A stretch of 64,000 bases of DNA from Agathobacter sp. (GTDB lineage Bacteria > Bacillota > Clostridia > Lachnospirales > Lachnospiraceae). The position numbers and the translations under genes were made by a program. Positions within the stretch are counted from its first letter, which is position 1; every line of letters starts with the position of its first letter. The DNA is taken from NCBI GenBank assembly GCA_017409825.1, contig JAFQRZ010000015.1, positions 1-64,000 on the forward strand, given 5' to 3'. Below, one piece after another: positions 1 through 64,000 of this stretch. Under the pieces are notes generated by a model. That model did no database searches, was not told the origin of the DNA, and saw only the letters and a program-made list of their open reading frames with translations.

Positions 1-272
1 TAAAGGTGATATTACATGAGCCATGCAAAAACTCCGCACAAGAACGGTGCGTCAAACAGTTTGCATGGCTCATGACATTTTATAATCCTGCCCACATAAG
101 AGAAACGACGAAATCCTCGCAATGGTGTCTTTATGCACACGTACAAAGTGGTGCAGAGTGTAAAACTTTTGACAGACACAATAAATCACAAGAGCAGGAA
201 GTGTGCTTCTTAGAAATTCGCGTTTTTCTTAACCGAGAGGAAATGCAACTGCGAGATAGAGACATATATAGT
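1..272 (-). repeat. Right-hand half of a giant palindromic repeat (family C, copy 1)
   Basis: This gene-free stretch is not unique. Read on the minus strand direction of the copy at 56478-57066, it aligns almost base for base from the central hairpin (about 17-84, arms TGAGCCATGCAAA and TTTGCATGGCTCA) through the blocks around 100-180 and 205-225, and then diverges. The window start cuts the element, so the other arm cannot be seen. Open frames inside it look like by-products of the palindrome, with no ribosome site or family resemblance. It ends just before the terminator of the alpha-glucosidase gene. Function unknown; a foldback mobile element or a structured RNA are both possible. Confidence 0.8.
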
Positions 273-287
273 TCAAAATATAAAAAC

Positions 288-322
288 GAGGGCATCGACA
301 AATGGATATTTGCGACGCCCTC
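288..322 (-). terminator. Terminator of the GH31 gene, with conserved loop (family D)
   Basis: On the minus strand a GAGGGCGTCG / CGATGCCCTC stem is followed by a U-tract (GTTTTT), 6 bases after the glucosidase stop codon. The top of the hairpin reads GCAAATATCCATTTG. The same stem-top and nearly the same stem recur in the terminator at 58239-58277, which is unusual for unrelated terminators. Confidence 0.85.
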
Positions 323-327
323 TATTT

Positions 328-2826
328 TTACATTCCAATCATATCTATTGTGCTTGTAAGGATTTCGACTTGGTAATCGGTCTTTGGAGCAGGATATTTG
401 ATTTCAATGGATTTGGTGGTGAGGTTGTAGTACCAGCCACAGCTTGCTTGGACATATTTCTTTTGGTAGAGATAATGTGGAAGTGGCTGTTTATCCAGAA
501 GGACTGCAAGCGGTGCATTCTGAGGATATACTACATCCAGGGCAATCTGTTCCACTGGCGATGCGTAGCTACCTTCGGAAGCAAACGCAATCGAAATATT
601 GGCAGCGACATTCATTTGGATGTGCGTCTTTTTGTATACGCCGTGCTTGTAGGCATTGGTGCAGCCATCGTCTTCATACAGTTCAAATGTGCCATCTTGG
701 TCAGCGACACAAAGGATATGCAAATCCTTGATTGGCTCCGTCAACATATTTTGGGTAATGGTATTTGTCATCGGCAGAATCGCACCACTAGCAAGATACA
801 GTGGTATCGTATCTAAGGAAACAGGCACTTCTATCGTCTGTCCTCCTTCATAACATTTTCTCGTGTAGAAGTCGTAGAACTTCGCACCAGCAGGTAGGTA
901 GATCGACTTTGTTGTAGCACCTTTGTCCAGAACGGTCGCAACCAATAGCTTTCCAATCAGAAAGCTTTCTGCTTCATCATATCCACGAACATCATTTTGG
1001 AAAGCACAGCAAAGTGGCTGCATGATAGGCAGCCCGGTGCAGTGTGCCTGATACATCAAAGCGTATAAATATGGCATCAAGCGGTAACGGAATCGAATCG
1101 CATCACGAATCAGATGCGTATATTCTGGATACATCCAAGGCTCCGTAACCGTAAAATCTGCATTTACCGAATGAATTGAGAAACGAGGATGGAAAATACC
1201 ATTTTGTATCCAGCGAACCAAAAGCTCTGGCTCTGGCGAATTTCCAAAGAAGCCACCGATATCACTGCCATAGTTTGACACGCCGCTAAGGCTCATGCCA
1301 AGCATCGTGGAAATATTGTATTTTAAGGTGTCCCAGGAAGTGCGATTGTCACCAGACCAGGTCTGAGCATATTGCTGGATGCCTGCATATCCGGCACGGC
1401 AAACGATGAAAGGTCGCTCGTCTGGTGTGTGTTCGGAGATAGCCTCTTCTGTGATGTGACACATCAGATTCGCCATCACGGATTTGAGTTGGCCGATGGT
1501 GCCGCCTTTTCCGTCAAAAGAACAGCGTGCATCCAAATCTACGATGCTATCGTATTCACAGTTATCATTCCAAACGGAATTCGTTCCATAGGAAAGCAAC
1601 AGCTTCTTTAGCTGAGACTTCCAAACCTCGCGTGTCTTCGGATTCGTAAAATCGGCAAAAACACCTTTGCCACCCCACCAGTTGCCTACGCATGGGGTAT
1701 CATTTGTTGAGGACTTCACCAAAATATCTTCTTTTTTGTAAAAATCAATTTCTGGATGTATGAGCAAAATGCCCGGTTTAATATTTGAGGAAACGACGAT
1801 GCCTCGCTCCTGCATCTGAGCAAAGAAATCCTGTGGATTCTTGAAACGCTTATCATTCCAGGTAAAGACGCAACGCTTCGAGCCCTCTATCGTATCCTGT
1901 GTCGTGTAACCACTCGAAAGCTGGAAGCCAGAAATCGGAATTTCCTCCGCGCGTGCAGTATCAATAAATGTAAGTATCGCGTCATCCGAATCCTGTGGCA
2001 GTTCTGCGTAGTACATGGACGAACCAAGGTAGCCTAGTGCGTGCTTCGGAAGCATTGCAGACTTGCCCGTCAAATCCGTATAGCGTTCAATGACATCCGT
2101 CACCTTCGGACCGGCGATAAAAAACCAGTCGATATCTCCGCCATCCGCACGATAGCGACTATATCGTCCCCAGTAATTGCTGATTTTTCGTCCCATATCA
2201 AAATCACATTCGTAGGTGTTGTGATAGAAGTAGCCAACTGCTTTTTGCGTTTTCTCATTTAATTTCACATAAAACGGAATATGCTTGTATAGAGAGTCCG
2301 TTTCCTTTGGATTGTAACCCAAAGCATCCCCAGGACTCATGGACATATACTGCTCATTTTTATTGAAACTGCCTGTCTTTTCGCCAAATCCATAGAAGTG
2401 GTCGCCATCGGCGATTGCATTGGCATGGATACGTCTCGCATTGCTATCCTCCTGATAAGCCAGTTCTGGCACGTCAGCATGCAAGAGGGTGCCCTCCTTG
2501 TCATAGATGCGAATCGCAAATGGTTCCTTCGTGATCTTCACGTCGAGCGTCTTGCCATGTAACAGGAGCTCTTGGGCACCGTCTTCTAAGGTTGGCAGGA
2601 CTGGTGTAACGCGAGTCCTTTTTTCTCCCCACAAATCATCCAGACGGTCTTCCCAGCCCGTCAGCATCAGGCTATATGACTCCTCTGCAAAATCCCCATC
2701 AAACCCAACTCGAATGCGAAGGATATCATCCGTCAGGAAATAAATGCGGATTGGAGCCGCATTGGTAATGAGTTCTAGATAGGTTTCGTTTTGTTTAATT
2801 TCATGTAGTTTGGAACAAATTTTCAT
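328..2826 (-). CDS. Glycoside hydrolase family 31 alpha-glucosidase
   Basis: Retaining alpha-glycosidase expected to release glucose from alpha-linked oligosaccharides in the cytoplasm; no signal peptide is visible. The 832 residues are the usual length for GH31. An N-terminal beta domain (about 1-240, with the family-typical YGFGEKTG at 145-152) precedes the catalytic barrel. The catalytic nucleophile is probably D421 in WNDNCEYD, and the acid/base D494 in WSGDN. The canonical bacterial WxDMNE is altered to WNDNCE, so substrate preference may differ from classical alpha-glucosidases or alpha-xylosidases. The gene stands alone, convergent to nothing, with its own terminator at 288-322. Family certain; substrate not determinable by eye. 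Confidence 0.9.
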   Translation of the reverse strand: MKICSKLHEIKQNETYLELITNAAPIRIYFLTDDILRIRVGFDGDFAEESYSLMLTGWEDRLDDLWGEKRTRVTPVLPTLEDGAQELLLHGKTLDVKITKEPFAIRIYDKEGTLLHADVPELAYQEDSNARRIHANAIADGDHFYGFGEKTGSFNKNEQYMSMSPGDALGYNPKETDSLYKHIPFYVKLNEKTQKAVGYFYHNTYECDFDMGRKISNYWGRYSRYRADGGDIDWFFIAGPKVTDVIERYTDLTGKSAMLPKHALGYLGSSMYYAELPQDSDDAILTFIDTARAEEIPISGFQLSSGYTTQDTIEGSKRCVFTWNDKRFKNPQDFFAQMQERGIVVSSNIKPGILLIHPEIDFYKKEDILVKSSTNDTPCVGNWWGGKGVFADFTNPKTREVWKSQLKKLLLSYGTNSVWNDNCEYDSIVDLDARCSFDGKGGTIGQLKSVMANLMCHITEEAISEHTPDERPFIVCRAGYAGIQQYAQTWSGDNRTSWDTLKYNISTMLGMSLSGVSNYGSDIGGFFGNSPEPELLVRWIQNGIFHPRFSIHSVNADFTVTEPWMYPEYTHLIRDAIRFRYRLMPYLYALMYQAHCTGLPIMQPLCCAFQNDVRGYDEAESFLIGKLLVATVLDKGATTKSIYLPAGAKFYDFYTRKCYEGGQTIEVPVSLDTIPLYLASGAILPMTNTITQNMLTEPIKDLHILCVADQDGTFELYEDDGCTNAYKHGVYKKTHIQMNVAANISIAFASEGSYASPVEQIALDVVYPQNAPLAVLLDKQPLPHYLYQKKYVQASCGWYYNLTTKSIEIKYPAPKTDYQVEILTSTIDMIGM

Positions 2827-2918
2827 ACCCGTTCTCCTATGTGTGTTTATAAGGATATTATAGCAGAAGACTGTAAAGAATGATATACTAGAACATATAT
2901 CACAAGGAGGATTTTAAA

Positions 2919-3269
2919 ATGTTAGTTTTGGTATACAGAAAATGCAGCACCTGCCTCAAGGCACTCAAATGGCTTGAGGACAACAATATCGCGTTCGAAG
3001 AACGTCCAATCAAAGAAGAAAATCCAACCTACGAAGAGCTAAAAGCTTGGTATCAGATGAGTGGTTTGCCACTGAAGAAATTCTTCAATACAAGCGGGCT
3101 GATTTACAAGGATTTGGGCTTAAAAGATAAGCTTCCACAAATGTCTGAAGAAGAGCAATTACAGCTTCTCGCAACGGATGGTATGCTCGTGAAAAGACCG
3201 CTGGTAATCGGCGAGGATTTCGTGCTTACTGGATTTAAGGAAAAAGAGTGGGAAGAGAGGATGAAGTAG
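2919..3269 (+). CDS. ArsC/Spx-family thioredoxin-fold protein
   Basis: A 116-residue protein of the arsenate reductase/Spx family, usual length. It opens with a beta strand and the redox motif CSTC (residues 10-13), and has the family-typical RPLVIG segment near residue 93. Members are either thiol reductases or Spx-like RNA polymerase-binding regulators. The CxxC motif and the lack of arsenic genes nearby do not decide between them. The start is fixed by AAGGAGG about 11 bases upstream, and a -10-like GATATACT lies near 2881. Transcribed divergently from the GH31 gene; a strong terminator follows at 3322-3346. A second, broken member of this family lies at 28141. Confidence 0.85.
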   Translation: MLVLVYRKCSTCLKALKWLEDNNIAFEERPIKEENPTYEELKAWYQMSGLPLKKFFNTSGLIYKDLGLKDKLPQMSEEEQLQLLATDGMLVKRPLVIGEDFVLTGFKEKEWEERMK

Positions 3270-3321
3270 GAGGGGTGGGAGAAAAGCAGGATTTGAGAGA
3301 AGTGAATAAATAATGGAGATG

Positions 3322-3346
3322 ACCACCGCGAAAGCGGTGGTTTTTT
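3322..3346 (+). terminator. Rho-independent terminator
   Basis: ACCACCGC-GAAA-GCGGTGGT stem closed by a GNRA tetraloop and followed by TTTTT. It terminates the ArsC/Spx-like gene, and a conserved promoter box begins 7 bases later. Confidence 0.93.
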
Positions 3347-3352
3347 GGTAGT

Positions 3353-3393
3353 ACCGTATATGGTAGGCATTGGGGATGAAAAGGTGATATAGT
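3353..3393 (+). promoter_or_regulatory. Cassette promoter 1: ACCGTATATGG box, 24 bp, TATAGT
   Basis: The box ACCGTATATGG (3353-3363) is preceded by GTAGT and lies exactly 24 bases upstream of a TATAGT -10 hexamer (3388-3393), with no recognisable -35. The same arrangement occurs at 18316-18356 and 19250-19290. The near-palindrome ACCATATATGGT would be centred at about -41.5, as for class II activators. It heads a 470-base stretch before the next convincing gene. Confidence 0.6.
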
Positions 3394-3416
3394 AAAGTAG
3401 TGAGAGAAGGAGAGGG

Positions 3417-3509
3417 ATTTCTGCTGATAGTAATAAGATATATGCATATTTCGCAAGCATTTTGGCAGCAGTGAGCTGTATGTTAGCAATAATATCATTG
3501 GTAGTTTAG
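3417..3509 (+). other. Possible micro-ORF or remnant encoding a hydrophobic peptide; rest of 3394-3866 has no gene
   Basis: Directly after cassette promoter 1 an AGAAGGAGAGGG ribosome-site-like tract precedes a 30-codon frame ending in TAG at 3507. Its second half is a membrane-helix-like run (ILAAVSCMLAIISLVV). The only fitting start is ATT at 3417, which is rare, so this may be a start-codon mutant or chance. Downstream to 3866 only a -10-like TATAAT at 3830-3835 for the next gene is seen. Confidence 0.25.
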
Positions 3510-3866
3510 GTGATCTTGGAGTGGAATATTTATTTGTCACGGCAAGAAGTTGCTTTTTCGGAAGAATGTAGGAAAATCAAGGGTTGTGGGAGTTTGAAAC
3601 GGGATTTTTATACCAGATTTATACCAATTTTTAAGGATTTTGGGGCTGTGACGTGGCTGGATACTTGGAGGCCTGATAATGACTGAATAAGGATGAAAGT
3701 AAAGTTTATAAAGTGTGGAAAGGCAATTTCGAGGTGTTGGAGGACGGCTTGGGGTTGCCTTTTGTCAAAAATGAGAGAATGATAAACTAAATCAGACGAA
3801 AAGATGTGTTTGAAATGCTAGAATAAACTTATAATTAATTTGAAAGACGTGTTGGGAGGAGAAGGA

Positions 3867-4709
3867 ATGTATTTATATGTTGCAGAGACATGCAAAGATG
3901 AAAAAATGGGCGTTAAGATTGAGGTTAAAAAAGAAATAACAACAGAGGAGTTAGAATATTTGAACTCTGCTTTTTTTGTGTGTGGAGTTTATCATAGCAT
4001 CGAACAAATAGAACATATTGTTGTGGAAAATGGAGAGGATTTTAAACACTATATGAGTGAAGAAAATCTTCGGCTTATAAGAAGTAAAGGTGTTAGTCCT
4101 GAACAAACAATAATGCTAGCAAATAAGTATGTGCTAAATTATGCGTCAGCTATTAAGACGTACATTGATATGGAAAAAAGACTTTTGAAGAAACATAAAT
4201 CTAAAGAAGATGTAGAAGTATTTGAAGAAATGTGCAGCGGTTTTTATGACAAGCATATGGAATATAGGTTTTGGGCGAATTTTAGAAATTACATTGTGCA
4301 TTGCGAATTTCCTTATTCGATATATAAAGAAGAACTTGATGGAGGGGGCAAAGTAATTTGTACAAAGGAAAGGCTGTTGAGGTTTGATAATTGGAAACAT
4401 GCTAAAGCGGATATTTTGGAAATGGATGAAATAATTGATTTAACAAAAATGGTTGATGACATGAATGGTATGATATACGCACTGTATATGGATTTCTTTA
4501 GGTGTTTCCACAAGGAGATTATAGAGGGAATTCAAATATATGGTGATTTTTGTAGAAAACATAATGTGAAGAATCCGGTGATTTTAAAAACAAAAGAGCG
4601 AAATAAAATGGAGCAGGCTAGGATGCAACCATTGCCAATTGCAGAACTGAGGGCATCTTATGAAATTTTAAAAAATCATCCATATTTTGATTTTAAAATA
4701 AAAGAGTGA
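3867..4709 (+). CDS. HEPN-like protein of unknown function
   Basis: A 280-residue mostly alpha-helical, charged protein. The start is taken at ATG 3867 because GGGAGGAGAAGG lies just upstream and a TATAAT at 3830 fits; a longer TTG-started frame at 3840 has no ribosome site. The segment FRNYIVHCEFPY (about residues 138-149) contains the R-N-x3-H pattern (RNYIVH) typical of HEPN nucleases, where the Arg-Asn and His residues form the RNase active site. HEPN proteins are common toxins and effectors in defence islands. It is first in the AT-rich island, 138 bases before a helicase gene but with its own promoter. The HEPN assignment rests on one motif. Confidence 0.5.
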   Translation: MYLYVAETCKDEKMGVKIEVKKEITTEELEYLNSAFFVCGVYHSIEQIEHIVVENGEDFKHYMSEENLRLIRSKGVSPEQTIMLANKYVLNYASAIKTYIDMEKRLLKKHKSKEDVEVFEEMCSGFYDKHMEYRFWANFRNYIVHCEFPYSIYKEELDGGGKVICTKERLLRFDNWKHAKADILEMDEIIDLTKMVDDMNGMIYALYMDFFRCFHKEIIEGIQIYGDFCRKHNVKNPVILKTKERNKMEQARMQPLPIAELRASYEILKNHPYFDFKIKE

Positions 4710-4847
4710 TTTGCTATAGGACGATATTGTTCAAAGATAGATTGAATTCGCCCACAAAAAACGAAATGTACGATTGTTTCTTGGTTTTTTACAATGCAGT
4801 ATAATTAAGACTATAAGTAAAATGTCACATAAAGGTAAGGAGGTACG

Positions 4848-7727
4848 ATGATGAGTTATTTTAAAAAACACTATAATAAAATTACATATCCAATTGACTC
4901 AAATAAAGGCAGAGGATTGAGAAACGCGCAACTTGGAGCTATTCATGCTATCTCGTCGTATTTCACTCTAGAAAGAAAAGAAGCGGCGATAATAGTAATG
5001 CCAACCGGGGCTGGAAAAACGGCAGTATTGATGATGTCACCATACATCCTTAGAAAAAAACGAGTATTAGTTGTTACTCCTAGCAAAATGGTACGGAGCC
5101 AGATTGCGGAAGATTTTGGAGAATTGAGAACCTTATGTGTGGCAAATGTATTTAAGAGCAATATGAATAAGCCTATAGTATATGAAATGGAACATTTGTA
5201 TAGTGACGAACAGATAGAAATGTTGGAAAAAGCAGATGTCATTATCGCAACTCCTAATTGTGCACTTACTTTGAGTGAAACAGAATGGGCAAAGAAAAAC
5301 ATAGACTTTGTACAAATAGATGAGGCACATCACACACCCGCAAAAACATGGCAACAGATATTGATTAATTTATGTGAAGCAACACATGTATTATTTACAG
5401 CTACGCCGTTTAGATTGGATAAGAAAGAGATTTCTGGGGAAATAATATATGATTATCCGCTTTCTAAGGCCTATGAGGATGGAATCTTTGGGGAAATACA
5501 ATATGTGCCAGTAGATTCAAGTGAGAATAATGACTTAAATATTGCTAAAAAAGCGGAAGAGATTTTGTTGAATGACAGAGAGTGTGGATTAGATCATTAT
5601 TTAATGGTTAGGACAGATACAAAAGAGAATGCAGTATTACTTGAAGAATTGTATAAAGAAAATACATCATTAAAGCTTGTAAGAATTGACAGTTCAATGG
5701 CAAGTTCCACAATTAAAAGACGTCTTACGGAATTAAGAGAGCAGAAAATTGATGGGATTATATGCGTAGACATGTTAGGGGAAGGTTTTGATTTTCCTAA
5801 TCTCAAGATTGCAGCAATACATGTTCCTCATAAGTCATTAGCAAGTACTTTGCAGTTTATAGGAAGATTTGCAAGAACTAATACCACTAATATTGGTAAG
5901 GCAAAATTTGTTGCTATTGATAATGAAGAACTCGAAATTGAGAATTACGCACTGTACTCTAAAGATGCAATTTGGCAAGATATGATTATTGGAATGAGTG
6001 AAGGGAAAAATCAACAGGAACAAGAAAATCGGAATTATTATAAACAGTTTGCGAGTGAAGATAAGGCGTTATTGGAAAATGTACCTGTGCATGCGATTCA
6101 TCCAAATTGTCATGTTAAAATATACCGAGTTACTAATTTTGATATTAATGGAGAGTTCCCTGAAATGTGTAATGTTTCGGGAAGAGTTCTTAGAAATAAA
6201 AATGAAAATACTATTGTTGGAATAGGCTTAGATTTCGTAGCCCCACTGTGGATGGGAAATGGAGAAAAAATCAATCAAGAATACATATTGTATATAATAC
6301 ATTACCAGAAAGAAACAAAAATGATTCACATCTATTCTCAGAAACATTCAGAGGCGATGTACGAGGATTTGGTATCTTCTTTTTGTGATGCGTATGAACA
6401 AATCCCAAGGTCGGAAATTTATAGAGTATTGGGAGGTCTGAAGGATTTTGAAATATTTAATTCCGGTATGATGAGCAAACAAGCTGAGTCCGGGGAGTCA
6501 TATCGCATTATGGCAGGCTCTGATGTTAGCGATGCAATAGATAAGAATTCGGGACGCATGTATTCTGCTGGACATGCTTTTTGCAAAGCAATAGATAACT
6601 CTGAATCAATAACGATAGGGTATAGCAGTGCAGCAAAAGTATGGAGCAGTTCTTACAAGGATTTAAAAGATTATATCCAATGGTGCGATAATTTAGGGAG
6701 AAAGATAGCAGATAAAAAAATAACGGTTAAGACAAATACGAATTTTGATTATTTGCCTCAGCCGATAATTCTTAGAGAATATCCGAATGATATATTTTAT
6801 GCAGATTTTGATGCAAGAGTATACAGCAGTGCACCAATAATAAAAGTGATTGGTAGTAATTTGTCTATGCGATTAACAGACGCAAATATTACAGTGGTAG
6901 ATATAAAAAAAGATAAAGTAAAAATAGATATTTCTATTGATGAATATACTGAATGCGTGGAATGCGATTTGAACGCAAAATACCATTCTAAGAAAAATGT
7001 TTTTGAGGTATATTGTGGAGGAGATACAATTTTCCTTGATGATTATTTAACAGATAATCCAATTATATATAGAACTTTTAGTGATAGCACAATTACAGGG
7101 ATGGATGTGATTTTAGGAGATTATGAAGGTGATGTTTTTGATGCTACTATCTTAGAAGCTGTTGAGTGGGATACATATAATACAGATTTGTCACTTGAGT
7201 TTAGAAAAAGTGAAAGTGATACGAGGGTATCTATTCAGGACGCTTTATTTGAGACGTTGAAATCAAACGAGAAATATAAGTACATAATATATGATCACGG
7301 AACAGGAGAAATAGCAGATTATATTACAATTCAAGACACGGAAACAGAACTACTTATAGGCTTATATCATGTAAAAAAGAAGAGTGGTGCTCAATATAAT
7401 AGTAGTGTAGGCGACGTTTATGAAGTGTCTGGACAAGCGATAAAATCAACAATGTGGTTTGCAACGAAAGGAAAGTTGATTGACAAAATAGTAAGCCGAC
7501 ATATGGCAGGGCATTGTAAGGTTATGGTGGGTGATGAATTTTCAAAGATGATAAAGGAACTAAGAAGTTCAAGTAAACTTTTAAGAGGAGAGATTTTTAT
7601 TGTCCAGCCTGCGCTTAGTAAAAGTGTGCCTATGCCAGAGAAGATGCAAGAAATATTGGCAGCTACAGAAACATATGTTAAGCGCGCTGGAAAAGTAAAT
7701 TCACTAAAAATATTAGGAAGTGCATAA
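4848..7727 (+). CDS. SF2 (DEAD/DEAH) helicase with long unknown C-terminus
   Basis: A 959-residue superfamily 2 helicase. Motif I (MPTGAGKT) is at about residues 50-57, Ia (VVTPSKM) near 76, II (DEAH) near 157, III (TATPFR) near 184, and VI (QFIGRFARTN) near 335. The helicase core ends by about 360 and the remaining ~600 residues, rich in beta-strand-like and acidic stretches, are not recognised. AAGGAGG sits 6 bases before ATG, and a -10-like TATAAT near 4799 fits as promoter. The DUF2971 gene follows 49 bases later in the same direction and probably the same transcript. Helicases with large unknown C-termini are frequent in anti-phage systems; the target is unknown. Confidence 0.85.
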   Translation: MMSYFKKHYNKITYPIDSNKGRGLRNAQLGAIHAISSYFTLERKEAAIIVMPTGAGKTAVLMMSPYILRKKRVLVVTPSKMVRSQIAEDFGELRTLCVANVFKSNMNKPIVYEMEHLYSDEQIEMLEKADVIIATPNCALTLSETEWAKKNIDFVQIDEAHHTPAKTWQQILINLCEATHVLFTATPFRLDKKEISGEIIYDYPLSKAYEDGIFGEIQYVPVDSSENNDLNIAKKAEEILLNDRECGLDHYLMVRTDTKENAVLLEELYKENTSLKLVRIDSSMASSTIKRRLTELREQKIDGIICVDMLGEGFDFPNLKIAAIHVPHKSLASTLQFIGRFARTNTTNIGKAKFVAIDNEELEIENYALYSKDAIWQDMIIGMSEGKNQQEQENRNYYKQFASEDKALLENVPVHAIHPNCHVKIYRVTNFDINGEFPEMCNVSGRVLRNKNENTIVGIGLDFVAPLWMGNGEKINQEYILYIIHYQKETKMIHIYSQKHSEAMYEDLVSSFCDAYEQIPRSEIYRVLGGLKDFEIFNSGMMSKQAESGESYRIMAGSDVSDAIDKNSGRMYSAGHAFCKAIDNSESITIGYSSAAKVWSSSYKDLKDYIQWCDNLGRKIADKKITVKTNTNFDYLPQPIILREYPNDIFYADFDARVYSSAPIIKVIGSNLSMRLTDANITVVDIKKDKVKIDISIDEYTECVECDLNAKYHSKKNVFEVYCGGDTIFLDDYLTDNPIIYRTFSDSTITGMDVILGDYEGDVFDATILEAVEWDTYNTDLSLEFRKSESDTRVSIQDALFETLKSNEKYKYIIYDHGTGEIADYITIQDTETELLIGLYHVKKKSGAQYNSSVGDVYEVSGQAIKSTMWFATKGKLIDKIVSRHMAGHCKVMVGDEFSKMIKELRSSSKLLRGEIFIVQPALSKSVPMPEKMQEILAATETYVKRAGKVNSLKILGSA

Positions 7728-7776
7728 GGATAACGATAATCCGAATAATGAAGATTATGATTAGTGAGGGATAAGT

Positions 7777-9066
7777 ATGGTTTCGTCTGAAGAAAAAAAG
7801 AGACTTATTGAGGATATGATAAAAATGTCGTATCAAATAATTGAACCTGTAGAGTTACAACGTCAATTACATAATTTTTTACTAAGAGATACCAATGAGG
7901 GTAAATTATATAAGTATCGGTCGTTTGATAAAGATGGCTATTCTCTTAAGAATCTCCAAGATGAAACATTACATTGTTCTAAAGCAGATGCATTTAATGA
8001 TCCATTTGATTGTAAAATTGGTGTAACGTTTCATTCAATATATGCAGCAAAATATGATACGGAATTTGATGTTGTATGTGGGATTTTAGAAAAGTATCTT
8101 GAGGTATTACATAATGATACTCAAATAGAGGATTGCAGTGTTGATGAGCAACGAGTAATTAATAAACTTCTATCAAGCGATATATTAAACGATTTTTTAA
8201 TGAATAATGATGATAAAGCAGAGACAGAGGAAGAGTTGGCACTACTTTTGAAAAATAATTATTTTGTTGTTGTCGAGTTGATGCAGATTGTTCTTTCAGA
8301 TGAGGCATTTAGGGATTCCTTGGGTATTTGTGTAGATATGTTGCCTAGAATGTTGGAAAGGATATCTCCAGAGGGAATGTTGCTGATTTCGAGTGAGGAT
8401 GCAAGCATTGAAGATTACGCGCGTGCGAATGGAGTTGTTGAAGATACGGACGAAGTTGGACTTACGATGCTTTTAAGTCAGAAATTGTATCCTGAGCATA
8501 ATGGTGCAGTAGAGGATGTACAAAGATTGTTAGATGAAATGGATAGTAAATTGGCGGAGAAAATGAAGAATCTTTTTCTTGTTGGATGCTTGTGTACTAG
8601 TTATAAAAACAGGCTTATGTGGTCACATTATGCAGATAGCCACAAGGGATTTTGCATAGAGTATGATTTTAGTGAACCTGAAGACGAGGTACTATCAAAA
8701 ATACCATTACCGGTATTTTATTCTGAAAATAGACCACTGGTTCCTTGGAAAGCAGTTATAGATAATTCAGTAGAAAACATGGAAGAAGCATATGCTGAGA
8801 TAATGATGGGATTATTGACTAAAGATAAGGAATGGGAATACGAGAATGAGTGGCGTATTCTTATCGGAGCAACAGAAGATTCAGAATTTAAAATGCCTAG
8901 AGTATCATGCATTTACTTAGGGGCATTTATTGAAAAAGAAAATAGAGATAAGATTATTGCTATAGCAAAGGAACGGAATATTCCGGTAAAGCAAATGAAA
9001 GTAGACCGTGGTGCGTATGACTTGCATGCGGAAGATGTAATGTTGTTTACAAGGGAAGATGTTTAA
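7777..9066 (+). CDS. DUF2971 family protein
   Basis: A 429-residue protein matching the DUF2971 pattern: an N-terminal YKYRSFDKDG plus HCSKADAFNDPFD (about residues 45-80), and a C-terminal MWSHYADSHKGFCIEYDF (about 280-297) followed by EWEYENEWRIL. The biochemical role of the family is unknown; it is common in accessory and defence regions. The middle (about 90-260) is acidic and helical and looks like an insertion relative to short family members. It is co-directional with the helicase 49 bases upstream. Its stop codon region overlaps by 4 bases the end of the convergent reverse transcriptase gene, so no independent terminator separates the two cassettes. Confidence 0.8.
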   Translation: MVSSEEKKRLIEDMIKMSYQIIEPVELQRQLHNFLLRDTNEGKLYKYRSFDKDGYSLKNLQDETLHCSKADAFNDPFDCKIGVTFHSIYAAKYDTEFDVVCGILEKYLEVLHNDTQIEDCSVDEQRVINKLLSSDILNDFLMNNDDKAETEEELALLLKNNYFVVVELMQIVLSDEAFRDSLGICVDMLPRMLERISPEGMLLISSEDASIEDYARANGVVEDTDEVGLTMLLSQKLYPEHNGAVEDVQRLLDEMDSKLAEKMKNLFLVGCLCTSYKNRLMWSHYADSHKGFCIEYDFSEPEDEVLSKIPLPVFYSENRPLVPWKAVIDNSVENMEEAYAEIMMGLLTKDKEWEYENEWRILIGATEDSEFKMPRVSCIYLGAFIEKENRDKIIAIAKERNIPVKQMKVDRGAYDLHAEDVMLFTREDV

Positions 9067-10037
9067 GAGACATCAAAGCTTGCGTCTCGAACAATTTTGT
9101 AAATGCTTTGAAACTTATTGGGCTCACTTTGATGCGCAGCAATAATAAGCCCTTGTAGTCGGGCCTTTGACTGGGCATCTTGTTGATTGTATTTGAAATG
9201 TTTCCATTCTTTAATTATATTTAAACTTAGAGAATTTCTGATTTTTAAGTTGCCATTAGAGGATATAATGGCACCGGTAATAAGCTTTGGATAATTTTTA
9301 GTGTAATATTTTACCTTATTGCGTGAAAGGCGGTATAAGTTTTTTGAGATAACTTTATATATTACTTCTTTCTGACTATGTGAAATTACATGTTGTGAAG
9401 AGAATGTGATATCATCAACATATACGGACATTATAAGGCTATTTTTGTCGCAAAATTCCTGCAAAGTATCAAACATTTTGTGGTTCACCAAATATGATAA
9501 TATTTGGCTTGCAGGCGAACCAGAGATTAAGTGATTTGATGTTTTGATTTTCTTAGAGATTAAAAATTCATTTACCGAGTCAGCGTCTTCAATATTGCAT
9601 TTTGATAAATCTACAGTCAATAAATTAGTTAAAATACAAGCAATATCAGGAGATGTTTTTAATGACTCTGTGAAAAAATTGTATACTGTGTTGCGTGAGA
9701 TACATGGGAAAAAAGATGATAAATCAATTTTGAATACATATTTATTACCGCTATGTAGTTTTGCGTTTTCGATGTATGATTTTCCCTTTACACCAGAAAA
9801 AATGTTTTCAGGAACAATGATTTTATTCAATTCATTTTTAATATGTCGCTGAATAATTTTTAGCTCTTCTGAAGGAACTTCAATTAAACGTGGCTTGGGA
9901 TTAGTCTGGATGTAAGGAGAGATGTGCTTAGAAACATATCGTTGCTGTAAGAATCGCTTGTCGTGAATATGTAATAAATTTAATAAATATTTCTTGGAAG
10001 TTTGCTTATATAGATTTGAGTTGATAGGGTTAATCAT
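9063..10037 (-). CDS. Retron-type reverse transcriptase
   Basis: A 324-residue reverse transcriptase of typical retron length. Retron hallmarks are visible: NAKLH at 91-95 (the NAxxH motif), the catalytic FKIDLSSFF with D105, the active site YVDD at 206-209, and ITG at 253-255 in place of the usual VTG. It lacks the maturase and endonuclease domains of group II introns. It would make msDNA from the structured RNA at 10355-10597 on the same strand. AGGAGGAATCC precedes the start. Order on the minus strand: promoter, structured RNA, small membrane protein, reverse transcriptase. The 3' end overlaps the DUF2971 gene tail. In retron defence the effector is usually an adjacent gene, here most likely the 63-aa membrane protein. 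Confidence 0.88.
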   Translation of the reverse strand: MINPINSNLYKQTSKKYLLNLLHIHDKRFLQQRYVSKHISPYIQTNPKPRLIEVPSEELKIIQRHIKNELNKIIVPENIFSGVKGKSYIENAKLHSGNKYVFKIDLSSFFPCISRNTVYNFFTESLKTSPDIACILTNLLTVDLSKCNIEDADSVNEFLISKKIKTSNHLISGSPASQILSYLVNHKMFDTLQEFCDKNSLIMSVYVDDITFSSQHVISHSQKEVIYKVISKNLYRLSRNKVKYYTKNYPKLITGAIISSNGNLKIRNSLSLNIIKEWKHFKYNQQDAQSKARLQGLIIAAHQSEPNKFQSIYKIVRDASFDVS

Positions 10038-10070
10038 GGATTCCTCCTATTTCAAATTAAATGCTGGTGT

Positions 10071-10262
10071 TTAGCAATCGCTTGCCATGCTGATTAAAAA
10101 ACGGATAATTTCAGCACGAACAGTAGGATCACAAATAGATACAACCAGTGTAAGAGAAATAATAGCGACAATGATGCAAATCAAGGATTTGCCATCGAGT
10201 GTAATGTTACTTAAAATGTTGACATTTACAGTAACGTTGGGTTTATCCGCCTTCTTTTTCAT
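10071..10262 (-). CDS. Small single-pass membrane protein of the retron operon
   Basis: A 63-residue protein with a lysine-rich polar N-terminus (MKKKADKPNVTVNV...), one clear membrane helix (LICIIVAIISLTLVVSI, about residues 30-46) and a short tail. The ATG at 10262 is chosen because AAGGAGG lies 8 bases upstream; an in-frame GTG three codons earlier overlaps that ribosome site. It sits between the predicted retron RNA and the reverse transcriptase, 33 bases before the latter, so it is a candidate toxic or membrane-acting effector, by analogy with retrons that carry membrane-protein effectors. No homology recognised. Confidence 0.75.
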   Translation of the reverse strand: MKKKADKPNVTVNVNILSNITLDGKSLICIIVAIISLTLVVSICDPTVRAEIIRFLISMASDC

Positions 10263-10354
10263 AGATATCACCTCCTTGTTATTATTGGCTCCATATAGGA
10301 GTCTCCCTAATCCTCAAATAACAAAGAGATTATTGTAGCGTATATCTATTATTC

Positions 10355-10597
10355 TTACACCAGCATATTTCTTCTCCCTATAAGCACCTATATACGTTTA
10401 TACCGCAAAACTTAGTACGTAGTAGTACTTAAGGCACCGCTTCATGGCAGACGCGATACTGACTTAGTACTGCTAGGGGATACGGGCGACATAGACTAGG
10501 ATATAGCCTTGCCCGCAAAAATGCACAATGAGTATTCGATGTGCACCATTCGTCTTAGACGAACCAAACGGGAGTAAATCTGCTATTTACACTGGTA
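10355..10597 (-). ncRNA. Predicted retron msr-msd RNA
   Basis: This non-coding stretch upstream of the retron genes is densely self-complementary. In minus-strand order it shows the candidate a1 segment (10592-10597, TACCAG), a hairpin TTCGTC-TAA-GACGAA (10549-10563), a hairpin TGCACA/TGTGCA (10522-10545), a CGGGC/GCCCG stem (10483-10515), a longer branched stem closed by TAGGGG (10474-10479) with CCCTAT (10376-10381) that contains an AGTACT-based hairpin (10424-10471), then a candidate a2 (10358-10363, CTGGTG). About 240 nt is normal for a retron RNA. The a1/a2 pair is short (5-6 bp) and the branching G and msd boundaries were not assigned. Confidence 0.72.
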
Positions 10598-10602
10598 CTA
10601 AT

Positions 10603-10631
10603 ATTATAACCTATTCAGGCAATAAAATCAA
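10603..10631 (-). promoter_or_regulatory. Promoter of the retron RNA/operon
   Basis: On the minus strand TTGATT (10626-10631) and TATAAT (10603-10608) are separated by exactly 17 bases, placing the transcript start around 10596, at the candidate a1 segment. Confidence 0.8.
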
Positions 10632-10783
10632 CAAGAAAAAAGAACACTTGTTCTTGCGAATAGAGAAAAAGTTTTCAATGATAAATGTGATATCTTCAAG
10701 GGAGTTTTATTGTACATATAAAAGGTGTATAATTACCTCATAAAAGCAAGCCAGTCAACCCATATTCCAATCTGGAGGTTACT

Positions 10784-13219
10784 ATGAGTATGAAGACTAA
10801 AATATCTAATGTAGATATGGATAATGAAAATTTGGATATAAAATATGAATTAATCCCTGATGATAGTTTTATGGGCTCACAGGAGTTTGACTTTGACAAA
10901 ACTATTTATGATTTAAATAGTCAAATTGAACTTTTATCAAGTCAAGCGGATACCTTGGATTATGTTGTCGCAATTGCAAGTGGTATTGCTTGTGGCCTGT
11001 TGGATATTCTTTGGGTTGGAGAGTTCGATTTGGCAAACGGGCGTAGTATTGTCAGTGATAAAGTAGATGCCTTCGTAAAAAAGACAGCAGAAATGTTAGA
11101 GGGTGAGAAATTTGATGATGTAAAATCCGCAGTGAAAGCTTTGGAGAAACGATTTCCGATTCCGAGTGATGGAAATACTCCTGATTTTGGTGGTGGATTA
11201 CAACACCATCTTAGAGACTTTGCGCATCATCCGACAATTGTGGGATTGGCATTCTCTTTATTGACACAGTTTACGGAGAAATCATACGGAACAGATGTTA
11301 ATGGGGTATTCCTTGTTGTTGATGTTCCGGAAAAGAGCAAGCCTTTCATTGGAAAAGATGTACCGCAAAAAATTTTAATGGGAACTATAACCTGGTTTTT
11401 TCATCTTGTAAGTGATGTTGCCGGGTCAAGCAGCACGGCGGGTGTTGCTGGTGGTACAGGAATTCCTGGACCAATCCTTGCATTAGCAAAGGAAATTTCA
11501 GCAATACCGTTTTTCAAGGATATAAAAGTCGACGGTGATATGTCCTTGTCACTCTTCCTTTCAAAGTTGTTTAACGGCACGCTTATGATGCAACGTGATG
11601 AAAACGGACAGATTATCAAGGAGTCTGTCATTAAATTTGACTTGCGCGGTGAACTTGGTGTTGCCGTGGAATTGTGTAAACAGGCTATTCCGGTAATTGC
11701 CAATGAGTGTATTGTACGTGCATTTTATTTTATAAGGCGTCTTGCAATGGCAATGAAAGAAAATAGTGTGAGTTGCATTGCAGACATGAAAAAGATTGAT
11801 TGGAATTCTGTTAAGCCGACCAACAATCCGACAATTGCACGTATGCTTACTGTTTCCACAGGAGTATTTACTGCTCTTGATATTGGTGAGGCAATCGCAA
11901 CACAAAAATATTGGGTATCCATTAATTATGTCGGTGTGGGAAGATTTGCGGTTGCTATCGGTTCTGATGTAAGCTGGGGACTTAAGGCTCGAAACGTTAA
12001 AAAGGTTCGAGATGTATATGAGAACATAAAGCAGCAGACATTCAGAAAAGCCGATGCAGATATCTATAAAAGAATAGGAGCAGACATGGATATACAGATG
12101 GATAAACTTGGTCTTTCGTTGGAACAGACAGAGATACTTTATAACCTTGAATATTACAAAACACTCAATGATATAGAGCGTACCAATATTCCTATAATCG
12201 GAGAAGGGATTAAAGAACTGAAAACTGCATGGCTTCAAGAATGGTCGAAGTTTATCTCTGATGGTTTTGAGAGTTTTACGCAGGTTTCCGGAGCAAAAAT
12301 GCATTGGTACAGTATGGATGAACTGCAGCAGTGCATTGCAGGACAAAATCCTAATGAAGCGTGGTATCGTTTGATTCTTCTTGAGGCAATGTTGTTTGAG
12401 CCTTATTATCCGCTTGGGATGGAGAAAGACAAGAAAGGTAATGATGTGCCATCCAAAAAGTACAAGCATCTGAGCAATCCGATTAATGGATTCAAAAAGG
12501 GCGAAGGTGACCATTTCCTAAACGAGCAATTCACAGGAAAATACTGCGAAAAAGAATATGTGAAACGACTGCGCAAGTCTTATGATAAGCGACTGAATGA
12601 GCTTAATGAGGTTCTTAAGACGGTGATTACGTCTCTGTCCATCACTGCGGTTATTGCAATAGTTACCGTTGCAACTGCAGGTGCCTTTGCGGGTCCAATT
12701 GCCGTGGCGTTGGTAGGCTCGAATTTTGCTGGGCTTAGTGGTGCTGCATTGACCAGCGCCTGCCTTGCATATCTTGGTGGCGGTGCTATAGCAGCAAGCG
12801 GTGCTGGAATGCTTGGCGGAACAATTGCTATCGTTGGCGGCGGAGCAGCACTTGGAATAGGTGTTGGCATCGGAGTCGGTGGTGCAGTTGGTTCGGCAGG
12901 ACTTTTAGGTAAGAAAAATACCATTATGCAATCGGCGAAATTGCTCACGTCTGTACGGGAAATTTTCCTCAATGATGAACATGATGTCGAGTTTTCTAAC
13001 AGCGTGTATGAGCAATATCTTCAGAATATTACTGAAATCGAAAAGGGTCTTGTGGAACTTAGATTAAAGAAAGATGTTGCAAAGGGCAAAGAGAAAAAAG
13101 CCATTGCAGAATCTATAAAAAAGGCTGAAGAATCTGTGGAGGCAATGAAAGTTGCCCGAAAGAGTATGCTTAAATACAATAGTTCCTTTGCAGAGGGACT
13201 ACAAGTAAATGAGAGCTAG
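10784..13219 (+). CDS. Large protein with C-terminal glycine-rich hydrophobic segment, unknown function
   Basis: An 811-residue protein I do not assign to a named family. Features seen: an N-terminal acidic region; a hydrophobic stretch DYVVAIASGIACGLLDILWV (about 63-82); a histidine-rich LQHHLRDFAHHP (about 145-156); several amphipathic or hydrophobic helices; and a long alanine/glycine-rich hydrophobic region at about 614-710 (e.g. GLSGAALTSACLAYLGGGA) resembling membrane-inserting hairpins of pore-forming proteins; then a lysine/glutamate-rich coiled-coil-like tail. CTGGAGG precedes the ATG, and a TATAAT lies near 10730. The Cro/C1-type regulator gene follows after 24 bases, probably the same operon. 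The position next to the retron promoter suggests an accessory or effector role, but this is inference only. Confidence 0.55.
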   Translation: MSMKTKISNVDMDNENLDIKYELIPDDSFMGSQEFDFDKTIYDLNSQIELLSSQADTLDYVVAIASGIACGLLDILWVGEFDLANGRSIVSDKVDAFVKKTAEMLEGEKFDDVKSAVKALEKRFPIPSDGNTPDFGGGLQHHLRDFAHHPTIVGLAFSLLTQFTEKSYGTDVNGVFLVVDVPEKSKPFIGKDVPQKILMGTITWFFHLVSDVAGSSSTAGVAGGTGIPGPILALAKEISAIPFFKDIKVDGDMSLSLFLSKLFNGTLMMQRDENGQIIKESVIKFDLRGELGVAVELCKQAIPVIANECIVRAFYFIRRLAMAMKENSVSCIADMKKIDWNSVKPTNNPTIARMLTVSTGVFTALDIGEAIATQKYWVSINYVGVGRFAVAIGSDVSWGLKARNVKKVRDVYENIKQQTFRKADADIYKRIGADMDIQMDKLGLSLEQTEILYNLEYYKTLNDIERTNIPIIGEGIKELKTAWLQEWSKFISDGFESFTQVSGAKMHWYSMDELQQCIAGQNPNEAWYRLILLEAMLFEPYYPLGMEKDKKGNDVPSKKYKHLSNPINGFKKGEGDHFLNEQFTGKYCEKEYVKRLRKSYDKRLNELNEVLKTVITSLSITAVIAIVTVATAGAFAGPIAVALVGSNFAGLSGAALTSACLAYLGGGAIAASGAGMLGGTIAIVGGGAALGIGVGIGVGGAVGSAGLLGKKNTIMQSAKLLTSVREIFLNDEHDVEFSNSVYEQYLQNITEIEKGLVELRLKKDVAKGKEKKAIAESIKKAEESVEAMKVARKSMLKYNSSFAEGLQVNES

Positions 13220-13243
13220 GGATAAGAAGAAAGGAAGTGTAAC

Positions 13244-13564
13244 ATGTTTCCAACAATCAACCTCAGAGAAACCGGAATCAATCTCCACAGAATCATGGAC
13301 AAGCGTGGGATTACTCCGAAGGACATAAAAGAATTTTTGAATCTTGGAAGTATACAAACAGTATATAATTGGTGCAATGGTCTAAATATGCCTACAGTTG
13401 ATAATCTGTATGCATTGAGCCAATTTCTTCAGGTGCCAATAGATGAAATTATTTGTGGAAATAGAAAAGCAATTGTGCCAGAGCCGGTTGTAATCATAGA
13501 AAATCCAAGAACCAGAAGATTGTATGCTTACTATAAACAACTAAATGGGATGATAGCTGCTTAA
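13244..13564 (+). CDS. Cro/C1-type (XRE) helix-turn-helix regulator
   Basis: A 106-residue protein whose residues 8-65 form an XRE helix-turn-helix. It reads NLHRIMDKRGITPKDIKEFL, then GSIQTVYNWCNGLNMPTVDN, with the IDEII ending common to the domain. A short C-terminal extension follows. AAAGGAAGTG precedes the ATG. It is probably co-transcribed with the 811-aa gene 24 bases upstream and could control that gene or neighbouring cassettes. A 12-bp hairpin follows its stop (13597-13639). Confidence 0.85.
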   Translation: MFPTINLRETGINLHRIMDKRGITPKDIKEFLNLGSIQTVYNWCNGLNMPTVDNLYALSQFLQVPIDEIICGNRKAIVPEPVVIIENPRTRRLYAYYKQLNGMIAA

Positions 13565-13596
13565 TAATTAAAGCACAACTGGAATGACAAAGTTCA

Positions 13597-13639
13597 AAAC
13601 CTCCTACAGAATGGAAATATAACATTTTGTAGGAGGTTT
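13597..13639 (+). promoter_or_regulatory. Hairpin that buries the ribosome site of the AAA+ ATPase gene
   Basis: AAACCTCCTACA (13597-13608) pairs perfectly with TGTAGGAGGTTT (13628-13639). The right arm contains the AGGAGG ribosome site of the gene starting at 13644, so folding would block translation, while the short following T-run could also let it act as a weak terminator. Either way it separates the regulator gene from the ATPase gene. Confidence 0.7.
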
Positions 13640-13643
13640 CTTT

Positions 13644-14729
13644 ATGCGAGTAATTAGGATTGGAGAAAGGTATTCTATTTCAACAGATGAGGTTGAAACG
13701 TATGATTTGTTGCCGGTAAAGACGTATGTGGTCATGTATAACGAAAAGGATGGTTTTTATTTGACGGAGCATACCAATATTGAGGTGTGCGAAAAGATCT
13801 ACGGTGTTCATGAGAGTAAGGTGAAAAAAGTTTTGCATGCATTTGAAAGGTTTCAAAGAAGTTTAGGAACTATTTTGAGCGGAGACAAAGGGATTGGAAA
13901 ATCAGTATTTGCAAAACTATTGTGTCAAAAGGCTTTGGAGCAGGGGTACCCGGTGCTGATTGTGGACGAGGCATATAGGGGAATAGCTCGTTTTATTGAG
14001 AAAGTAGAACAGGAATGTGTTGTCCTATTTGATGAGTTTGATAAGACATTTAAGTCGAATAAGGAAAATGATGAGCAGGCGAAGCTACTTAGTCTTTTTG
14101 ACGGAACTGCCGGTGGGAAGAAAATGTATATCGTAACATGTAATGAATTACGTGGATTGAATGATTACATAGTAAACAGGCCGGGCCGTTTTCATTATCA
14201 TTTCCGGTTTGAATATCCTACGGCAGAAGCTATTCGGGAATATCTGGAGGACAAATTGGAAAAACAATTCTATGGTGAGATTGAAAAGGTAATTGAATTT
14301 GCCGGACGCGTTAATTTGAATTATGACTGTTTGAGAGCTATCACATTTGAATTGAATCAAGGCAGTGCATTTGCTGAAGCAATTACTGAATTAAACATTT
14401 TGAATGTGGATTTGGAAGAGTATGATGTGTATCTGTATTTTGAAAACGGAGAAGTGTTCCATAGATATAATTATCGGACAAATCTATATGAAGAAAGAGG
14501 CTACGATTGGATCTCAATGCAAACAAAACAAGGGATTTCTACTATCGATGTAAAATTCGAAAAACATCATTTGCATTATGATATGGAAAAAGGAGCAGTT
14601 GTTATACCAGGTGATTTATTGTTATTGGATTATGATGACTATGAGGATGATATAAAGATAGAAAAGTCTGTGGCTAAATACTTAGCATTTGTTAAAAGTA
14701 AAAGAAATTCGGTTCATTATTTAGTGTAG
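13644..14729 (+). CDS. AAA+ family ATPase
   Basis: A 361-residue AAA+ ATPase. The Walker A motif is GDKGIGKS (about residues 79-86), Walker B is VVLFDEFDKT (about 126-135), a sensor-1-like YIVTCNE lies near 155, and an arginine-finger-like NRPGRFHYHF near 173. The N-terminal 70 residues and the last ~110 residues are unassigned and the tail is acidic. Such small AAA+ proteins often drive conformational change in a partner. The ORF6N gene begins 10 bases after the stop, so they are likely co-transcribed. Its ribosome site is inside a perfect 12-bp hairpin, suggesting tight translational control. Confidence 0.8.
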   Translation: MRVIRIGERYSISTDEVETYDLLPVKTYVVMYNEKDGFYLTEHTNIEVCEKIYGVHESKVKKVLHAFERFQRSLGTILSGDKGIGKSVFAKLLCQKALEQGYPVLIVDEAYRGIARFIEKVEQECVVLFDEFDKTFKSNKENDEQAKLLSLFDGTAGGKKMYIVTCNELRGLNDYIVNRPGRFHYHFRFEYPTAEAIREYLEDKLEKQFYGEIEKVIEFAGRVNLNYDCLRAITFELNQGSAFAEAITELNILNVDLEEYDVYLYFENGEVFHRYNYRTNLYEERGYDWISMQTKQGISTIDVKFEKHHLHYDMEKGAVVIPGDLLLLDYDDYEDDIKIEKSVAKYLAFVKSKRNSVHYLV

Positions 14730-14739
14730 GAGGAAAATC

Positions 14740-15723
14740 ATGGGTGAAAAGACAAAAGAATTGATTGTACAGGAAATTGATGAGGAATCGTATATCGATA
14801 CTAGCGAAGTGACAATTAAGAATTTAATATATGTGATTCGGGGACAACAGGCAATGCTGGATAGTGATTTGGCAATGTTATATCACGTGGAAACTTATAA
14901 TTTGAATAAGGCTATGAAACGTAATGTAGATAGATTTCCTGAAGACTTTTGTTTTCAATTAACAAAGGAAGAATACAAAAACTTGATATTCCAATCTGGA
15001 ATATCAAGTTTACGAGAAAGCGAGAATAAACATGGAGGTAGAAGAAAACTACCATATGTGTTTACTGAACAAGGAATAGCGATGTTATCAGCAGTTCTAC
15101 GAAGTGAGATTGCTGTAAAAGTAAGTGTTAAAATTATGCGGACTTTTGTTGAAATGCGACGCTTTATGGCCAACAATTCACTTGTCTTAAGTAGAATAAA
15201 TGAACTTGAAGTTAAGCAGCTTTCCTATCAAAAAGAAACAGATGACAAATTTGAGCAGGTTTTTCATTACATATCCGAACACGAGGAAGTAAGTCAAAAG
15301 ATATTTTTTGAAGGACAGATTTATGATGCCTTTAGCCTTTTGGCGGAATTAATTGCAAAGGCAAAAACGGAAATTGTCCTGATAGATAATTATGTGGATG
15401 TGGGAACGCTTAATATATTAGCGAAGAAACAAGAAAATGTAAAAGCACAGATATATACCGTGAAAAGGACAAAGTTATCGCCGACCGACATTAATAATTT
15501 TAATCAGCAGTATCCAGCCTTGAGTGTAAATTATACGGAAGAATTTCATGATAGATTCTTAATCGTAGATGGAAACTTGGCATATCACATTGGTGCGTCT
15601 CTTAAGGATGCAGGTAAAAAGTGTTTTGCGATTAATAGAATTGAGGACAGGGCAAATATATGTGATATTTTGAATCGGATAAAAAAGGCAGATAACGGAG
15701 GAACTGACGATGAAAGAGAATAA
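14740..15723 (+). CDS. ORF6N-domain protein with PLD-like C-terminal domain
   Basis: A 327-residue protein. Residues about 25-145 form an ORF6N domain (IYVIRGQQAMLDSDLAMLY, then GGRRKLPYVFTEQGIAMLS), a DNA-binding module of phage antirepressor-type proteins. After a coiled linker (about 147-185) comes a phospholipase-D-like fold (EIVLIDNYVD, then FHDRFLIVDGNLAYHIGAS) with an HDR variant in place of HxK. AGGAGG precedes the ATG. The coding DNA at 14980-15010, encoding NLIFQSGISS, is a 31-bp palindrome. It overlaps the next gene by 14 bases. Such proteins may act as DNA-binding regulators or nucleases; which one applies is unclear. Confidence 0.8.
   Translation: MGEKTKELIVQEIDEESYIDTSEVTIKNLIYVIRGQQAMLDSDLAMLYHVETYNLNKAMKRNVDRFPEDFCFQLTKEEYKNLIFQSGISSLRESENKHGGRRKLPYVFTEQGIAMLSAVLRSEIAVKVSVKIMRTFVEMRRFMANNSLVLSRINELEVKQLSYQKETDDKFEQVFHYISEHEEVSQKIFFEGQIYDAFSLLAELIAKAKTEIVLIDNYVDVGTLNILAKKQENVKAQIYTVKRTKLSPTDINNFNQQYPALSVNYTEEFHDRFLIVDGNLAYHIGASLKDAGKKCFAINRIEDRANICDILNRIKKADNGGTDDERE
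14980..15010 (+). repeat. 31-bp palindrome inside the ORF6N coding sequence
   Basis: The arms AACTTGATATTCCA and TGGAATATCAAGTT flank a 3-base centre (ATC). The reading frame through it gives NLIFQSGISS, just before the conserved GGRRKLPYVFTEQG. An equal-length palindrome with the same outer seven bases (AACTTGA/TCAAGTT) lies intergenically at 16583-16613. Confidence 0.85.
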
Positions 15724-16099
15724 AATCACCGCAATCACCAAAGAAAAGGAAGAAGTGCTAAAAGATGTATATAAGGATACATTAGAAATATTAGACGCAT
15801 ACGATCATCAAACACTGACTCGTCCGGAGGGGACATATTATGACGGGAATGAAACCATTGAAGAAGTGGCGGTAAGTATGATGTATGACATGATTAAGAA
15901 TCCGGTTTGGTATGATTGCAATAAGCAAATTGCTGCAATCAAGTTCTTACTGTTTTTGGAGTGGAACAATGCACTGTATGTTGATGGAGAAAAAAGAATC
16001 AGTGATACATTATTGGTTGCGCTTATCCTTATGATTGAGAAATCCAGGGAAGAGGATAAGGAAATGATAATTAGGACAGTGTTAAATTGTATATGTTAA
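15710..16099 (+). CDS. Degenerate Fic/Doc-like protein
   Basis: A 129-residue protein starting inside the ORF6N gene (14-base overlap, AGGAACTGACG upstream). The segment NPVWYDCNKQIAAIKFLLFLEWNNALY (about 63-89) lines up with the Fic/Doc core, in which HPFxDGNKRxAxxxFxxFL..N is normal. Here the catalytic His and the Gly are replaced (NPVWYDCNKQ), while Asn-Lys and the downstream FL..N pattern are kept. It would therefore probably lack AMP- or phospho-transfer activity and may be a binding partner of the ORF6N protein. The assignment is by pattern only. A palindrome overlaps the end of the gene. Confidence 0.55.
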   Translation: MKENKITAITKEKEEVLKDVYKDTLEILDAYDHQTLTRPEGTYYDGNETIEEVAVSMMYDMIKNPVWYDCNKQIAAIKFLLFLEWNNALYVDGEKRISDTLLVALILMIEKSREEDKEMIIRTVLNCIC

Positions 16100-16124
16100 T
16101 TGAGGTCATAATTTGTGACCCCAA
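16100..16124. repeat. Intergenic palindrome 1 related to ORF6N coding palindromes
   Basis: GGTCATAATTTGTGACC (16104-16120) is an imperfect inverted repeat flanked by TTG/CAA. Its complement reads, in frame, G-S-Q-I-M-T-S. It closely matches the palindrome at 16583-16613 and lies just upstream of the next gene's ribosome site. Confidence 0.7.
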
Positions 16125-16148
16125 GGGATGGAGTGACAGGAGGCACCG

Positions 16149-16580
16149 ATGAAGAAAAAGAAATTTGAACTGGAATGGTTCGTATATGTACATGGAGTTA
16201 ATTGCAATGGATTTCGGAAAATGAACATTTTTAATCATTTTAGATTTGAGGAAGATACTATAAAACATTTGAAGGAATGTTCGACAAAAGAGGAATTTGC
16301 AGAAAGAATTTCTCGTGAATTATTCTATTATTTTGGTTCAAAATGTGAGTATGAGCTGATAATTACAAGAAAGGATAACAAAATAACTCTATCACCATGG
16401 ATGGGAAATAAAGAGGAGATATTAGATGTTACGGATGATACGGATTTCGACTGGAATGGATTTTATGAGAAAATGGATCAAAGGTATAGAAAGTTTGTGG
16501 ATTCTATAAAGTTTGATGTAAATGATCAAGTACAGTATAGGTTTGAAAACTTTGTTGACTTTTGTTGGAATAGTAAATAG
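16149..16580 (+). CDS. Uncharacterised 143-residue protein
   Basis: Not recognised. It is aromatic- and lysine-rich (KKKKFELEWFVYVHG at the start) and predicted soluble, with a mix of short strands and helices and a C-terminal YRFENFVDFCWNSK. GACAGGAGGCACCG precedes the ATG. It is bracketed by two nearly identical palindromes (16100-16124 and 16583-16613), as if it were a small cassette. It is in a run of co-directional small genes (ORF6N, Fic-like, this protein, Cys-rich protein, phosphoesterase) that may form one transcript. Confidence 0.6.
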   Translation: MKKKKFELEWFVYVHGVNCNGFRKMNIFNHFRFEEDTIKHLKECSTKEEFAERISRELFYYFGSKCEYELIITRKDNKITLSPWMGNKEEILDVTDDTDFDWNGFYEKMDQRYRKFVDSIKFDVNDQVQYRFENFVDFCWNSK

Positions 16581-16582
16581 AA

Positions 16583-16613
16583 AACTTGAAGTCACAATTT
16601 GTGACCTCAAGTT
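16583..16613. repeat. Intergenic palindrome 2, sibling of the ORF6N coding palindrome
   Basis: The 15-base arms AACTTGAAGTCACAA / TTGTGACCTCAAGTT around one central base have a single mismatch. Total length is 31 bases, the same as the palindrome in the ORF6N gene, and the outer AACTTGA/TCAAGTT are identical. The complement reads L-R-S-Q-I-V-T-S-S, in register with L-I-F-Q-S-G-I-S-S of the ORF6N protein. Confidence 0.85.
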
Positions 16614-16628
16614 GGGAGGAGGAACAAA

Positions 16629-16913
16629 ATGGATAAGAAACTAATACATATCTGCGAAGTGTGCGGCAAGACAGAAACTTTGACACCAGAGGAAGCTTTT
16701 AATGAAGGCTGGGACTATCCGCCGAGGATGGGAGGTTTTGGTATTGTGGGACCACGAACATGCGGGGATTGCCCAATAAATCTCACAGTATGGTGGGCAT
16801 TGGTATCAGAGAAGAAAAGTATATCGGAGTTATCACAACAGCAGAAGGAAACAATAAAGAGGATTCAGGGAGAACCGGCAAGTATTATACCGAAGGAGGA
16901 AACTAGCCCATGA
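16629..16913 (+). CDS. Small cysteine-containing (zinc-ribbon-like) protein
   Basis: A 94-residue protein with a CEVCGK knuckle (residues 9-14) and a second CGDC (about 48-51), spacing suitable for one zinc site. The middle is WDYPPRMGGFGIVGPRTCGDC. GGGAGGAGG precedes the ATG. The stop overlaps the start of the phosphoesterase gene by 4 bases (ATGA), indicating translational coupling. Function unknown; such proteins frequently accompany phosphoesterases in Firmicutes accessory regions. Confidence 0.65.
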   Translation: MDKKLIHICEVCGKTETLTPEEAFNEGWDYPPRMGGFGIVGPRTCGDCPINLTVWWALVSEKKSISELSQQQKETIKRIQGEPASIIPKEETSP

Positions 16914-17463
16914 TACCAACATTATACGAACCATTCCGTCACTGGTCTGAGAAAGGTTCTGTTTACGTATTATCAGATTTGCATTTTGATGATGCAGATT
17001 GCAAGTTTATGAGTCCGGATTGGATTACTCCACAGGAACAGATTGCAATCATCAATGGGATGGTAATGAAAAATGATACATTTATCTGCTTGGGAGACGT
17101 TGGAAGTCCGGAGTATATCAAAGACATCAAGGCACGAAAAAGATTTTGATTCTTGGAAATCATGATGCAAAAGATGCATATAAGAATTGCTTTAACGAAA
17201 TCTATACAGGTCCGCTATTTATAGCAGAGAAAATATTGTTATCACATGAGCCTGTGTATGGATTGCCATGGTGTCTGAATATACATGGTCACGACCATAA
17301 TCATATGGAGCCATACAAAGAGGGATGTGAGCACATTAATTTGGCGGCGAATGTATGTGGATATACACCGATAAATCTCGGAAAGATTATCAAGGAAGGT
17401 GTGCTTGCAGATGTTCCAAGTATTCATCGGATGACGATAGACAGAGCAAGCCAGAAGAGGTAG
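16910..17463 (+). pseudogene. Metallophosphoesterase, split by a -1 frameshift
   Basis: Two frames together spell a calcineurin-like metallophosphoesterase: DLHFD and GDVG in the first part (16910-17149), then GNHD, LSHEP and HGHDH in the second (17146-17463). The first frame ends in TGA after KARKRF. Shifting back one base at the run CGA-AAA-AGA (17135-17143) restores KARKKILILGNHD. One A is missing from a five-A run. All metal-binding motifs survive, so this is a recent deletion, a sequencing error, or slippage-dependent expression. Family members hydrolyse phosphoesters with two metal ions. It is translationally coupled to the Cys-containing gene upstream. Confidence 0.82.
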
Positions 17464-17493
17464 AATAAAAGAAAACGAAAGAAGAACCCTATC

Positions 17494-18243
17494 ATGCGAG
17501 AAATTATTTTAGAAGAACTCAGAAAAATAGAAGAACAAGAAAATGTAAAAATCATCATGGCAATCGAATCTGGTAGTAGAGCTTGGGGGTTTGCATCACC
17601 AGACAGTGATTATGATGTCCGTTTCATTTATGTGAGAAAAGAAACCGATTACCTTAAACTTGAAAAATTCCGTGATGTTATTGAATGGAAATTAGACGAT
17701 GTATTGGACATCAATGGTTGGGATATCCGAAAAGCATTGCAGTTATTGCACAACTCTAACCCAACCGTTTTCGAATGGTGTGCTTCACCTATCGTCTATC
17801 TGGAAACAGAAGAATTCGCATGGTTAAAAGAAATCCTGCCAATGTATTTCTCCGAAAAGAAAAGCCTGTATCATTATTGGCACACAGCGGACAGTACATA
17901 TCGCGACCACCTCACAGGTGACGAAGTAAAGGTAAAGAAATACTTCTATGCACTTCGTCCACTCTTGGCAGCCAAGTGGATTCTCGACAAGAAAACAGCT
18001 CCCCCAATGTTGTTCGAAGAATTGATGGAAGCAGAGCTAGAAGAAGAACTTAAGCCAGAATTAGACCGCCTTCTCGCACTAAAGAAAACATTGCCTGAAA
18101 TGGGCAAGTCATCAAAGATACCTGCCATTGATGCTTACATTCAGCAGAAGATGCCAGAGATAAAAGCAATAGCAGAAGAAGGCGAAGGTAAGGTGGCGGA
18201 GTGGGATGCGTTGAATGAGTTGTTTTTGAGAATGGTGAAGTAG
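17494..18243 (+). CDS. Predicted nucleotidyltransferase (COG3541-like)
   Basis: A 249-residue protein with the DNA-polymerase-beta nucleotidyltransferase signature GSRAWGFASPDSDYDVRF (about residues 27-44), in which the two Asp of DSDYD bind metal. The family-typical VFEWCASPIVY follows near 90, and LTGDEVKVKKYFYALRPLLA near 135. Usual length for the family. The cellular substrate is unknown. The start context AAGAACCCTATC is weak, but no better start exists. Codon use looks more core-like than its neighbours. A terminator follows at 18272-18310. Confidence 0.82.
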   Translation: MREIILEELRKIEEQENVKIIMAIESGSRAWGFASPDSDYDVRFIYVRKETDYLKLEKFRDVIEWKLDDVLDINGWDIRKALQLLHNSNPTVFEWCASPIVYLETEEFAWLKEILPMYFSEKKSLYHYWHTADSTYRDHLTGDEVKVKKYFYALRPLLAAKWILDKKTAPPMLFEELMEAELEEELKPELDRLLALKKTLPEMGKSSKIPAIDAYIQQKMPEIKAIAEEGEGKVAEWDALNELFLRMVK

Positions 18244-18271
18244 GGAAAATTTGATAGAGGACAATTAGGGC

Positions 18272-18310
18272 ACTTCAGTGGCGACGAAAGTCGTTGCTGG
18301 GGTGTTTTTT
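18272..18310 (+). terminator. Rho-independent terminator
   Basis: CACTTCAGTGGCGAC-GAAA-GTCGTTGCTGGGGTG imperfect stem followed by TTTTTT. Cassette promoter 2 begins immediately after it. Confidence 0.88.
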
Positions 18311-18315
18311 GTAGT

Positions 18316-18356
18316 ACCATATACGGAGAGAGTTTTATGTAGAAATATGATAAAAT
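18316..18356 (+). promoter_or_regulatory. Cassette promoter 2: ACCATATACGG box, 24 bp, TAAAAT
   Basis: The box ACCATATACGG (18316-18326), preceded by GTAGT, is followed after exactly 24 bases by the -10-like TAAAAT (18351-18356). This matches the other two cassette promoters in spacing and in being placed directly behind a terminator. It drives the membrane protein gene at 18408. Confidence 0.6.
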
Positions 18357-18407
18357 AATGCAAAGAGCCTTATTGATATTTTGTATGAAAAAGAAAGGAT
18401 GTTATAT

Positions 18408-19013
18408 ATGGGAAAGGAACAAAAGAAGAGATCTAAGCAAGGAAAAAAAGAATCGGTAAATACTTTTAAATTAAATGAAATGAAAATTGATTCAAAAACT
18501 TTGACTGAAGCAATAGTTGAAGCGTATCAGATTATTGAAAAGAAAAAGGCAGAACAAGAAATCGAATTAGAGAAAAATGCGAAGAAGGAATGGCAGGAAA
18601 TCTTAGGACAGAAGGTCTATCCAAAAGATGAAAAATGGTACTTAAAAATAATACATATTGCAATAAATAATGTAGTTGCAATGTGGAAGCTTCTTTTCTT
18701 AAAGTCGAAAAATGTGAGAGGTTTAAGAGCGACATATGCATTAATGCAATCAGCGCTAGTTGAAATATTTAAGCTATACAAATGGACATTATATGTTATA
18801 GCTGCTGTTATATTTTGTTCTATATTTCAAAATGGAACAAATATTATTGTAAGGATAGTAATAGCTGTAGGAATATGGATGTTTGCAAGGTTATTCCGTA
18901 TTGCTTCATTTGAAATTGACAAAATGCAAGATGAAAATTTATTAATTGCTATTTTTTCAGGATGTATTTCATTTGTGGCGATGATAGTAGCGATTATTGC
19001 ACTGTTTATATAG
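18408..19013 (+). CDS. Membrane protein of unknown function
   Basis: A 201-residue protein. ATG 18408 is chosen because AAAGGATG lies about 9 bases upstream; an in-frame upstream start has none. The first ~80 residues are highly charged and lysine-rich (coiled-coil-like, EKKKAEQEIELEKNAKKEW). Then come about three membrane segments: LYVIAAVIFCSIF (near 128), IIVRIVIAVGIWMFARLF (near 147) and LIAIFSGCISFVAMIVAII (near 178). No family recognised. It is a single-gene cassette under promoter 2, consistent with an accessory or defence membrane effector, but this is inference. Confidence 0.6.
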   Translation: MGKEQKKRSKQGKKESVNTFKLNEMKIDSKTLTEAIVEAYQIIEKKKAEQEIELEKNAKKEWQEILGQKVYPKDEKWYLKIIHIAINNVVAMWKLLFLKSKNVRGLRATYALMQSALVEIFKLYKWTLYVIAAVIFCSIFQNGTNIIVRIVIAVGIWMFARLFRIASFEIDKMQDENLLIAIFSGCISFVAMIVAIIALFI

Positions 19014-19041
19014 GATAGTTATATTATTTTGTTGGGCTACA

Positions 19042-19134
19042 GTGGATGATAGTTTTGATAAAATTACAAAGGAATCGCAATTTATATTTGATAGATTTAT
19101 TTGGTACGAAGAGGAGCTGTGGGAAGCAGATTAA
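19042..19134 (+). pseudogene. Possible gene remnant
   Basis: A short frame reads protein-like (DDSFDKITKESQFIF, then DRFIWYEEELWEAD) and ends at TAA 19132-19134, but it has no ribosome site and no clear start. It is probably the tail of a decayed gene. A terminator follows. Confidence 0.3.
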
Positions 19135-19140
19135 GACTTT

Positions 19141-19173
19141 ATACCAATCATCATTTCGATGGTTGGTATTTTG
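19141..19173 (+). terminator. Rho-independent terminator
   Basis: ATACCAATCATC-ATTTC-GATGGTTGGTAT stem followed by TTTT. It ends transcription before cassette promoter 3. Confidence 0.85.
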
Positions 19174-19249
19174 CATTGAGGGAGTTCCGTTGATGGAAAT
19201 TAAATTTTCACTTTAGGGTAGTCCATGGGGGTGCTTTTGTGTGGATACT

Positions 19250-19290
19250 ACCATATATGGTGATAATAGTTGTAAAAACTATGTTATAGT
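19250..19290 (+). promoter_or_regulatory. Cassette promoter 3: ACCATATATGG box, 24 bp, TATAGT
   Basis: The box ACCATATATGG (19250-19260) extends to the perfect palindrome ACCATATATGGT with its next base. It is separated by exactly 24 bases from TATAGT (19285-19290). It is the likely promoter of the methyltransferase module that begins at 19561. Confidence 0.62.
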
Positions 19291-19359
19291 AAAACAAATT
19301 GAAAATTGAAAATAAAAGAGAAGGCAGTTAGGGATATTAATTTGCATTAATATTTTTAA

Positions 19360-19493
19360 AGCAACGGTGATAAAAAAGCATATATAGAAAAATTAAAGAC
19401 GCTTAGTGAAAAGTACAGTTGCTAAGAAAGTGAGTTCGGAGCATTTATTGGGGAATTATATAGTTTATTTAGAAGAGCATATAATGCATTTTA
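19360..19493 (+). pseudogene. Remnant of a small gene with in-frame stop
   Basis: One frame reads NGDKKAYIEKLKTLSEKYSC, stop (TAA 19423-19425), then ESEFGAFIGELYSLFRRAYN up to TAA 19491. The sequence is protein-like on both sides of the stop. There is no start codon or ribosome site. It probably decayed in place between promoter 3 and the methylation module. Confidence 0.4.
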
Positions 19494-19560
19494 AGTTTTG
19501 CTAAAATCTTAAGAGGATTAAATTAACATGTAACGCATATACTCTAGAAAAAGGAGTTTT

Positions 19561-19896
19561 ATGCAGAAATTTTATTTTTTTCGGGATTTAGCTAATTATA
19601 ATGAATTAGTTCAAAAGACAATATTGGCAACTGAGAGAAATTCAAAAAATAAGAGAAATATATCTATTAGAAAAACGTTTGAATTAGATGACGAGCGTTT
19701 TGATGAAATTTCGTCCAATTTTCTAAAATATGATAAATTATTTTGGGATAATAGAGATTGTATGAAAATTAAAAATGGTATTTGGGAATGTATTGTATTA
19801 AAAACAAAGACTAGAAAAATTGCAATTATGGCAGATGGATATCAATATGCGCGATTTGTAGCACTGATGGAAAATGATTTGAAAAAAGAAAATTGA
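19561..19896 (+). CDS. Small protein preceding the methyltransferase
   Basis: A 111-residue basic protein, not recognised. It starts at ATG after AAAAAGGAG. The body is mixed alpha/beta (KFYFFRDLANYNELV at the start; WECIVLKTKTRKIAIMADGY near 78). It ends 62 bases before the methyltransferase start, so it is likely co-transcribed with it, and might be a small regulator or Vsr-independent accessory. Very AT-rich like the rest of the module. Confidence 0.55.
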   Translation: MQKFYFFRDLANYNELVQKTILATERNSKNKRNISIRKTFELDDERFDEISSNFLKYDKLFWDNRDCMKIKNGIWECIVLKTKTRKIAIMADGYQYARFVALMENDLKKEN

Positions 19897-19958
19897 CAAT
19901 TAGTTGTCTCCAAAGTAAAATTAAAAATGGATTATTTTACGATAAGGAGGAAAAAGGC

Positions 19959-21158
19959 ATGTACATTGATTTATTTGCTGGCTGTGGAGGTTTGTCTTTA
20001 GGGCTAAAAAATGCTGGCTGGGAAGGTCTTTTTGCTGTAGAAAAAAATGAAGATGCCTTTAAGACTCTTAGGTATAATTTAATTGATAACGGTGATCATT
20101 TCCAATGGCCAGAATGGTTGCCAAGAACTAATCATGATATCAATGAATTATTAGAAAATTATAGTGAGGAGATAGCTGCGCTTAGAGGCAATGTCTCGTT
20201 AATTGTTGGTGGACCACCATGTCAGGGCTTTTCAATGGCAGGACAGAGAACAGGAAAAGATTCTCGAAATAGACTTTATAATTCATATATTAAATTTGTA
20301 GAGCTGGTACAGCCAGAAATGCTTTTCTTTGAAAATGTTCATGGATTTACAGTTGGATTTAAAAGAAAATATCGAGGAAAGGAAACAAAGGGGGAAGCCT
20401 ATTCAGAAAAACTAATTAGAGAATTGAAACGACTGGGATATAATGTGGCGTACAGTGTTGTTTTAATGTCAGATTATGGTGTACCACAAAAAAGAAAACG
20501 TTTTATTTTGTTTGCAATTCGAAATGGTAATCCAGAAGTGTTTTTTGATAGGCTTGCGTCTAATAGAGTAAATTTTTTGCAGCAAAAAAATTTAAATCTA
20601 AGAGTAACTGTTTCAGAAGCAATAGGAGATCTTCGAAGAGCATATGGTGAAGTGGAAAGTCCAGATACTCATAATTTTATGAATGGTATATATGGACCTA
20701 TTCGCTCCCAATATCAAATGTATATGAGACAGAGCATAAACAATTTACAAATTCCAGATAGCCATAGATTTGCACGGCCTCGACAAGATACAGTGGAACT
20801 GTTTGAAAGACTAATGGAGGCATGCGATGAAGCTATTAGGATAACACCAAGGATGAATTTAGTAGAAGGATTGAGAAAAAGAGGGGTTACGCCTTTAAAA
20901 GAAAACTGTATTTGTCCAACAATAACATCGATTCCAGATGATTTTGTTCATTATGCAGAACCACGTATTATGACAGTTAGAGAGTGCGCGCGTATACAAA
21001 GTTTTCCTGATGATTACAAATTTTGTGGCAAGTATACCACAGGCGGAGCAAGAAGGAAAATTGAAGTACCAAGATACACACAAGTGGCAAATGCGGTTCC
21101 GCCATTATTTGCAGAGCAGGTTGGGGTTGTTTTACGGGAGATGATGGAAATTGAGTGA
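19959..21158 (+). CDS. DNA cytosine-5 methyltransferase (module 1)
   Basis: A 399-residue C5 methyltransferase. Motif I DLFAGCGGLSLG is at residues 4-15, the catalytic GGPPCQGFS near 83-91 with its Cys nucleophile, ENV (motif VI) near 124, VPQKRKRFILFA (VIII) near 177, and ANAVPPLFAEQVG (X) near 379. The start at ATG 19959 is set by AAGGAGG nine bases upstream; a longer TTG-started frame (19893) is unsupported. The variable region between motifs VIII and IX (about 190-320) would set the target sequence, which cannot be read by eye. The downstream ATPase gene overlaps it by 8 bases, indicating a tightly coupled module without an obvious nuclease. Confidence 0.92.
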   Translation: MYIDLFAGCGGLSLGLKNAGWEGLFAVEKNEDAFKTLRYNLIDNGDHFQWPEWLPRTNHDINELLENYSEEIAALRGNVSLIVGGPPCQGFSMAGQRTGKDSRNRLYNSYIKFVELVQPEMLFFENVHGFTVGFKRKYRGKETKGEAYSEKLIRELKRLGYNVAYSVVLMSDYGVPQKRKRFILFAIRNGNPEVFFDRLASNRVNFLQQKNLNLRVTVSEAIGDLRRAYGEVESPDTHNFMNGIYGPIRSQYQMYMRQSINNLQIPDSHRFARPRQDTVELFERLMEACDEAIRITPRMNLVEGLRKRGVTPLKENCICPTITSIPDDFVHYAEPRIMTVRECARIQSFPDDYKFCGKYTTGGARRKIEVPRYTQVANAVPPLFAEQVGVVLREMMEIE

Positions 21159-23421
21159 AAAATTACATTTTAAAGTAAGTGCAGGATTGAAAAATATTAT
21201 AGGAAAAGAACTTATTAATGATAAGTTTATTGCTATCTTTGAGTTGGTTAAAAACTCTTATGATGCAGGCGCGAAAAGAGTAACAATCAAATTTGAAAAC
21301 ATATATGGAAAATGTCCTCAAATATCTATTATAGATGATGGGAAGGGGATGTCCAAAGACGATATTATCAACAAATGGTTGTTTGTTGCTTACTCAGAGA
21401 AAAAGAATAATACATATAGGGACAATATCAAGTCCAGAAGAAATTATGCTGGCGCAAAGGGAGTAGGTAGATTCTCTTGTGATAGATTAGGGGAAGTGGT
21501 CCATCTGTATTCAAAGACAAATAATGATATAGATACTAATTTTGTTAAGATTAATTGGAGTGATTTCGAGGAAACAGATAGTCAAGAATTTCAGGAGATA
21601 GAAGTTGATTATGATTTGACTAAAGAAGAACTTCTAGGAGAATCCGGAACTGCGATAATAATAAGCGAATTAAGAGAAAAATGGGATAGGGCAGAATTAC
21701 TTCAATTAAAAAAGTCACTTACGCAGTTAGTTAATCCTGAGGCTGGGGATAATTATGACAAATTTGATATTTTCTTAGAAGTAGTAGAAGAGAAAGGAAA
21801 AGATGACGAACTTATAAAAAGAAGAATGTCTTTATCTGAAAATGATAAGGATAAGGTATACGATAAAGACATAGTAAATGGTAAAATTGTTAACCATGTA
21901 TTTGAAATTTTAAATGTAAAAACAACCAAGATTACTGCAAGAATTTCTGAAGATGGAAAAACGATAACAACGACGTTTAATGATAGAGGAATTCAGCTAT
22001 TTGAGATTATAGAAAAGAATAAATATAGTTTGAAAAATATAAAAGGTACACTTTATTCGTTAAATAGAGCTGCAAAATACAACTTTACAAAAATAATGGG
22101 AATTGAATCTGTAAATTATGGTAGCGTATTTATTTATAAAAATGGTTTCAGAGTGTATCCATATGGAGAACCCGAGAGAGATTTTATGAATATAGATAGA
22201 AGAAAGGCTCAGGGATATAATAGATATTTTGGTACCCGTGAAATTACAGGAAGAATTGATATCTATGGTGAAAATAAAGGGTTTATCGAGACTTCAAGTA
22301 GAAATAATGGTTTCATTTCTTCATATGAGACAGAAGAATTAGAAGACTTCTTTTATGATTATTTATTAAAACCATTGGAGAAGTATGTTGTTAATATTAT
22401 TCATTGGGGAGAAGAAATTGTAGATAACGAAAGTTTAGCAAATTCAATGGAGGACTTTGACGGATTAGAGGCGGTATTAAAGAAGATTAAGGCTAATTTT
22501 AAAACTCAATCCTTATTGGATTCAAAATATAATGAAGAATTGACACGAATAATTTCCGCACATAGCGAAAAGAGAAAGAAGACAGAGTTAGAAGAACTTA
22601 AAAAAATAGCTAGAGAAAAAGCGGATACAGAGTTATTAAGACAAGCTGAGAAAGTCGAAAAAGAAACAGAGAAACTTAAAAGAGAGGTTGAAGAAAGCAG
22701 GAAACAAGTTCAAGAAATTACGGAAAGCCATGAGAAAACTAAAAATGAGTTAGAAACTGCTCAAAGACAAGTTGGGGTGCTTCAATCTGCCTCGGAGACA
22801 ACAGATGGCGCAGCTATTGATGCAATGCATATTATGAAGGCTTATGCTGATACAATTGATTCTAATATTGAAGAAATAATGGAATTGGTAAGGGATGGAG
22901 AGCCCATAGAAGAGGTTATAAAAATTCTGCATGAAATAAGACAGACTTGTTCAAAAATTGTCAATACATATGACCTGGTTATTAATACTGAATATCGTGC
23001 GGATACAAGTAGCAACGAATTAGATATTGTTAAATTTACTAATACTTATGTTAAAACAAAATGGAATCACAAGCTTGATATTAGAGTTATAGGTCTTGAA
23101 TCATTAATATTACCTTTTAATCCGGTTGAGTTTAGTATTATTATCGATAATTTAGCTGAGAACGCGAAAAAAGCAAATGCAAATTGGTTAGAGGTTGAAT
23201 TTATATGTGATGAAACGGGAAAGGGTATTAATTGGCGAGATGACGGGTATGGACTTGTTTCTCATGCAAATGAAAAAAGGATTTTTGAGCAAGGGTATAC
23301 TACAACAAATGGAACAGGGATAGGCCTTTTTACAGTAAAAAAATATGTTAAAAAGATGAAGGGCTCTGTGCACTTTAATGAGGCATACCAAAATGGATTT
23401 GAAATACAAATGAGGTTTTAA
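21151..23421 (+). CDS. Large protein with two GHKL-type ATPase domains
   Basis: A 756-residue protein using a TTG start that overlaps the methyltransferase end by 8 bases (ribosome site in GGGAGATGATGG). The N-terminal ATPase is Hsp90/MutL-like: FELVKNSYDAGA (about 30-41), IIDDGKGMS (about 60-68), GAKGVGRFS (about 102-110). A long coiled coil runs about 480-560. The C-terminal part resembles a histidine-kinase ATPase: IIDNLAENAKKA (about 665-676), WRDDGYG (about 693-699), GTGIGLFTVKKYVKKMKG (about 719-736). No phospho-accepting HExx motif was evident. It pairs with the receiver-like protein three bases downstream. MORC-like or kinase-like signalling in a methylation-linked defence system is plausible but unproven. 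Confidence 0.8.
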   Translation: MSEKLHFKVSAGLKNIIGKELINDKFIAIFELVKNSYDAGAKRVTIKFENIYGKCPQISIIDDGKGMSKDDIINKWLFVAYSEKKNNTYRDNIKSRRNYAGAKGVGRFSCDRLGEVVHLYSKTNNDIDTNFVKINWSDFEETDSQEFQEIEVDYDLTKEELLGESGTAIIISELREKWDRAELLQLKKSLTQLVNPEAGDNYDKFDIFLEVVEEKGKDDELIKRRMSLSENDKDKVYDKDIVNGKIVNHVFEILNVKTTKITARISEDGKTITTTFNDRGIQLFEIIEKNKYSLKNIKGTLYSLNRAAKYNFTKIMGIESVNYGSVFIYKNGFRVYPYGEPERDFMNIDRRKAQGYNRYFGTREITGRIDIYGENKGFIETSSRNNGFISSYETEELEDFFYDYLLKPLEKYVVNIIHWGEEIVDNESLANSMEDFDGLEAVLKKIKANFKTQSLLDSKYNEELTRIISAHSEKRKKTELEELKKIAREKADTELLRQAEKVEKETEKLKREVEESRKQVQEITESHEKTKNELETAQRQVGVLQSASETTDGAAIDAMHIMKAYADTIDSNIEEIMELVRDGEPIEEVIKILHEIRQTCSKIVNTYDLVINTEYRADTSSNELDIVKFTNTYVKTKWNHKLDIRVIGLESLILPFNPVEFSIIIDNLAENAKKANANWLEVEFICDETGKGINWRDDGYGLVSHANEKRIFEQGYTTTNGTGIGLFTVKKYVKKMKGSVHFNEAYQNGFEIQMRF

Positions 23422-23423
23422 CT

Positions 23424-24428
23424 ATGGATTTAACATTTAGAATAATATGGTTTGAAGATGTAGATGAGTGGTTCAATACATTATCTAGAAGAGTGACTAG
23501 ATATATTAAAAAAAAGAATCTTAATGTTAAGATAGAGCGTATAGGAGATATATCCGATTTCTCTGTACAGAAGTATGACTTCTCTAAATATGATCTACTT
23601 ATTGTCGATTATGAGCTAGACACAATAAGCAAAGATGGGGAAAAAGCAATTATATATGGTTCAGAAATTATTAACACAATAAGGCAGGGGCAATTTGTTA
23701 ATGATGTGCTGTTTTATTCTAGTCATGGTTATAAAACCATTAGCGATATATTGAAGAAAGAAGGACTTCAAGGCGTTTTTTTAGCAGATAGAGGAAACGA
23801 TGAGTTTGTTCAGATGGTTCAAAAGCTAATTGATAAAGCTGTTCGAAGGACGGAGAATATAATTAATATTCGCGGAATAGTAATGGATGCGACGAGTGAT
23901 TTTGATAATAAAATAAGGGATATTATAAGTATTAGTTGGAAGCATTTGGGTAATGAAACAGATAGAATTTCTAAGGATATAAATAAAAAATTATTACTTA
24001 GCAATCAAAAAAGCGCGGAGAAACTATTACAAAAATATTCTAAAGTCGATGCTTCCAATATTGATGAGCTGTTAAACGAACGCGATTTCTCGGCAATTAG
24101 GCAAGCCCGTCTATTGAACTGGTGTATTAACGCAAATGAGGATCTTAAGATGTTAATAGAGCCTATATATATAAAATATATCAAAAATTCCCCTGTAGAA
24201 GAAAACATACCTTTTTTTGAAACATATAAAAAAGATATAATTGATTATAGAAATGCTTTGGCACATGTAAAGAATGCACCTGAAGTTGATGGGGAATTCT
24301 ATATAGGGGAGATTGATGGAGAAAATGTAAAATTTGATGCAAGTCTTTGCAACATACTTAGGGGAAGATTGATTACGTATTCATCGTTGTTAGATGAAAT
24401 ATATCAAACATTAGAGGAGAGCTATTAA
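23424..24428 (+). CDS. Receiver-like (response-regulator-type) protein
   Basis: A 334-residue protein beginning 3 bases after the ATPase gene. Residues 1-130 resemble a receiver domain: FRIIWFEDVDEW supplies the acidic pocket, LLIVDYELD (about 53-61) the phospho-acceptor Asp, and VLFYSSHG (about 92-99) the Ser/Thr position. The C-terminal 200 residues are helical and unassigned, with DYRNALAHVKNAP near 276 that resembles the R-N-xx-AH pattern of HEPN-like domains. It may therefore be a signal-gated effector of the upstream ATPase. It is followed by a perfect terminator (24449-24493), which closes module 1. Confidence 0.65.
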   Translation: MDLTFRIIWFEDVDEWFNTLSRRVTRYIKKKNLNVKIERIGDISDFSVQKYDFSKYDLLIVDYELDTISKDGEKAIIYGSEIINTIRQGQFVNDVLFYSSHGYKTISDILKKEGLQGVFLADRGNDEFVQMVQKLIDKAVRRTENIINIRGIVMDATSDFDNKIRDIISISWKHLGNETDRISKDINKKLLLSNQKSAEKLLQKYSKVDASNIDELLNERDFSAIRQARLLNWCINANEDLKMLIEPIYIKYIKNSPVEENIPFFETYKKDIIDYRNALAHVKNAPEVDGEFYIGEIDGENVKFDASLCNILRGRLITYSSLLDEIYQTLEESY

Positions 24429-24448
24429 GCTAAAAATTAAGATAGCCT

Positions 24449-24493
24449 AAGCCATTAAATTATTGTATAATAATTTAATGGCTTAATCTTTTT
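24449..24493 (+). terminator. Terminator between the two methylation modules
   Basis: The perfect 16-bp arms AAGCCATTAAATTATT / AATAATTTAATGGCTT have a 4-base loop and a following AATCTTTTT tract. Confidence 0.88.
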
Positions 24494-24511
24494 AAAGGAG
24501 CATTCATACAA

Positions 24512-25906
24512 ATGAATCAAAAACTTCAACAATACATGCAAAAACATAATATGACCCATACCAGTATTGATTTATTCAGTGGTCCGGGCGGGCTTTGTAC
24601 TGGTTTCAAGTGGGCAGGTATATTGCCATTAATTGCAGTGGAATGGACAGATACTACGGTCATGACATATTCGAAGACCCACAATGCAGAGGTGTTTGAG
24701 TTATCAGAATATCTTGTTGATGGTGTTGCTAATAGAGAATATTTAGAAAAATTCTTAGGAGATAGCGATAGAACATTGCTTATCCATGGCGACATTAATC
24801 AAGTAAGTAGTGACATGATAAAAGAATTGCTAAATCATCGTTATGGGATTGATTCTATAAATGAAACGATTGACGTAGTTTCTGGTGGAGCACCATGTGA
24901 AAGCTTTAGTATGGCGGGTACTAGAACAGCAGGTGATGAAAGAGATGATTTGTTTAGCAATATTATTCGTATTTCCCGTACATTAAATACAAAAATGATT
25001 TTGTTTGAGAATGTAAAAGGGATGTTTTCAAAGGCAAAGGATGGTGTAAAAGGAGCAATTTTTGAATATATATGTGACACCTTTGAGGATGAAAATGTGA
25101 CACCGTCTTATAAACTAGTGTCTAGAAATCAAAATGATGTATTGCTAAAAGCATGTGATTATGGTGTTCCACAGGTTAGAGAGCGTTTGTTTTTAGTTTC
25201 TATTCGCAAAGATTTATTAGAACAGATTAAATTTAATTATCCTGAAAAAGAATACGGACCAAATAGAAAGTATCCATATTTAACAGTAGAAGAAGCTATT
25301 GGTGATTTGCCAAAAGTTGAAATGGCATGTGAAAAAAAGAAGTATAAAGAGCCTCAAAAATACAAGTCAGATTTACAAAAGCGATTTGTTTCTATAGTTA
25401 GAGGTATAGATAATAAAGATGGTATGAATACAAAAGCACCAGAGCATTTGATAGAACAAGGTTTATATACAAGTGATTCTATTAGTAGTCATAAAGCACC
25501 AGGACATATAAAAAGAAAGCAAGAATTATTAGCTCTGATAAAAGAAAAGGAGTCTATGCGAATGGCATATAAACGTCTTGAAGAGGAAGGAACCATTGCT
25601 CAATACAGACATCTTTTCCCCAATACGATTTATGGTTCTCGTAATAGAAGACTTATCAAAGAAGAACCAAGTTTTACGATTACATCCCATTGCTTAGATG
25701 AGGTATTGCATCCAAAGTTAAATAGAGCGATTACGCCACGAGAAGCAGCTCGTTTGCAAAGTTTTCCAGATTGGTATCAGTTTGAAGGTCCATATGTTCA
25801 ATTTCATGGAGACAGAACACAGGATAGATACGAACAAATTGGCGATGCCATTCCACCATTATTGGCATATGCTTTAGCGAAGGAGATAGTTAAGGCATTG
25901 AACTAG
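24512..25906 (+). CDS. DNA cytosine-5 methyltransferase (module 2)
   Basis: A 464-residue C5 methyltransferase. DLFSGPGGLCTGF (about 20-32) is motif I, and GGAPCESFSMAG (about 126-137) carries the catalytic Cys with an unusual A-PCES instead of PPCQG. ENVKGMF (about 167) is motif VI, VPQVRERLFLVS (about 221) motif VIII, and IGDAIPPLLAYALAKE (about 445) motif X. AAAGGAG precedes the ATG. It is followed at 9 bases by a PD-(D/E)xK-like nuclease and then an HNH nuclease, so it probably protects self DNA in a type II system. The two methyltransferases of the island are clearly different in sequence. Confidence 0.92.
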   Translation: MNQKLQQYMQKHNMTHTSIDLFSGPGGLCTGFKWAGILPLIAVEWTDTTVMTYSKTHNAEVFELSEYLVDGVANREYLEKFLGDSDRTLLIHGDINQVSSDMIKELLNHRYGIDSINETIDVVSGGAPCESFSMAGTRTAGDERDDLFSNIIRISRTLNTKMILFENVKGMFSKAKDGVKGAIFEYICDTFEDENVTPSYKLVSRNQNDVLLKACDYGVPQVRERLFLVSIRKDLLEQIKFNYPEKEYGPNRKYPYLTVEEAIGDLPKVEMACEKKKYKEPQKYKSDLQKRFVSIVRGIDNKDGMNTKAPEHLIEQGLYTSDSISSHKAPGHIKRKQELLALIKEKESMRMAYKRLEEEGTIAQYRHLFPNTIYGSRNRRLIKEEPSFTITSHCLDEVLHPKLNRAITPREAARLQSFPDWYQFEGPYVQFHGDRTQDRYEQIGDAIPPLLAYALAKEIVKALN

Positions 25907-25915
25907 GAGGTTTTT

Positions 25916-27079
25916 ATGGGAGAGAATAGAGATAAGAATGAGCATGGTCAAAATGCCCGTAAGGCTTTAAAAGATATGTTGGCATCCATGAGAGCACATG
26001 ATTTTCTTGTTAAGGTAGAAGAAAATTATGCGATATATGATAAGGACTTTCCGAAAAAAGATCAGTTTAAAGCTCCATATATGATTGAGTTTCTAGATGA
26101 AGAACAATGGATATTGTTTTCAACAACATCAATTAGAGACAGAATGAAACAGCAGGAGTGGGATACTTCTAACATTAAACGTTTAAATGAGAACGTGAAA
26201 AAGGCATATGTAGTTGTTCCAGATGGAATACAAAAAAGTGAATTGGAGAATGCTGAAAAATATAATAGAGAAATTAAGGAAAGGAAACGGTATTCTGTAC
26301 TTGACGGGGTTGAAACGTTAGAAATTACAGAGGGACTTATTCGAAATAAAGGCGCTCATTTGTTGGCATATGGCTCAGGTATAGCAAAAATGGGAAATGA
26401 GTTTGAAGGAAAGATTGCTGCTGTTTTAAGTAATCGTCAAAATTTGCTTAAATGGAAAGGTTTATCAAAGAATAACGACGGATATTTTTATCCATTATTC
26501 TTGCAGATTGTAAATAAGTGGGGGCTAGAATCGACCAAAGTAACAAATATAAGTGCCACAACCAAAGTTCCACCACTTGCAACTAGAGGTAAAGCAAAGA
26601 CAGATGTAATCGTCATGGTAGAACTAGATTCAGTAGATGAAATTATATACACGATTAGCTGTAAACGGACGGAAAAGTCAATTGTATCTGTTCATGAGTA
26701 TTCAGCAGAAAGATACGCTACTATATTAAATCCAGAGGATAAAGAACTAGAACAGTTGCTAAAAGAATTTAGGGATGCAGGTGGTATTAATGCATATACG
26801 AAGACGATTGAGCTCACAGGAAAGATGAAGATTTATGGCGATACACTTGCAAGATGGGGCGTTGGAGGCTATGGTGATCCTAAGGTAATTCAACCTGAAT
26901 TGCAGTGTGCGAATTACATTCTTACATTCGATGCAAACAGCCAAAAGTATTCCATCCATGAATTGGATGAATATATTGATTTGTGTAAGCAAGACGAGAA
27001 AAATGGCGGACACTTTGGAACTATTTTTAGATGGACCAAGAAGAAGGATAATATTCAGTTGAAGATGAAGTTATTATAG
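25916..27079 (+). CDS. Probable type II restriction endonuclease (MspI-like)
   Basis: A 387-residue protein, 9 bases after the methyltransferase with AGGAGG upstream. The segment KTDVIVMVELDSVDEIIYTI-SCKRT (about 224-248) gives the D...(S/E)xK arrangement of PD-(D/E)xK nucleases, followed by VSVHEYSAERY, which resembles MspI-type enzymes that cut CCGG-like sites. The N-terminal 150 residues are basic and helical, suitable for DNA contact. Genetic linkage to the methyltransferase supports the role strongly; the exact family and recognition site are inference. Confidence 0.68.
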   Translation: MGENRDKNEHGQNARKALKDMLASMRAHDFLVKVEENYAIYDKDFPKKDQFKAPYMIEFLDEEQWILFSTTSIRDRMKQQEWDTSNIKRLNENVKKAYVVVPDGIQKSELENAEKYNREIKERKRYSVLDGVETLEITEGLIRNKGAHLLAYGSGIAKMGNEFEGKIAAVLSNRQNLLKWKGLSKNNDGYFYPLFLQIVNKWGLESTKVTNISATTKVPPLATRGKAKTDVIVMVELDSVDEIIYTISCKRTEKSIVSVHEYSAERYATILNPEDKELEQLLKEFRDAGGINAYTKTIELTGKMKIYGDTLARWGVGGYGDPKVIQPELQCANYILTFDANSQKYSIHELDEYIDLCKQDEKNGGHFGTIFRWTKKKDNIQLKMKLL

Positions 27080-27109
27080 GAATTTTTAATATCGCGAAGG
27101 AGACTGATT

Positions 27110-27841
27110 ATGGATAAACTATATAATTTCTCAATCTGGATGAACGAACATTCCGCACTTTCACAAAGTTCTATTTACAAATACACTCGAGCTGTTAATA
27201 CTATTTCAAATGAGATGTTGCATGAACACGTCATTTACAAAAGTTTATTAAAAATGAACAGAATTGAGCTTGATTTAGCTATTATAAATATCTTACAGAA
27301 TGAACGTTTTATTACGAAAAATTCTGTCGGAAATAATATGTATAGTAATGCCTTGAAGCAGTTCAGATATTTTACTTTAGATTCTGACGAAGATACAAGC
27401 GAAGAACAAGAAATAGTACATGAAATTACACAAGAACAGTTTCTGACAGAAACAGAGAAAGAAACTATCATAAAAGCAAGAGTTGGACAAGGAAAATATA
27501 GAAAGCAATTGCTTGATAAATATGACAACAAATGTATCATCACAGGAATAAGTCAGAATAAACTGCTTATAGCAAGTCATATAAAGCCATGGGCGATTTG
27601 CAACAATGATGAAAGAATAGATGTTGAGAATGGCTTGATTTTGTGTGCAAATATGGATAGATTATTTGATAGTGGTTTAATAACGTTTCGAGCAGATGGG
27701 AAAATGTTTGTTTCTTCATTTGTGAGTGAAGATAATAAGAATCGATTAAATATTTCCAATGATATAGTGGTAGATTTACATGCAAGTGACAGATTGCTAG
27801 ATTATTTGGAATATCATCGAGACGTTTTGTATGTAAAATGA
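27110..27841 (+). CDS. HNH endonuclease
   Basis: A 243-residue protein whose C-terminal half is an HNH nuclease: CIITGIS (about 143), LLIASHIKPW (about 152-161), then the asparagine/His core DVENGLILCANMDRLFDSG (about 171-189). The N-terminal half is helical and unassigned. GCGAAGGAG precedes the ATG. Having this gene 30 bases after a likely type II nuclease gives module 2 two nucleases. It may be a second restriction activity, for example acting on modified or nicked DNA, or a remnant of a separate system. Confidence 0.85.
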   Translation: MDKLYNFSIWMNEHSALSQSSIYKYTRAVNTISNEMLHEHVIYKSLLKMNRIELDLAIINILQNERFITKNSVGNNMYSNALKQFRYFTLDSDEDTSEEQEIVHEITQEQFLTETEKETIIKARVGQGKYRKQLLDKYDNKCIITGISQNKLLIASHIKPWAICNNDERIDVENGLILCANMDRLFDSGLITFRADGKMFVSSFVSEDNKNRLNISNDIVVDLHASDRLLDYLEYHRDVLYVK

Positions 27842-27922
27842 TTTTTATTACAAAAATGGTTTGCCACGGCAACATCTAGCCTTTTCCCATAGCAATAACA
27901 CCCCACAGAAAGGACCCACATC

Positions 27923-28102
27923 ATGAAATCCTACCTAATCAAAGACACAACAAAAGAAGAACGTATTGCCCTTATCCGTCGATGGGTTCCAGCAGACGAA
28001 GCGATGGAGGATTGCGATATCGACCTATGGGATATGTACCGTGACTATATCAACGGTACACGCGAAATCTCAGAAATCAACGCTTCCTTCGTCGAGGACT
28101 AA
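27923..28102 (+). CDS. Small acidic protein, 59 residues
   Basis: The protein starts MKSYLIKDTTKEERIALIRR and includes WVPADEAMEDCDIDLWDMY and YINGTREISEINASF. AGAAAGGACCC lies upstream of the ATG. The codon use and higher GC resemble core genes rather than the island, so the right boundary of the island is probably just before it. No function is recognised; it reads like a conserved small protein of Clostridia. Confidence 0.7.
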   Translation: MKSYLIKDTTKEERIALIRRWVPADEAMEDCDIDLWDMYRDYINGTREISEINASFVED

Positions 28103-28140
28103 TTGGCAAATAGGGACTAATATTTTATAAGGAAACAGCT

Positions 28141-28482
28141 ATGAATATCCAAATTTTCGGTACAAAGAAGTGCAATGAAACAAAGAAAGCATAGCGTTAT
28201 TTTAAAGAGCGAGGAATCAAATTTCAGTTCATCGATATGAGCGAAAAGGAAATCAGCAAAGGGGAATTCCGAAGCGTAAGTCAGGCAGTAGGTGGCATCA
28301 ATGCGATGATTAATGAGAGCTGTAAGGATAAGGATGCCCTGACACTTGTGAAGTATATCTCAGAGGATGAAAGAGAAGAAAAACTCCTTGCAAACCAGCA
28401 GGTGATTAAGACTCCAATTGTTCGAAATGGCAAGCAAGCGACAGTTGGTTATGCATCAGAGGTTTGGAAAGGCTGGTCATAA
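28141..28482 (+). pseudogene. ArsC/Spx-family gene with in-frame TAG at codon 18
   Basis: From ATG 28141 the frame reads MNIQIFGTKKCNETKKA, then TAG (28192-28194), and continues RYFKERGIKFQFIDMSEKE to a normal end at 28482. The total would be 113 residues, right for an ArsC/Spx-like protein, with KCNETK as the redox-site loop and VIKTPIVRNGKQATVGY near the C-terminus. The TAG is one base from GAG (Glu), which suits this position. It is a recent nonsense mutation, a sequencing error, or a readthrough site. A restart at ATG 28237 would lack the active site. Confidence 0.82.
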
Positions 28483-28493
28483 GAGATATAATT

Positions 28494-28518
28494 AAGGCGA
28501 GGGTCATCCCCTCGCCTT
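28494..28518. terminator. Bidirectional terminator overlapping the acyltransferase stop
   Basis: AAGGCGAGGG-TCATC-CCCTCGCCTT lies between convergent genes and includes the last codons of the minus-strand acyltransferase gene. Confidence 0.75.
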
Positions 28519-29592
28519 CCCTATTTTCCCGATAGGTCTTGTAAAGAAAGTATTCACCACCACCGCAAATAAAACCGTCAGCAGCATAAACACCATCTCA
28601 TCCACATTTCCATCTACCTTTACCTTCGCCAATACCAACGTAGCAAAACTCTGGCACAAATATACTTCCAGTCCAAGTCCAGCTAACCATCGGACAAGCT
28701 TATTGCCACCCATTCGGTTCCCCCATTCCCAATTTGCCATACATAAGAATACCACAGCGGTACATGGAATTACGATGACACCATACAGATTAGTTTCCTG
28801 TTTGAAGTGAGGATACAATATGGTAAGAACGATAGCTGCGAATATAGCCATAGCACCAACGATTCCAGTACATACCCAATTCGAATTTGCCAAACACACT
28901 TTGCCAATCGCACGATTGCCCGCCATCCAGCTCCCAACTTCCTCACTCAAATCCGCACACAACATTCCTATCATAAACTCTGGAATCCTAAGGAATGGAT
29001 TCGGATAATAGTCTAAGAAGGTCAGCTCCGTACCGTACACACAGTAGAAGTACACTCCTATCGATACAACCCAGAGCACCACACACGAAACTACCTTTGC
29101 TCGTACACGTAACCGATTCGCGCACTCATTCAAAATTGGAAACAACAAATACAGTACAAATAACGCACTGATATACCAGCAATTGTCATTAAAGAGAAAT
29201 CCATGCATATCCTTTCCGACCAGAATATGTAACAGGGTAAATTGGACTGGTAAACGCATCAGTGTTTCATTCCAACTATCCATCACACGAAATTGAAAAA
29301 TTAATGCCACGACCGTAAGCAACAAGAACAATGGATAGATGCTTAAAATGCGTTTCTTATAATATTTCAAAACACCAGAGAAATCGCGGATAGCCAGCTC
29401 TTGATTACTTTTCCTTAACCCGAATCCGGACAGCATGAAAAACACGGTGACGAAAATTGCACCGATGGAAATCATATCGTCGAACCACGCCAGCCCTACA
29501 GAGAATCCATACATGAGTTTTGCGTGGAAGAGCAGAATCATGGTCATGCCGATGATGCGTATGAAGTTCAAGCTGTCGATTCGTTTATGCAT
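28504..29592 (-). CDS. Membrane acyltransferase, family 3
   Basis: A 362-residue integral membrane protein of the acyltransferase-3 family, which transfers acyl groups to surface sugars or other exported molecules. The N-terminus IDSLNFIRIIGMTMILLFHA with the catalytic-type His (residue 23) is diagnostic, followed by FFMLSGFGL (about 51-59) and about ten membrane helices. AAAGGAGTAGAC precedes the ATG. It is divergent from the MATE gene at 29754, with which it shares a 160-base promoter region. The substrate is unknown and no polysaccharide genes are adjacent. Confidence 0.88.
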   Translation of the reverse strand: MHKRIDSLNFIRIIGMTMILLFHAKLMYGFSVGLAWFDDMISIGAIFVTVFFMLSGFGLRKSNQELAIRDFSGVLKYYKKRILSIYPLFLLLTVVALIFQFRVMDSWNETLMRLPVQFTLLHILVGKDMHGFLFNDNCWYISALFVLYLLFPILNECANRLRVRAKVVSCVVLWVVSIGVYFYCVYGTELTFLDYYPNPFLRIPEFMIGMLCADLSEEVGSWMAGNRAIGKVCLANSNWVCTGIVGAMAIFAAIVLTILYPHFKQETNLYGVIVIPCTAVVFLCMANWEWGNRMGGNKLVRWLAGLGLEVYLCQSFATLVLAKVKVDGNVDEMVFMLLTVLFAVVVNTFFTRPIGKIGKARG

Positions 29593-29682
29593 GTCTACTC
29601 CTTTCGCGATGAAAAAGTCCCAATTAGTTTCTAGTTTAATTTTCCCATAACATTTCCTCTTTTACAACTGCATATTTCCAAT

Positions 29683-29710
29683 TTGAAAATCTGTACAAAG
29701 CGAGTATAAT
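29683..29710 (+). promoter_or_regulatory. Promoter of the MATE gene
   Basis: TTGAAA (29683-29688), a 16-base spacer, and TATAAT (29705-29710), 44 bases before the start codon. Confidence 0.7.
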
Positions 29711-29753
29711 CAAATTGTATTTTTAACGTGTAAGAATTAGAAAAGGATGATAT

Positions 29754-31130
29754 ATGAATACCAAAACTACTGATCTCACCACCGGCAACCCACGCACCGT
29801 CCTCTGGCGGTTCTGCTTGCCGTTATTCGGAAGTATTATCTTCCAGCAATTATATAACATCGCGGACAGCCTAATCGCGGGCAAGTGTATTGGCGAAAAT
29901 GCTTTGGCAGCAGTTGGAAACAGCTATGAGATTACATTGATTTTCATCGCGTTTGCGACGGGCTGCAATATGGCGTGCTCGGTGATTACGTCTCAATTAT
30001 TTGGGGCAAAAAAATATAGTATGATGAAGACTGCGGTGTACACCGCCATGATTTCTGTGGCAGTACTTTGCGGTCTGCTTATGATATTTGGAATGGTAAG
30101 CTCCGACTGGCTTCTAAACCTCATGAACACCCCAGCAGAGATTTATGGGGATTCCAAGCTTTATATGGATATCTACATCTGGGGCCTGCCGTTTTTGTTT
30201 TTCTACAATCTGGCAACGGGGATTTTCTCTGCGATGGGAGATTCCAAGACACCGTTTGTTTTTCTGGCGATTTCTTCCACTGCAAATATCGTGGTAAATA
30301 TGTTCTTTGTGGCAGTTTTGGATATGGGCGTGGCAGGCGTTGCTTGGGCGACGTTTCTGTGTCAGGGTGTGAGCTGCGTACTAGCAGTTGTGACGATATT
30401 CCGCCGTTTGAGATTGATTACGACGGAGATTGAAGAAGGGAATGGCGGTACTGGAAACGCACGTACTAGCGAGGCGACAGTGAAATTATTTGACCTCAGC
30501 CTCTTTCGCAAATTCGTTTCTATCGCGGTTCCGAGTATCCTGCAGCAGAGTAGTATTTCTATCGGAAATATCATCATCCAAAGTGCGATTAACGACTGTG
30601 GGGTTGCAGTGACTGCGGGGTATGCCGCGGGCATTAAGCTCCAGAATTTGGTTATTACGGCGTTTACGACCTTGGGCAATGGAATTTCCAACTTCGCCGC
30701 ACAAAACATCGGAGCGGGCAAATTAGAGCGTGTAAGGGCAGGTCACAAGGCGGGCATTCAGATGGTGTGGACGATTTGCGTGCCAGTGGTGCTTTTGTAC
30801 ACCTTTGGAGCGAGACTGCTGGTATCGTTTTTTATTGATACCCCGACACTCCTCGCGCTTAACTCGGGCGCACACTTTCTTTACATCTGTGCACCATTTT
30901 ATTTCCTGATTTCGGTGAAGCTGGCGACGGATGGTATCCTTCGTGGAGCAGGCATGATGAAGGAGTTTGTAATTGCGACGACACTGGATCTTATCCTGCG
31001 AGTGGTGCTGGTAAAGATACTGGTCGTGCCATTCGGCTATCTCGGTATTTGGGCAGCATGGCCGATTGGATGGGTGCTGGGCACGAGCTTGTCGCTGATA
31101 TACTATCGAAAGAAATTTATTACAACTTAG
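29754..31130 (+). CDS. MATE family multidrug exporter
   Basis: A 458-residue protein with twelve membrane helices in two six-helix halves, the usual length for MATE transporters. Family features include FCLPLFGSIIFQQLYNIADSLI (split here as FCLPLFGSII and QQLYNIADSLIAG, residues 21-42) and a matching VPSILQQSSISIGNIIIQS in the second half (near 260). These proteins expel cationic drugs or metabolites using a Na+ or H+ gradient. AAAGGATGATAT precedes the ATG. A terminator follows at 31145. A second, unlike MATE protein is encoded at 42238. Confidence 0.92.
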   Translation: MNTKTTDLTTGNPRTVLWRFCLPLFGSIIFQQLYNIADSLIAGKCIGENALAAVGNSYEITLIFIAFATGCNMACSVITSQLFGAKKYSMMKTAVYTAMISVAVLCGLLMIFGMVSSDWLLNLMNTPAEIYGDSKLYMDIYIWGLPFLFFYNLATGIFSAMGDSKTPFVFLAISSTANIVVNMFFVAVLDMGVAGVAWATFLCQGVSCVLAVVTIFRRLRLITTEIEEGNGGTGNARTSEATVKLFDLSLFRKFVSIAVPSILQQSSISIGNIIIQSAINDCGVAVTAGYAAGIKLQNLVITAFTTLGNGISNFAAQNIGAGKLERVRAGHKAGIQMVWTICVPVVLLYTFGARLLVSFFIDTPTLLALNSGAHFLYICAPFYFLISVKLATDGILRGAGMMKEFVIATTLDLILRVVLVKILVVPFGYLGIWAAWPIGWVLGTSLSLIYYRKKFITT

Positions 31131-31144
31131 CATAAGTTTCATAG

Positions 31145-31173
31145 AGCTGAGGCCGTCGTGCCTCAGCTTTTTT
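31145..31173 (+). terminator. Rho-independent terminator
   Basis: AGCTGAGGC-CGTCGT-GCCTCAGCT followed by TTTTTT, behind the MATE gene. Confidence 0.93.
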
Positions 31174-31267
31174 AAGTCAAATTTTTTGTCCACAACTTGT
31201 ATACAACTTCCCATAGAAAAAATTTTATTGTAAAATATAGAGTAGTACATTTTGGGAGATTGTATGT

Positions 31268-32305
31268 ATGGGACAAACAGTATTGGTAATCGATGATTCA
31301 GGGTTGAATCTTCGATTGGCTATGAATATTTTAAAAGAACATTTTGAAGTATGCTGTGCGAATTCTGGTGCGGCTGCTTTTGATATTTTGCAGAAACAGA
31401 TTCCAGATTTGATTCTTTTGGATTATCACATGCCTGTTATGGATGGGTTTCAGTTTATTGAGAAGCTGAGAGAGGCCGAAGAGTATAAGGATATTCCGAT
31501 TATCATGTTGACGGCGGATAATGATAGAGATACCGAGGTGCGAGGATTCCAGGCGGGAGTTATGGATTTCATCGCGAAACCATTCGTGAATGAAATTATG
31601 GTGCAGCGTGTGGGGCGTATTTTGGAGCTTTCCCGTTTGCAGAAGAATCTGGAATACGAAGTAAAGGTGCAGACCCAGGAAGCGGAAGCACGTCGTAATC
31701 AGGTGGAGAAGCTTTCGGAAGAGGTCATGAAGACTTTGGCGAATACCATCGACGCGAAGGACCCTTACACGAATGGTCATTCGCTTCGTGTGGCGAAGTA
31801 TTCCAAGGAGATTGCGAAGCGCGCGGGCAAGTCGAAGCAGGAGCAGAAGGAAATCTATCAGATGGCACTCTTGCATGATATTGGTAAGATTGGCGTGCCA
31901 GATGAGATTATCAATAAGGATACTCGTCTTACCGATGAAGAGTATGCGGCGATTCGCAAGCATCCAGCGATTGGTAGTGATATATTGAAGACGATTGAGG
32001 AGATTCCAGATATCATGATTGGTGCGAGATGGCACCATGAAAGATACGATGGTCGCGGCTATCCAGATGGATTGGCAGGTACAGAGATTCCGGAGATTGC
32101 ACGTATCATTGGTGTGGCAGATGCCTACGATGCGATGACTTCCAAACGAAGCTATCGTAACATCCTTTCGCAGGATGCGGTTCGTGGTGAAATCGAGCGA
32201 GGGAAATATACGCAGTTCGACCCAGTATTTGCGGATATCATGATTCAGATGATTGACGAGGATATCAAATATACGATGCGCGAAAAATTCCGTGGTGAAG
32301 TATAG
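31268..32305 (+). CDS. Response regulator with HD-GYP domain (c-di-GMP phosphodiesterase)
   Basis: A 345-residue two-domain protein. The receiver domain (1-120) has the acidic DDS (about 9-11), phospho-acceptor D in LILLDYHMPVMDG (about D54), and KPF near 103. A short coiled linker leads to an HD-GYP domain: HSLRVAKYS (about 172), LLHDIGKIGVP (about 199-209), HHERYDGRGYPDGL (about 256-269) and DAYDAMTS. Such proteins break down cyclic di-GMP when phosphorylated. No partner histidine kinase is adjacent. TTGGGAGATTG precedes the start. The gene lies upstream of the short family-B hairpin. Confidence 0.93.
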   Translation: MGQTVLVIDDSGLNLRLAMNILKEHFEVCCANSGAAAFDILQKQIPDLILLDYHMPVMDGFQFIEKLREAEEYKDIPIIMLTADNDRDTEVRGFQAGVMDFIAKPFVNEIMVQRVGRILELSRLQKNLEYEVKVQTQEAEARRNQVEKLSEEVMKTLANTIDAKDPYTNGHSLRVAKYSKEIAKRAGKSKQEQKEIYQMALLHDIGKIGVPDEIINKDTRLTDEEYAAIRKHPAIGSDILKTIEEIPDIMIGARWHHERYDGRGYPDGLAGTEIPEIARIIGVADAYDAMTSKRSYRNILSQDAVRGEIERGKYTQFDPVFADIMIQMIDEDIKYTMREKFRGEV

Positions 32306-32378
32306 TTAGACACTGCAGAGCACATAGTCATGTGTCGTGGTCGAAATAATCAAATAAGTAAAATTATTCATATAGTAA

Positions 32379-32484
32379 GAAAAGGGAATCGCCTACTATA
32401 TTCTACGAAACCTTTAGTAACGTAACGAGGACGCTAAGAGCGAAAGTCGTGTTTCGTATAATATAGTAGGCGATTACACTTTTC
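32379..32484 (-). repeat. Family-B hairpin element, short form (B1)
   Basis: The arms GGGAATCGCCTACTATATT (32384-32402) and AATATAGTAGGCGATT (32460-32475) enclose an inner TACGAAAC/GTTTCGTA stem and the family-B core motif, on the minus strand TCGTTACGTTACTAAA (32413-32428) plus GACTTTCGCTC. It lacks the second half of the core (the TTAAGTAACGACGG part) found in the other three copies. No inverted copy of the neighbouring gene was seen here. Confidence 0.75.
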
Positions 32485-32508
32485 GTGGTATTGAAACAAA
32501 ATTAGTAT

Positions 32509-32557
32509 TTGACAATTTTTTCACAAGGCACTATACTATGCTTTGTGAACGCGTTCA
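32509..32557 (+). promoter_or_regulatory. Promoter and palindromic operator of the TetR gene
   Basis: TTGACA (32509-32514), 17 bases, TATACT (32532-32537). The perfect palindrome TGAACGCGTTCA (32546-32557) overlaps the expected transcript start. This is the classical layout for TetR autorepression. Confidence 0.85.
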
Positions 32558-32580
32558 TAAAAGAAAGGGAGGGCACGTTC

Positions 32581-33105
32581 ATGCCAAAAATTATAGAGAA
32601 CATACGTGAAAAATTATTAGCGGAAGCGAAGCGACAGGTGAGCGAGTTAGGGTATTCTTCCATGACGATTCGTTCGGTAGCGACTGCCTGTGGTGTGGGA
32701 ACAGGTACGGTGTACAATTATTTCCCATCGAAGGATATGCTGGTAGCAAGCTTCATGCTAGAGGATTGGATGCTTTGTATACAGGCGATTTCAGAGGGAG
32801 CGACACAGGCAGAGAGCGTGAGAGATGCACTGTATTGTATGTATCAGGAGCTATTGAAATACAAAGAAAAATACACCAATCTTTTCGCGGATGAAAATGC
32901 AGAGGCGAGCTACAGTGCTTCCTCGATGCAAAGACATCATCTGCTGCGCGAACAGCTTGCAGACCCACTAAAGATATGGACCCGCAAACAGGACAAAGTA
33001 GATGCATCATTTTTGGCAGAGTTTATTGCAGAAAATATGTTGACTTTGACGATGGCGGGCAAGGAGTTCGAACAAATCGCAGCCGTTCTATTACAGTTAT
33101 TCTAA
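32581..33105 (+). CDS. TetR/AcrR family transcriptional regulator
   Basis: A 174-residue regulator, start set by GGGAGGG eight bases before ATG. The N-terminal helix-turn-helix (MTIRSVATACGVGTGTVYNY then FPSKDMLV, about 25-52) is typical. The C-terminal ligand-binding region is short and unassigned. The TGAACGCGTTCA palindrome upstream is its probable operator, and the following four genes (33206-36516) have small gaps and are its probable targets, suggesting control of a redox/membrane-modification operon by an unknown small molecule. Confidence 0.9.
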   Translation: MPKIIENIREKLLAEAKRQVSELGYSSMTIRSVATACGVGTGTVYNYFPSKDMLVASFMLEDWMLCIQAISEGATQAESVRDALYCMYQELLKYKEKYTNLFADENAEASYSASSMQRHHLLREQLADPLKIWTRKQDKVDASFLAEFIAENMLTLTMAGKEFEQIAAVLLQLF

Positions 33106-33205
33106 GAGTTCTAGAGTTTTCAAAGCTACATATATTTCTACAAACCGATTCTATGAAACACAAGGCGTTCTACCCAGGACGCAATTAAGAAAAGGAGATA
33201 AGAAA

Positions 33206-34135
33206 ATGAGTAGCTTTGAAAACCTTCGTATTGTAGACAATTTCTACCAAACATCATTATTTTTCCCAATGCCAACCGTAGTTATCAGTACACTTTGTGA
33301 AGATGGCATGACAAACTGTGGACCATATTCTTTGGTTCAGCCTTACTATGTAGCTGGAAAAGATTATTACGCAATGCTTCTTTCTTGTCGTAACTCATCA
33401 AATACAGCACAGAACATTTTAAGAAACGGAAAATGTGCATTAAACTTTATCACAGACGAACCAAAATACTTTTCAGAATGTGTAAAATTAAGCTGGCCAG
33501 GTGATAAGCCAGAGGAAAAAATGCCAAAATGTAACTTCCGTTTGGAAAAGAGTTTAATTGAAGAAGAAAATCCGGAAGACAAACGTCCTCAGGTACTTAC
33601 CGATGCGTTCCAGGTTATCGAATGTACATGGGTACGTGAGCTTGATGGTGCAGATAAAGACCTTCCAGGAGAACTGAATGGTTATCCAGGACCATACCAT
33701 GATTTCAATGGTATCACTAGTGAATTCGGTGCACACTTCATTTTAAAGATTGACAAGATCCTTATGAAGAAGAAATACGCTGACGCAATCATCCGTGGTG
33801 TGGAAGCAAAAGACTTCCCACATATTCCTGTTGACTATGGCTACCGTGATAGCAAAAACTTCTGGTATCACAGACACAATTGGATGCGTGCAGAATTATT
33901 ACAGATGCGTAAAACATCTCTCGATTCTGTTCGTTATGCAGCAGATCGTATCGATGACAAGATTAAGTTTACTGACGATGCACTTGAAACAATCCTTGGC
34001 GTACCACGTGTATTCCTTCACACGGTATTAAAGGGCTGTGTTGATTGGGCAAAAGAAAACAACGTAGAAGTAATCACAGCCGAACACATGGCGATTATCA
34101 ATGACAAACGTTCGAAAGAGAAGAATAAAAAATAA
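33206..34135 (+). CDS. Flavin reductase-like protein with C-terminal PCP_red-type domain
   Basis: A 309-residue protein. Residues about 10-200 form a flavin-binding split-barrel (flavin reductase/HpaC-like): FPMPTVVISTLCEDGMTNCG, SCRNSSNTAQNI, GKCALNFIT. The C-terminal ~45 residues (FTDDALETILGVPRVFLHTV, then AKENNVEVITAEHM) resemble the small PCP_red helix domain known from protochlorophyllide reductase subunits and some redox proteins. AAAAGGAGATAAG precedes the ATG. It is the second gene of the TetR operon, 43 bases before an NAD(P)-binding reductase-like gene, so the two may act together in electron transfer or small-molecule reduction. Confidence 0.82.
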   Translation: MSSFENLRIVDNFYQTSLFFPMPTVVISTLCEDGMTNCGPYSLVQPYYVAGKDYYAMLLSCRNSSNTAQNILRNGKCALNFITDEPKYFSECVKLSWPGDKPEEKMPKCNFRLEKSLIEEENPEDKRPQVLTDAFQVIECTWVRELDGADKDLPGELNGYPGPYHDFNGITSEFGAHFILKIDKILMKKKYADAIIRGVEAKDFPHIPVDYGYRDSKNFWYHRHNWMRAELLQMRKTSLDSVRYAADRIDDKIKFTDDALETILGVPRVFLHTVLKGCVDWAKENNVEVITAEHMAIINDKRSKEKNKK

Positions 34136-34177
34136 TTTTGCGGTTGCCTCGGCACAGCACATAAAAAGGAGAAAAAC

Positions 34178-35023
34178 ATGAAAGTTGTATTAGCAGGCGC
34201 TTATGGAAATCTTGGCGCAGAAATTTTTAAAGCATTATTGAAAGCTGGACACGAAGTAGTTGCAGCAGACATGATTGAAAGAGATCTTGGTGTAACAGGA
34301 AACTTCACATTCAAGAAAATCGATGTTACAAAACCTGAAACATTAAAGGGTCTTTGCGACGGTGCTGACTGTGTTGTTTCTACGGTAGGTCTTACCAAGA
34401 CATCTGCTGAAGTAACAAACTACCAGATTGACTTACAGGGTAATGTAAATATCTTAAACGAAGCAAAAGCAGCCGGAGTAAAATATTTTACATACATTTC
34501 TGTAATTAAAGCAGATATGGCACCAGGCGTACCTATGGTACATTCAAAATACTTATTCGAAGAAGAATTAAAGAAGAGCGGTCTTACATACTGTATCCAC
34601 CGTCCAACAGGTTACTTCTACGATATCGTAAAAGTATTCCGTCCAATGATTGAAAAGGGTGAAGTTACTCTTCTTGGCGAGACCGCAGTTCACGCAAACG
34701 TTGTTTCCACCGAAGAATTCGGTGCATTCATCGCTGACCATATCACAGATGAAAACACCATGTACAACGTAGGTGGAAAAGAAACTTACTCTTACGAAGA
34801 AATCGCTAAGATGTGCTTTGAAGCTGCCGGAAAAGAGCCAGTGATTAAACGTGCTCCAGCAGTTCTTTTCGATGTACTTGCATTTGTAAACAAATTCAAA
34901 AAGAACGGCAAAGAGGCTATCCTTAAATTCTCGAAATGGACGCTGACTGAGGAAATGGTTGGCGATACTCACGTAGGTGAAATGAGCTTCAAGCAGTATA
35001 TTTTTGACAGCTTTCAGAAATAA
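34178..35023 (+). CDS. NAD(P)-binding NmrA/atypical SDR family protein
   Basis: A 281-residue Rossmann-fold protein. The nucleotide-binding GAYGNLG (about residues 7-13) follows the first strand, and an atypical SDR layout (YISVIKADM; HSKYLFEEELKKSGL) suggests an isomerase, epimerase or dehydrogenase of the NmrA or UDP-sugar-epimerase-like class, without a classical YxxxK. AAAAAGGAG precedes the ATG. Part of the TetR operon, between the flavoprotein and the DUF1295 gene. The substrate is unknown. Confidence 0.85.
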   Translation: MKVVLAGAYGNLGAEIFKALLKAGHEVVAADMIERDLGVTGNFTFKKIDVTKPETLKGLCDGADCVVSTVGLTKTSAEVTNYQIDLQGNVNILNEAKAAGVKYFTYISVIKADMAPGVPMVHSKYLFEEELKKSGLTYCIHRPTGYFYDIVKVFRPMIEKGEVTLLGETAVHANVVSTEEFGAFIADHITDENTMYNVGGKETYSYEEIAKMCFEAAGKEPVIKRAPAVLFDVLAFVNKFKKNGKEAILKFSKWTLTEEMVGDTHVGEMSFKQYIFDSFQK

Positions 35024-35040
35024 GATAAAGGAGATTTAAC

Positions 35041-35841
35041 ATGGGCTGGAATTATTTAGGAATTTTCTTTTTAGTAGCCTTGGCAGTATGCTTGGTAGGC
35101 TTCTATAAATATGTATACTTTTTATCTATCGGTTACGGATTCGCAGTACTTGGAATCGGTGTAACGATGGCAATCATGGGAGCGATGGGCATTTTCAATG
35201 CTTCCCTCCCACACTATATTTTATGTGTATTATTCGTGGTATATGGTTTCCGTTTGTCAGGCTTCCTTTTGTTCCGCGAAATCAAAAATGCAGCATATCG
35301 TAAGACTTTAAAAGAAGCAACTGGTGACGAAAATGGTATGCCTATTTTCGTTAAAGTTGCAATCTGGATTTGTTGTGCAGCACTTTATGTAGCACAGACA
35401 TCACCAGTATTCTTCCGTTTATTAAACGGTGGCGAGGTTTCTGCTTTTACATGGGCAGGTATCGTAATCTGTATCGGAGGTATCGTATTAGAAACCATCG
35501 CTGACAACCAAAAATCCGCACAGAAAAAAGAACGTCCAAACATGGTAGCAACACAGGGCTTATACAGAATGTGCCGTTGTCCAAACTACTTTGGTGAAAT
35601 CATTTTCTGGACAGGTATCTTTGTTTCATCCTTGGATATCTTAACGGGAATCGGTCAGTGGCTCATGGCAGTGATTTCTTACATCTGTATCGTATTCATC
35701 ATGTTTAATGGTGCACAGCGTTTGGAAAAACGTCAGATGGCTCGTTACGGAAATGACAAGGAATACAATGATTATGCAAACAAAACACCAATCATCATTC
35801 CACTTTTACCAATTTATCACTTGAATAAAGTAGAGAAGTAG
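35041..35841 (+). CDS. DUF1295/steroid 5-alpha-reductase-like membrane protein
   Basis: A 266-residue integral membrane protein with about seven helices. The C-terminal signature TQGLYRMCRCPNYFGEIIFW (about 171-190) and the ending YNDYANKTPIIIPLLP match the DUF1295 / isoprenylcysteine-methyltransferase-like superfamily, whose members reduce or methylate lipophilic substrates. AAAGGAGATTTAAC precedes the ATG. The gene is 17 bases after the SDR-like gene and 51 bases before another membrane protein, inside the TetR operon. This suggests modification of a hydrophobic compound. Confidence 0.85.
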   Translation: MGWNYLGIFFLVALAVCLVGFYKYVYFLSIGYGFAVLGIGVTMAIMGAMGIFNASLPHYILCVLFVVYGFRLSGFLLFREIKNAAYRKTLKEATGDENGMPIFVKVAIWICCAALYVAQTSPVFFRLLNGGEVSAFTWAGIVICIGGIVLETIADNQKSAQKKERPNMVATQGLYRMCRCPNYFGEIIFWTGIFVSSLDILTGIGQWLMAVISYICIVFIMFNGAQRLEKRQMARYGNDKEYNDYANKTPIIIPLLPIYHLNKVEK

Positions 35842-35892
35842 TATGGGTTTCATGTGGCGGGGGTCACAGAAAAACGAAAGAGGTTAGAAGTT

Positions 35893-36516
35893 ATGAAAGA
35901 TTTTTCTATCGCAATGGCGTTAGTGGATTATATTCCTGTAGTATTCTTTGGTTTGGGTGCGGCGATTCTGATGCAGTGCTTGTATAACAAGATGACAAAA
36001 GCATCGTTCTCACTTTTCGCGGCTGGTAGTATCAACGTATTTATGGCAGGTTTTTTGAAAGCTACGTACAAGCTTTTATATGCTGCAAACGTTTGTGATT
36101 TTGAACCACTGAATGCGATGTTTTTTCCAGTGCAGGCGCTTGGCTTCTTACTGGCAGGTTCGGGTATCATCTTAATGTTTATTCGCAAGAAACATTTACC
36201 AATGTATGCCGTAGCACCAGTGCTTTGGAAAGGAACTTTCCTTTTCGTAGGATTTATGGTTCTTGGCCTTGGCATGATGGATGCAGGACTTTGCTACTTG
36301 GCGAAGAAATTAAAGAAACCAGGTATCATCGTAATCTATGCAGTGTCTTTTGTATGCTGTCTTGGCATGGGATATTTATCTTCCAAGGACTTTGCGCAGG
36401 CAAGTATGAACTGGATTGCAGAAGGAATCAACGTAGTTGGTCAGGGCTGCTTCCTTTGGGGAGCACTAGCTCTTAGAAAAGCTGGATTAGAGGAATATCA
36501 ACTCCCTATCAAATAA
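35893..36516 (+). CDS. Membrane protein, last gene of the TetR operon
   Basis: A 207-residue protein with about seven membrane helices (e.g. YIPVVFFGLGAAILMQCLY at the start; GTFLFVGFMVLGLGMMDAGL near 115). The ATG at 35893 is preceded by AAAGAGG; a longer GTG-started frame (35854) has no ribosome site. No family recognised with certainty. Its place behind the DUF1295 gene, with a terminator at 36532, makes it the end of the operon. Confidence 0.7.
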   Translation: MKDFSIAMALVDYIPVVFFGLGAAILMQCLYNKMTKASFSLFAAGSINVFMAGFLKATYKLLYAANVCDFEPLNAMFFPVQALGFLLAGSGIILMFIRKKHLPMYAVAPVLWKGTFLFVGFMVLGLGMMDAGLCYLAKKLKKPGIIVIYAVSFVCCLGMGYLSSKDFAQASMNWIAEGINVVGQGCFLWGALALRKAGLEEYQLPIK

Positions 36517-36531
36517 TAAATCGATGTACAC

Positions 36532-36573
36532 AAAGGTCCGTTTTATGAGTGAAATTCATAAAGCGGACCTTTT
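36532..36573 (+). terminator. Rho-independent terminator of the TetR operon
   Basis: AAAGGTCCG-TTTTATGA / TTCATAAAG-CGGACCTTT stem followed by TTT. Confidence 0.88.
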
Positions 36574-36587
36574 TCTATCTTAATATG

Positions 36588-36878
36588 TTATTTCATGTCT
36601 GAGGTAGGCGGCTGCTGCTTTCTTACGTGAGTTCGATATTCTGCGTGAATTCCATCTGCGACATTTGGAATATCCCCATCATCTGAGCTTGGCTGTATTG
36701 GCGGGAGATATGGAAAAACCTCCTCATAGCTTTGAGCCTCATATTCATTGTGTGCCACCGTAGGAGCAAGCCCCGTCATATCATTTGCAGAAGCTGCGTA
36801 GAGGTAGTTATCATCGTTTATTAGGTCGTCATTTGCAAATGCTTGCGTAAGGGAATTTTCGATTTTTCGTTGAGCCAT
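36588..36878 (-). CDS. Small acidic protein, proline-rich C-terminal half
   Basis: A 96-residue hypothetical protein starting MAQRKIENSLTQAFANDDLI, followed by an acidic region and a proline-rich PYLPPIQPSS (about 57-66). AAAAGGAGAAGG lies just upstream, and two ATGs follow in tandem (36881 and 36878); the second has better spacing. No domain recognised. It lies downstream of purC on the same strand, with the A1 hairpin between them. Convergent to the TetR operon. Confidence 0.65.
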   Translation of the reverse strand: MAQRKIENSLTQAFANDDLINDDNYLYAASANDMTGLAPTVAHNEYEAQSYEEVFPYLPPIQPSSDDGDIPNVADGIHAEYRTHVRKQQPPTSDMK

Positions 36879-36940
36879 CATCCTTCTCCTTTTCTACTAG
36901 CATGCACATATAAAACCAATCCTATACAGGCAAAATCATT

Positions 36941-37123
36941 CATCCAGTTGATTTTTTTTATCATCAACAACAGCTTCTTCGTTAACCTAAAAAATCCCCG
37001 TCTCATAAATGTAATTTGGAAGCCTTATGCCAATACAGCGACAAATTATATTTATGAGACGGGGATTATATAGTCTAATGTAAATTATCTGTTGTTGATA
37101 ATCTTAGTCAATTCAACTGGATC
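36941..37123 (-). repeat. Family-A hairpin at the purC 3' end, with inverted purC-tail copy (A1)
   Basis: Core hairpin 36993-37067: 25-base arms (one G-U pair) around a 23-base conserved loop (37019-37041). Outside the core, 36942-36991 is a diverged inverted copy of the purC end at 37082-37123: ATCCAGTTGA and ATCAACAACAG are shared. Thus one arm consists of the last purC codons and the other of their inverted duplicate. On the purC strand it lies 17 bases after the stop codon. Confidence 0.82.
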
Positions 37124-37768
37124 AACGATTTTGCCATCTTTGTAAACACGCATGTTACCAGAAGCGATTTCGTCGATAAGGATAACTTCGTCATTGTTGT
37201 AACCAAATTCGAATTTGATATCCCAAAGATCAAGACCAAGTGTCTTTAAGTCATCTGCAACGATTTTTGTAATTGCAAGAGTCTGTTCTTTTAAGCTTTC
37301 GAACATAGCTGGTGACATAACACCAAGAGCTACAAGGCCTTCACCTGTTACGAGTGGATCGCCAAGAGCATCATCTTTGAATGTACATTCTACGTAACCA
37401 CCTTCTAAAACAGTACCATCTTCGATATATTTTCCATATCTACGGATGAAGCTTCCTGTTGCAACGAGACGGCAGATTACTTCAAGACCATGTCCGAATA
37501 CAGTTGCTGGAAGAACTTCCATAGTAGCGTTTTCTACATCAGCGCTAACATAATGAGTTTTGATTCCAGCTTCTTTTAATAATTCAAAGTAGTGGATAGA
37601 TGTGATAAGGTTTGCTTTACCAATACCTTCGATAGTTAAGCCAACACTGTTTTCACCTGGATCGAATACGCCATCTTTTCCAGTACAGTCATCTTTAAAT
37701 TTGAGCAATACATTGCCATTTTCGAGTTTGTAAACGTCTTTTGTTTTACCTGTGTAAATTTTTTCCAT
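37085..37768 (-). CDS. purC: Phosphoribosylaminoimidazole-succinocarboxamide synthase
   Basis: SAICAR synthetase joins aspartate to CAIR with ATP in de novo purine synthesis. At 227 residues it is the usual bacterial length. Diagnostic stretches are [11 protein letters not shown] (near the start), [30 protein letters not shown] (about 93-109) and the C-terminal [11 protein letters not shown]...[12 protein letters not shown]. The start at ATG 37768 follows AAGGAGA; a TTG-started frame three codons longer overlaps it. It stands apart from other pur genes. Its last codons form one arm of the A1 hairpin. Confidence 0.96.
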
Positions 37769-38007
37769 CTTTATCAATCTCCTTATGTATAAGATGCGTT
37801 AGAAATAACATAGATACTTTACCACTTTTTTTTTCAAAGTAAAATATTTTTTTGCGATTTTTTTAGTTTTTTTTTGAAAGTTTTTTATTAACTATACTAA
37901 TAACTGTGTGTACTAAAAAAATGTTGAAAATCGCAAGAATGTGCGTGCATATTGAAAAAAAGAGGTGTATAATATTACCAAATAATTTACATTGGAGGAA
38001 GTTTTAC

Positions 38008-39753
38008 ATGAAAAAAGCAAGAAAAAGCATGAGCATTAGTTTCAAAATTTATTCAATGCTGATAATTCTTATTATTTCCTTTGTAGCATATAGCTTTATT
38101 GCTACGTTAGGCTTAAATCAGGCGAAGGACGTAATTGAGGAATTGGCGGATACATATTTGGATATGCAGACAAAGAACGAAACGGTAAGTAAAAATATTG
38201 CTGAAGTTCGTTTATATAGCAATTTGATGGTTATGATGCCAGATCCAACCAGTGCAAGTGCAATGGCAGATATGATTCCAGATTTTATGACAGAAATCAA
38301 TCAGTCAGTAACTGCGATGAAGCTGGAAGCTGATAAATTAGGAGTTACAGAATTATCTGGGCATTTGGGTGCGTATGAAAGATTAATTGTGGAATTACAG
38401 GCGAATATAGACAATACCGTGGCTCTGTTTAAATCGGGAGATAAAGCGGGTGCAGCTGCAAGCAACACGGCAATGAGAGATATCGTAATTAAGCTGCAGG
38501 AGCAGCAAAAATCATTTGCTGCGACATTGGATAAATGTGCGCAGGCAGATGCGGCAGCTGGTGTAGAAAGTGTACAGTTTACACAGAATACCGCTTTGGC
38601 AGTAAATGTGGTTATTATGTTGGCTGCAGTTATGATTATTGTAATTGTTAGAACCTCTATTGTAAAACCTGCGAAAGTTGCTTCGAAACATATCAATACA
38701 ATCATTGAGGGTATTGAGCAGGGTGAAGGAAACCTGACCGAACGATTGACGGTTAAATCAAAAGATGAAATCGGACAGCTTGCAATGGGTATCAATGCAT
38801 TCCTTGACCAGCTTCAGAATATCATGGTAAAACTTCGTGGAAGTTCCCAGGGTATGAACTCTCAGGTAAGTAATATTAAAATGAGCATTGTTACTTCCGA
38901 AGGAAGTGCGAGTGAGGTATCAGCAACCATGCAGCAGATGTCTGCAAGTATGGAAGAAATCGCAGCTACATTGGACACCATCGCATCGGAATCCCGCGTG
39001 GTAATGGAATCCGTACAAGGCATGAAAGACCTTGCGAAGGAAGGCGTAAATGTTACGGATGTTATTAAAGTAAAAGCAGAAGATATCCGTAAGGATGCTA
39101 TGACAAGTAAAGAAAATACGATGAAGATGATTGGGGAAAACAAGGAATTGTTAGAAACAGCCATCGAAAACAGTCGTAGTGTTGATAAGATTAATGAACT
39201 TACAAATGACATTCTTGGTATTGCAAGCCAGACAAACCTCTTAGCATTGAATGCTTCGATTGAAGCGGCTAGAGCTGGTGAAGCAGGACGTGGCTTTGCC
39301 GTAGTAGCAGATGAAATTCGTGACCTTGCAGAACGTTCGAAAGAAACTGCAAACAACATTCAGGAAATCAGTGTACTTGTTACAGAAGCTGTAAATGCGT
39401 TGGCAGGAAATGCAAACGAAATGTTAGAATTCATCGATGGCACTGTATTAGGTGACTACGATAAATTAGTAGATGTTGCAAATCAGTATTACGCAGATGC
39501 GGATACATTAGATGAAATGATGGATGTAATCGACGACAAGTCAACAGAAATCGAAAACAATATTACAAGCATCAACGAAGGTATCGATGGTATCAATACC
39601 GCTGTAGATGAAAGCGCACAGGGTGTTACAAACGTAGCTGACAGCGCATCTCATTTAGTAGAAATGCTTGGAAGTATTCGTAACGATGCGGAAAGCAACC
39701 AGGAGATTTCGGATGAACTCTCAAATGAAGTAGCTCAGTTTAAACATATCTAA
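38008..39753 (+). CDS. Methyl-accepting chemotaxis protein
   Basis: A 581-residue chemoreceptor. Membrane helix 1 is at about residues 13-35, followed by an extracellular helical sensor of about 160 residues, membrane helix 2 near 196-216 ([18 protein letters not shown]), a HAMP-like linker, and a long coiled-coil signalling domain with the hairpin tip [20 protein letters not shown] (split at about 405-424) then [20 protein letters not shown]. It relays ligand binding to the CheA kinase. ATG 38008 is chosen for TTGGAGGAAG upstream; a longer frame is unsupported. A TATAAT lies at about 37969. A terminator follows at 39772. Confidence 0.93.
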
Positions 39754-39771
39754 CGAGCGAGTGTGGATAAT

Positions 39772-39816
39772 AAAATAGAAGGTGCTCAAGCTTGCTTGAA
39801 AGTGCCTTCTATTTTT
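39772..39816 (+). terminator. Terminator after the chemoreceptor gene
   Basis: ATAGAAGGTGCTCAAG-CTTG-CTTGAAAGTGCCTTCTAT followed by TTTTTATTT. Confidence 0.88.
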
Positions 39817-39852
39817 ATTTCACGCATTTGGAAACTAGCGAAGGAGATGTCT

Positions 39853-40644
39853 ATGAAATTATTCAAATCTGCTCTGGAAAAAGAGTGGGCAAAGTTAGAA
39901 AAAGACGAAGCTTTTTTTCTGGAGAAAGCTCTGCATAAAGAAACCTCGAAACTAAATCAATTCTTAGAAACGAAAGTTCCAGATGGACTTCAGAAAACTT
40001 TGGACGAGGCTTTTGCAAAAGCATTTGGGCTTGTGTTTGAAAAAGGTACAGGGGTTATCGAAAAATCATATAAAAAAGATGAAATTGAACGAGATTACGA
40101 AATCAATTCTTATGTGGTGAACCGCAAAGAGAACCGTAAAAATTTGAAAGCATTTTCCAAGAAAGCATCTGGTGCAGGCAGGACGAATCTTCTGTTGTCG
40201 GGAGCTTCTGGAATTGGTATGGGAGTATTAGGAATTGGGATTCCGGACATCGTTGTATTTACTAGTTTAATGCTTCGTAGTGTCTATGAAACGAGTCTTC
40301 ACTATGGATTTTCGTATGATACGGAAGAGGAAAAGAAGTTTATCCTGTTACTCATTCAGGGGGCGGTATGTCATGATACCAATTTGCTACACATCAATCA
40401 TGAGTTAAATGATTTCATAAATAATGGAGCCTTTACGAAGAATGTTAGTATGGAGGAAAGCATTCGAAGAACAGCTGCAGCATTGTCAAAAGAACTGTTG
40501 TATATGAAGTTTTTACAAGGGATTCCAATCGTGGGCGCTGTAGGTGGAGCTTATGATGTGATTTATATGAAGCAGGTGAATAAGTTTGCGGAATTAAAAT
40601 ATAGACGCAGATTTTTGGAGGGGAAGAAAAGGAGCGAGATATAG
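39853..40644 (+). CDS. EcsC family protein
   Basis: A 263-residue protein. ATG 39853 is preceded by GAAGGAG; the longer upstream frame would run through a terminator. The N-terminal third is charged and helical. The core contains a glycine-rich hydrophobic segment (LLLSGASGIGMGVLGIGIPD, about 109-128), then LLLIQGAVCHD and IPIVGAVGGAYDVIYMKQVNKFAE near the C-terminus, matching EcsC-like proteins. The role of the family is unclear; in Bacillus EcsC is encoded with an ABC transporter that influences secretion and regulated proteolysis. No transporter is adjacent here. Confidence 0.82.
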   Translation: MKLFKSALEKEWAKLEKDEAFFLEKALHKETSKLNQFLETKVPDGLQKTLDEAFAKAFGLVFEKGTGVIEKSYKKDEIERDYEINSYVVNRKENRKNLKAFSKKASGAGRTNLLLSGASGIGMGVLGIGIPDIVVFTSLMLRSVYETSLHYGFSYDTEEEKKFILLLIQGAVCHDTNLLHINHELNDFINNGAFTKNVSMEESIRRTAAALSKELLYMKFLQGIPIVGAVGGAYDVIYMKQVNKFAELKYRRRFLEGKKRSEI

Positions 40645-40648
40645 GGCG

Positions 40649-40800
40649 ATGTCAGATGAGGGGCGCACATTTGGCTATCGCCAAGAGACTACGTCAGATG
40701 AGGGGCGAACATGAGGGACTACGTCCAAGTGTGGCCCAAGTTGCTGCTACGCAGCTATCAACCGCTTCGCGTTTGAAACTTGGACACAATTTGGCTATCG
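40649..40800. repeat. Cluster of degenerate intergenic repeats
   Basis: GTCAGATGAGGGGCG appears twice (about 40649 and 40691) and TTTGGCTATCGCCAA twice (about 40671 and 40791). The rest forms a branched fold closed by GTCCAAGT/ACTTGGAC (about 40728-40785) with internal GCTGCTACGCAGC and CGCTTCGCG hairpins. The complement, CGCCCCTCATCTGAC, resembles a repeat common in Clostridia. No frame here is coding. Confidence 0.65.
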
Positions 40801-40817
40801 CCAAATTACGAAAACAA

Positions 40818-40860
40818 AAATAAAGCGGCAATGCAAATAAATTTGCATGCCGCTTATTTT
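40818..40860. terminator. Bidirectional terminator between convergent genes
   Basis: AAGCGGCAATGCAAAT / ATTTGCATGCCGCTT stem with A-rich left and T-rich right flanks, suitable for both the EcsC-like gene and the CofE-like gene. Confidence 0.85.
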
Positions 40861-40879
40861 CATTTTCTCACTTGGACTC

Positions 40880-42073
40880 TTAGTCGTTTGTGTAGTTATC
40901 AAAATATCCTTGAATTAAGATAACAGGTGTTCCTTTGTCGCCAGAACCAGAGGTGAGGTCACAGAGGGAGCCGATGAGGTCTGTAAGCTGTCTAGGGGTT
41001 GTACCCTGAGAAGCCATATTGCCTACGAGGTTGTCCTGTTTTGTCTTAATACTATTTGAGATTGCTTCTTTTAATTCTGCACCGCTGAGGTTTGCAAAAT
41101 CATTGTCAGCCAAGTATTTCAATTTCAATTCGTTTGGTGTACCGATGAGACCATCTGTAAATGCAGGAGATACAACTGGGTCAGCAAGTTCCCAAATCTT
41201 ACCCTGTGGATCTTTGAAAGCACCATCGCCGTAAACCATAACTTCTACGTGTTTGCCAGTTTTTTCTAAGATAGAAGACTGAATCGCTACTACAAGGTCT
41301 TTGCATTCCTGTGGGAATAATTTAATCTTGTCTTCGGTAGACTTGTTTGAACCAAGTAAACCATATTTTTCATTGAAGCCGCTGCCATTTACAGGAGCTG
41401 TAAGGATGTCATCGAGACCACATACAACTTTAGCACCGTTTTCACGAAGAATACGTTTGGTTCTTACACGAGTATGAATGTCACAGTTGATGATGCAATC
41501 TGTGTATTTCAAGATTTCTCTTGGATTGTTAGCGAAGATAACTTCTACTTCTGCACCAGCTTCTCTTACGATGCTTGAGTAGTATTCTACATAATCAACG
41601 CCTGTGAATTCGTGTACGTTTTCACCGAATAATTCGCGATATTTTTCTAATGTAAGTACATCAGAGTATGGATTGATGCCTGCATCATCCAACTGATCGT
41701 ATGTTAAAAGTGCGTTACCAACTTCGTCACTTGGGTAGCTGAGCATGAGAACAACTTTTTTACAGCCCATTGCGATACCCTTAAGGTTGATTGCGAAGCG
41801 GTTACGGGAAAGGATTGGGAAGATAACACCAACGGTTTCTCCGCCAAGTTTTGCTTTTACGTCGTCAGCGATATCCTGAACGCTTGCGTAGTTACCCTGA
41901 GATCTTGCAACGATAGATTCGGTTAATGCGATAACGTCTCTATCGCGAAGTTCAAAGCCTTCGCTTTCAGCAGCTTCTAATACGCTAGTAACGGTCATAG
42001 TTACAAGATCGTCACCTTCGCGGATAATTGGACAACGGATACCTCTTGAAACAGTTCCAACTTTTCTTTCCAT
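40880..42073 (-). CDS. F420-0:gamma-glutamyl ligase family (CofE-like) protein
   Basis: A 397-residue member of the CofE-like ligase family. RGIRCPIIREGDD at the N-terminus, then DRDVIALTESIVARSQGN (about 43-60) and LSRNRFAINLKGIA (about 87-100), are characteristic, and the C-terminal extension is long (ELADPVVSPAFTDGLIG). True CofE adds glutamates to coenzyme F420. Clostridia generally lack F420, and no other cof gene is visible, so the real substrate is probably different. TAAAGAAGGTAAT precedes the ATG. Confidence 0.8.
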   Translation of the reverse strand: MERKVGTVSRGIRCPIIREGDDLVTMTVTSVLEAAESEGFELRDRDVIALTESIVARSQGNYASVQDIADDVKAKLGGETVGVIFPILSRNRFAINLKGIAMGCKKVVLMLSYPSDEVGNALLTYDQLDDAGINPYSDVLTLEKYRELFGENVHEFTGVDYVEYYSSIVREAGAEVEVIFANNPREILKYTDCIINCDIHTRVRTKRILRENGAKVVCGLDDILTAPVNGSGFNEKYGLLGSNKSTEDKIKLFPQECKDLVVAIQSSILEKTGKHVEVMVYGDGAFKDPQGKIWELADPVVSPAFTDGLIGTPNELKLKYLADNDFANLSGAELKEAISNSIKTKQDNLVGNMASQGTTPRQLTDLIGSLCDLTSGSGDKGTPVILIQGYFDNYTND

Positions 42074-42237
42074 ACTTTATTACCTTCTTTATTTTAAATT
42101 TATATTTTGGTTGACCCATAAATACATTATGTATTATAAAACCTAATAACTCATCACGCAAGAAAAAAGTAATGTATTTTACAAAAAAATTTTACCATGG
42201 TAAAATATTTATATGTAGACAAATATAGGAGGTGCTT

Positions 42238-43629
42238 ATGGCGACAGATAATATGAAGGAAAAAATTGAGTTGTTTGAAAGGACTCCGATTCCGAAAGCA
42301 GTAGCGCAACTATCAATACCAATGATTATTGGATGTCTTGTTTCTATTATATATAATTTGGCAGATACCTATTTCGTTGGTATGTTAAATGATCCGATCC
42401 AAAATGCGGGTGTTACTTTGGCTGCTCCGGTTATGCTTGCATTCAATGCAGTAAACAACCTGTTTGGTGTTGGTGCTTCTAGCATGATGAGCCGTGCAAT
42501 GGGGCGAAAAGATTATGAGACGGTGTATAAGAGTTCTGCATTTGCTTTTTGGGGTGCAGTAATGAGTGGTCTTGTTTTTTCATTGGCATGTACTATTTTT
42601 AAAACACCTTTGATTGGATTGCTGGGGGCAGACGCTGCAACTTGGCAGTCGACGTATGATTATATGTTCTGGACGGTAAACCTTGGCGCTGTGCCAGCTA
42701 TTTTGAATGTAGTTATGGGTTATCTGGTTCGTTCAGAAGGTGCGTCATTACATGCAAGTATTGGAACGATGAGTGGCTGTGTTTTAAATATTATTCTTGA
42801 TCCATTCTTTATTCTTCCTTGGGGATTAAATATGGGAGCTGCCGGTGCAGGTATGGCAACCTTTATTTCAAACTGTGTAGCATGTATCTATTTCCTCGTA
42901 TTATTATTTGTGAAAAGAAAATCTACACTGGTGTGTATTGACCCAAGAAAGTTTACTTTGGAACCAGCGATTGTAGGTGGAATTTGTGCGGTAGGTATTC
43001 CGGCTTGTATTCAAAATCTTTTAAATGTAGTTGGTATGACTATTTTAAATAATAAGATGGCGTCCTATGGTGCAGACCCAGTAGCTGCTATGGGTATCGT
43101 TCAAAAAGTAAATATGATTCCACTTCAGATGGTTATGGGAGCGTCTCAAGGTATTATGCCTCTAGTGAGCTACAATTATGCTAGTCGTAACTACAAACGA
43201 ATGAAAGAAGCGTATTATTTTGCAATCAAGGTTGCGATGGCATTTTGTATTACCGTAGTAATCCTTTATTATGCAGGAGCAGGTATGATTACAGGGTTGT
43301 TCATTGATACACAAAGTGTAGTAGATATAGGAACAAAACTCCTTAGGGGATTTTGCATTGGATTACCATTCCTTTGTCTAGACTTTATTACAGTTGGTGT
43401 GTTCCAATCGGTAGGTATGGGTAAGCACGCATTGTTCTTTGCGATTGCCAGAAAAATATTGTTAGAAATACCGGCAATTTTCGTATTAGATATGCTGTTC
43501 CCATTATACGGTTTAGCGTATACACAGCTTGTTGCTGAATTTGTGTTGGCATTTATTGCAATGATTGTTATGATTCGTCTGTTTAAAAAGTTGGATGCAT
43601 CTGGTAACCAAAAAATTGAAAAAAATTAA
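42238..43629 (+). CDS. MATE family exporter
   Basis: A 463-residue MATE transporter with twelve helices. Family features are TPIPKAVAQLSIPMIIGCLV (about 14-33), YNLADTYFVGML, and in the second half CAVGIPACIQNLLNVVGMTI (about 248). The ATG at 42238 follows AGGAGGTGCTT; a GTG two codons upstream lies within the ribosome site. It belongs to a different MATE subgroup from the protein at 29754 (no extended N-terminal NPRTVLWRF). The substrate is unknown. guaA follows with its own promoter. Confidence 0.93.
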   Translation: MATDNMKEKIELFERTPIPKAVAQLSIPMIIGCLVSIIYNLADTYFVGMLNDPIQNAGVTLAAPVMLAFNAVNNLFGVGASSMMSRAMGRKDYETVYKSSAFAFWGAVMSGLVFSLACTIFKTPLIGLLGADAATWQSTYDYMFWTVNLGAVPAILNVVMGYLVRSEGASLHASIGTMSGCVLNIILDPFFILPWGLNMGAAGAGMATFISNCVACIYFLVLLFVKRKSTLVCIDPRKFTLEPAIVGGICAVGIPACIQNLLNVVGMTILNNKMASYGADPVAAMGIVQKVNMIPLQMVMGASQGIMPLVSYNYASRNYKRMKEAYYFAIKVAMAFCITVVILYYAGAGMITGLFIDTQSVVDIGTKLLRGFCIGLPFLCLDFITVGVFQSVGMGKHALFFAIARKILLEIPAIFVLDMLFPLYGLAYTQLVAEFVLAFIAMIVMIRLFKKLDASGNQKIEKN

Positions 43630-43638
43630 ATCTTATGA

Positions 43639-43667
43639 TTGATTTCTGAGAAATCAAGTAATATAAT
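43639..43667 (+). promoter_or_regulatory. Promoter of guaA with an overlapping inverted repeat
   Basis: TTGATT (43639-43644), 17 bases, TATAAT (43662-43667). The inverted repeat TTGATTTC-TGA-GAAATCAA starts at the -35 and spans into the spacer, so it is a possible repressor site or a weak hairpin ending the MATE transcript. Confidence 0.7.
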
Positions 43668-43711
43668 AAAAACCTATTAAAAAAATAAATGCACAATCTT
43701 AGGAGGATATT

Positions 43712-44713
43712 ATGGATTCAAACAAGAGACCTGAAACCATGGAACGTATTACTACACCTGAACTTGCCGCAGCATTTATTGACGAGCAGGTAGCAGCAGT
43801 GCGCGAACAGGTAGGAGACAAAAAAGTATTATTAGCATTATCTGGCGGTGTTGACAGTTCAGTAGTAGCTGCACTCCTTATCAAAGCGATTGGCAAACAG
43901 CTTGTATGCGTACACGTTAATCACGGCTTAATGCGTAAGAATGAATCAGAAAGTGTTATCAAAATGTTCAAAGAAGGCTTAGATGCTAACTTGATTTATG
44001 TTGATGCAACAGATCATTTCTTGGATTTATTAGCAGGTGTATCAGACCCAGAACGTAAACGTAAAATCATTGGTAAAGAATTTATCACAGTTTTCGCTGA
44101 TGAAGCAAGAAAACTTGAAGATATCACATTTTTAGCACAGGGAACTATCTACCCAGATATTCTTGAGTCTATGAAAGCAGCAGAAGGTAAGAAGGCTGTA
44201 AAATCTCACCACAATGTAGGAGGACTTCCAGAAGACCTTCAGTTTGAATTGGTAGAACCACTGAAACTTTTATTCAAAGACGAAGTTCGTGTTGTAGGTG
44301 AAGCACTTGGTTTACCACACTCTATGGTTTACCGTCAGCCATTCCCAGGTCCAGGACTTGGAGTACGTTGTTTAGGTGCTATCACTCGTGATCGTTTGGA
44401 AGCCCTTCGTGAAGCAGATGCTATTCTTAGAGAAGAATTCGACAAGAATGGTCTTGCAGAAAAAGTATGGCAGTATTTCATCGCAGTTCCAGACATCAAG
44501 AGCGTAGGCGTCAAAGACGAAAGCCGTTACGAAGGCTGGCCAGCAATCATCCGTGCTGTCAATACAACAGACGCTATGTCAGCAACAATCGAAGAAATTC
44601 CATACGAAATTCTTCACCACATCACACATCGTATCACACACGAAGTTCCAGGCATCAACAGAGTTTTACTTGACTTAACTCCAAAGCCAATTGGAACTAT
44701 TGAGTGGGAATAA
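43712..44713 (+). CDS. guaA: GMP synthase, ATP-pyrophosphatase subunit only
   Basis: A 333-residue protein converting XMP to GMP. It has the PP-loop LALSGGVDSSVV (about 41-52), LAQGTIYPD (about 142), and the C-terminal dimerisation part with RQPFPGPGLGVRCLG (about 211-225) and the ending KPIGTIEWE. The amino-terminal glutamine amidotransferase half present in most bacterial GuaA (about 190 residues) is absent, and a clean start with TTAGGAGG is seen, so this is not a truncation artefact. It must use ammonia or a separate glutaminase encoded elsewhere. Single gene with strong promoter and terminator. Confidence 0.93.
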   Translation: MDSNKRPETMERITTPELAAAFIDEQVAAVREQVGDKKVLLALSGGVDSSVVAALLIKAIGKQLVCVHVNHGLMRKNESESVIKMFKEGLDANLIYVDATDHFLDLLAGVSDPERKRKIIGKEFITVFADEARKLEDITFLAQGTIYPDILESMKAAEGKKAVKSHHNVGGLPEDLQFELVEPLKLLFKDEVRVVGEALGLPHSMVYRQPFPGPGLGVRCLGAITRDRLEALREADAILREEFDKNGLAEKVWQYFIAVPDIKSVGVKDESRYEGWPAIIRAVNTTDAMSATIEEIPYEILHHITHRITHEVPGINRVLLDLTPKPIGTIEWE

Positions 44714-44734
44714 TCATGTAAGCTACGAGCAATG

Positions 44735-44797
44735 TAGAAATTTAAAAGCACTTCAGATTGCACTTGTGCAAAATCTGGAGTGCTTTTTAAATTTCTA
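44735..44797 (+). terminator. Long hairpin terminator of guaA, followed by two small hairpins
   Basis: TAGAAATTTAAAAGCACT pairs with AGTGCTTTTTAAATTTCTA, with an inner AGATT/AATCT around GCACTTGTGC. Then AACATGG/CCATGTT (44798-44817) and GGAAGTT-CGCA-AACTTCC-like (44819-44840) follow. The rest of the gap to 44978 holds only the next promoter region. Confidence 0.82.
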
Positions 44798-44978
44798 ACA
44801 TGGTGACAGCCATGTTGAGGAAGTTCGCAAGAACTTCCGAACATTGCGGCGTTATACATTTTTGTTCTATGAGAAAGTGTATTATTATGATAAAATGAGA
44901 TTATTAAATTACAAAGATGCAGATAGAAAGATAGTAGTAAACCCTTGCCACCCCGATTTATGTTAAGGAGGTACTTTG

Positions 44979-45623
44979 ATGAAGTTATTTGCCTTGTTCT
45001 CCCAAAATAAAGCTGTCGATGTTCCAAAAACAGTTGATGAAATTGAAGATGCAGTATATGCTCATTTGAAACCGTATGGATTTAAAAAATATGGTCGTAC
45101 TCTACATCGCTTTGTATCGGAAGATATTTCACAGGTAATTCATTTTCAAAGTGGTATGCCCACGAAGGGAATGGGCGGACTTCTTTGCGTAAATATTGGG
45201 ATACGCATTCCAGAATGTGCGAACAGAGCTTTTCAGCCACAGGATAAAGTAAAGAGATATTATCACGAGTATGAGTGTACCATACGTTCGAGATTGGGGA
45301 TAGTAGGCGGACAAAAAGAAACCTGGTACAAACTTAGTGACCGAACAGATGGTATTATTAAGAATATCACAGAAGAGATAGACAAGTATGTTCTGCCAGC
45401 ATTTGATGCTTTAGATAGTAGAGAAGCAATCCTTGCACATAGAAGAGAGTATCCATTGCTAGATAATCTTAGCTCATTAATTCTTTTAGACGAATGCATG
45501 ATTTACGGGCGTCTTGGAGATGTCGAAAAAGCAAAGGAATTATTTGAATTGTATTACCAATCTGTTGAAGGAAAACGATGGCACAAGGATTATCTTGATG
45601 AATTGGCACTTAAACTATGGTAA
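44979..45623 (+). CDS. DUF4304-like protein
   Basis: A 214-residue soluble protein. Residues about 15-110 (YAHLKPYGFKKYGRTLHRFV, then QVIHFQSGMPTKGMGGLLCV) resemble the DUF4304 pattern of small uncharacterised Firmicutes proteins; the C-terminal region is helical, TPR-like (MIYGRLGDVEKAKELFELYY). ATG 44979 follows AAGGAGG with good spacing. It lies 44 bases before the YihY-like gene and is probably co-transcribed. No function known. Confidence 0.65.
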   Translation: MKLFALFSQNKAVDVPKTVDEIEDAVYAHLKPYGFKKYGRTLHRFVSEDISQVIHFQSGMPTKGMGGLLCVNIGIRIPECANRAFQPQDKVKRYYHEYECTIRSRLGIVGGQKETWYKLSDRTDGIIKNITEEIDKYVLPAFDALDSREAILAHRREYPLLDNLSSLILLDECMIYGRLGDVEKAKELFELYYQSVEGKRWHKDYLDELALKLW

Positions 45624-45667
45624 AATAGAGAAAAACACTCCGCTTAAAAGGGGAGGAAAAGATACAA

Positions 45668-46525
45668 ATGATGAAAAAAATTATTACCACCCTAAAAAAG
45701 TTAATAGCATCTACGGAACGTGACCGAGTGTTTCTTTACGCAGCACAGGCATCGTATTTTGTCATCGTGTCAATAATACCATTTATCTGTTTGTTGATTT
45801 CTGCATTCAGTTTCTTTATACCGGCAGATATATATACGATTTTTGATGCGTATGAAATTCCTGTGGAAATCGAAGGGGTACTCTATGCCATTATCGACCA
45901 GTTGCTTGCGACACAGAAGGTATCGCTTTTATCGATTTCTGCGATTATTGCATTATGGACGGCGTCGAGAGGGATGGATTCTGTCCGTATTGGATTGGAG
46001 CGTGTGTATCATGAAAGACCGTCCAAGGATTTTTGGAAACAGCAGGTGAAGTCCTTGGTGAGTACCGTTATTTTGATTGTTGTATTACTGATGAATGTCG
46101 TGTTTTCGATATTTGGTGCAGCGATTGCAGAGCTGTTACATTTGGAATTGCTATTTGATATTATTATGTATTTGAGTGTGCCGATTCTATTTGTTACCAT
46201 GTGTACTGCATTTACGATTATCTATGCTTTCGTGGGAAAAATCGGAACGGTAAGGTGGAAAGAACGTATCGCACAGCATTTACCAGGTGCGGTATTTACG
46301 ACCTTGGGATGGATGCTGTTCTCGTATGGTTTTACACTGTATATCCATTTCTTCCCAAGTGCATCGGCGATTTATGGTAGTTTGACAGCAGTATGTTTGT
46401 TATTGCTATGGGTGTATGTTTGCGTGATTATTCTTTTGGTTGGTGCAGAAGTAAATAAGCTTATTTTAAGAAGCAAGGGTATTCTTGTGCAGAGTGATGC
46501 GACAGAAAAACAAGAAGAAAAGTAG
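45668..46525 (+). CDS. YihY/BrkB family membrane protein
   Basis: A 285-residue protein with about six helices. Family signatures are AAQASYFVIVSIIPFICLL (about 19-37), IIALWTASRGMDSVRIGLER (about 97-116), the FWKQQVKSL segment, and LPGAVFTTLGWMLFSYGF (about 199-216) with LYGSL-type AIYGSLTAVCLLLLWVYVC near 236. Historically called ribonuclease BN, but the true function is unknown. GGGGAGGAAAAG lies upstream. It is followed after 12 bases by a YwaF-type membrane gene, likely in the same transcript. Confidence 0.9.
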   Translation: MMKKIITTLKKLIASTERDRVFLYAAQASYFVIVSIIPFICLLISAFSFFIPADIYTIFDAYEIPVEIEGVLYAIIDQLLATQKVSLLSISAIIALWTASRGMDSVRIGLERVYHERPSKDFWKQQVKSLVSTVILIVVLLMNVVFSIFGAAIAELLHLELLFDIIMYLSVPILFVTMCTAFTIIYAFVGKIGTVRWKERIAQHLPGAVFTTLGWMLFSYGFTLYIHFFPSASAIYGSLTAVCLLLLWVYVCVIILLVGAEVNKLILRSKGILVQSDATEKQEEK

Positions 46526-46537
46526 TAGGTGAAATAC

Positions 46538-47281
46538 ATGGGATTTTTTGCAGGCAGAGGCGAGTACCCAGCAGCGGGATTATTTTCTGGCGGACATTTA
46601 TTTATGCTCGCGTGCTGCGTGATTGCTTTAGTGATTTTGATATATTGGACGATACGTAAACCAGCAGAAAAGCCATATCGACTGATTCGAATTGTGTCGG
46701 TGCTGGTATTGGTTTTGGAAGTGATAAAAACGATGTGGGGCCTGTCGGCAGGACGCTATGACGAGTGGTATGAATATTTGCCGATTTGGTTTTGTAGTTT
46801 GTTTATTCCGTTCAGTCTGCTGGCTGGATTTGGTAAAGGAAAAGTGCGGGAGTTGGCACTTGCCTTTATGTATTATGGTGGATTGATTGGCGGATGTACG
46901 TATCTGGTGTTTCCAACGACGTCGATTGGAAGATATCCTTTCTGGCATTTTATAACCTTCCATAGTATGTTATATCATACACTAATGATTTTTATGTCCA
47001 TATATGTGGTACGAAATCATTTGATAAAGCCAAACAGAAAGGATATGAAAGGATACGTTTTGCTTATCATTGCAGCATGCGTTCTTGCGTACGTAGTAAA
47101 CGAAAATCTGGGTACGAATTATATGTTTCTTGCCAAACCCGCGAACAACAATGCGTTGCTTCAGTTTGCACTTTGGCTGACGGGACCGCTTTATCCGGTG
47201 GCAGTCACTTTATGGCAGGCGTATGTGTCGTATTTTATGGCGGGCTGGTTCTATCGTATTTGGGTAAAACATAAAAAATAA
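46538..47281 (+). CDS. YwaF/TIGR02206 family membrane protein
   Basis: A 247-residue membrane protein with about six helices. YLPIWFCSLFIPFSLLAGF (about 85-103), GGLIGGCTYLVFPTTSIGRY (about 121-140) and FHSMLYHTLMIFMSIYVV (about 146-163) fit the YwaF family. The start ATG 46538 follows AGGTG closely; an in-frame GTG at 46529 is within that site. The role is unknown. A terminator at 47298-47349 closes the three-gene cluster starting at 44979. Confidence 0.85.
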   Translation: MGFFAGRGEYPAAGLFSGGHLFMLACCVIALVILIYWTIRKPAEKPYRLIRIVSVLVLVLEVIKTMWGLSAGRYDEWYEYLPIWFCSLFIPFSLLAGFGKGKVRELALAFMYYGGLIGGCTYLVFPTTSIGRYPFWHFITFHSMLYHTLMIFMSIYVVRNHLIKPNRKDMKGYVLLIIAACVLAYVVNENLGTNYMFLAKPANNNALLQFALWLTGPLYPVAVTLWQAYVSYFMAGWFYRIWVKHKK

Positions 47282-47297
47282 ATGAATAAAAAGGATG

Positions 47298-47349
47298 AGA
47301 CCATTTGTTTTTAAATTAAGATGGCAAATGGTCTTTTTTGCATTTTTGC
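47298..47349 (+). terminator. Rho-independent terminator
   Basis: AGACCATTTG / CAAATGGTCT arms around a 27-base AT-rich loop, followed by TTTTT. Confidence 0.82.
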
Positions 47350-47459
47350 ACAATCTGAAGTGTTATAGTTAGGGTACAAGAGAAAACTAAACCACAGGTT
47401 TAATGTAATATGAATCGTGAAAGCGTATGATGATAATGAAGGAATAAGGAGGAAACCAT

Positions 47460-48530
47460 ATGGCACAACTGAAAATCGTACTTACCAGATATCAGGATTT
47501 AGATAGGTCGCCGATTTACCTTATAGACACATATAGTGTAGAAAAGGAATTTTTACATGTTTTAAATTGGGATAAAGAGGCATTCAGAGATGAATTGTCA
47601 CTGCGGCTTATGAAAGAAATCGATACCGCAGAACGCGTGGGAGATTACGGTGTAGTGACGCATATCGGGGAAAGCTGTATTTCGTGTTTGTCCACGGGAT
47701 GTAAGCTGGGGCTTTTAGTCATCTATCATCAGATGAAATATCCGGATGCAATATTGCTTACGGAAATGCATGCAGCAGGTGACAATGTATGGAGGTGGCT
47801 GGCGCAGAATACAGATGCAACATTGTATGTGTATTGGGATGATTATGATTGGTTATTTGTTCTTATCGATGGTATTGTGACAGAGATAGATGGCGTCCAG
47901 TACACAAAAGAAAATGTTAGGGAGCTACTGCAGCTTATCGACAATCATAAATATGCGCCATATCATATGTCAAAAGAAGCAGAAGCAGAAAGTTATAAGC
48001 GTGCTACAAATTTTAAGGATAGGGATGTTTGTTGTGATTTGAAAGAAGAAATTAGTCTGGATGAATTTGTAATGCGTTTCCCGGATGGTCAGATTATGTA
48101 CGAGTGCTTTCCGGATTATGAAATAGAATATGGGACATATAAGGTAATAAATTATGCATCTTATTTGCCAAAGGAATATGATCATAGAAAACACCCGATT
48201 TACATGTGTGGAGAACGATGCGAGGAAACGGAATATCATCTCATTCGTTCCGAAATATATCCAACATTTTTGGGACTGTTAATCAATGACGTGATAGTGG
48301 GACATTTTTTTTGTGAAAAACAAGGAAAGCGGGAAATGGCTTATTTCGGTGAAGACTATGAAAAGTGGTTTGCACTTGTGTTGGATGCAGAGGAGGCATG
48401 TAGGATAAAGGAATATCCGGAACGGGCATTGCATGGAATCGAGGTAGACAGGAACGAAAAGACAATTACAATTTACGATTCAAAAAAAGCAGTGGACAAA
48501 TTCCATGAACTATATCAGAAAACAAAATAA
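47460..48530 (+). CDS. Uncharacterised 356-residue soluble protein
   Basis: Not recognised. Mixed alpha/beta with many aromatic and acidic residues (NVWRWLAQNTDATLYVYWDD near 104-123; LVLDAEEACRIKEYPERALH near 310). AGGAGG precedes ATG with good spacing, and a plausible promoter sits near 47370-47400. Two segments (SCISCLSTGCKLGLLVIYHQ near 72) hint at a thiol cluster but no known motif. Monocistronic, just before the riboswitch-controlled pflB. Confidence 0.6.
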   Translation: MAQLKIVLTRYQDLDRSPIYLIDTYSVEKEFLHVLNWDKEAFRDELSLRLMKEIDTAERVGDYGVVTHIGESCISCLSTGCKLGLLVIYHQMKYPDAILLTEMHAAGDNVWRWLAQNTDATLYVYWDDYDWLFVLIDGIVTEIDGVQYTKENVRELLQLIDNHKYAPYHMSKEAEAESYKRATNFKDRDVCCDLKEEISLDEFVMRFPDGQIMYECFPDYEIEYGTYKVINYASYLPKEYDHRKHPIYMCGERCEETEYHLIRSEIYPTFLGLLINDVIVGHFFCEKQGKREMAYFGEDYEKWFALVLDAEEACRIKEYPERALHGIEVDRNEKTITIYDSKKAVDKFHELYQKTK

Positions 48531-48599
48531 ACCACAAGATATTGTGGTGTATGCAATTTGAAAACACATGTTTTTGTTAAAAAACATGGTCGACATTTA

Positions 48600-48628
48600 T
48601 TGACAATCCCATTATTTGTGAGTATAGT
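48600..48628 (+). promoter_or_regulatory. Promoter of the riboswitch-pflB unit
   Basis: TTGACA (48600-48605), 17 bases, TATAGT (48623-48628). The transcript would begin near 48636, directly at the riboswitch. Confidence 0.88.
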
Positions 48629-48639
48629 AAAGATAAGCT

Positions 48640-48712
48640 CTTACATGACTGACGGATAACGCGGGCGACCGCGGGGGAGTGTGAGAGAATATGAAGCCGA
48701 CCGTCTGGGCAA
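48640..48712 (+). ncRNA. ZTP riboswitch (pfl motif)
   Basis: The aptamer shows the conserved TGACTGACGG (48647-48656) at the 5' part and the hallmark CCGACC-GTCTGGGCA (48698-48711) at the 3' part, with a short CGCGG/CCGCG-type helix between. ZTP riboswitches sense the purine intermediate ZMP/ZTP, which accumulates when formyl-folate is scarce, and usually turn on folate and one-carbon genes. It lies upstream of pflB, the arrangement after which the motif was named. Confidence 0.9.
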
Positions 48713-48744
48713 CTTAGTAACACGCTGAGTTGCCCTTTCTTTTT
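48707..48744 (+). terminator. Riboswitch expression-platform terminator
   Basis: GGGCAACT (48707-48714) pairs with AGTTGCCC (48728-48735), followed by TTTCTTTTT. The left arm overlaps the last aptamer bases (GGGCA), so ligand binding would prevent the terminator. Confidence 0.88.
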
Positions 48745-48835
48745 CCGCAAACGAGGAAATCTAAGATTTCCAAGTCTGCTTATTCAAAAGAGAAATAGAG
48801 CAACTTCTTAAAAATGATAATAGGAGGAAAATACA

Positions 48836-51067
48836 ATGGAACACAAGAATTGGAATGGATTCAAAAGTGGTGTATGGCAGGATGAAATCAATGTACGTGA
48901 CTTCATTCAGCAGAATTACAAGGTGTATGAAGGCGATGACAGCTTTTTAGCAGGAGCTACAGAACGTACGAATGATATGATGAAAAAGGTAAACAGCCTT
49001 TTTAAATTAGAAAGACAGTATGGTGGTGTATTAGATATTGATACGACTACAGTATCTTCTCTTACCGCTTATGCACCAGGATATATTGATAAAGAAAACG
49101 AACTTATCGTTGGCTTACAGACCAACCGTCCACTCAAGAGAGGGGTAAATCCTTTCGGTGGAATCCGTATGGCACGTCAGGCTTGTGCTGCTTATGGTTA
49201 CAAGCTTAGCGATACAATTGAGGATCAGTTCCGTTTTAGAACCACACACAACGACGGTGTATTCCGTGCATATACAGAAGAAATGCGTAAGGCTCGTACC
49301 TGTCACGTTATTACAGGTCTTCCAGATGCTTACGGCCGTGGTCGTATCATCGGTGACTACCGTCGTGTGGCGCTTTATGGTATTGACAAACTTATCGAAG
49401 AAAAGAAGAAAGATAAAAAAGCCCTTGAAAAAGGAAACTTCTCTGCAGAAGAAGTTCGTTTATCAGAAGAACTCTTCCAGCAGATTACCTTCCTTACATA
49501 TATGAAAGAAATGGCTACGATGTATGGATATGACATCAGTCATCCAGCGGCAAATGCACGTGAGGCTATCCAGTGGACCTATTTTGCATACCTTGCATCT
49601 ATCAAGGAGCAGAATGGTGCTGCAATGTCCCTTGGTCGTGTGGCTACTTTCTTTGATATCTATATTGAAAGAGATATCGTAAATGGTGTTCTTACAGAGG
49701 AAACAGCCCAGGAGCTTATGGACGACTTCGTAATCAAGCTTCGTATGGCACGTCACCTTCGTACACCAGAATACAACGAACTTTTCGGTGGAGACCCAAT
49801 GTGGATTACCGAAGCAGTTGGTGGTATGGGCGAAGACGGTAGAACACTTGTTACAAAGAACTCATTCCGTATTTTGAATACACTTTATACACTTGGTTCG
49901 TCGCCAGAACCAAACCTTACCGTGCTTTGGTCTACACAGCTTCCAGAAGGTTTCAAGAAGTTCTGTGCTAAGGTTTCTAAGGATACTGACTCTATCCAGT
50001 ATGAAAACGACGATTTGATGCGTCCAATTTATGGGGATGATTACGCAATTGCTTGTTGTGTATCTGCTATGAAGATTGGTAAGCAGATGCAGTTCTTTGG
50101 AGCTCGTTGTAATTTACCTAAGCTTTTACTTATCGCATTAAATGGTGGTTACGATACTTCAAGCCAGATTCATATTGGACCACAGATGCCAGTTATGGAT
50201 GTGGAAAAATTAGATTACGAAGCGGTAATGGAACGTTACAATATTTACATCGACTGGTTATCAAACCTTTATGTAAATACCATGAACGTAATCCACTATA
50301 TGCATGATAAATATGCTTACGAAAAAACACAGATGGCTTTACATGATACACAGGTACATCGTTTCATGGCATTCGGTGTTGCAGGTCTGTCTGTAGTAGC
50401 TGACTCACTTAGCGCTATCAAATATGCAAATGTAAAACCAATCAAAGATGAAAATGGATTTATTACAGAGTTTGAAACAACTGGAGAATTCCCTAAATTC
50501 GGTAATGATGATGACCGTGTAGACTTAATCGCAAAAGATATGACACACAAGGTTATTACAGAGCTTCGTAAGACTCCAACTTATCGTAATGCAGAGCATA
50601 CACTTTCTGTACTTACAATTACATCGAATGTAATGTATGGTAAGAACACAGCTTCAACTCCAGATGGACGTAAAGCTGGCGAAGCATTTGCTCCAGGAGC
50701 AAACCCAATGCACAACCGTGAAGAAAACGGTGCTATCGCATCGTTAAGCTCTGTGGCTAAGATTAGCTATGATGATTGCCGCGATGGTGTATCCAATACA
50801 TTTTCTATTACACCTCAGGCATTAGGTAAGACAGATGAAGAAAGAGTTGACAATTTGGTAGCAATCTTAGATGGTTACTTCTCTAAGAATGCACATCACA
50901 TTAACGTAAATGTAATGAACCGCGAAACATTGGAAAAAGCTTATGAAGATCCTGAAAGCTATCCAAACCTTACAATTCGTGTTTCTGGTTATGCCGTAAA
51001 CTTCAACAAGCTTTCGAAAGCACAGCAGCGCGAAGTTATCAGCAGAACCTTCCATGATCGTATGTAA
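48836..51067 (+). CDS. pflB: Formate C-acetyltransferase (pyruvate formate-lyase)
   Basis: A 743-residue glycyl-radical enzyme splitting pyruvate and CoA into acetyl-CoA and formate in anaerobic fermentation. The two adjacent catalytic cysteines (ACCVSAM, about 404-410) and the C-terminal glycyl-radical loop RVSGYAVNF (Gly near 717) are intact. Usual length. AGGAGGAAAAT precedes the ATG. It is controlled by the ZTP riboswitch upstream, linking formate production to one-carbon demand. The activating enzyme gene is not next to it. The final codons NRTFHDRM-stop region form one arm of a long 3' hairpin (B2). Confidence 0.97.
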
Positions 51068-51336
51068 TCATGAGTTAATGTAATAATTAGAATTCTCTAA
51101 ATACTACGAAAAGGGGACTCCGCATATATTTAAATTTGGACACGTTTCCACTCATAGCCCCCTCGTTGCGTTACTAAATTCGCATCCCACAAGAACTGTG
51201 GTCTGCTTATTAAGTAACGACGGGGTGCTAATGGTCCAATGTTAAATATATACGGAGTCCCCTTTTCTCACTTTTGGACGTACTTAATTATTACATTAAC
51301 GACGTGATTACCTATCATGGAAGGTTCTTGATAGAG
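51043..51336 (+). repeat. Family-B hairpin with inverted copy of the pflB tail (B2)
   Basis: Starting inside the last pflB codons, arm 51043-51131 pairs with 51244-51336. The matching blocks are AACCTTCCATGAT, GTAATCA, TTAATGTAATAATTA and AAAAGGGGACTCCG. The core has TCGTTGCGTTACTAAATT (51163-51180), TTAAGTAACGACGG (51210-51223), and TGGACAC/GGTCCA. The distal arm is an inverted duplicate of the gene end including the stop codon region. No gene lies in 51068-51569. Confidence 0.85.
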
Positions 51337-51612
51337 GACAGTTGCCTTCTTCCATGGTGCAGGAAATTTTGAAGTAGAAAGACTTTTGGGAAAGTAAGAA
51401 ATGGACCAGTCTATATATTAAATGAACACCATTAGCGAGCCGTCGTTACTTAATGAGCGACGACTCTTCGTCGCAAATTTAGTAACGCAACGAGCTCGCT
51501 ATGAGCGAAAGTCGTGTGTGAATTTAATATATAGACTGGTCCATTTCGTAGTGTTTAGAAAAGTTGATTCTACTTCGAAATTTCCTGCTCCATGGTAAGA
51601 ACCAACTGTCGG
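51328..51612 (-). repeat. Family-B hairpin with inverted copy of the chemoreceptor tail (B3)
   Basis: On the minus strand the end of the chemoreceptor gene (51570-51612) and its flank pair with 51330-51418: GACAGTTG, CAGGAAATTT, GAAGTAGAA and GGACCAGTCTATATATTAAA are shared. The core (51420-51525) carries AATTTAGTAACGCAACGA (51476-51493, complement of the B2 core) and CCGTCGTTACTTAA (51440-51453). It abuts B2 directly, so both convergent genes end in giant hairpins. Confidence 0.85.
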
Positions 51613-53048
51613 ATGTTTTCGGTATCTGTTTCCATTTGTTCGACGTTGCTGCCATAGATTTTGATGGAGTCGGCAATGTCGTTAATAGAGGACTGGTTCT
51701 TTTCGGAATAATCTGCCATAGTAGAAACGCTGGTTTGAATCATGTCAAAACTACTAGAAAGATTGTTCACGCTGGTATCGTGTTCTTCGATGCTTTCGTA
51801 CAAAGTGGTAAAGCTTGTAAGCAGCTCGTTAAATCCGTGGTTGAGTGAGTCGATGCTTGCCAGAGAAGAATCGACATTTTCTGTGCTTTCGGTCATCTGC
51901 TGACGAGTTTTATACACTTGGGATTCCATATTGGTTACGATTTGTTCTACGAGGTTAGAGCATTTGTTGCTATCTACGGCAAGCTGCTGTACCTTCTCAG
52001 CAACCACTGCAAAACCTGCACCTGCAGCTCCGGCTCTAGCAGCTTCAATAGAGGCATTTAGAGAAAGCATATTGGTACTGGAGGCAATGGATTTTAACTG
52101 TTCTACAACGGCAACGATTTCTTTCATCTGTTCCTGGATTCCGTCGAATACTTCATTGGTAGCATAAGCAGAATCCTTGATAGAAAGAATCTGAGTAGAC
52201 ATAGTGCTGATGTTGCTTTCGTTCTCTTTTAATACATATTCAAAATGCTGGATATTTTCCAATAAATCATGAATCTGGTTTCGGCATACCGTGATATGTT
52301 CGAGTGCTTCATCACAGGTGCTCATAGTGTCGCTTACGCTAACGGTAATGTTGCTGGAGTCATCAATCAATTCGCTTGTGCGAAGCTCTACCTGCTGATT
52401 AGCGTTGTTGATGTCGCTGATACGCGTCTGCGTTGTTTCGAAATTTTTATTTAATTCTGTATTGATAATTGCGAGCTGTTCAATTACTTTTTCCATTTCT
52501 TTGGTACGTGCACGACTTTCCAAAATAAAGGAGCGGCCTCGTGCAACAACGAAGGAAAACAGAACACCTGCCAGGTTAAATAAAATGACACACATGATAA
52601 ATTGGCCGATAGGACCAATTTTATGAGGGGCACAGATGCATTGGATTACGAGCAGGATATTTGCTACACCTAACTGAATCTGTGGATACTGTGGGCGAAG
52701 AAAGAGACCAGACATACCCATTGCTGCCAGATATAAAATAAAGTCATCGCCAAAGGAGCTTCCACTGAAAATGGATACGATGGAAATAACTATCAGCAGT
52801 GCAACAGAAACCACAAGGTTTCTCGTGTCGGTAGGAATTTTTACCTTATTCATAACAAAGAGTGCAATACAATACGCAGCGAGGCACAAGCCGATTGCAA
52901 TTGAACCGATAATCTCGCTTGACAGGACATTTTTAATCAAAAATGCTGCTGATACGACTAAGGTAATCGTATTCATAATTTTGTAAATGCTTTCTTTGGT
53001 GATGTTTTTGACGATTTCTGTCATAGAAGCTTTCTTTTTCTCTTTCAT
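51570..53048 (-). CDS. Chemoreceptor-type signalling protein with six-helix membrane domain
   Basis: A 492-residue protein with about six N-terminal membrane helices (residues about 18-170, minimal extracellular loops) instead of the usual two-helix periplasmic sensor, then a coiled-coil methyl-accepting signalling domain whose hairpin tip is [20 protein letters not shown] (near 315) followed by GFAVVAEKVQQLA. It would sense membrane or cytoplasmic conditions and signal to CheA. Starts after GAGGGATATT. Its final codons (VLTMEQEISK) are part of the B3 hairpin. Confidence 0.9.
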   Translation of the reverse strand: MKEKKKASMTEIVKNITKESIYKIMNTITLVVSAAFLIKNVLSSEIIGSIAIGLCLAAYCIALFVMNKVKIPTDTRNLVVSVALLIVISIVSIFSGSSFGDDFILYLAAMGMSGLFLRPQYPQIQLGVANILLVIQCICAPHKIGPIGQFIMCVILFNLAGVLFSFVVARGRSFILESRARTKEMEKVIEQLAIINTELNKNFETTQTRISDINNANQQVELRTSELIDDSSNITVSVSDTMSTCDEALEHITVCRNQIHDLLENIQHFEYVLKENESNISTMSTQILSIKDSAYATNEVFDGIQEQMKEIVAVVEQLKSIASSTNMLSLNASIEAARAGAAGAGFAVVAEKVQQLAVDSNKCSNLVEQIVTNMESQVYKTRQQMTESTENVDSSLASIDSLNHGFNELLTSFTTLYESIEEHDTSVNNLSSSFDMIQTSVSTMADYSEKNQSSINDIADSIKIYGSNVEQMETDTENIRQLVLTMEQEISK

Positions 53049-53143
53049 ATAATATCCCTCATTTGTGAAATTTTTCTTAAATCTAGGGTACTACAAACCC
53101 AAAGAAAACACAAGATGATATAATAAAATGTGAGGTGAAATTT

Positions 53144-54439
53144 ATGACAAATACATATTTAGAGTTATTGACATATTTTATTGTATATTCATTTCTCGGT
53201 TGGGGAATTGAGGTGGCGATTATTGCAATCAAAGATAAAAGATTTCGAAATCGCGGCTTTGTGAATCTGCCATTCTGTATCATGTATGGTGCGATGATGG
53301 ATGTTTTGATTGTGCTTTGGCCGAATCTAACCAACCATCCAGTGTTCAAATTTATTGCTGCCTTTGTTGTTTTTGTGACAATTCAGGCTATTGCAGAATA
53401 CATATCAACAAGAATTTGCAAGCGAATGCTTTTGAAATATGAGGATATTACACCATATAATGGACAGTGGATGAATCTGGTTGTGGCGGTGTTGTTTGGC
53501 ATTGGTTTGTGGGGAATCATGGAATTGGTGCACCCATTTAACTATATGCTGGTACAGCTTCTTCCAGGAATTGTGCTAAAAATTTTCTGCGGAATCGTTG
53601 GCGGCGTAATATTTTTGGATTTTCTGCTTACACTTTATATTATGTATAAGAATCGTGGAAATCGAAAAGTAAGTGAATACCAGCAGATGCAGCAGGAGTA
53701 CCAAAGCAATCTAAATAGCCGTATCTATGAGAGAATCTGGAATCGTTTGGACAAAGCTTATCCAAATATTGAAGATGAGCCGGAGGTAGAAGAAAAGTAT
53801 GTATTTGCCAAAGGGATTTGTTTGGACAAAATCATTTGGGTGTTTCTCGTGTCGGCGTTGTTAGGTGATTTTATCGAAACCATTTACTGTTGGGCGGTAG
53901 GCGGTACATGGATGAGTCGTTCCAGTGTATTGTATGGACCATTTAGTATTGTGTGGGGCATTGGTGCGGTAGTGTTGACGATTGTATTGTCCAAGTTTGC
54001 AGAAAAACCAGACCGATATATTTTCTTGATTGGTGCCTTAATTGGCGGGGTATACGAATATGGCTGCAGTCTTTTTACGGAAATATTCTTGGGAACGGTA
54101 TTCTGGGATTATAGCTGGATGCCATTTAATATCGGAGGACGAACCAATTTGCTTTATATGGGATTCTGGGGAATCCTTTCTGTGGTTTGGATTAAGTTGA
54201 TTTATCCAAAGATGAGTTATTTCATTGAGAAGCTTCCAGCTTTGCAAGGAAAGGTGATTACCTGGGTGTTGGTCGTATTTATGATTTGTAATGCTTTCAT
54301 TTCTGCGATGGCTATGGTAAGATATACGCAAAGACAGGAAGGTGTTGAAGCGGAAAATGCGATGGAGATTTTCCTGGATGCCAATTATGAAGATGCATTG
54401 ATTGAGAAGGTGTGGCCGAATATGGTGATTACCAAATAA
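53144..54439 (+). CDS. CmpB-like (ABC transporter type IV, PF06541) membrane protein, duplicated domain
   Basis: A 431-residue integral membrane protein with two copies of the domain: YFIVYSFLGWGIEVA and NRGFVNLPFCIMYGAMMDV in the first half, FLVSALLGDFIETIYCWAVG and SRSSVLYGPFSIVWGIGAV in the second. The ATG 53144 follows GAGGTGAAATTT. A hydrophilic linker (about 175-230) separates the halves. The function of the family is unproven despite the transporter label. The small gene at 54460 follows after 20 bases and is probably co-transcribed. Confidence 0.82.
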   Translation: MTNTYLELLTYFIVYSFLGWGIEVAIIAIKDKRFRNRGFVNLPFCIMYGAMMDVLIVLWPNLTNHPVFKFIAAFVVFVTIQAIAEYISTRICKRMLLKYEDITPYNGQWMNLVVAVLFGIGLWGIMELVHPFNYMLVQLLPGIVLKIFCGIVGGVIFLDFLLTLYIMYKNRGNRKVSEYQQMQQEYQSNLNSRIYERIWNRLDKAYPNIEDEPEVEEKYVFAKGICLDKIIWVFLVSALLGDFIETIYCWAVGGTWMSRSSVLYGPFSIVWGIGAVVLTIVLSKFAEKPDRYIFLIGALIGGVYEYGCSLFTEIFLGTVFWDYSWMPFNIGGRTNLLYMGFWGILSVVWIKLIYPKMSYFIEKLPALQGKVITWVLVVFMICNAFISAMAMVRYTQRQEGVEAENAMEIFLDANYEDALIEKVWPNMVITK

Positions 54440-54459
54440 CGGTCGTTTGGAGGTAGTAT

Positions 54460-54705
54460 ATGTCAGAAGAACTAAAGATGACAGTATCTGGTGTCGTTCC
54501 AAAGGATGGACGAAAAAGTATCTATGTGGTATTTGAAGATGGAAAAAGAAAAGCAGAAGGCTATGTGCCGGATTGCGTCATTACTTCCAATGAAGGATTT
54601 GAGGAAGACGAAGTTAAGATGCTTGAATTATACATGAAACAGAATCAGGATCAGATTCGTGAGATTGCGAAGGTAATCAATCCAATCAAAGCACTGATGA
54701 GATAA
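54460..54705 (+). CDS. Small acidic protein, 81 residues
   Basis: Soluble protein starting MSEELKMTVSGVVPKDGRKS, with VYFEDGKRKAEGY-like and helical MLELYMKQNQDQIREIAKVI segments. GGAGGTAGTAT precedes the ATG. It looks like a conserved small cytoplasmic protein of Lachnospiraceae; function unknown. Its stop is 22 bases from the A2 hairpin, which separates it from the convergent protease gene. Confidence 0.7.
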   Translation: MSEELKMTVSGVVPKDGRKSIYVVFEDGKRKAEGYVPDCVITSNEGFEEDEVKMLELYMKQNQDQIREIAKVINPIKALMR

Positions 54706-54711
54706 CGTATA

Positions 54712-54790
54712 AAAAGGAATATTCATAAAAAGGAATATAATGGGAAGCCTTATGCCAATACAGCGACCATTATATTCCTTTTTACATATA
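54712..54790 (-). repeat. Family-A hairpin at the protease gene 3' end (A2)
   Basis: Perfect 17-bp arms AAAAAGGAATATAATGG (54727-54743) and CCATTATATTCCTTTTT (54767-54783) hold the 23-base family-A loop (54744-54766), identical to that of A1. The right arm overlaps the stop codon of the minus-strand protease gene. An extra partial copy of the left arm (AAAAAGGAATATTC) precedes it at about 54711. Confidence 0.85.
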
Positions 54791-56410
54791 GTGGATTTTA
54801 TATTTAAATACAATTTCAAAATAGTTAAGAATTTCGCTTAGGGGTACGGCAACCGTTTCTCTGTAGCCATCGTATTCCGTATAGCCACGAATCATTCCGA
54901 CAAGTCTGCCATAACCATCAAAGAGTGCGGAGCCAGAGGAACCCGCGACAGGGGTCATGGAGATGATGGTCTCGTTTAAATCTTTATAGTGGTTCCAGTC
55001 ACGAACCGCTTCTTTTTCAATGATATGTCCAGTGCTGGTCTGCCAGATTTTTCCTTTATTATCAATACAATTATATCCAATAGTGATGCCACAATTGTCC
55101 GCAAGGCTATCCCAATAGCGCTTGTTGATATGCACCGTGCGAAGCTTGCGTATATATTCGCGTGCGAGAGAGACATTACTCCCCTTGTCATCAATCGGAA
55201 TACGGATAAAGGCAATGTCCCGCTCTGGAGATGCAGCGACGACAGCACCGTTACAGGAAAGTGCATCAAAAAAGGTCACATCTACGGTAAGATCTTTACT
55301 TATGACATGCTCATTCGTGGCAATAGTAACGAATGCATCATTTATTTCGATGATGAAGCCACTGCCAAAGGTGGATAAAGCATCATTCTCGATATTTACG
55401 ATACATGGCAGCATAATATTTTGGATAAATTCAATGTTTTCGGTGTCGTAGTATCCGCTGTCATACGGGTTTTTCGCACCAATAATTGCATTGGTAGTCA
55501 AATTGATTGCGTGCGAGTTTAAAAGCTCTTGTAGGGCATCCTGCGAGCTCACATGGACATTTGCGGTTTTTGTTGCAGTTAATCCATAATCATCTGTAGC
55601 AGAAAAGCTTACGGGATAAGTGCCAGCAGTTGATGGTTTTAACTGCGAGGTATCGATTTCGATATCATCAACGTCCATATCGTCTGTAATAAAATCCCAC
55701 ACATCAATGTATTCGCTAAAGTCTATTTGTTCGCCAAAGGCGACGTAGAAATCATTTGGAATCTCTAGAACGGGTGGTTCTTCAACCTTTAGATTAAGTG
55801 TGATTTCGCTTGTGTTATGGAAGATATCGCTCACACTAATCGTCAGTGTATAAATGCCACCATAAGCAAACTGGAATTCCTCGGCCTCCATAGGAATGCC
55901 TTTGCGATAGGCTTCGCGCATATCGATGGTTTCTTCCTCAGGTAAACCGGTATAGAATTTTGTAGAAGAAATTTTGGTGAATTTCATACTTTCGATATCA
56001 CTATAGTCCTTCACATTTAATCCGAGACTTTTGACAGAAATGGTTTCGCCTGGCACGATAGTTTTATTTTTGACATCACAGCTTACGACAGGTGCAGTAG
56101 AATCTGTGACATTTACATACGAAGTTAATTTCTGAAACCCATGGTAGATGTATACGGGGTAGCGTCCGACTTTAGTGTGTTTTACAGCGGAAGCATCAAC
56201 ATGAGAGAGTGGGACGCACCAACGTGCTCCATCCAAATAGTAGTCGGGTTTGGTGGAGGCTTGGGTCCCGATTTCCAAGTGGCTCTCTTTAATAGAAAGC
56301 TCTACTTTGAAAAATGGTGACTTCAGAAAGAAAATAAGACCGATGCCAAGCAGGGTAAGCATTCCTATAATGGCAAGGAATAGTTGGAATTTCTTCTTTG
56401 TTTTTGGCAT
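54782..56410 (-). CDS. Membrane-anchored trypsin-like serine protease with immunoglobulin-like region
   Basis: A 542-residue exported protein. The N-terminal anchor LFLAIIGMLTLLGIGLIFFL (about 10-29) follows a lysine-rich start. Residues about 30-290 are beta-rich, with cadherin/Ig-like phrasing (VTDSTAPVVSC; YPVSFSATDDYGLTATKTA). A C-terminal trypsin-like domain has His in TIATNEHVIS (about 374-383), Asp in PERDIAFIRI (about 405-414) and Ser in AGSSGSALFDGYGRLVGM (about 497-514). This is a DegP/HtrA-like triad without a PDZ domain. It may process surface proteins. It starts after AAAGGAGGATACC. A giant palindrome lies upstream. Confidence 0.87.
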   Translation of the reverse strand: MPKTKKKFQLFLAIIGMLTLLGIGLIFFLKSPFFKVELSIKESHLEIGTQASTKPDYYLDGARWCVPLSHVDASAVKHTKVGRYPVYIYHGFQKLTSYVNVTDSTAPVVSCDVKNKTIVPGETISVKSLGLNVKDYSDIESMKFTKISSTKFYTGLPEEETIDMREAYRKGIPMEAEEFQFAYGGIYTLTISVSDIFHNTSEITLNLKVEEPPVLEIPNDFYVAFGEQIDFSEYIDVWDFITDDMDVDDIEIDTSQLKPSTAGTYPVSFSATDDYGLTATKTANVHVSSQDALQELLNSHAINLTTNAIIGAKNPYDSGYYDTENIEFIQNIMLPCIVNIENDALSTFGSGFIIEINDAFVTIATNEHVISKDLTVDVTFFDALSCNGAVVAASPERDIAFIRIPIDDKGSNVSLAREYIRKLRTVHINKRYWDSLADNCGITIGYNCIDNKGKIWQTSTGHIIEKEAVRDWNHYKDLNETIISMTPVAGSSGSALFDGYGRLVGMIRGYTEYDGYRETVAVPLSEILNYFEIVFKYKIHYM

Positions 56411-56477
56411 ACGGTATCCTCCTTTCTAAAATTATCTTATCAAATTATCTACGAAAAGCGATAGTATTTCAAGTCCT

Positions 56478-57066
56478 TTCTTCAATTCGTGAAGTTCATT
56501 TTAAGTAAATTCCGATTTACCGTCGCCTTTTCTTAGAATTCGAAATAAATATGCCGCTGTATCTTCTAGAGAATTTCTCTCGGTTAAGTAAAACGCGTAT
56601 TTTTAAGAAACACACGGCTGGCTTCTATGATTTATTCTGTCTGTCAAAAGTTTTACACTCTGCACCACTTTGTGCGTGTGCATAAAGACACCATTGCGAG
56701 AATTTCGTCGTTTCTCTTATGTGGGCAGGATTATAAAATGTCATGAGCCATGCAAACTGTTCGACGCACCGTTCTTGTGCGGAGTTTTTTGCATGGCTCA
56801 TGTAATATCACCTTTATAAGACTGCCCACATTAGAGAAACAGAAATTTGAGAACGGTGTCTGTTGCACAACGTACAAAGTGGTGCAGAGTGTAAAAGCTA
56901 TGCCAGACAAAAAACTTAAGCCAGCCGTGTGTTTCAAGAAAATAAACGCGTTTCCCTTAAAGGTTCGAAATTCTCTAGAAGATACAGCGACATATTTTAT
57001 TTCAAAAATAACATAAGGCGACGGCAAATCAGAATTTACTTAAAATGAACTTCACGAATTGAAGAA
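56478..57066. repeat. Giant ~590-bp palindromic element (family C, copy 2)
   Basis: Almost the whole stretch is an imperfect inverted repeat. The outermost arms TTCTTCAATTCGTGAAGTTC (56478-56497) match their complement at 57047-57066. Inner paired blocks include TTAAGTAAATTC, CTGTATCTTCTAGAGAATTT, TTTACACTCTGCACCACTTT, and the centre TGAGCCATGCAAA / TTTGCATGGCTCA with GCACCGTTCTTGTGC near 56765-56780. A second copy is cut by the window start. It fills the region between the divergent protease and EIIC-like genes. No protein frame is credible. Confidence 0.88.
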
Positions 57067-57154
57067 GTTCTGTATAACTTTTGCAATTTTGAAAAATAGG
57101 TGTATAATAAATGCAAAATTTCGTGAATAGGTAATACGACTATGAAAGCGAGGG

Positions 57155-58228
57155 ATGTCTTTGAAAAACATTAAGAAATTAGCAAACGAAATTTTTATTG
57201 AAGGCTTAAGTGGCATGGCGACAGGTTTGTTTGCTACGCTGATTATCGGCACCATTATTCAGCAGATTGGAACATTGATTCCGGGGACGATTGGAGAGAT
57301 GCTGTACATAATCGGAAAAGTGGCAGCAAGTGTAACGGGTGTTGGTATTGGTTGCGGTGTTGCAGTTCGTTTTAAAGAAAGCCCATTGGTAATTATGTCG
57401 GCCGCTACTTGTGGTATGATGGGCGCTTTTGCAAGCAAGATTTTAACAGGGACAGTTTTAGTAGATGGAAATATTGTTTACGCAGGACCAGGAGAGCCAT
57501 TAGGTGCGTTCATTGCTGCTTTAGCAGGTATTTATGTGGGACGTCTTGTGTCTGGAAAAACCAAGGTAGACATTATTATTACTCCTTTGCTTAGTATTTT
57601 GGCTGGTTCGGCAGTTGGTCTTTTGTTAGGACCACCGATTTCGAATTTTATGACCTTAATTGGGGAGTTGATTAATGTAAGTACCCAGCAACAGCCACTC
57701 CTGATGGGTATTTTGGTTTCTGTGATTATGGGAATTACCCTCACATTGCCAATTAGTTCTGCCGCATTGGGAATCATTTTGAATCTTTCTGGATTGGCAG
57801 CAGGTGCAGCTACGGTAGGTTGTTGTGCAAACATGGTTGGCTTTGCGGTTGCAAGCTATCGTGAGAACAAAGTAAATGGTCTTTTGGCACAGGGCTTGGG
57901 GACAAGCATGCTGCAGATTGGCAATATTGTAAAGAAACCGATTATATGGCTTCCAGCAATTATCACGAGTGCAATTTTGGGACCAGTCTCCACCATGTTG
58001 TTCCATATGACGAATAATGCGACTGGTTCTGGTATGGGAACGGCAGGTCTTGTGGGACAAATCACCACATTCCAGACTATGACAGCAGAAGGTGGCGATC
58101 CAATGACAGTCATGATAAAAATGCTTGTGATTCAAATCGTTCTTCCTGCAGTTCTTTCCTTGAGCATCTCCGAATTTATGCGCAAGAAGGGTTGGATTAA
58201 AGAGGGCGACATGAAACTTAATGTATAG
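57155..58228 (+). CDS. PTS EIIC-like membrane protein (EIIC_2 family)
   Basis: A 357-residue membrane protein with about nine helices. FIEGLSGMATGLFATLIIG (near 13), GKTKVDIIITPLLSILAGSAVG (near 135) and TLPISSAALGIILNLSGLAAG (near 192) match the family annotated as PTS sugar transporter EIIC (PF13303). No EIIA or EIIB genes are adjacent, so it may be an orphan transporter of unknown substrate. CGAGGG lies before ATG 57155. A -10-like TATAAT near 57104 with TTGCAA 16 bases upstream fits as promoter. Conserved-loop terminator follows. Confidence 0.82.
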   Translation: MSLKNIKKLANEIFIEGLSGMATGLFATLIIGTIIQQIGTLIPGTIGEMLYIIGKVAASVTGVGIGCGVAVRFKESPLVIMSAATCGMMGAFASKILTGTVLVDGNIVYAGPGEPLGAFIAALAGIYVGRLVSGKTKVDIIITPLLSILAGSAVGLLLGPPISNFMTLIGELINVSTQQQPLLMGILVSVIMGITLTLPISSAALGIILNLSGLAAGAATVGCCANMVGFAVASYRENKVNGLLAQGLGTSMLQIGNIVKKPIIWLPAIITSAILGPVSTMLFHMTNNATGSGMGTAGLVGQITTFQTMTAEGGDPMTVMIKMLVIQIVLPAVLSLSISEFMRKKGWIKEGDMKLNV

Positions 58229-58238
58229 AACAAAAACT

Positions 58239-58277
58239 GGGCGTTGCAAATATCCATTTGCAGACGCCCCCATTTTT
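58239..58277 (+). terminator. Terminator with conserved loop (family D, second copy)
   Basis: GGGCGTTGCAAATATCCATT to TGCAGACGCCC (58239-58269) followed by CCCATTTTTTG. The upper stem and tetraloop CAAAT-ATCC-ATTTG match the terminator at 288-322. Confidence 0.88.
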
Positions 58278-58383
58278 TGTTCAAAAAATGTTCACAGATT
58301 GTTTTAAAACAGCTTGTTGACATTCCTATTTGGCTATGCTAATCTGTCACGGATTGGTTTTTTCTAATTAAGGGAGGAAAAAA

Positions 58384-59220
58384 ATGATTCGAATTTTATT
58401 AGACTCATCCGCAGATTTTTCTGCAGAAGAAGTAAAAACACGTAACATGGAACTCGTTCCAATCAACATTACTATGAATGGTACAAACTATCATGATGGT
58501 GTGGATATTACCAAAGATGAATTCTATGACTTATTAGTATCAAGCGAAGAATTCCCAATGACAGCCCAGCCATCACCACAGGATTTTTTAGATATTTTTG
58601 AAGATGCGAAAGAAAAAGGCGACCAGCTTATTTATCTTTCTCTTTCTTCTGCGCTCAGCGGAACATTCCAGAGTGCAACATTAGCGAAAAATATGGCAGA
58701 ATACGATGAGATTTATCTGGTTGATACCTTATCTGCAACGCGTGCGATTCGTTTGATGGCAGAATATGCCTGCAAATTGCGTGAAGAAGGAAAAGATGCT
58801 GCAACAATTGCAGCAGAATTAGAAGAATTTAAATCTCGCGTTGTAATTTTGGCAGCAGTAGATACGTTGGAATACTTGCAGAAGGGAGGCCGTTTAAGTA
58901 AGGCGGCAGCAGCAGTAGGAGAACTCGCGAACTTAAAACCAATCATTACAGTGACACAGGAAGGTAAAATCGGCGTTCCGGGAAAAGCACTTGGACGTAA
59001 CAAGGCGCTTTCAACTATCGTAAAAATGGTTACAGAACATGAAATTGATACGACATTCCCTATCTACTCTTTATACGCAGTAGGGGAAGAGAACACCGAA
59101 AAACTCGAAGAGAAGCTCGGTAAAGAAGGCGTTCGTGTTACAAAACGTCTCCAGATTGGCTCAACCATTGGATGCCACGTAGGACCAGGTGCCTACGGAG
59201 TTATTTTCGTAACAAAATAA
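58384..59220 (+). CDS. DegV family fatty-acid-binding protein
   Basis: A 278-residue DegV protein, usual length. The N-terminus IRILLDSSADFSAEE, then FPMTAQPSPQDFLDIF (about 59-74), ISLSSALSGTFQSA-type YLSLSSALSGTFQSATLA (about 83-100), and LEYLQKGGRLSKAAAAVG (about 162-179) are diagnostic. Members bind a fatty acid and can present it to the FakA kinase. GGGAGGAAAAAA precedes the ATG; the promoter TTGACATTC (58317) with 17 bases and TATGCTAAT fits. The family-B hairpin B4 follows. Confidence 0.94.
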   Translation: MIRILLDSSADFSAEEVKTRNMELVPINITMNGTNYHDGVDITKDEFYDLLVSSEEFPMTAQPSPQDFLDIFEDAKEKGDQLIYLSLSSALSGTFQSATLAKNMAEYDEIYLVDTLSATRAIRLMAEYACKLREEGKDAATIAAELEEFKSRVVILAAVDTLEYLQKGGRLSKAAAAVGELANLKPIITVTQEGKIGVPGKALGRNKALSTIVKMVTEHEIDTTFPIYSLYAVGEENTEKLEEKLGKEGVRVTKRLQIGSTIGCHVGPGAYGVIFVTK

Positions 59221-59245
59221 AGAATTTAAACAATAAGTTAGTTTT

Positions 59246-59414
59246 TCTAAATACTACGAAAAGTGGCTTATATATATTTAAAGTATGGACACGACTTTCG
59301 CTCATAGCGTCCTCGTTGCGTTACTAAATTCGTGCTGATTTGATAATCATCACTCATTAAGTAACGACGGGCCGCTAATGGTCCATTTTTAAATATATAT
59401 AAGCCGCTTTTCCT
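59246..59414 (+). repeat. Family-B hairpin after the degV-type gene (B4)
   Basis: The box TCTAAATACTACGAAAAG (59246-59263) is identical to B2 (51096-51113). The arms AAAAGTGGCTTATATATATT and its partner (59390-59413) have one G-U pair. The core has TCGTTGCGTTACTAAATT (59313-59330), TTAAGTAACGACGG (59357-59370) and GCTAATGGTCCA. An inverted copy of the degV tail is not evident; the neighbouring A3 element begins just after. Confidence 0.85.
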
Positions 59415-59434
59415 ATGCAAAGAAATATCCATCG

Positions 59435-59705
59435 ATAGAAATTCAGATGAAGTCTATTACAGCGAAATCCATGTCTAAAATAACTTGTGCATTAAAATTT
59501 AGTTTTATTCGTAAAGTAAGAACATCCCCCTTTATATACATTCATTTAGAAGCCTTACGCCAGTACAGCGATAAATGAATGTATATAAAGGGGGATGTTC
59601 GTATTATTTAGAAAAACTAAATCTTAATGCACTAAATTATTTTATTTGTCATGGATTTCGCTGTGAAGCTCCTGTAAAGACTTCACTTCTGAATTTCCAT
59701 GTTCT
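59435..59705 (-). repeat. Family-A hairpin with inverted copy of the carB tail (A3)
   Basis: Inner perfect 29-bp arms (59520-59548 and 59572-59600) surround the 23-base loop (59549-59571; two substitutions versus A1 and A2). Outside them, 59438-59519 is a diverged inverted copy of the carB 3' end at 59601-59697: GAAATTCAGA, GAAGTCT, ACAGCGAAATCCATG and GTGCATTAA are shared, with a small deletion. The copy includes about 50 coding bases and the stop region. Confidence 0.87.
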
Positions 59706-62700
59706 TTGATATGACGGATACCTTCTGCAGTTGCTTTTGCAGCAGCCATGGTTGTCATATAAGGGATTTTGCCTTTGATTGCGGCTTTACGTAAATGGCT
59801 ATCGTCTGTAATTGCATCTTTTCCAGCAGGAGAGTTGATGATTAACTGATAGTCTCCGTTGGTGATAGCATCTAATGTGTTCGGACGGTTGCCTTCACAT
59901 ACTTTGTATACTTTTTCTGCTGGGATACCAGCTTTTGTAATAAGGGTATGAGTGCTTCCTGTTGCAACAATCTTGAATCCAACTTCATGGAATGCCTGTG
60001 CTACTTCTACAACTTCAGCCTTATCTTTGTTGTTAACTGAGATAAATACAGTTCCTTCGGTTGGAAGTTTAGACTGAGTTGCTTCCTGTGCTTTGAAGAA
60101 GGCTTCACCATAAGATGGTGATAATCCTAAAACTTCGCCAGTAGAGCGCATTTCAGGTCCAAGTACTGGGTCAACTTCCTGGAACATGTTGAATGGGAAT
60201 ACCGCTTCTTTTACACCATAGTTAGGGATTTCCTGTTCCTTAAGTCCTGGAACTGGTGAAGGGTTTCCGGTAAGTTCTGAAGTGATAATTTCTGTTGCAA
60301 GAGGTACCATGCGGATGTTACATACCTTAGATACCAATGGAACCGTACGGGAAGCTCTTGGGTTTGCTTCTAATACATAAACTGTATCATTTTCGATTGC
60401 GTACTGCATGTTCATTAAGCCCTTAACGCCCATTTCTTCTGCAATCTTACGTGTATATTCTTTGATAGTCTTCACGTTTTCTTCGGAAATGTGAACAGAT
60501 GGGAGTACGCAAGCGGAGTCACCGGAGTGAACACCTGCAAGTTCGATATGCTCCATAACAGCAGGAACAAATGCGTGAGTACCATCGCTGATAGCATCAG
60601 CTTCACATTCTAATGCATGATTTAAGAAGCGATCGATAAGGATTGGTCTGTCTGGTGTTACACCAACAGCAGCAGCCATATATCCCTTAAGGCTTACTTC
60701 ATCATACACAACTTCCATACCACGTCCACCTAATACATAAGAAGGACGAACCATTACTGGGTAACCGATGTGGTCAGCAATTTCTTTTGCTTCTTCAAAG
60801 TTTACAGCCATGCCTGATTCTGGCATTGGAATTTCGAGCTTGTCCATCATAGCACGGAAAAGGTCACGGTCTTCTGCAAGGTCGATAACGGCTGGAGAAG
60901 TACCAAGAATCTTAACTCCGTTTTTCTCAAGGTCTGCTGCGAGGTTCAGTGGAGTCTGACCGCCGAACTGAGCGATAACACCGAGAGGCTTTTCTTTCTT
61001 GTAGATGCTAAGAACATCTTCAAGAGTAAGTGGTTCAAAGTATAATTTGTCAGATGTATCGTAGTCTGTAGATACTGTTTCAGGGTTACAGTTTACGATA
61101 ATTGTTTCGAAACCAAGTTTCTTAAGTGCAAGTGCAGCGTGTACACAGCAGTAGTCGAATTCGATACCCTGACCAATACGGTTTGGACCGCCGCCAAGAA
61201 TCATAATCTTCTTGTTTTCAGAAGCGACTGTTTTGTCTTCTGCATTGTAGGTGCTGTAATAGTAAGCTTTGTCTTCTGTACCACTTACGTGAACCGCTTC
61301 CCAAGCTTCTTCTACACCAAGTTCGATACGTTTGTTTCTGATATCATCTTCAGAAATTGCGAGAATCTGGCTTAAGTATTTATCAGAGAAACCGTTTTTC
61401 TTCGCTGCGATAAGTGCTTCATCTGCTGGAAGCGAGCCTTTGTTTGCTGCAAGAGCTTCTTCTTCCTCTACTAATTCTTTCATCTGTTCGATGAAGTAGT
61501 GTTTTACCTTTGTGATTTCGTGAATTTCATCTACTGTAGCACCAGCTCTTAAAGCTTCGTACATGATGAAGTGACGTTCACTAGAAGGTGTAATAAGCAT
61601 ATGAAGGAGTTCTTCCTTGTTAAGTGAATCGAAGTTCTTTGCATGTCCTAAACCATAACGACCTGTTTCAAGGCTTCGGATGGCTTTCTGGAATGCTTCT
61701 TTATAAGTTTTACCGATACTCATTACTTCACCTACGGCACGCATCTGAGTACCAAGTTTGTCTTCTACGCCTTTGAATTTTTCGAATGCCCAACGAGCAA
61801 ATTTGATTACAACATAATCTCCGTCTGGAACATATTTATCTAATGTGCCATATTTTCCACATGGGATATCAGATAAGTTAAGTCCACAAGCAAGCATTGC
61901 GGATACTAAAGCGATTGGGAAACCAGTAGCTTTCGACGCAAGAGCTGAGGAACGAGAAGTACGTGGGTTAATTTCGATAACGATGATTCGGTCAGATACT
62001 GGATCATGAGCGAACTGTACGTTTGTACCACCGATAACTTCTACGGATTCTACAATGCGGAATGCCTGGTCTTTTAATCTATCCTGAACTTCCTGTGAAA
62101 TCGTAAGCATTGGAGCAGAACAGAAGGAGTCGCCTGTATGAACACCAAGTGGGTCAATGTTTTCGATGAAACATACGGTAATCATGTTACCGGCAGCATC
62201 ACGAACAACTTCAACTTCTAATTCTTCCCAACCAAGGATGGATTCTTCTACAAGAACCTGACCTACTAAGCTGGCCTGAATACCACGAGCACATACAACT
62301 TTTAATTCTTCTTTGTTGTATACGAGACCGCCGCCGGCACCACCCATGGTGTATGCTGGACGAAGAACTACTGGGTAGCCTAATTTGTCAGCGATAGCAA
62401 GTGCTTCTTCTACAGAGTAAGCAACTTCGCTTCGAGCCATTTCGATACCAAGCTTGTCCATAGCTTTCTTAAATTCGATACGGTCTTCCCCACGTTCGAT
62501 GGCGTCTACCTGAACACCAATTACCTGAACGTTGTATTTTTCCAAAACGCCTGCCTGATTTAATTCAGAACAAAGGTTAAGAGCGGACTGTCCACCAAGG
62601 TTTGGCAATAACGCATCAGGACGTTCTTTTGCGATAATCTGCTCTAAACGTTCTACGTTAAGAGGTTCGATGTATGTCACATCGGCAGTTTCTGGGTCAG

Positions 62701-62866
62701 TCATAATCGTAGCTGGGTTTGAGTTTACTAATACGATTTCGTAACCTAAGCTACGAAGTGCCTTACAAGCCTGTGTACCAGAGTAGTCAAACTCACATGC
62801 CTGTCCAATGATAATTGGACCAGAACCGATGATGAGAATTTTGTTAATGTCTGTTCTTTTTGGCAT
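59642..62866 (-). CDS. carB: Carbamoyl-phosphate synthase large subunit
   Basis: A 1074-residue enzyme forming carbamoyl phosphate for pyrimidines and arginine. It has the duplicated ATP-grasp halves: first GSGPIIIGQACEFDYSGTQA (about 14-33) and GGAGGGLVYN (near 176), second LGGGPNRIGQGIEFDYCCVH (about 559-578) and GGRGMEVVYDE. The C-terminal MGS-like allosteric domain (about 935-1055) contains GFKIVATGSTHT and INSPAGK. The usual length. GGAGGATTC precedes the start. carA is not adjacent. Its last codons (SEIHDK) form one arm of the A3 hairpin. Confidence 0.97.
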   Translation of the reverse strand: MPKRTDINKILIIGSGPIIIGQACEFDYSGTQACKALRSLGYEIVLVNSNPATIMTDPETADVTYIEPLNVERLEQIIAKERPDALLPNLGGQSALNLCSELNQAGVLEKYNVQVIGVQVDAIERGEDRIEFKKAMDKLGIEMARSEVAYSVEEALAIADKLGYPVVLRPAYTMGGAGGGLVYNKEELKVVCARGIQASLVGQVLVEESILGWEELEVEVVRDAAGNMITVCFIENIDPLGVHTGDSFCSAPMLTISQEVQDRLKDQAFRIVESVEVIGGTNVQFAHDPVSDRIIVIEINPRTSRSSALASKATGFPIALVSAMLACGLNLSDIPCGKYGTLDKYVPDGDYVVIKFARWAFEKFKGVEDKLGTQMRAVGEVMSIGKTYKEAFQKAIRSLETGRYGLGHAKNFDSLNKEELLHMLITPSSERHFIMYEALRAGATVDEIHEITKVKHYFIEQMKELVEEEEALAANKGSLPADEALIAAKKNGFSDKYLSQILAISEDDIRNKRIELGVEEAWEAVHVSGTEDKAYYYSTYNAEDKTVASENKKIMILGGGPNRIGQGIEFDYCCVHAALALKKLGFETIIVNCNPETVSTDYDTSDKLYFEPLTLEDVLSIYKKEKPLGVIAQFGGQTPLNLAADLEKNGVKILGTSPAVIDLAEDRDLFRAMMDKLEIPMPESGMAVNFEEAKEIADHIGYPVMVRPSYVLGGRGMEVVYDEVSLKGYMAAAVGVTPDRPILIDRFLNHALECEADAISDGTHAFVPAVMEHIELAGVHSGDSACVLPSVHISEENVKTIKEYTRKIAEEMGVKGLMNMQYAIENDTVYVLEANPRASRTVPLVSKVCNIRMVPLATEIITSELTGNPSPVPGLKEQEIPNYGVKEAVFPFNMFQEVDPVLGPEMRSTGEVLGLSPSYGEAFFKAQEATQSKLPTEGTVFISVNNKDKAEVVEVAQAFHEVGFKIVATGSTHTLITKAGIPAEKVYKVCEGNRPNTLDAITNGDYQLIINSPAGKDAITDDSHLRKAAIKGKIPYMTTMAAAKATAEGIRHIKEHGNSEVKSLQELHSEIHDK

Positions 62867-62904
62867 AGAAAAGAATCCTCCTTAGATTTTTACTCTAATC
62901 ATTT

Positions 62905-62933
62905 ATTATATATTTACTTGTAAAAAATCACAA
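62905..62933 (-). promoter_or_regulatory. Promoter of carB
   Basis: On the minus strand TTGTGA (62928-62933), 17 bases, TATAAT (62905-62910), about 40 bases before the start codon. An ACTTGT/ACAAGT inverted repeat spans the spacer and could be an operator. Confidence 0.7.
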
Positions 62934-62957
62934 GTGAAAAATGCTATGTATTTAGTT

Positions 62958-63842
62958 TTATGCACCAAATCGAATGGTATAAGAGGTGTTAAACTTATTT
63001 CCTGCTTCTAAGCAGTTGTCAAAGGCTCTTGCCTTTAATGTACCTTCGAAATCTACACTGTCACATCTGCCACACCAAGGTTCGATACAAAGGAATGGAG
63101 CATTCTTTCCTTCTGGAGACCAGAGTGCGAAAAGAGGCATGTCGAAAAGCACAGTGACAAAACGATTGCCATCTGGATCTTCAATACCGACTTCGTTTGT
63201 CTGGCGGCCTTCCACGATATAGGTGCAACGGTCGAAGAATTCTGGTGTGATGGTTGCACGATGATTTTCAAGTGGTAAAACCAAATCTTCATTCAGAGAA
63301 AGACCACTGTCTAGTTCATTTCCATGGTGACGGATTTCATCTACACCTCCGAAGAAAAGTTTGTAGCCAGCTTTTGAGTCTTCGCCGTGGATTGGGCAAT
63401 TGAATGCTGGATGTGCACCAATGCCAAAGTGCATGTGTTTATTCACGGAGTTGTTGCTTACTTCCCAAAGCACTTTTAATTCATTTTCTACCAATTCGTA
63501 TCCGATGTTTAATACGAAAGAGAATGGATAGTTTGCCAAGGTTTCTTCACTGGTAACCAGTTTGAAGTAAATGGTAGTTTCTGTTTTAGAAAGCATCTGG
63601 TGCTCCATATCTCTTGCAAATCCATGCTGAGGCATGGTGTAAGTTTTTCCTTCATGTAAATAGCTTCCGTTTTTTAAGCTTCCTACAAATGGGAAAAGAA
63701 CAGGCGAAGTGCGTCCCCAGTATTTTGGGTCTCCCTGCCACATATATTCCTGATTAGTTGTTTTGTCTCTTACAGATTTGAGTTCTGCACCAAAGGAATC
63801 AATCTCTACGCGCAGTTTTTCGTTTTCTAAAACATATCTCAT
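62958..63842 (-). CDS. Aldose 1-epimerase family (galactose mutarotase-like) protein
   Basis: A 295-residue protein of the LacX/aldose-1-epimerase group. The N-terminus RVEIDSFGAELKSVRDKTT, then YMWQGDPKYWGRTSPVLFPF (about 30-49), the catalytic-type GIGAHPAFNCPI (His near 153) and the C-terminal IEPWCGRCDS are typical. It interconverts sugar anomers. The start ATG 63842 follows TTGGAGG; a frame 17 codons longer has no ribosome site. It runs in the same direction as carB, 91 bases upstream of it, but carB has its own promoter. Confidence 0.88.
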   Translation of the reverse strand: MRYVLENEKLRVEIDSFGAELKSVRDKTTNQEYMWQGDPKYWGRTSPVLFPFVGSLKNGSYLHEGKTYTMPQHGFARDMEHQMLSKTETTIYFKLVTSEETLANYPFSFVLNIGYELVENELKVLWEVSNNSVNKHMHFGIGAHPAFNCPIHGEDSKAGYKLFFGGVDEIRHHGNELDSGLSLNEDLVLPLENHRATITPEFFDRCTYIVEGRQTNEVGIEDPDGNRFVTVLFDMPLFALWSPEGKNAPFLCIEPWCGRCDSVDFEGTLKARAFDNCLEAGNKFNTSYTIRFGA

Positions 63843-63982
63843 AGCTATCCTCCAATATTTAAACAAGTCTTCGTGTTTGTTCAAAAACATCCTCATAATA
63901 GTATATCATATATTTTCCAAAATACTGTATTTTTTTTGAAAATTTTGTATAATTATTATTAATAAATTGAAGGAGAAAAATT

Positions 63983-64000
63983 ATGCAATACGAAGATAAT
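63983..64000 (+). CDS. Start of a gene cut by the window end
   Basis: GAAGGAG with 7-base spacing precedes ATG, followed by CAATACGAAGATAAT (MQYEDN). A TATAAT lies at about 63948 with an AT-rich upstream region. Product cannot be named from six residues. Confidence 0.6.

Follow-up and report, generated by a model that had tools for sequence, protein, structure and literature searches.

Why should the interval between two convergent genes fold into two giant hairpins whose far arms repeat, in inverted order, the ends of those same genes? The question is raised by the window, that is, the whole 64,000-nucleotide stretch of Agathobacter sp. DNA analysed here (contig JAFQRZ010000015.1, positions 1 to 64,000, forward strand), where pflB meets a chemoreceptor gene. 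Bidirectional intrinsic (Rho-independent) terminators lie at stop codons and combine an A-rich stretch, a GC-rich stem and a T-rich stretch; to our knowledge, their origin, turnover and perfect pairing are little understood. The features of the locus are as follows.

48635..48717 (+): ZMP/ZTP riboswitch (RF01750) upstream of pflB; cmscan 62.5 bits, above the gathering score
48836..51067 (+): pflB, formate C-acetyltransferase; TIGR01255, 1171 bits
51037..51092 (+): hairpin 1, gene-side outer arm: the final ~31 nt of pflB, stop included, and 25 nt beyond it
51093..51107 (+): hairpin 1, gene-side A-rich zone and module edge, from the consensus over long-loop copies
51108..51137 (+): hairpin 1, 5' half of the inner stem, locus-specific sequence
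51138..51237 (+): hairpin 1, conserved long loop (core) common to the family
51238..51267 (+): hairpin 1, 3' half of the inner stem, ending in CCCCTTTTC
51268..51282 (+): hairpin 1, distal T-rich zone
51283..51333 (-): hairpin 1, outer arm on the distal side, repeating the pflB end in inverted order with exact blocks of 15/15 and 16/16
51337..51391 (+): hairpin 2, outer arm on the distal side, repeating the chemoreceptor gene end in inverted order
51395..51429 (+): hairpin 2, half of the inner stem adjoining the copy
51430..51515 (-): hairpin 2, conserved long loop, in the orientation opposite to hairpin 1
51516..51550 (-): hairpin 2, gene-side half of the inner stem
51568..51610 (-): hairpin 2, outer arm on the gene side, formed by the final ~41 nt of the chemoreceptor gene
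51570..53048 (-): methyl-accepting chemotaxis protein gene, convergent to pflB, with its stop at 51570; PF00015, E=1.3e-28

Hairpin 1 (51037-51333) and hairpin 2 (51337-51610) belong to one repeat family; they have a conserved core in common, as an earlier note made from the sequence alone had observed. The exact blocks of hairpin 1 pair 51044-51058 with 51314-51328 and 51074-51089 with 51285-51300; in hairpin 2, complementarity reaches 84% over 43 nt (51337-51379 with 51568-51610) and 91% over 35 nt (51395-51429 with 51516-51550). RNA folding, which the note had called for, gave z-scores of -13.2 and -16.5 for hairpins 1 and 2, with equal stability in no shuffled sequence, and hairpin 1 folded as DNA gave z = -15.7. 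A seeded hairpin scan scored the two at 53.5 and 44.2, and three shuffles of the window contained no hairpin scoring 26 or more. A simple terminator scan (loops of up to 8 nt) missed the main stem of hairpin 1 and returned a weak hit inside its loop.

The note's central claim, that the arms are inverted ends of the adjoining genes, proved to be real and general. When the self-match of the arms was confined to coding bases, pflB scored 16 and the chemoreceptor gene 30, against a 99% between-loci level of 13. The extents of the copies had to be narrowed: the pflB copy, placed by the note at 51244-51336, occupies ~51283-51333, and the chemoreceptor copy, placed at 51330-51418, occupies ~51337-51391; each of the note's stretches also takes in part of the inner stem, a different segment.

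For pflB, comparison with its relatives bears on the direction of copying. The gene is 80-85% identical to 80 kept named relatives, labelled nearly all as Clostridia, Oscillospiraceae or similar, with two Mailhella; its near-full-length matches are only ~57-60% identical within its own genus, and the best elsewhere in the order is 66%. On these similarities the gene looks horizontally acquired. None of the 80 relatives (0/80) has a hairpin over the stop, and at three positions where the window's pflB carries a minority base among 76 comparable relatives, the distal copy agrees with it too. Both results favour copying from the gene to the distal arm.

The pair is not isolated. Dozens of giant hairpins occupy the usual place of the short transcription stop signal in the window's genome (G000), and the family, with its terminator-like stems, was also found in one relative (G007). 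Two loop forms occur, a long one of ~100 nt and a short one of 22 nt; the latter is present in two of the five genomes searched. Each module runs from a short T-rich zone through a stem that is GC-rich and then TATA, the loop and the returning stem to a second T-rich zone. One stem reads GAAAAGGGGACTCCG...CCCCTTTTC; the distal T-rich zone has the long-loop consensus TTACTTTTTGGA, and its T fraction over 18 nt is 0.44 in the long-loop and 0.39 in the short-loop form. Our set of 70 elements comprises the 46 long-loop copies found, less six dropped because their distal stem was not readable, and 30 of 46 short-loop matches. Where there was room on both flanks, 54 of 59 elements stand at a stop codon in a single (sense) orientation, and from this sequence and position we infer a terminator function. 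Outer arms are in most cases specific to their locus, as inner stems often are; outer-arm identity between loci falls to about 0.25-0.3. In the long-loop family, sharing between loci fades by ~16-28 nt outside the stem, and gapped identity to the gene copy is 0.80-0.88 at 21-40 nt; an ungapped comparison gave no peak in either family, and the shared edge is clear in the long-loop family only. The zone adjoining the stem pairs more poorly than the copied zone farther out. Further copies in the window are:

32323..32540 (-): long-loop copy L032, with a shortened core
36929..37135 (-): short-loop hairpin L280, whose arms copy the end of the gene at 37085-37777, including coding bases; strict coding test score 24
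54708..54802 (-): short-loop hairpin L282, at the end of the gene at 54782-56410; outer-arm copy not above chance (own score 5.7, rank 24)
59243..59415 (+): long-loop hairpin L033, following a DegV-family gene whose end it does not copy (own score 4.7, rank 29)
59459..59664 (-): short-loop hairpin L284, with arms that copy the gene end of the carbamoyl-phosphate synthase large subunit; strict coding test score 17

The genome-wide arm alignment suggested in the note puts the similarity well above chance. Over 58 non-redundant elements the mean score of an arm with its own gene was 19.40, compared with 6.65 between loci, and none of 20,000 permutations was as high (highest permuted mean, 9.06); 35 of the 58 exceed the 99% level and 23 fall below it. 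A strict test on coding bases only, applied to the 49 of these elements that had a gene in sense orientation and sufficient distal sequence, gave a mean of 12.31 versus 7.81 (0/10,000 permutations as high). It was passed at the 99% level by 17 elements, which include both window hairpins and two orthologous pairs and so are not all independent, and failed by 32. With the bases 3' of the stop alone, 10 of 19 sufficiently long elements exceed the 99% level. A looser reading, in which 29 of 34 high-scoring arms enter the gene by 10 nt or more, overstates coding copies because the alignments run on.

Hairpins that include a coding tail go with the family. They were found at 7 of 385 genes sampled in G000 (five of the seven inside the window), at 2 of 83 in G007 and at 1 of 527 in the Clostridia loci. 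Genes in related genomes that lack the family have none (0/118 in G016 and 0/118 in samples of seven other genomes of the genus), and none appeared once downstream sequence had been shuffled.

Comparison of orthologous gene ends in G000 and G007 supports an exchange of terminators, and is less favourable to copying of coding bases. Of 18 gene ends that carry an element, 10 have an orthologue followed by an ordinary short terminator in the other genome (this label, like 'third family' below, was assigned by eye). At those ten sites a coding-tail copy is present in none of the orthologues and, by the strict test, in one of the ten element-bearing counterparts, the copied part lying mostly 3' of the stop codon. 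The orthologue's longest perfect stem was not found near the element (at least four mismatches) at five sites, and at the remaining five it is short or ambiguous. At L021, 27 post-stop bases are identical in both genomes, their inverted copy exists in G000 only, and the copied gene side in G007 has no tail-containing stem; at L029 G000 has a strong copy (21.4) and G007 a weak one (14.0). At these two loci G007 is ~80-90% identical, too distant to resolve one event. At L014/L030, G007 has a plain hairpin at the stop (19-nt arms, 18 paired) and the G000 arms enclose a double element, which may therefore sit inside the loop of an older hairpin. Replacement of inner stem and loop by those of another module was also seen. 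A third, related family carries terminal inverted repeats of ~40 bp, and one of its sites is empty in G007; shared termini are present in this family and in double elements and absent from most gene-end elements, and no direct duplication was identified at the two empty sites inspected.

Once formed, distal arms are mostly inherited rather than renewed. In eight orthologous hairpins the distal arms are more alike between genomes (0.68) than each is to its own gene arm (0.59, 0.61), and 92 distal-only changes that make or break pairs stand against 21 compensatory columns, a count in which the inner stem of L031/L168 was read out of register. The suggestion in the note that gene tails are continuously re-copied finds no support in these figures. 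Nor is its proposed purpose, keeping a double-stranded RNA 3' end, supported: on the sense strand of elements above the 99% level, G.U and A.C mismatches number 41 and 34 (34 and 24 in coding parts) in a recount with a different boundary rule. The earlier count was 29 and 28, in which the inner-stem boundary was misplaced in L032 and the first hairpin of L020, and which omits L014, L015, L026, L027, the first hairpin of L018 and the second of L019. Since G.U is not clearly in excess, copying at the level of DNA fits better than selection on RNA.

Taken as backward copies of gene ends, the far arms suggest DNA synthesis folded back on itself. Template switching or snap-back synthesis, as put forward in the earlier note, is the best available reading of arm copies so far above chance, although the single strict coding copy among the ten ordinary-terminator sites weighs against it. 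We lean, by a narrow balance of probability, towards a terminator module that can be exchanged, and from whose edge the gene end was copied by snap-back synthesis. Such a module would take the place of an ordinary intrinsic terminator, at the stop codon and in one orientation, and fold on itself so that its outer 3' edge came to lie opposite the gene end. A polymerase would then extend that edge along the gene strand, and the new strand would rejoin the chromosome. The outcome would be an inverted copy of post-stop bases and, for roughly one testable element in three, of coding bases too. Gene arm and copy would diverge later, with the occasional co-changes that are seen, and modules might exchange inner stems and loops. 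No enzyme for the copying was identified in G000 or G007. Reverse transcriptases gave two matches in G000; a retron-like one at 9063-10037 (padloc RT_VI) was considered as a link and set aside, as it lies 41 kb away and G007 has no RVT_1 match in an assembly that is 71% complete. No sign of a phage origin emerged either, a 20-base core pattern having no exact match in viral contigs; attC-like cassette sites were among the readings considered. It is possible, though we hold it doubtful, that the elements form a new class of mobile element, a self-propagating terminator that displaces those of the host, its 5' edge joining the gene end and its free 3' edge snapping back to copy it. If so, every insertion would acquire an inverted repeat of its own, derived from the gene and in some cases reaching into the last codons. 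Conceivably the copy was begun instead by self-primed reverse transcription, with the terminated transcript's 3' end as primer.

Snap-back copying by an inserted module has to be weighed against a replication template switch at a resident hairpin, in which the nascent strand extends the palindrome into the gene with no insertion step. Template-switch mutation is reportedly documented also for E. coli quasipalindromes. The 21 co-changed columns and the variation in length and presence of the copy between loci favour such a switch, and template switching at hairpins is documented (Monttinen and Loytynoja, 2022; PMC8794818). We nevertheless think it unlikely, as genes of related genomes, which must also end in terminators, lack coding-tail hairpins, and as pairing is poorer next to the stem than in the copied zone outside. 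It would be improbable, in our estimation, that a MITE-like transposable palindrome inserted into the loops of resident stem-loops, leaving the old stem as outer arms: the plain hairpin of G007 at L014/L030 and the third family with its empty site speak for such insertion, but the five sites at which the orthologue stem was not found near the element, and the gene side at L021, which in G007 has no tail-containing stem, speak against it.

Selection on RNA, in which mRNA 3' ends would be protected or regulated by a long duplex and the distal arm would have gained its pairing with the gene end stepwise, would agree with the fixed sense orientation and the highly stable predicted folds. Besides the mismatch counts, it has to contend with exact 15- and 16-nt blocks shared with a gene that looks acquired, and transcription that stopped at the inner stem would not reach the distal arm; we rate such selection as quite improbable. 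Fold-back chimeras from amplification or assembly come to mind because G000 is a draft of 36 contigs with many family copies at contig ends. Most elements are contig-internal, however, at stop codons and in fixed orientation, their arms are diverged rather than perfect, and the second assembly has orthologous hairpins with shared and private changes, so that an artefact seems most improbable.

How does the family compare with known systems? Like intrinsic terminators, the modules stand at stop codons with the same layout, a GC-rich stem and then a T-rich tract following the gene, and are exchangeable with ordinary terminators at orthologous genes; unlike them, they have a conserved loop of 22 or ~100 nt rather than a short one, kinship between loci, and outer arms that copy the gene end. 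They resemble REPINs, BOX/RUP elements and MITEs in being multi-copy, intergenic, hairpin-forming and non-protein-coding. In the small palindromic repeat families known to us, copies share their arms, whereas here the outer arms are usually locus-specific and not conserved between copies. Mobilisation of the REPIN/RAYT type was discounted, the Y1 (RAYT-type) transposase PF01797 having no match in G000 or G007; it is present in 7 of 24 genus genomes searched.

The hairpins described in PMC8794818, where template switches create and maintain hairpins, likewise owe perfect stems and co-changes in both arms to reverse-complement copying, and here too the DNA next to the element recurs in the distal arm as its reverse complement. 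That work concerns RNA genes and single events, whereas the module described here recurs at dozens of gene ends and in many cases carries a gene-end copy. Coding palindromes in nematomorph mitochondria (PMC6649704) and maintained inverted repeats in Caenorhabditis (PMC1803023) also contain coding sequence and seem actively maintained; they are neither terminators nor a gene-end repeat family. Searches of an open-access library yielded no description of repeat hairpins with inverted gene-end copies, which does not imply absence from print.

These findings provide a pair of related genomes in which terminators have been swapped for a repeat module, and in which the gene-end copy serves as a built-in record of backward copying. 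Both the turnover of terminators and snap-back synthesis at the ends of genes thereby become testable by sequencing, and the elements show a route by which coding DNA can be duplicated in inverted order beside its own gene.

Two hairpins occupy the region between pflB and a convergent chemoreceptor gene. Their positions, and those of other features discussed here, are:

9063-10037, minus strand, reverse transcriptase resembling retron type VI (padloc RT_VI, E 6.5e-69)
48836-51067, plus strand, pflB
51037-51333, hairpin 1, at the pflB end
51337-51610, hairpin 2, at the chemoreceptor gene end
51570-53048, minus strand, chemoreceptor gene (PF00015), convergent to pflB
56479-57066, giant palindrome of a third repeat family, about 590 bp, with terminal inverted repeats of about 40 bp

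The existence of two giant hairpins, claimed in an earlier note, was confirmed. The pflB end matches its copy in two inverted blocks without mismatch, one of 15 and one of 16 bases, the chemoreceptor end and its copy form a 43-nt arm pair, and RNA folding across the region showed both hairpins to be far stabler than shuffled sequences (z -13.2 and -16.5; hairpin 1 folded as DNA, z -15.7).

A search of the region against its own genome (G000; 2.80 Mb, 36 contigs) returned 64 match rows in both orientations, or about 30 hairpins when merged by eye. Side-by-side reading revealed a single layout common to the long-loop copies. Outermost is a locus-specific arm; inside it lies a conserved zone whose two sides are unequal (...TCTAAATACTACGAAA on the gene side, TTTCTTACTTTTTGG... 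on the distal side), followed by a stem of about 22 bp, usually locus-dependent in sequence and still almost perfectly paired, and innermost by a loop, again conserved, of about 100 nt. We refer to everything inside the outer arms as the module. A second kind has the identical plan with a 22-nt loop, CGCTGTAYTRGCRTAAGGYTTC. Allowing at most two mismatches, this loop matched 31 times in G000 (three matches falling in the window), 15 times in a relative, G007, and never in the three other genomes searched; a reversed control pattern had no match in any of the five. The long loop was present in 5 of the 62 genus genomes searched, namely G000, G007, G051 (three matches), G049 (one) and G017 (two weak).

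The distal arms had also been proposed to be inverted copies of the adjoining gene ends, and this held beyond chance over many loci. We compared 70 elements (40 long-loop with both stems and 30 short-loop loci), scoring each gene-side arm against its own distal arm and those of other loci; removal of near-identical rows left 58. The mean own score was 19.40 versus 6.65 between loci, and none of 20,000 permutations reached the observed mean (highest permuted mean 9.06); 42 of the 58 exceeded the 95% between-loci level and 35 the 99% level. Since whole arms mix post-stop and coding bases, the two parts were tested separately. Coding bases alone (last 50 nt, n=49) gave a mean of 12.31 versus 7.81, a value that none of 10,000 permutations equalled; 21 elements exceeded the 95% level and 17, both window hairpins among them, the 99% level. 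Two orthologous pairs (L280/L305, L012/L166) are counted in the 17, so not all of these are independent. Without the stop codon and the three preceding bases, 14 of 49 were still over 99%. Post-stop bases alone, in the 19 elements that offered 12 nt or more, exceeded 95% in 14 and 99% in 10. Roughly two thirds of the 49 elements had no coding copy beyond chance in the coding-bases test, and some had no copy at all, such as one after a DegV-family gene at 59243.

pflB bears on which sequence was the template. The window gene shares 80-85% identity with 80 kept relatives, almost all of them labelled Clostridia, Oscillospiraceae or similar; the genome of the window and its closest neighbours may be missing from this set. 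Near-full-length matches in its own genus reach about 57-60%, and by this comparison the gene looks acquired. A second pflB in the genome (contig C29) is 61% identical. Close behind pflB, 14 Clostridia relatives carry, by eye, one particular gene, presumably that for the activase, where the window has hairpins. A hairpin spanning the stop was found in 0 of the 80 pflB loci (78 with at least 200 nt downstream), the pflB end matched by the copy is conserved among those relatives, and at three positions where the window gene carries a minority base, shared by 11, 17 and 12 of 76 loci, the copy follows the window gene. These observations make the gene the likelier template.

The sense stop codon lay at the module in 58 of 70 elements, with the stem starting anywhere between 4 nt upstream and 62 nt downstream of the last stop base. 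For the 59 elements flanked on each side by 400 nt or more the figure was 54, and 28 had an antisense stop on the far side. At L293, L296, L299, L301 and L303 the paired arms extend into both coding tails of convergent genes, so one gene may owe its C-terminus to an inverted copy of the facing gene's end. Hairpins including a coding tail were found at 7 of 385 genes in the G000 control sample (the window plus 20 stretches of 20 kb), five of the seven lying in the window, itself chosen for its hairpins; at 2 of 83 in G007; and at 1 of 527 across 80 Clostridia loci. There were none at 118 genes in G016 or at 118 in seven other same-genus samples, nor in any gene set once downstream sequence was shuffled. 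Other long hairpins (score at least 26) numbered six in 400 kb of G000 outside the window, two each in G016 and G012, and eight in the Clostridia loci. An unrelated long GC-rich inverted repeat lies beside a gene in G016, another genus member (L198:12019-12289).

Eighteen element-bearing gene ends were set against their orthologues in the other genome (G000 versus G007). Judged by eye, the orthologue had an ordinary short terminator in ten cases (L163, L019, L169, L011, L189b, L159, L157, L160, L158 and L188, the last counted despite poor tail alignment), an apparent third palindromic family in two and a different version of the element in six. A hairpin scan at the ten found nothing at a score of at least 20. 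Short loop replaces long loop at L029 and at L164 and L189a, two sides of one locus; gene 37085 (37085-37777) has the short-loop type alike in both genomes; and a compact loop-less hairpin is the counterpart of L010 and L021. At L021 the 27 post-stop bases are identical in both genomes and the inverted copy is present only in G000; the L029 arms score 21.4 in G000 and 14.0 in G007. A strict test (last 55 coding bases against downstream, 60 shuffles) was positive at 3 of the 18 element-bearing ends (L029, 37085 and L169) and in 2 of the 18 orthologues (37085 and L164, both themselves element-bearing). This comparison, suggested in the earlier note, clearly indicates that modules stand in for terminators (10/18), and is only consistent with a coding copy (1/10 with the element versus 0/10 without, among the ordinary-terminator pairs). 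Several unrelated genes of G007 (L171, L311, L321, L324) are followed by much the same short hairpin, terminator-like in form (around GTCGCAAA...TTTGTCGAC / TTTGCGAC), which may be another repeat terminator.

A requirement for duplex RNA as the cause of arm pairing would predict more G.U than A.C on the sense strand. Outer arms had 29 G.U and 28 A.C, inner stems 7 and 5; in 35 high-scoring elements the numbers were 41 and 34 (coding parts 34 and 24). G.U is thus not clearly preferred, and copying of DNA is the simpler explanation. Gene tails had alternatively been suggested to be continuously re-copied. Across eight hairpins orthologous between G000 and G007, draft assemblies too diverged for catching single events, identity was 0.81 for gene arms and 0.68 for distal arms; gene and distal arms were 0.59 and 0.61 alike within a genome and 0.575 and 0.544 across. 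Both arms had changed with pairing kept at 21 columns, and pair-making or pair-breaking changes were distal-only at 92 and gene-only at 29. The copies thus appear old in most of the eight and drifting apart; co-changes occur but do not dominate, which argues against continuous re-copying. Inner stems, each paired at no fewer than 20 of 26 positions, had at most 16 of 26 in common across genomes at four of the eight (carB 7/26) and 20 at a fifth, with the L031/L168 stem out of register in this count. It seems that the inner module is exchanged whole.

Template-switch copying reportedly operates in bacteria, from quasipalindrome work in E. coli. In the long-loop family, loci resemble one another strongly over the first 12 nt or so outside the stem and hardly more than background past about 28 nt, and gapped within-locus identity is 0.80-0.88 at 21-40 nt (21 elements scoring at least 16). 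Likeness between loci fades where the gene copy begins, so the long-loop copy starts about where the module ends. Short-loop elements have a weak zone of between-loci likeness (0.33-0.41 close to the stem), and their within-locus identity is highest at 17-32 nt. Without gaps, neither family shows a peak. The module-edge data favour snap-back synthesis, one of the routes proposed earlier, which we infer would start at the module edge, perhaps during insertion; no responsible enzyme was found. At least once the element may have entered an existing stem-loop, since the G007 orthologue of the L014/L030 site has a plain hairpin at the stop with 19-nt arms, 18 paired.

Matching flanks suggest that contig ends pair into single insertions (L014+L030, L015+L028, L022+L026). 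G000 contigs C1, C6, C7, C8, C9, C15, C16, C23 and C33 have ends that lie within these hairpins or beside them, so the palindromes probably break the assembly. The third family occupies at least about 25 sites, whole or partial, in G000 and about as many in G007, many of them at contig ends; the G007 site orthologous to 56479-57066 is empty.

Template-switch mutation supplies the copying principle (PMC8794818). No description of exchangeable terminator modules that each carry their own gene-derived arm was found in the open-access literature searched. The nearest known repeats are REPINs, BOX and MITEs, whose arms are generally common to copies, whereas the outer arms here are locus-specific and often gene-derived.
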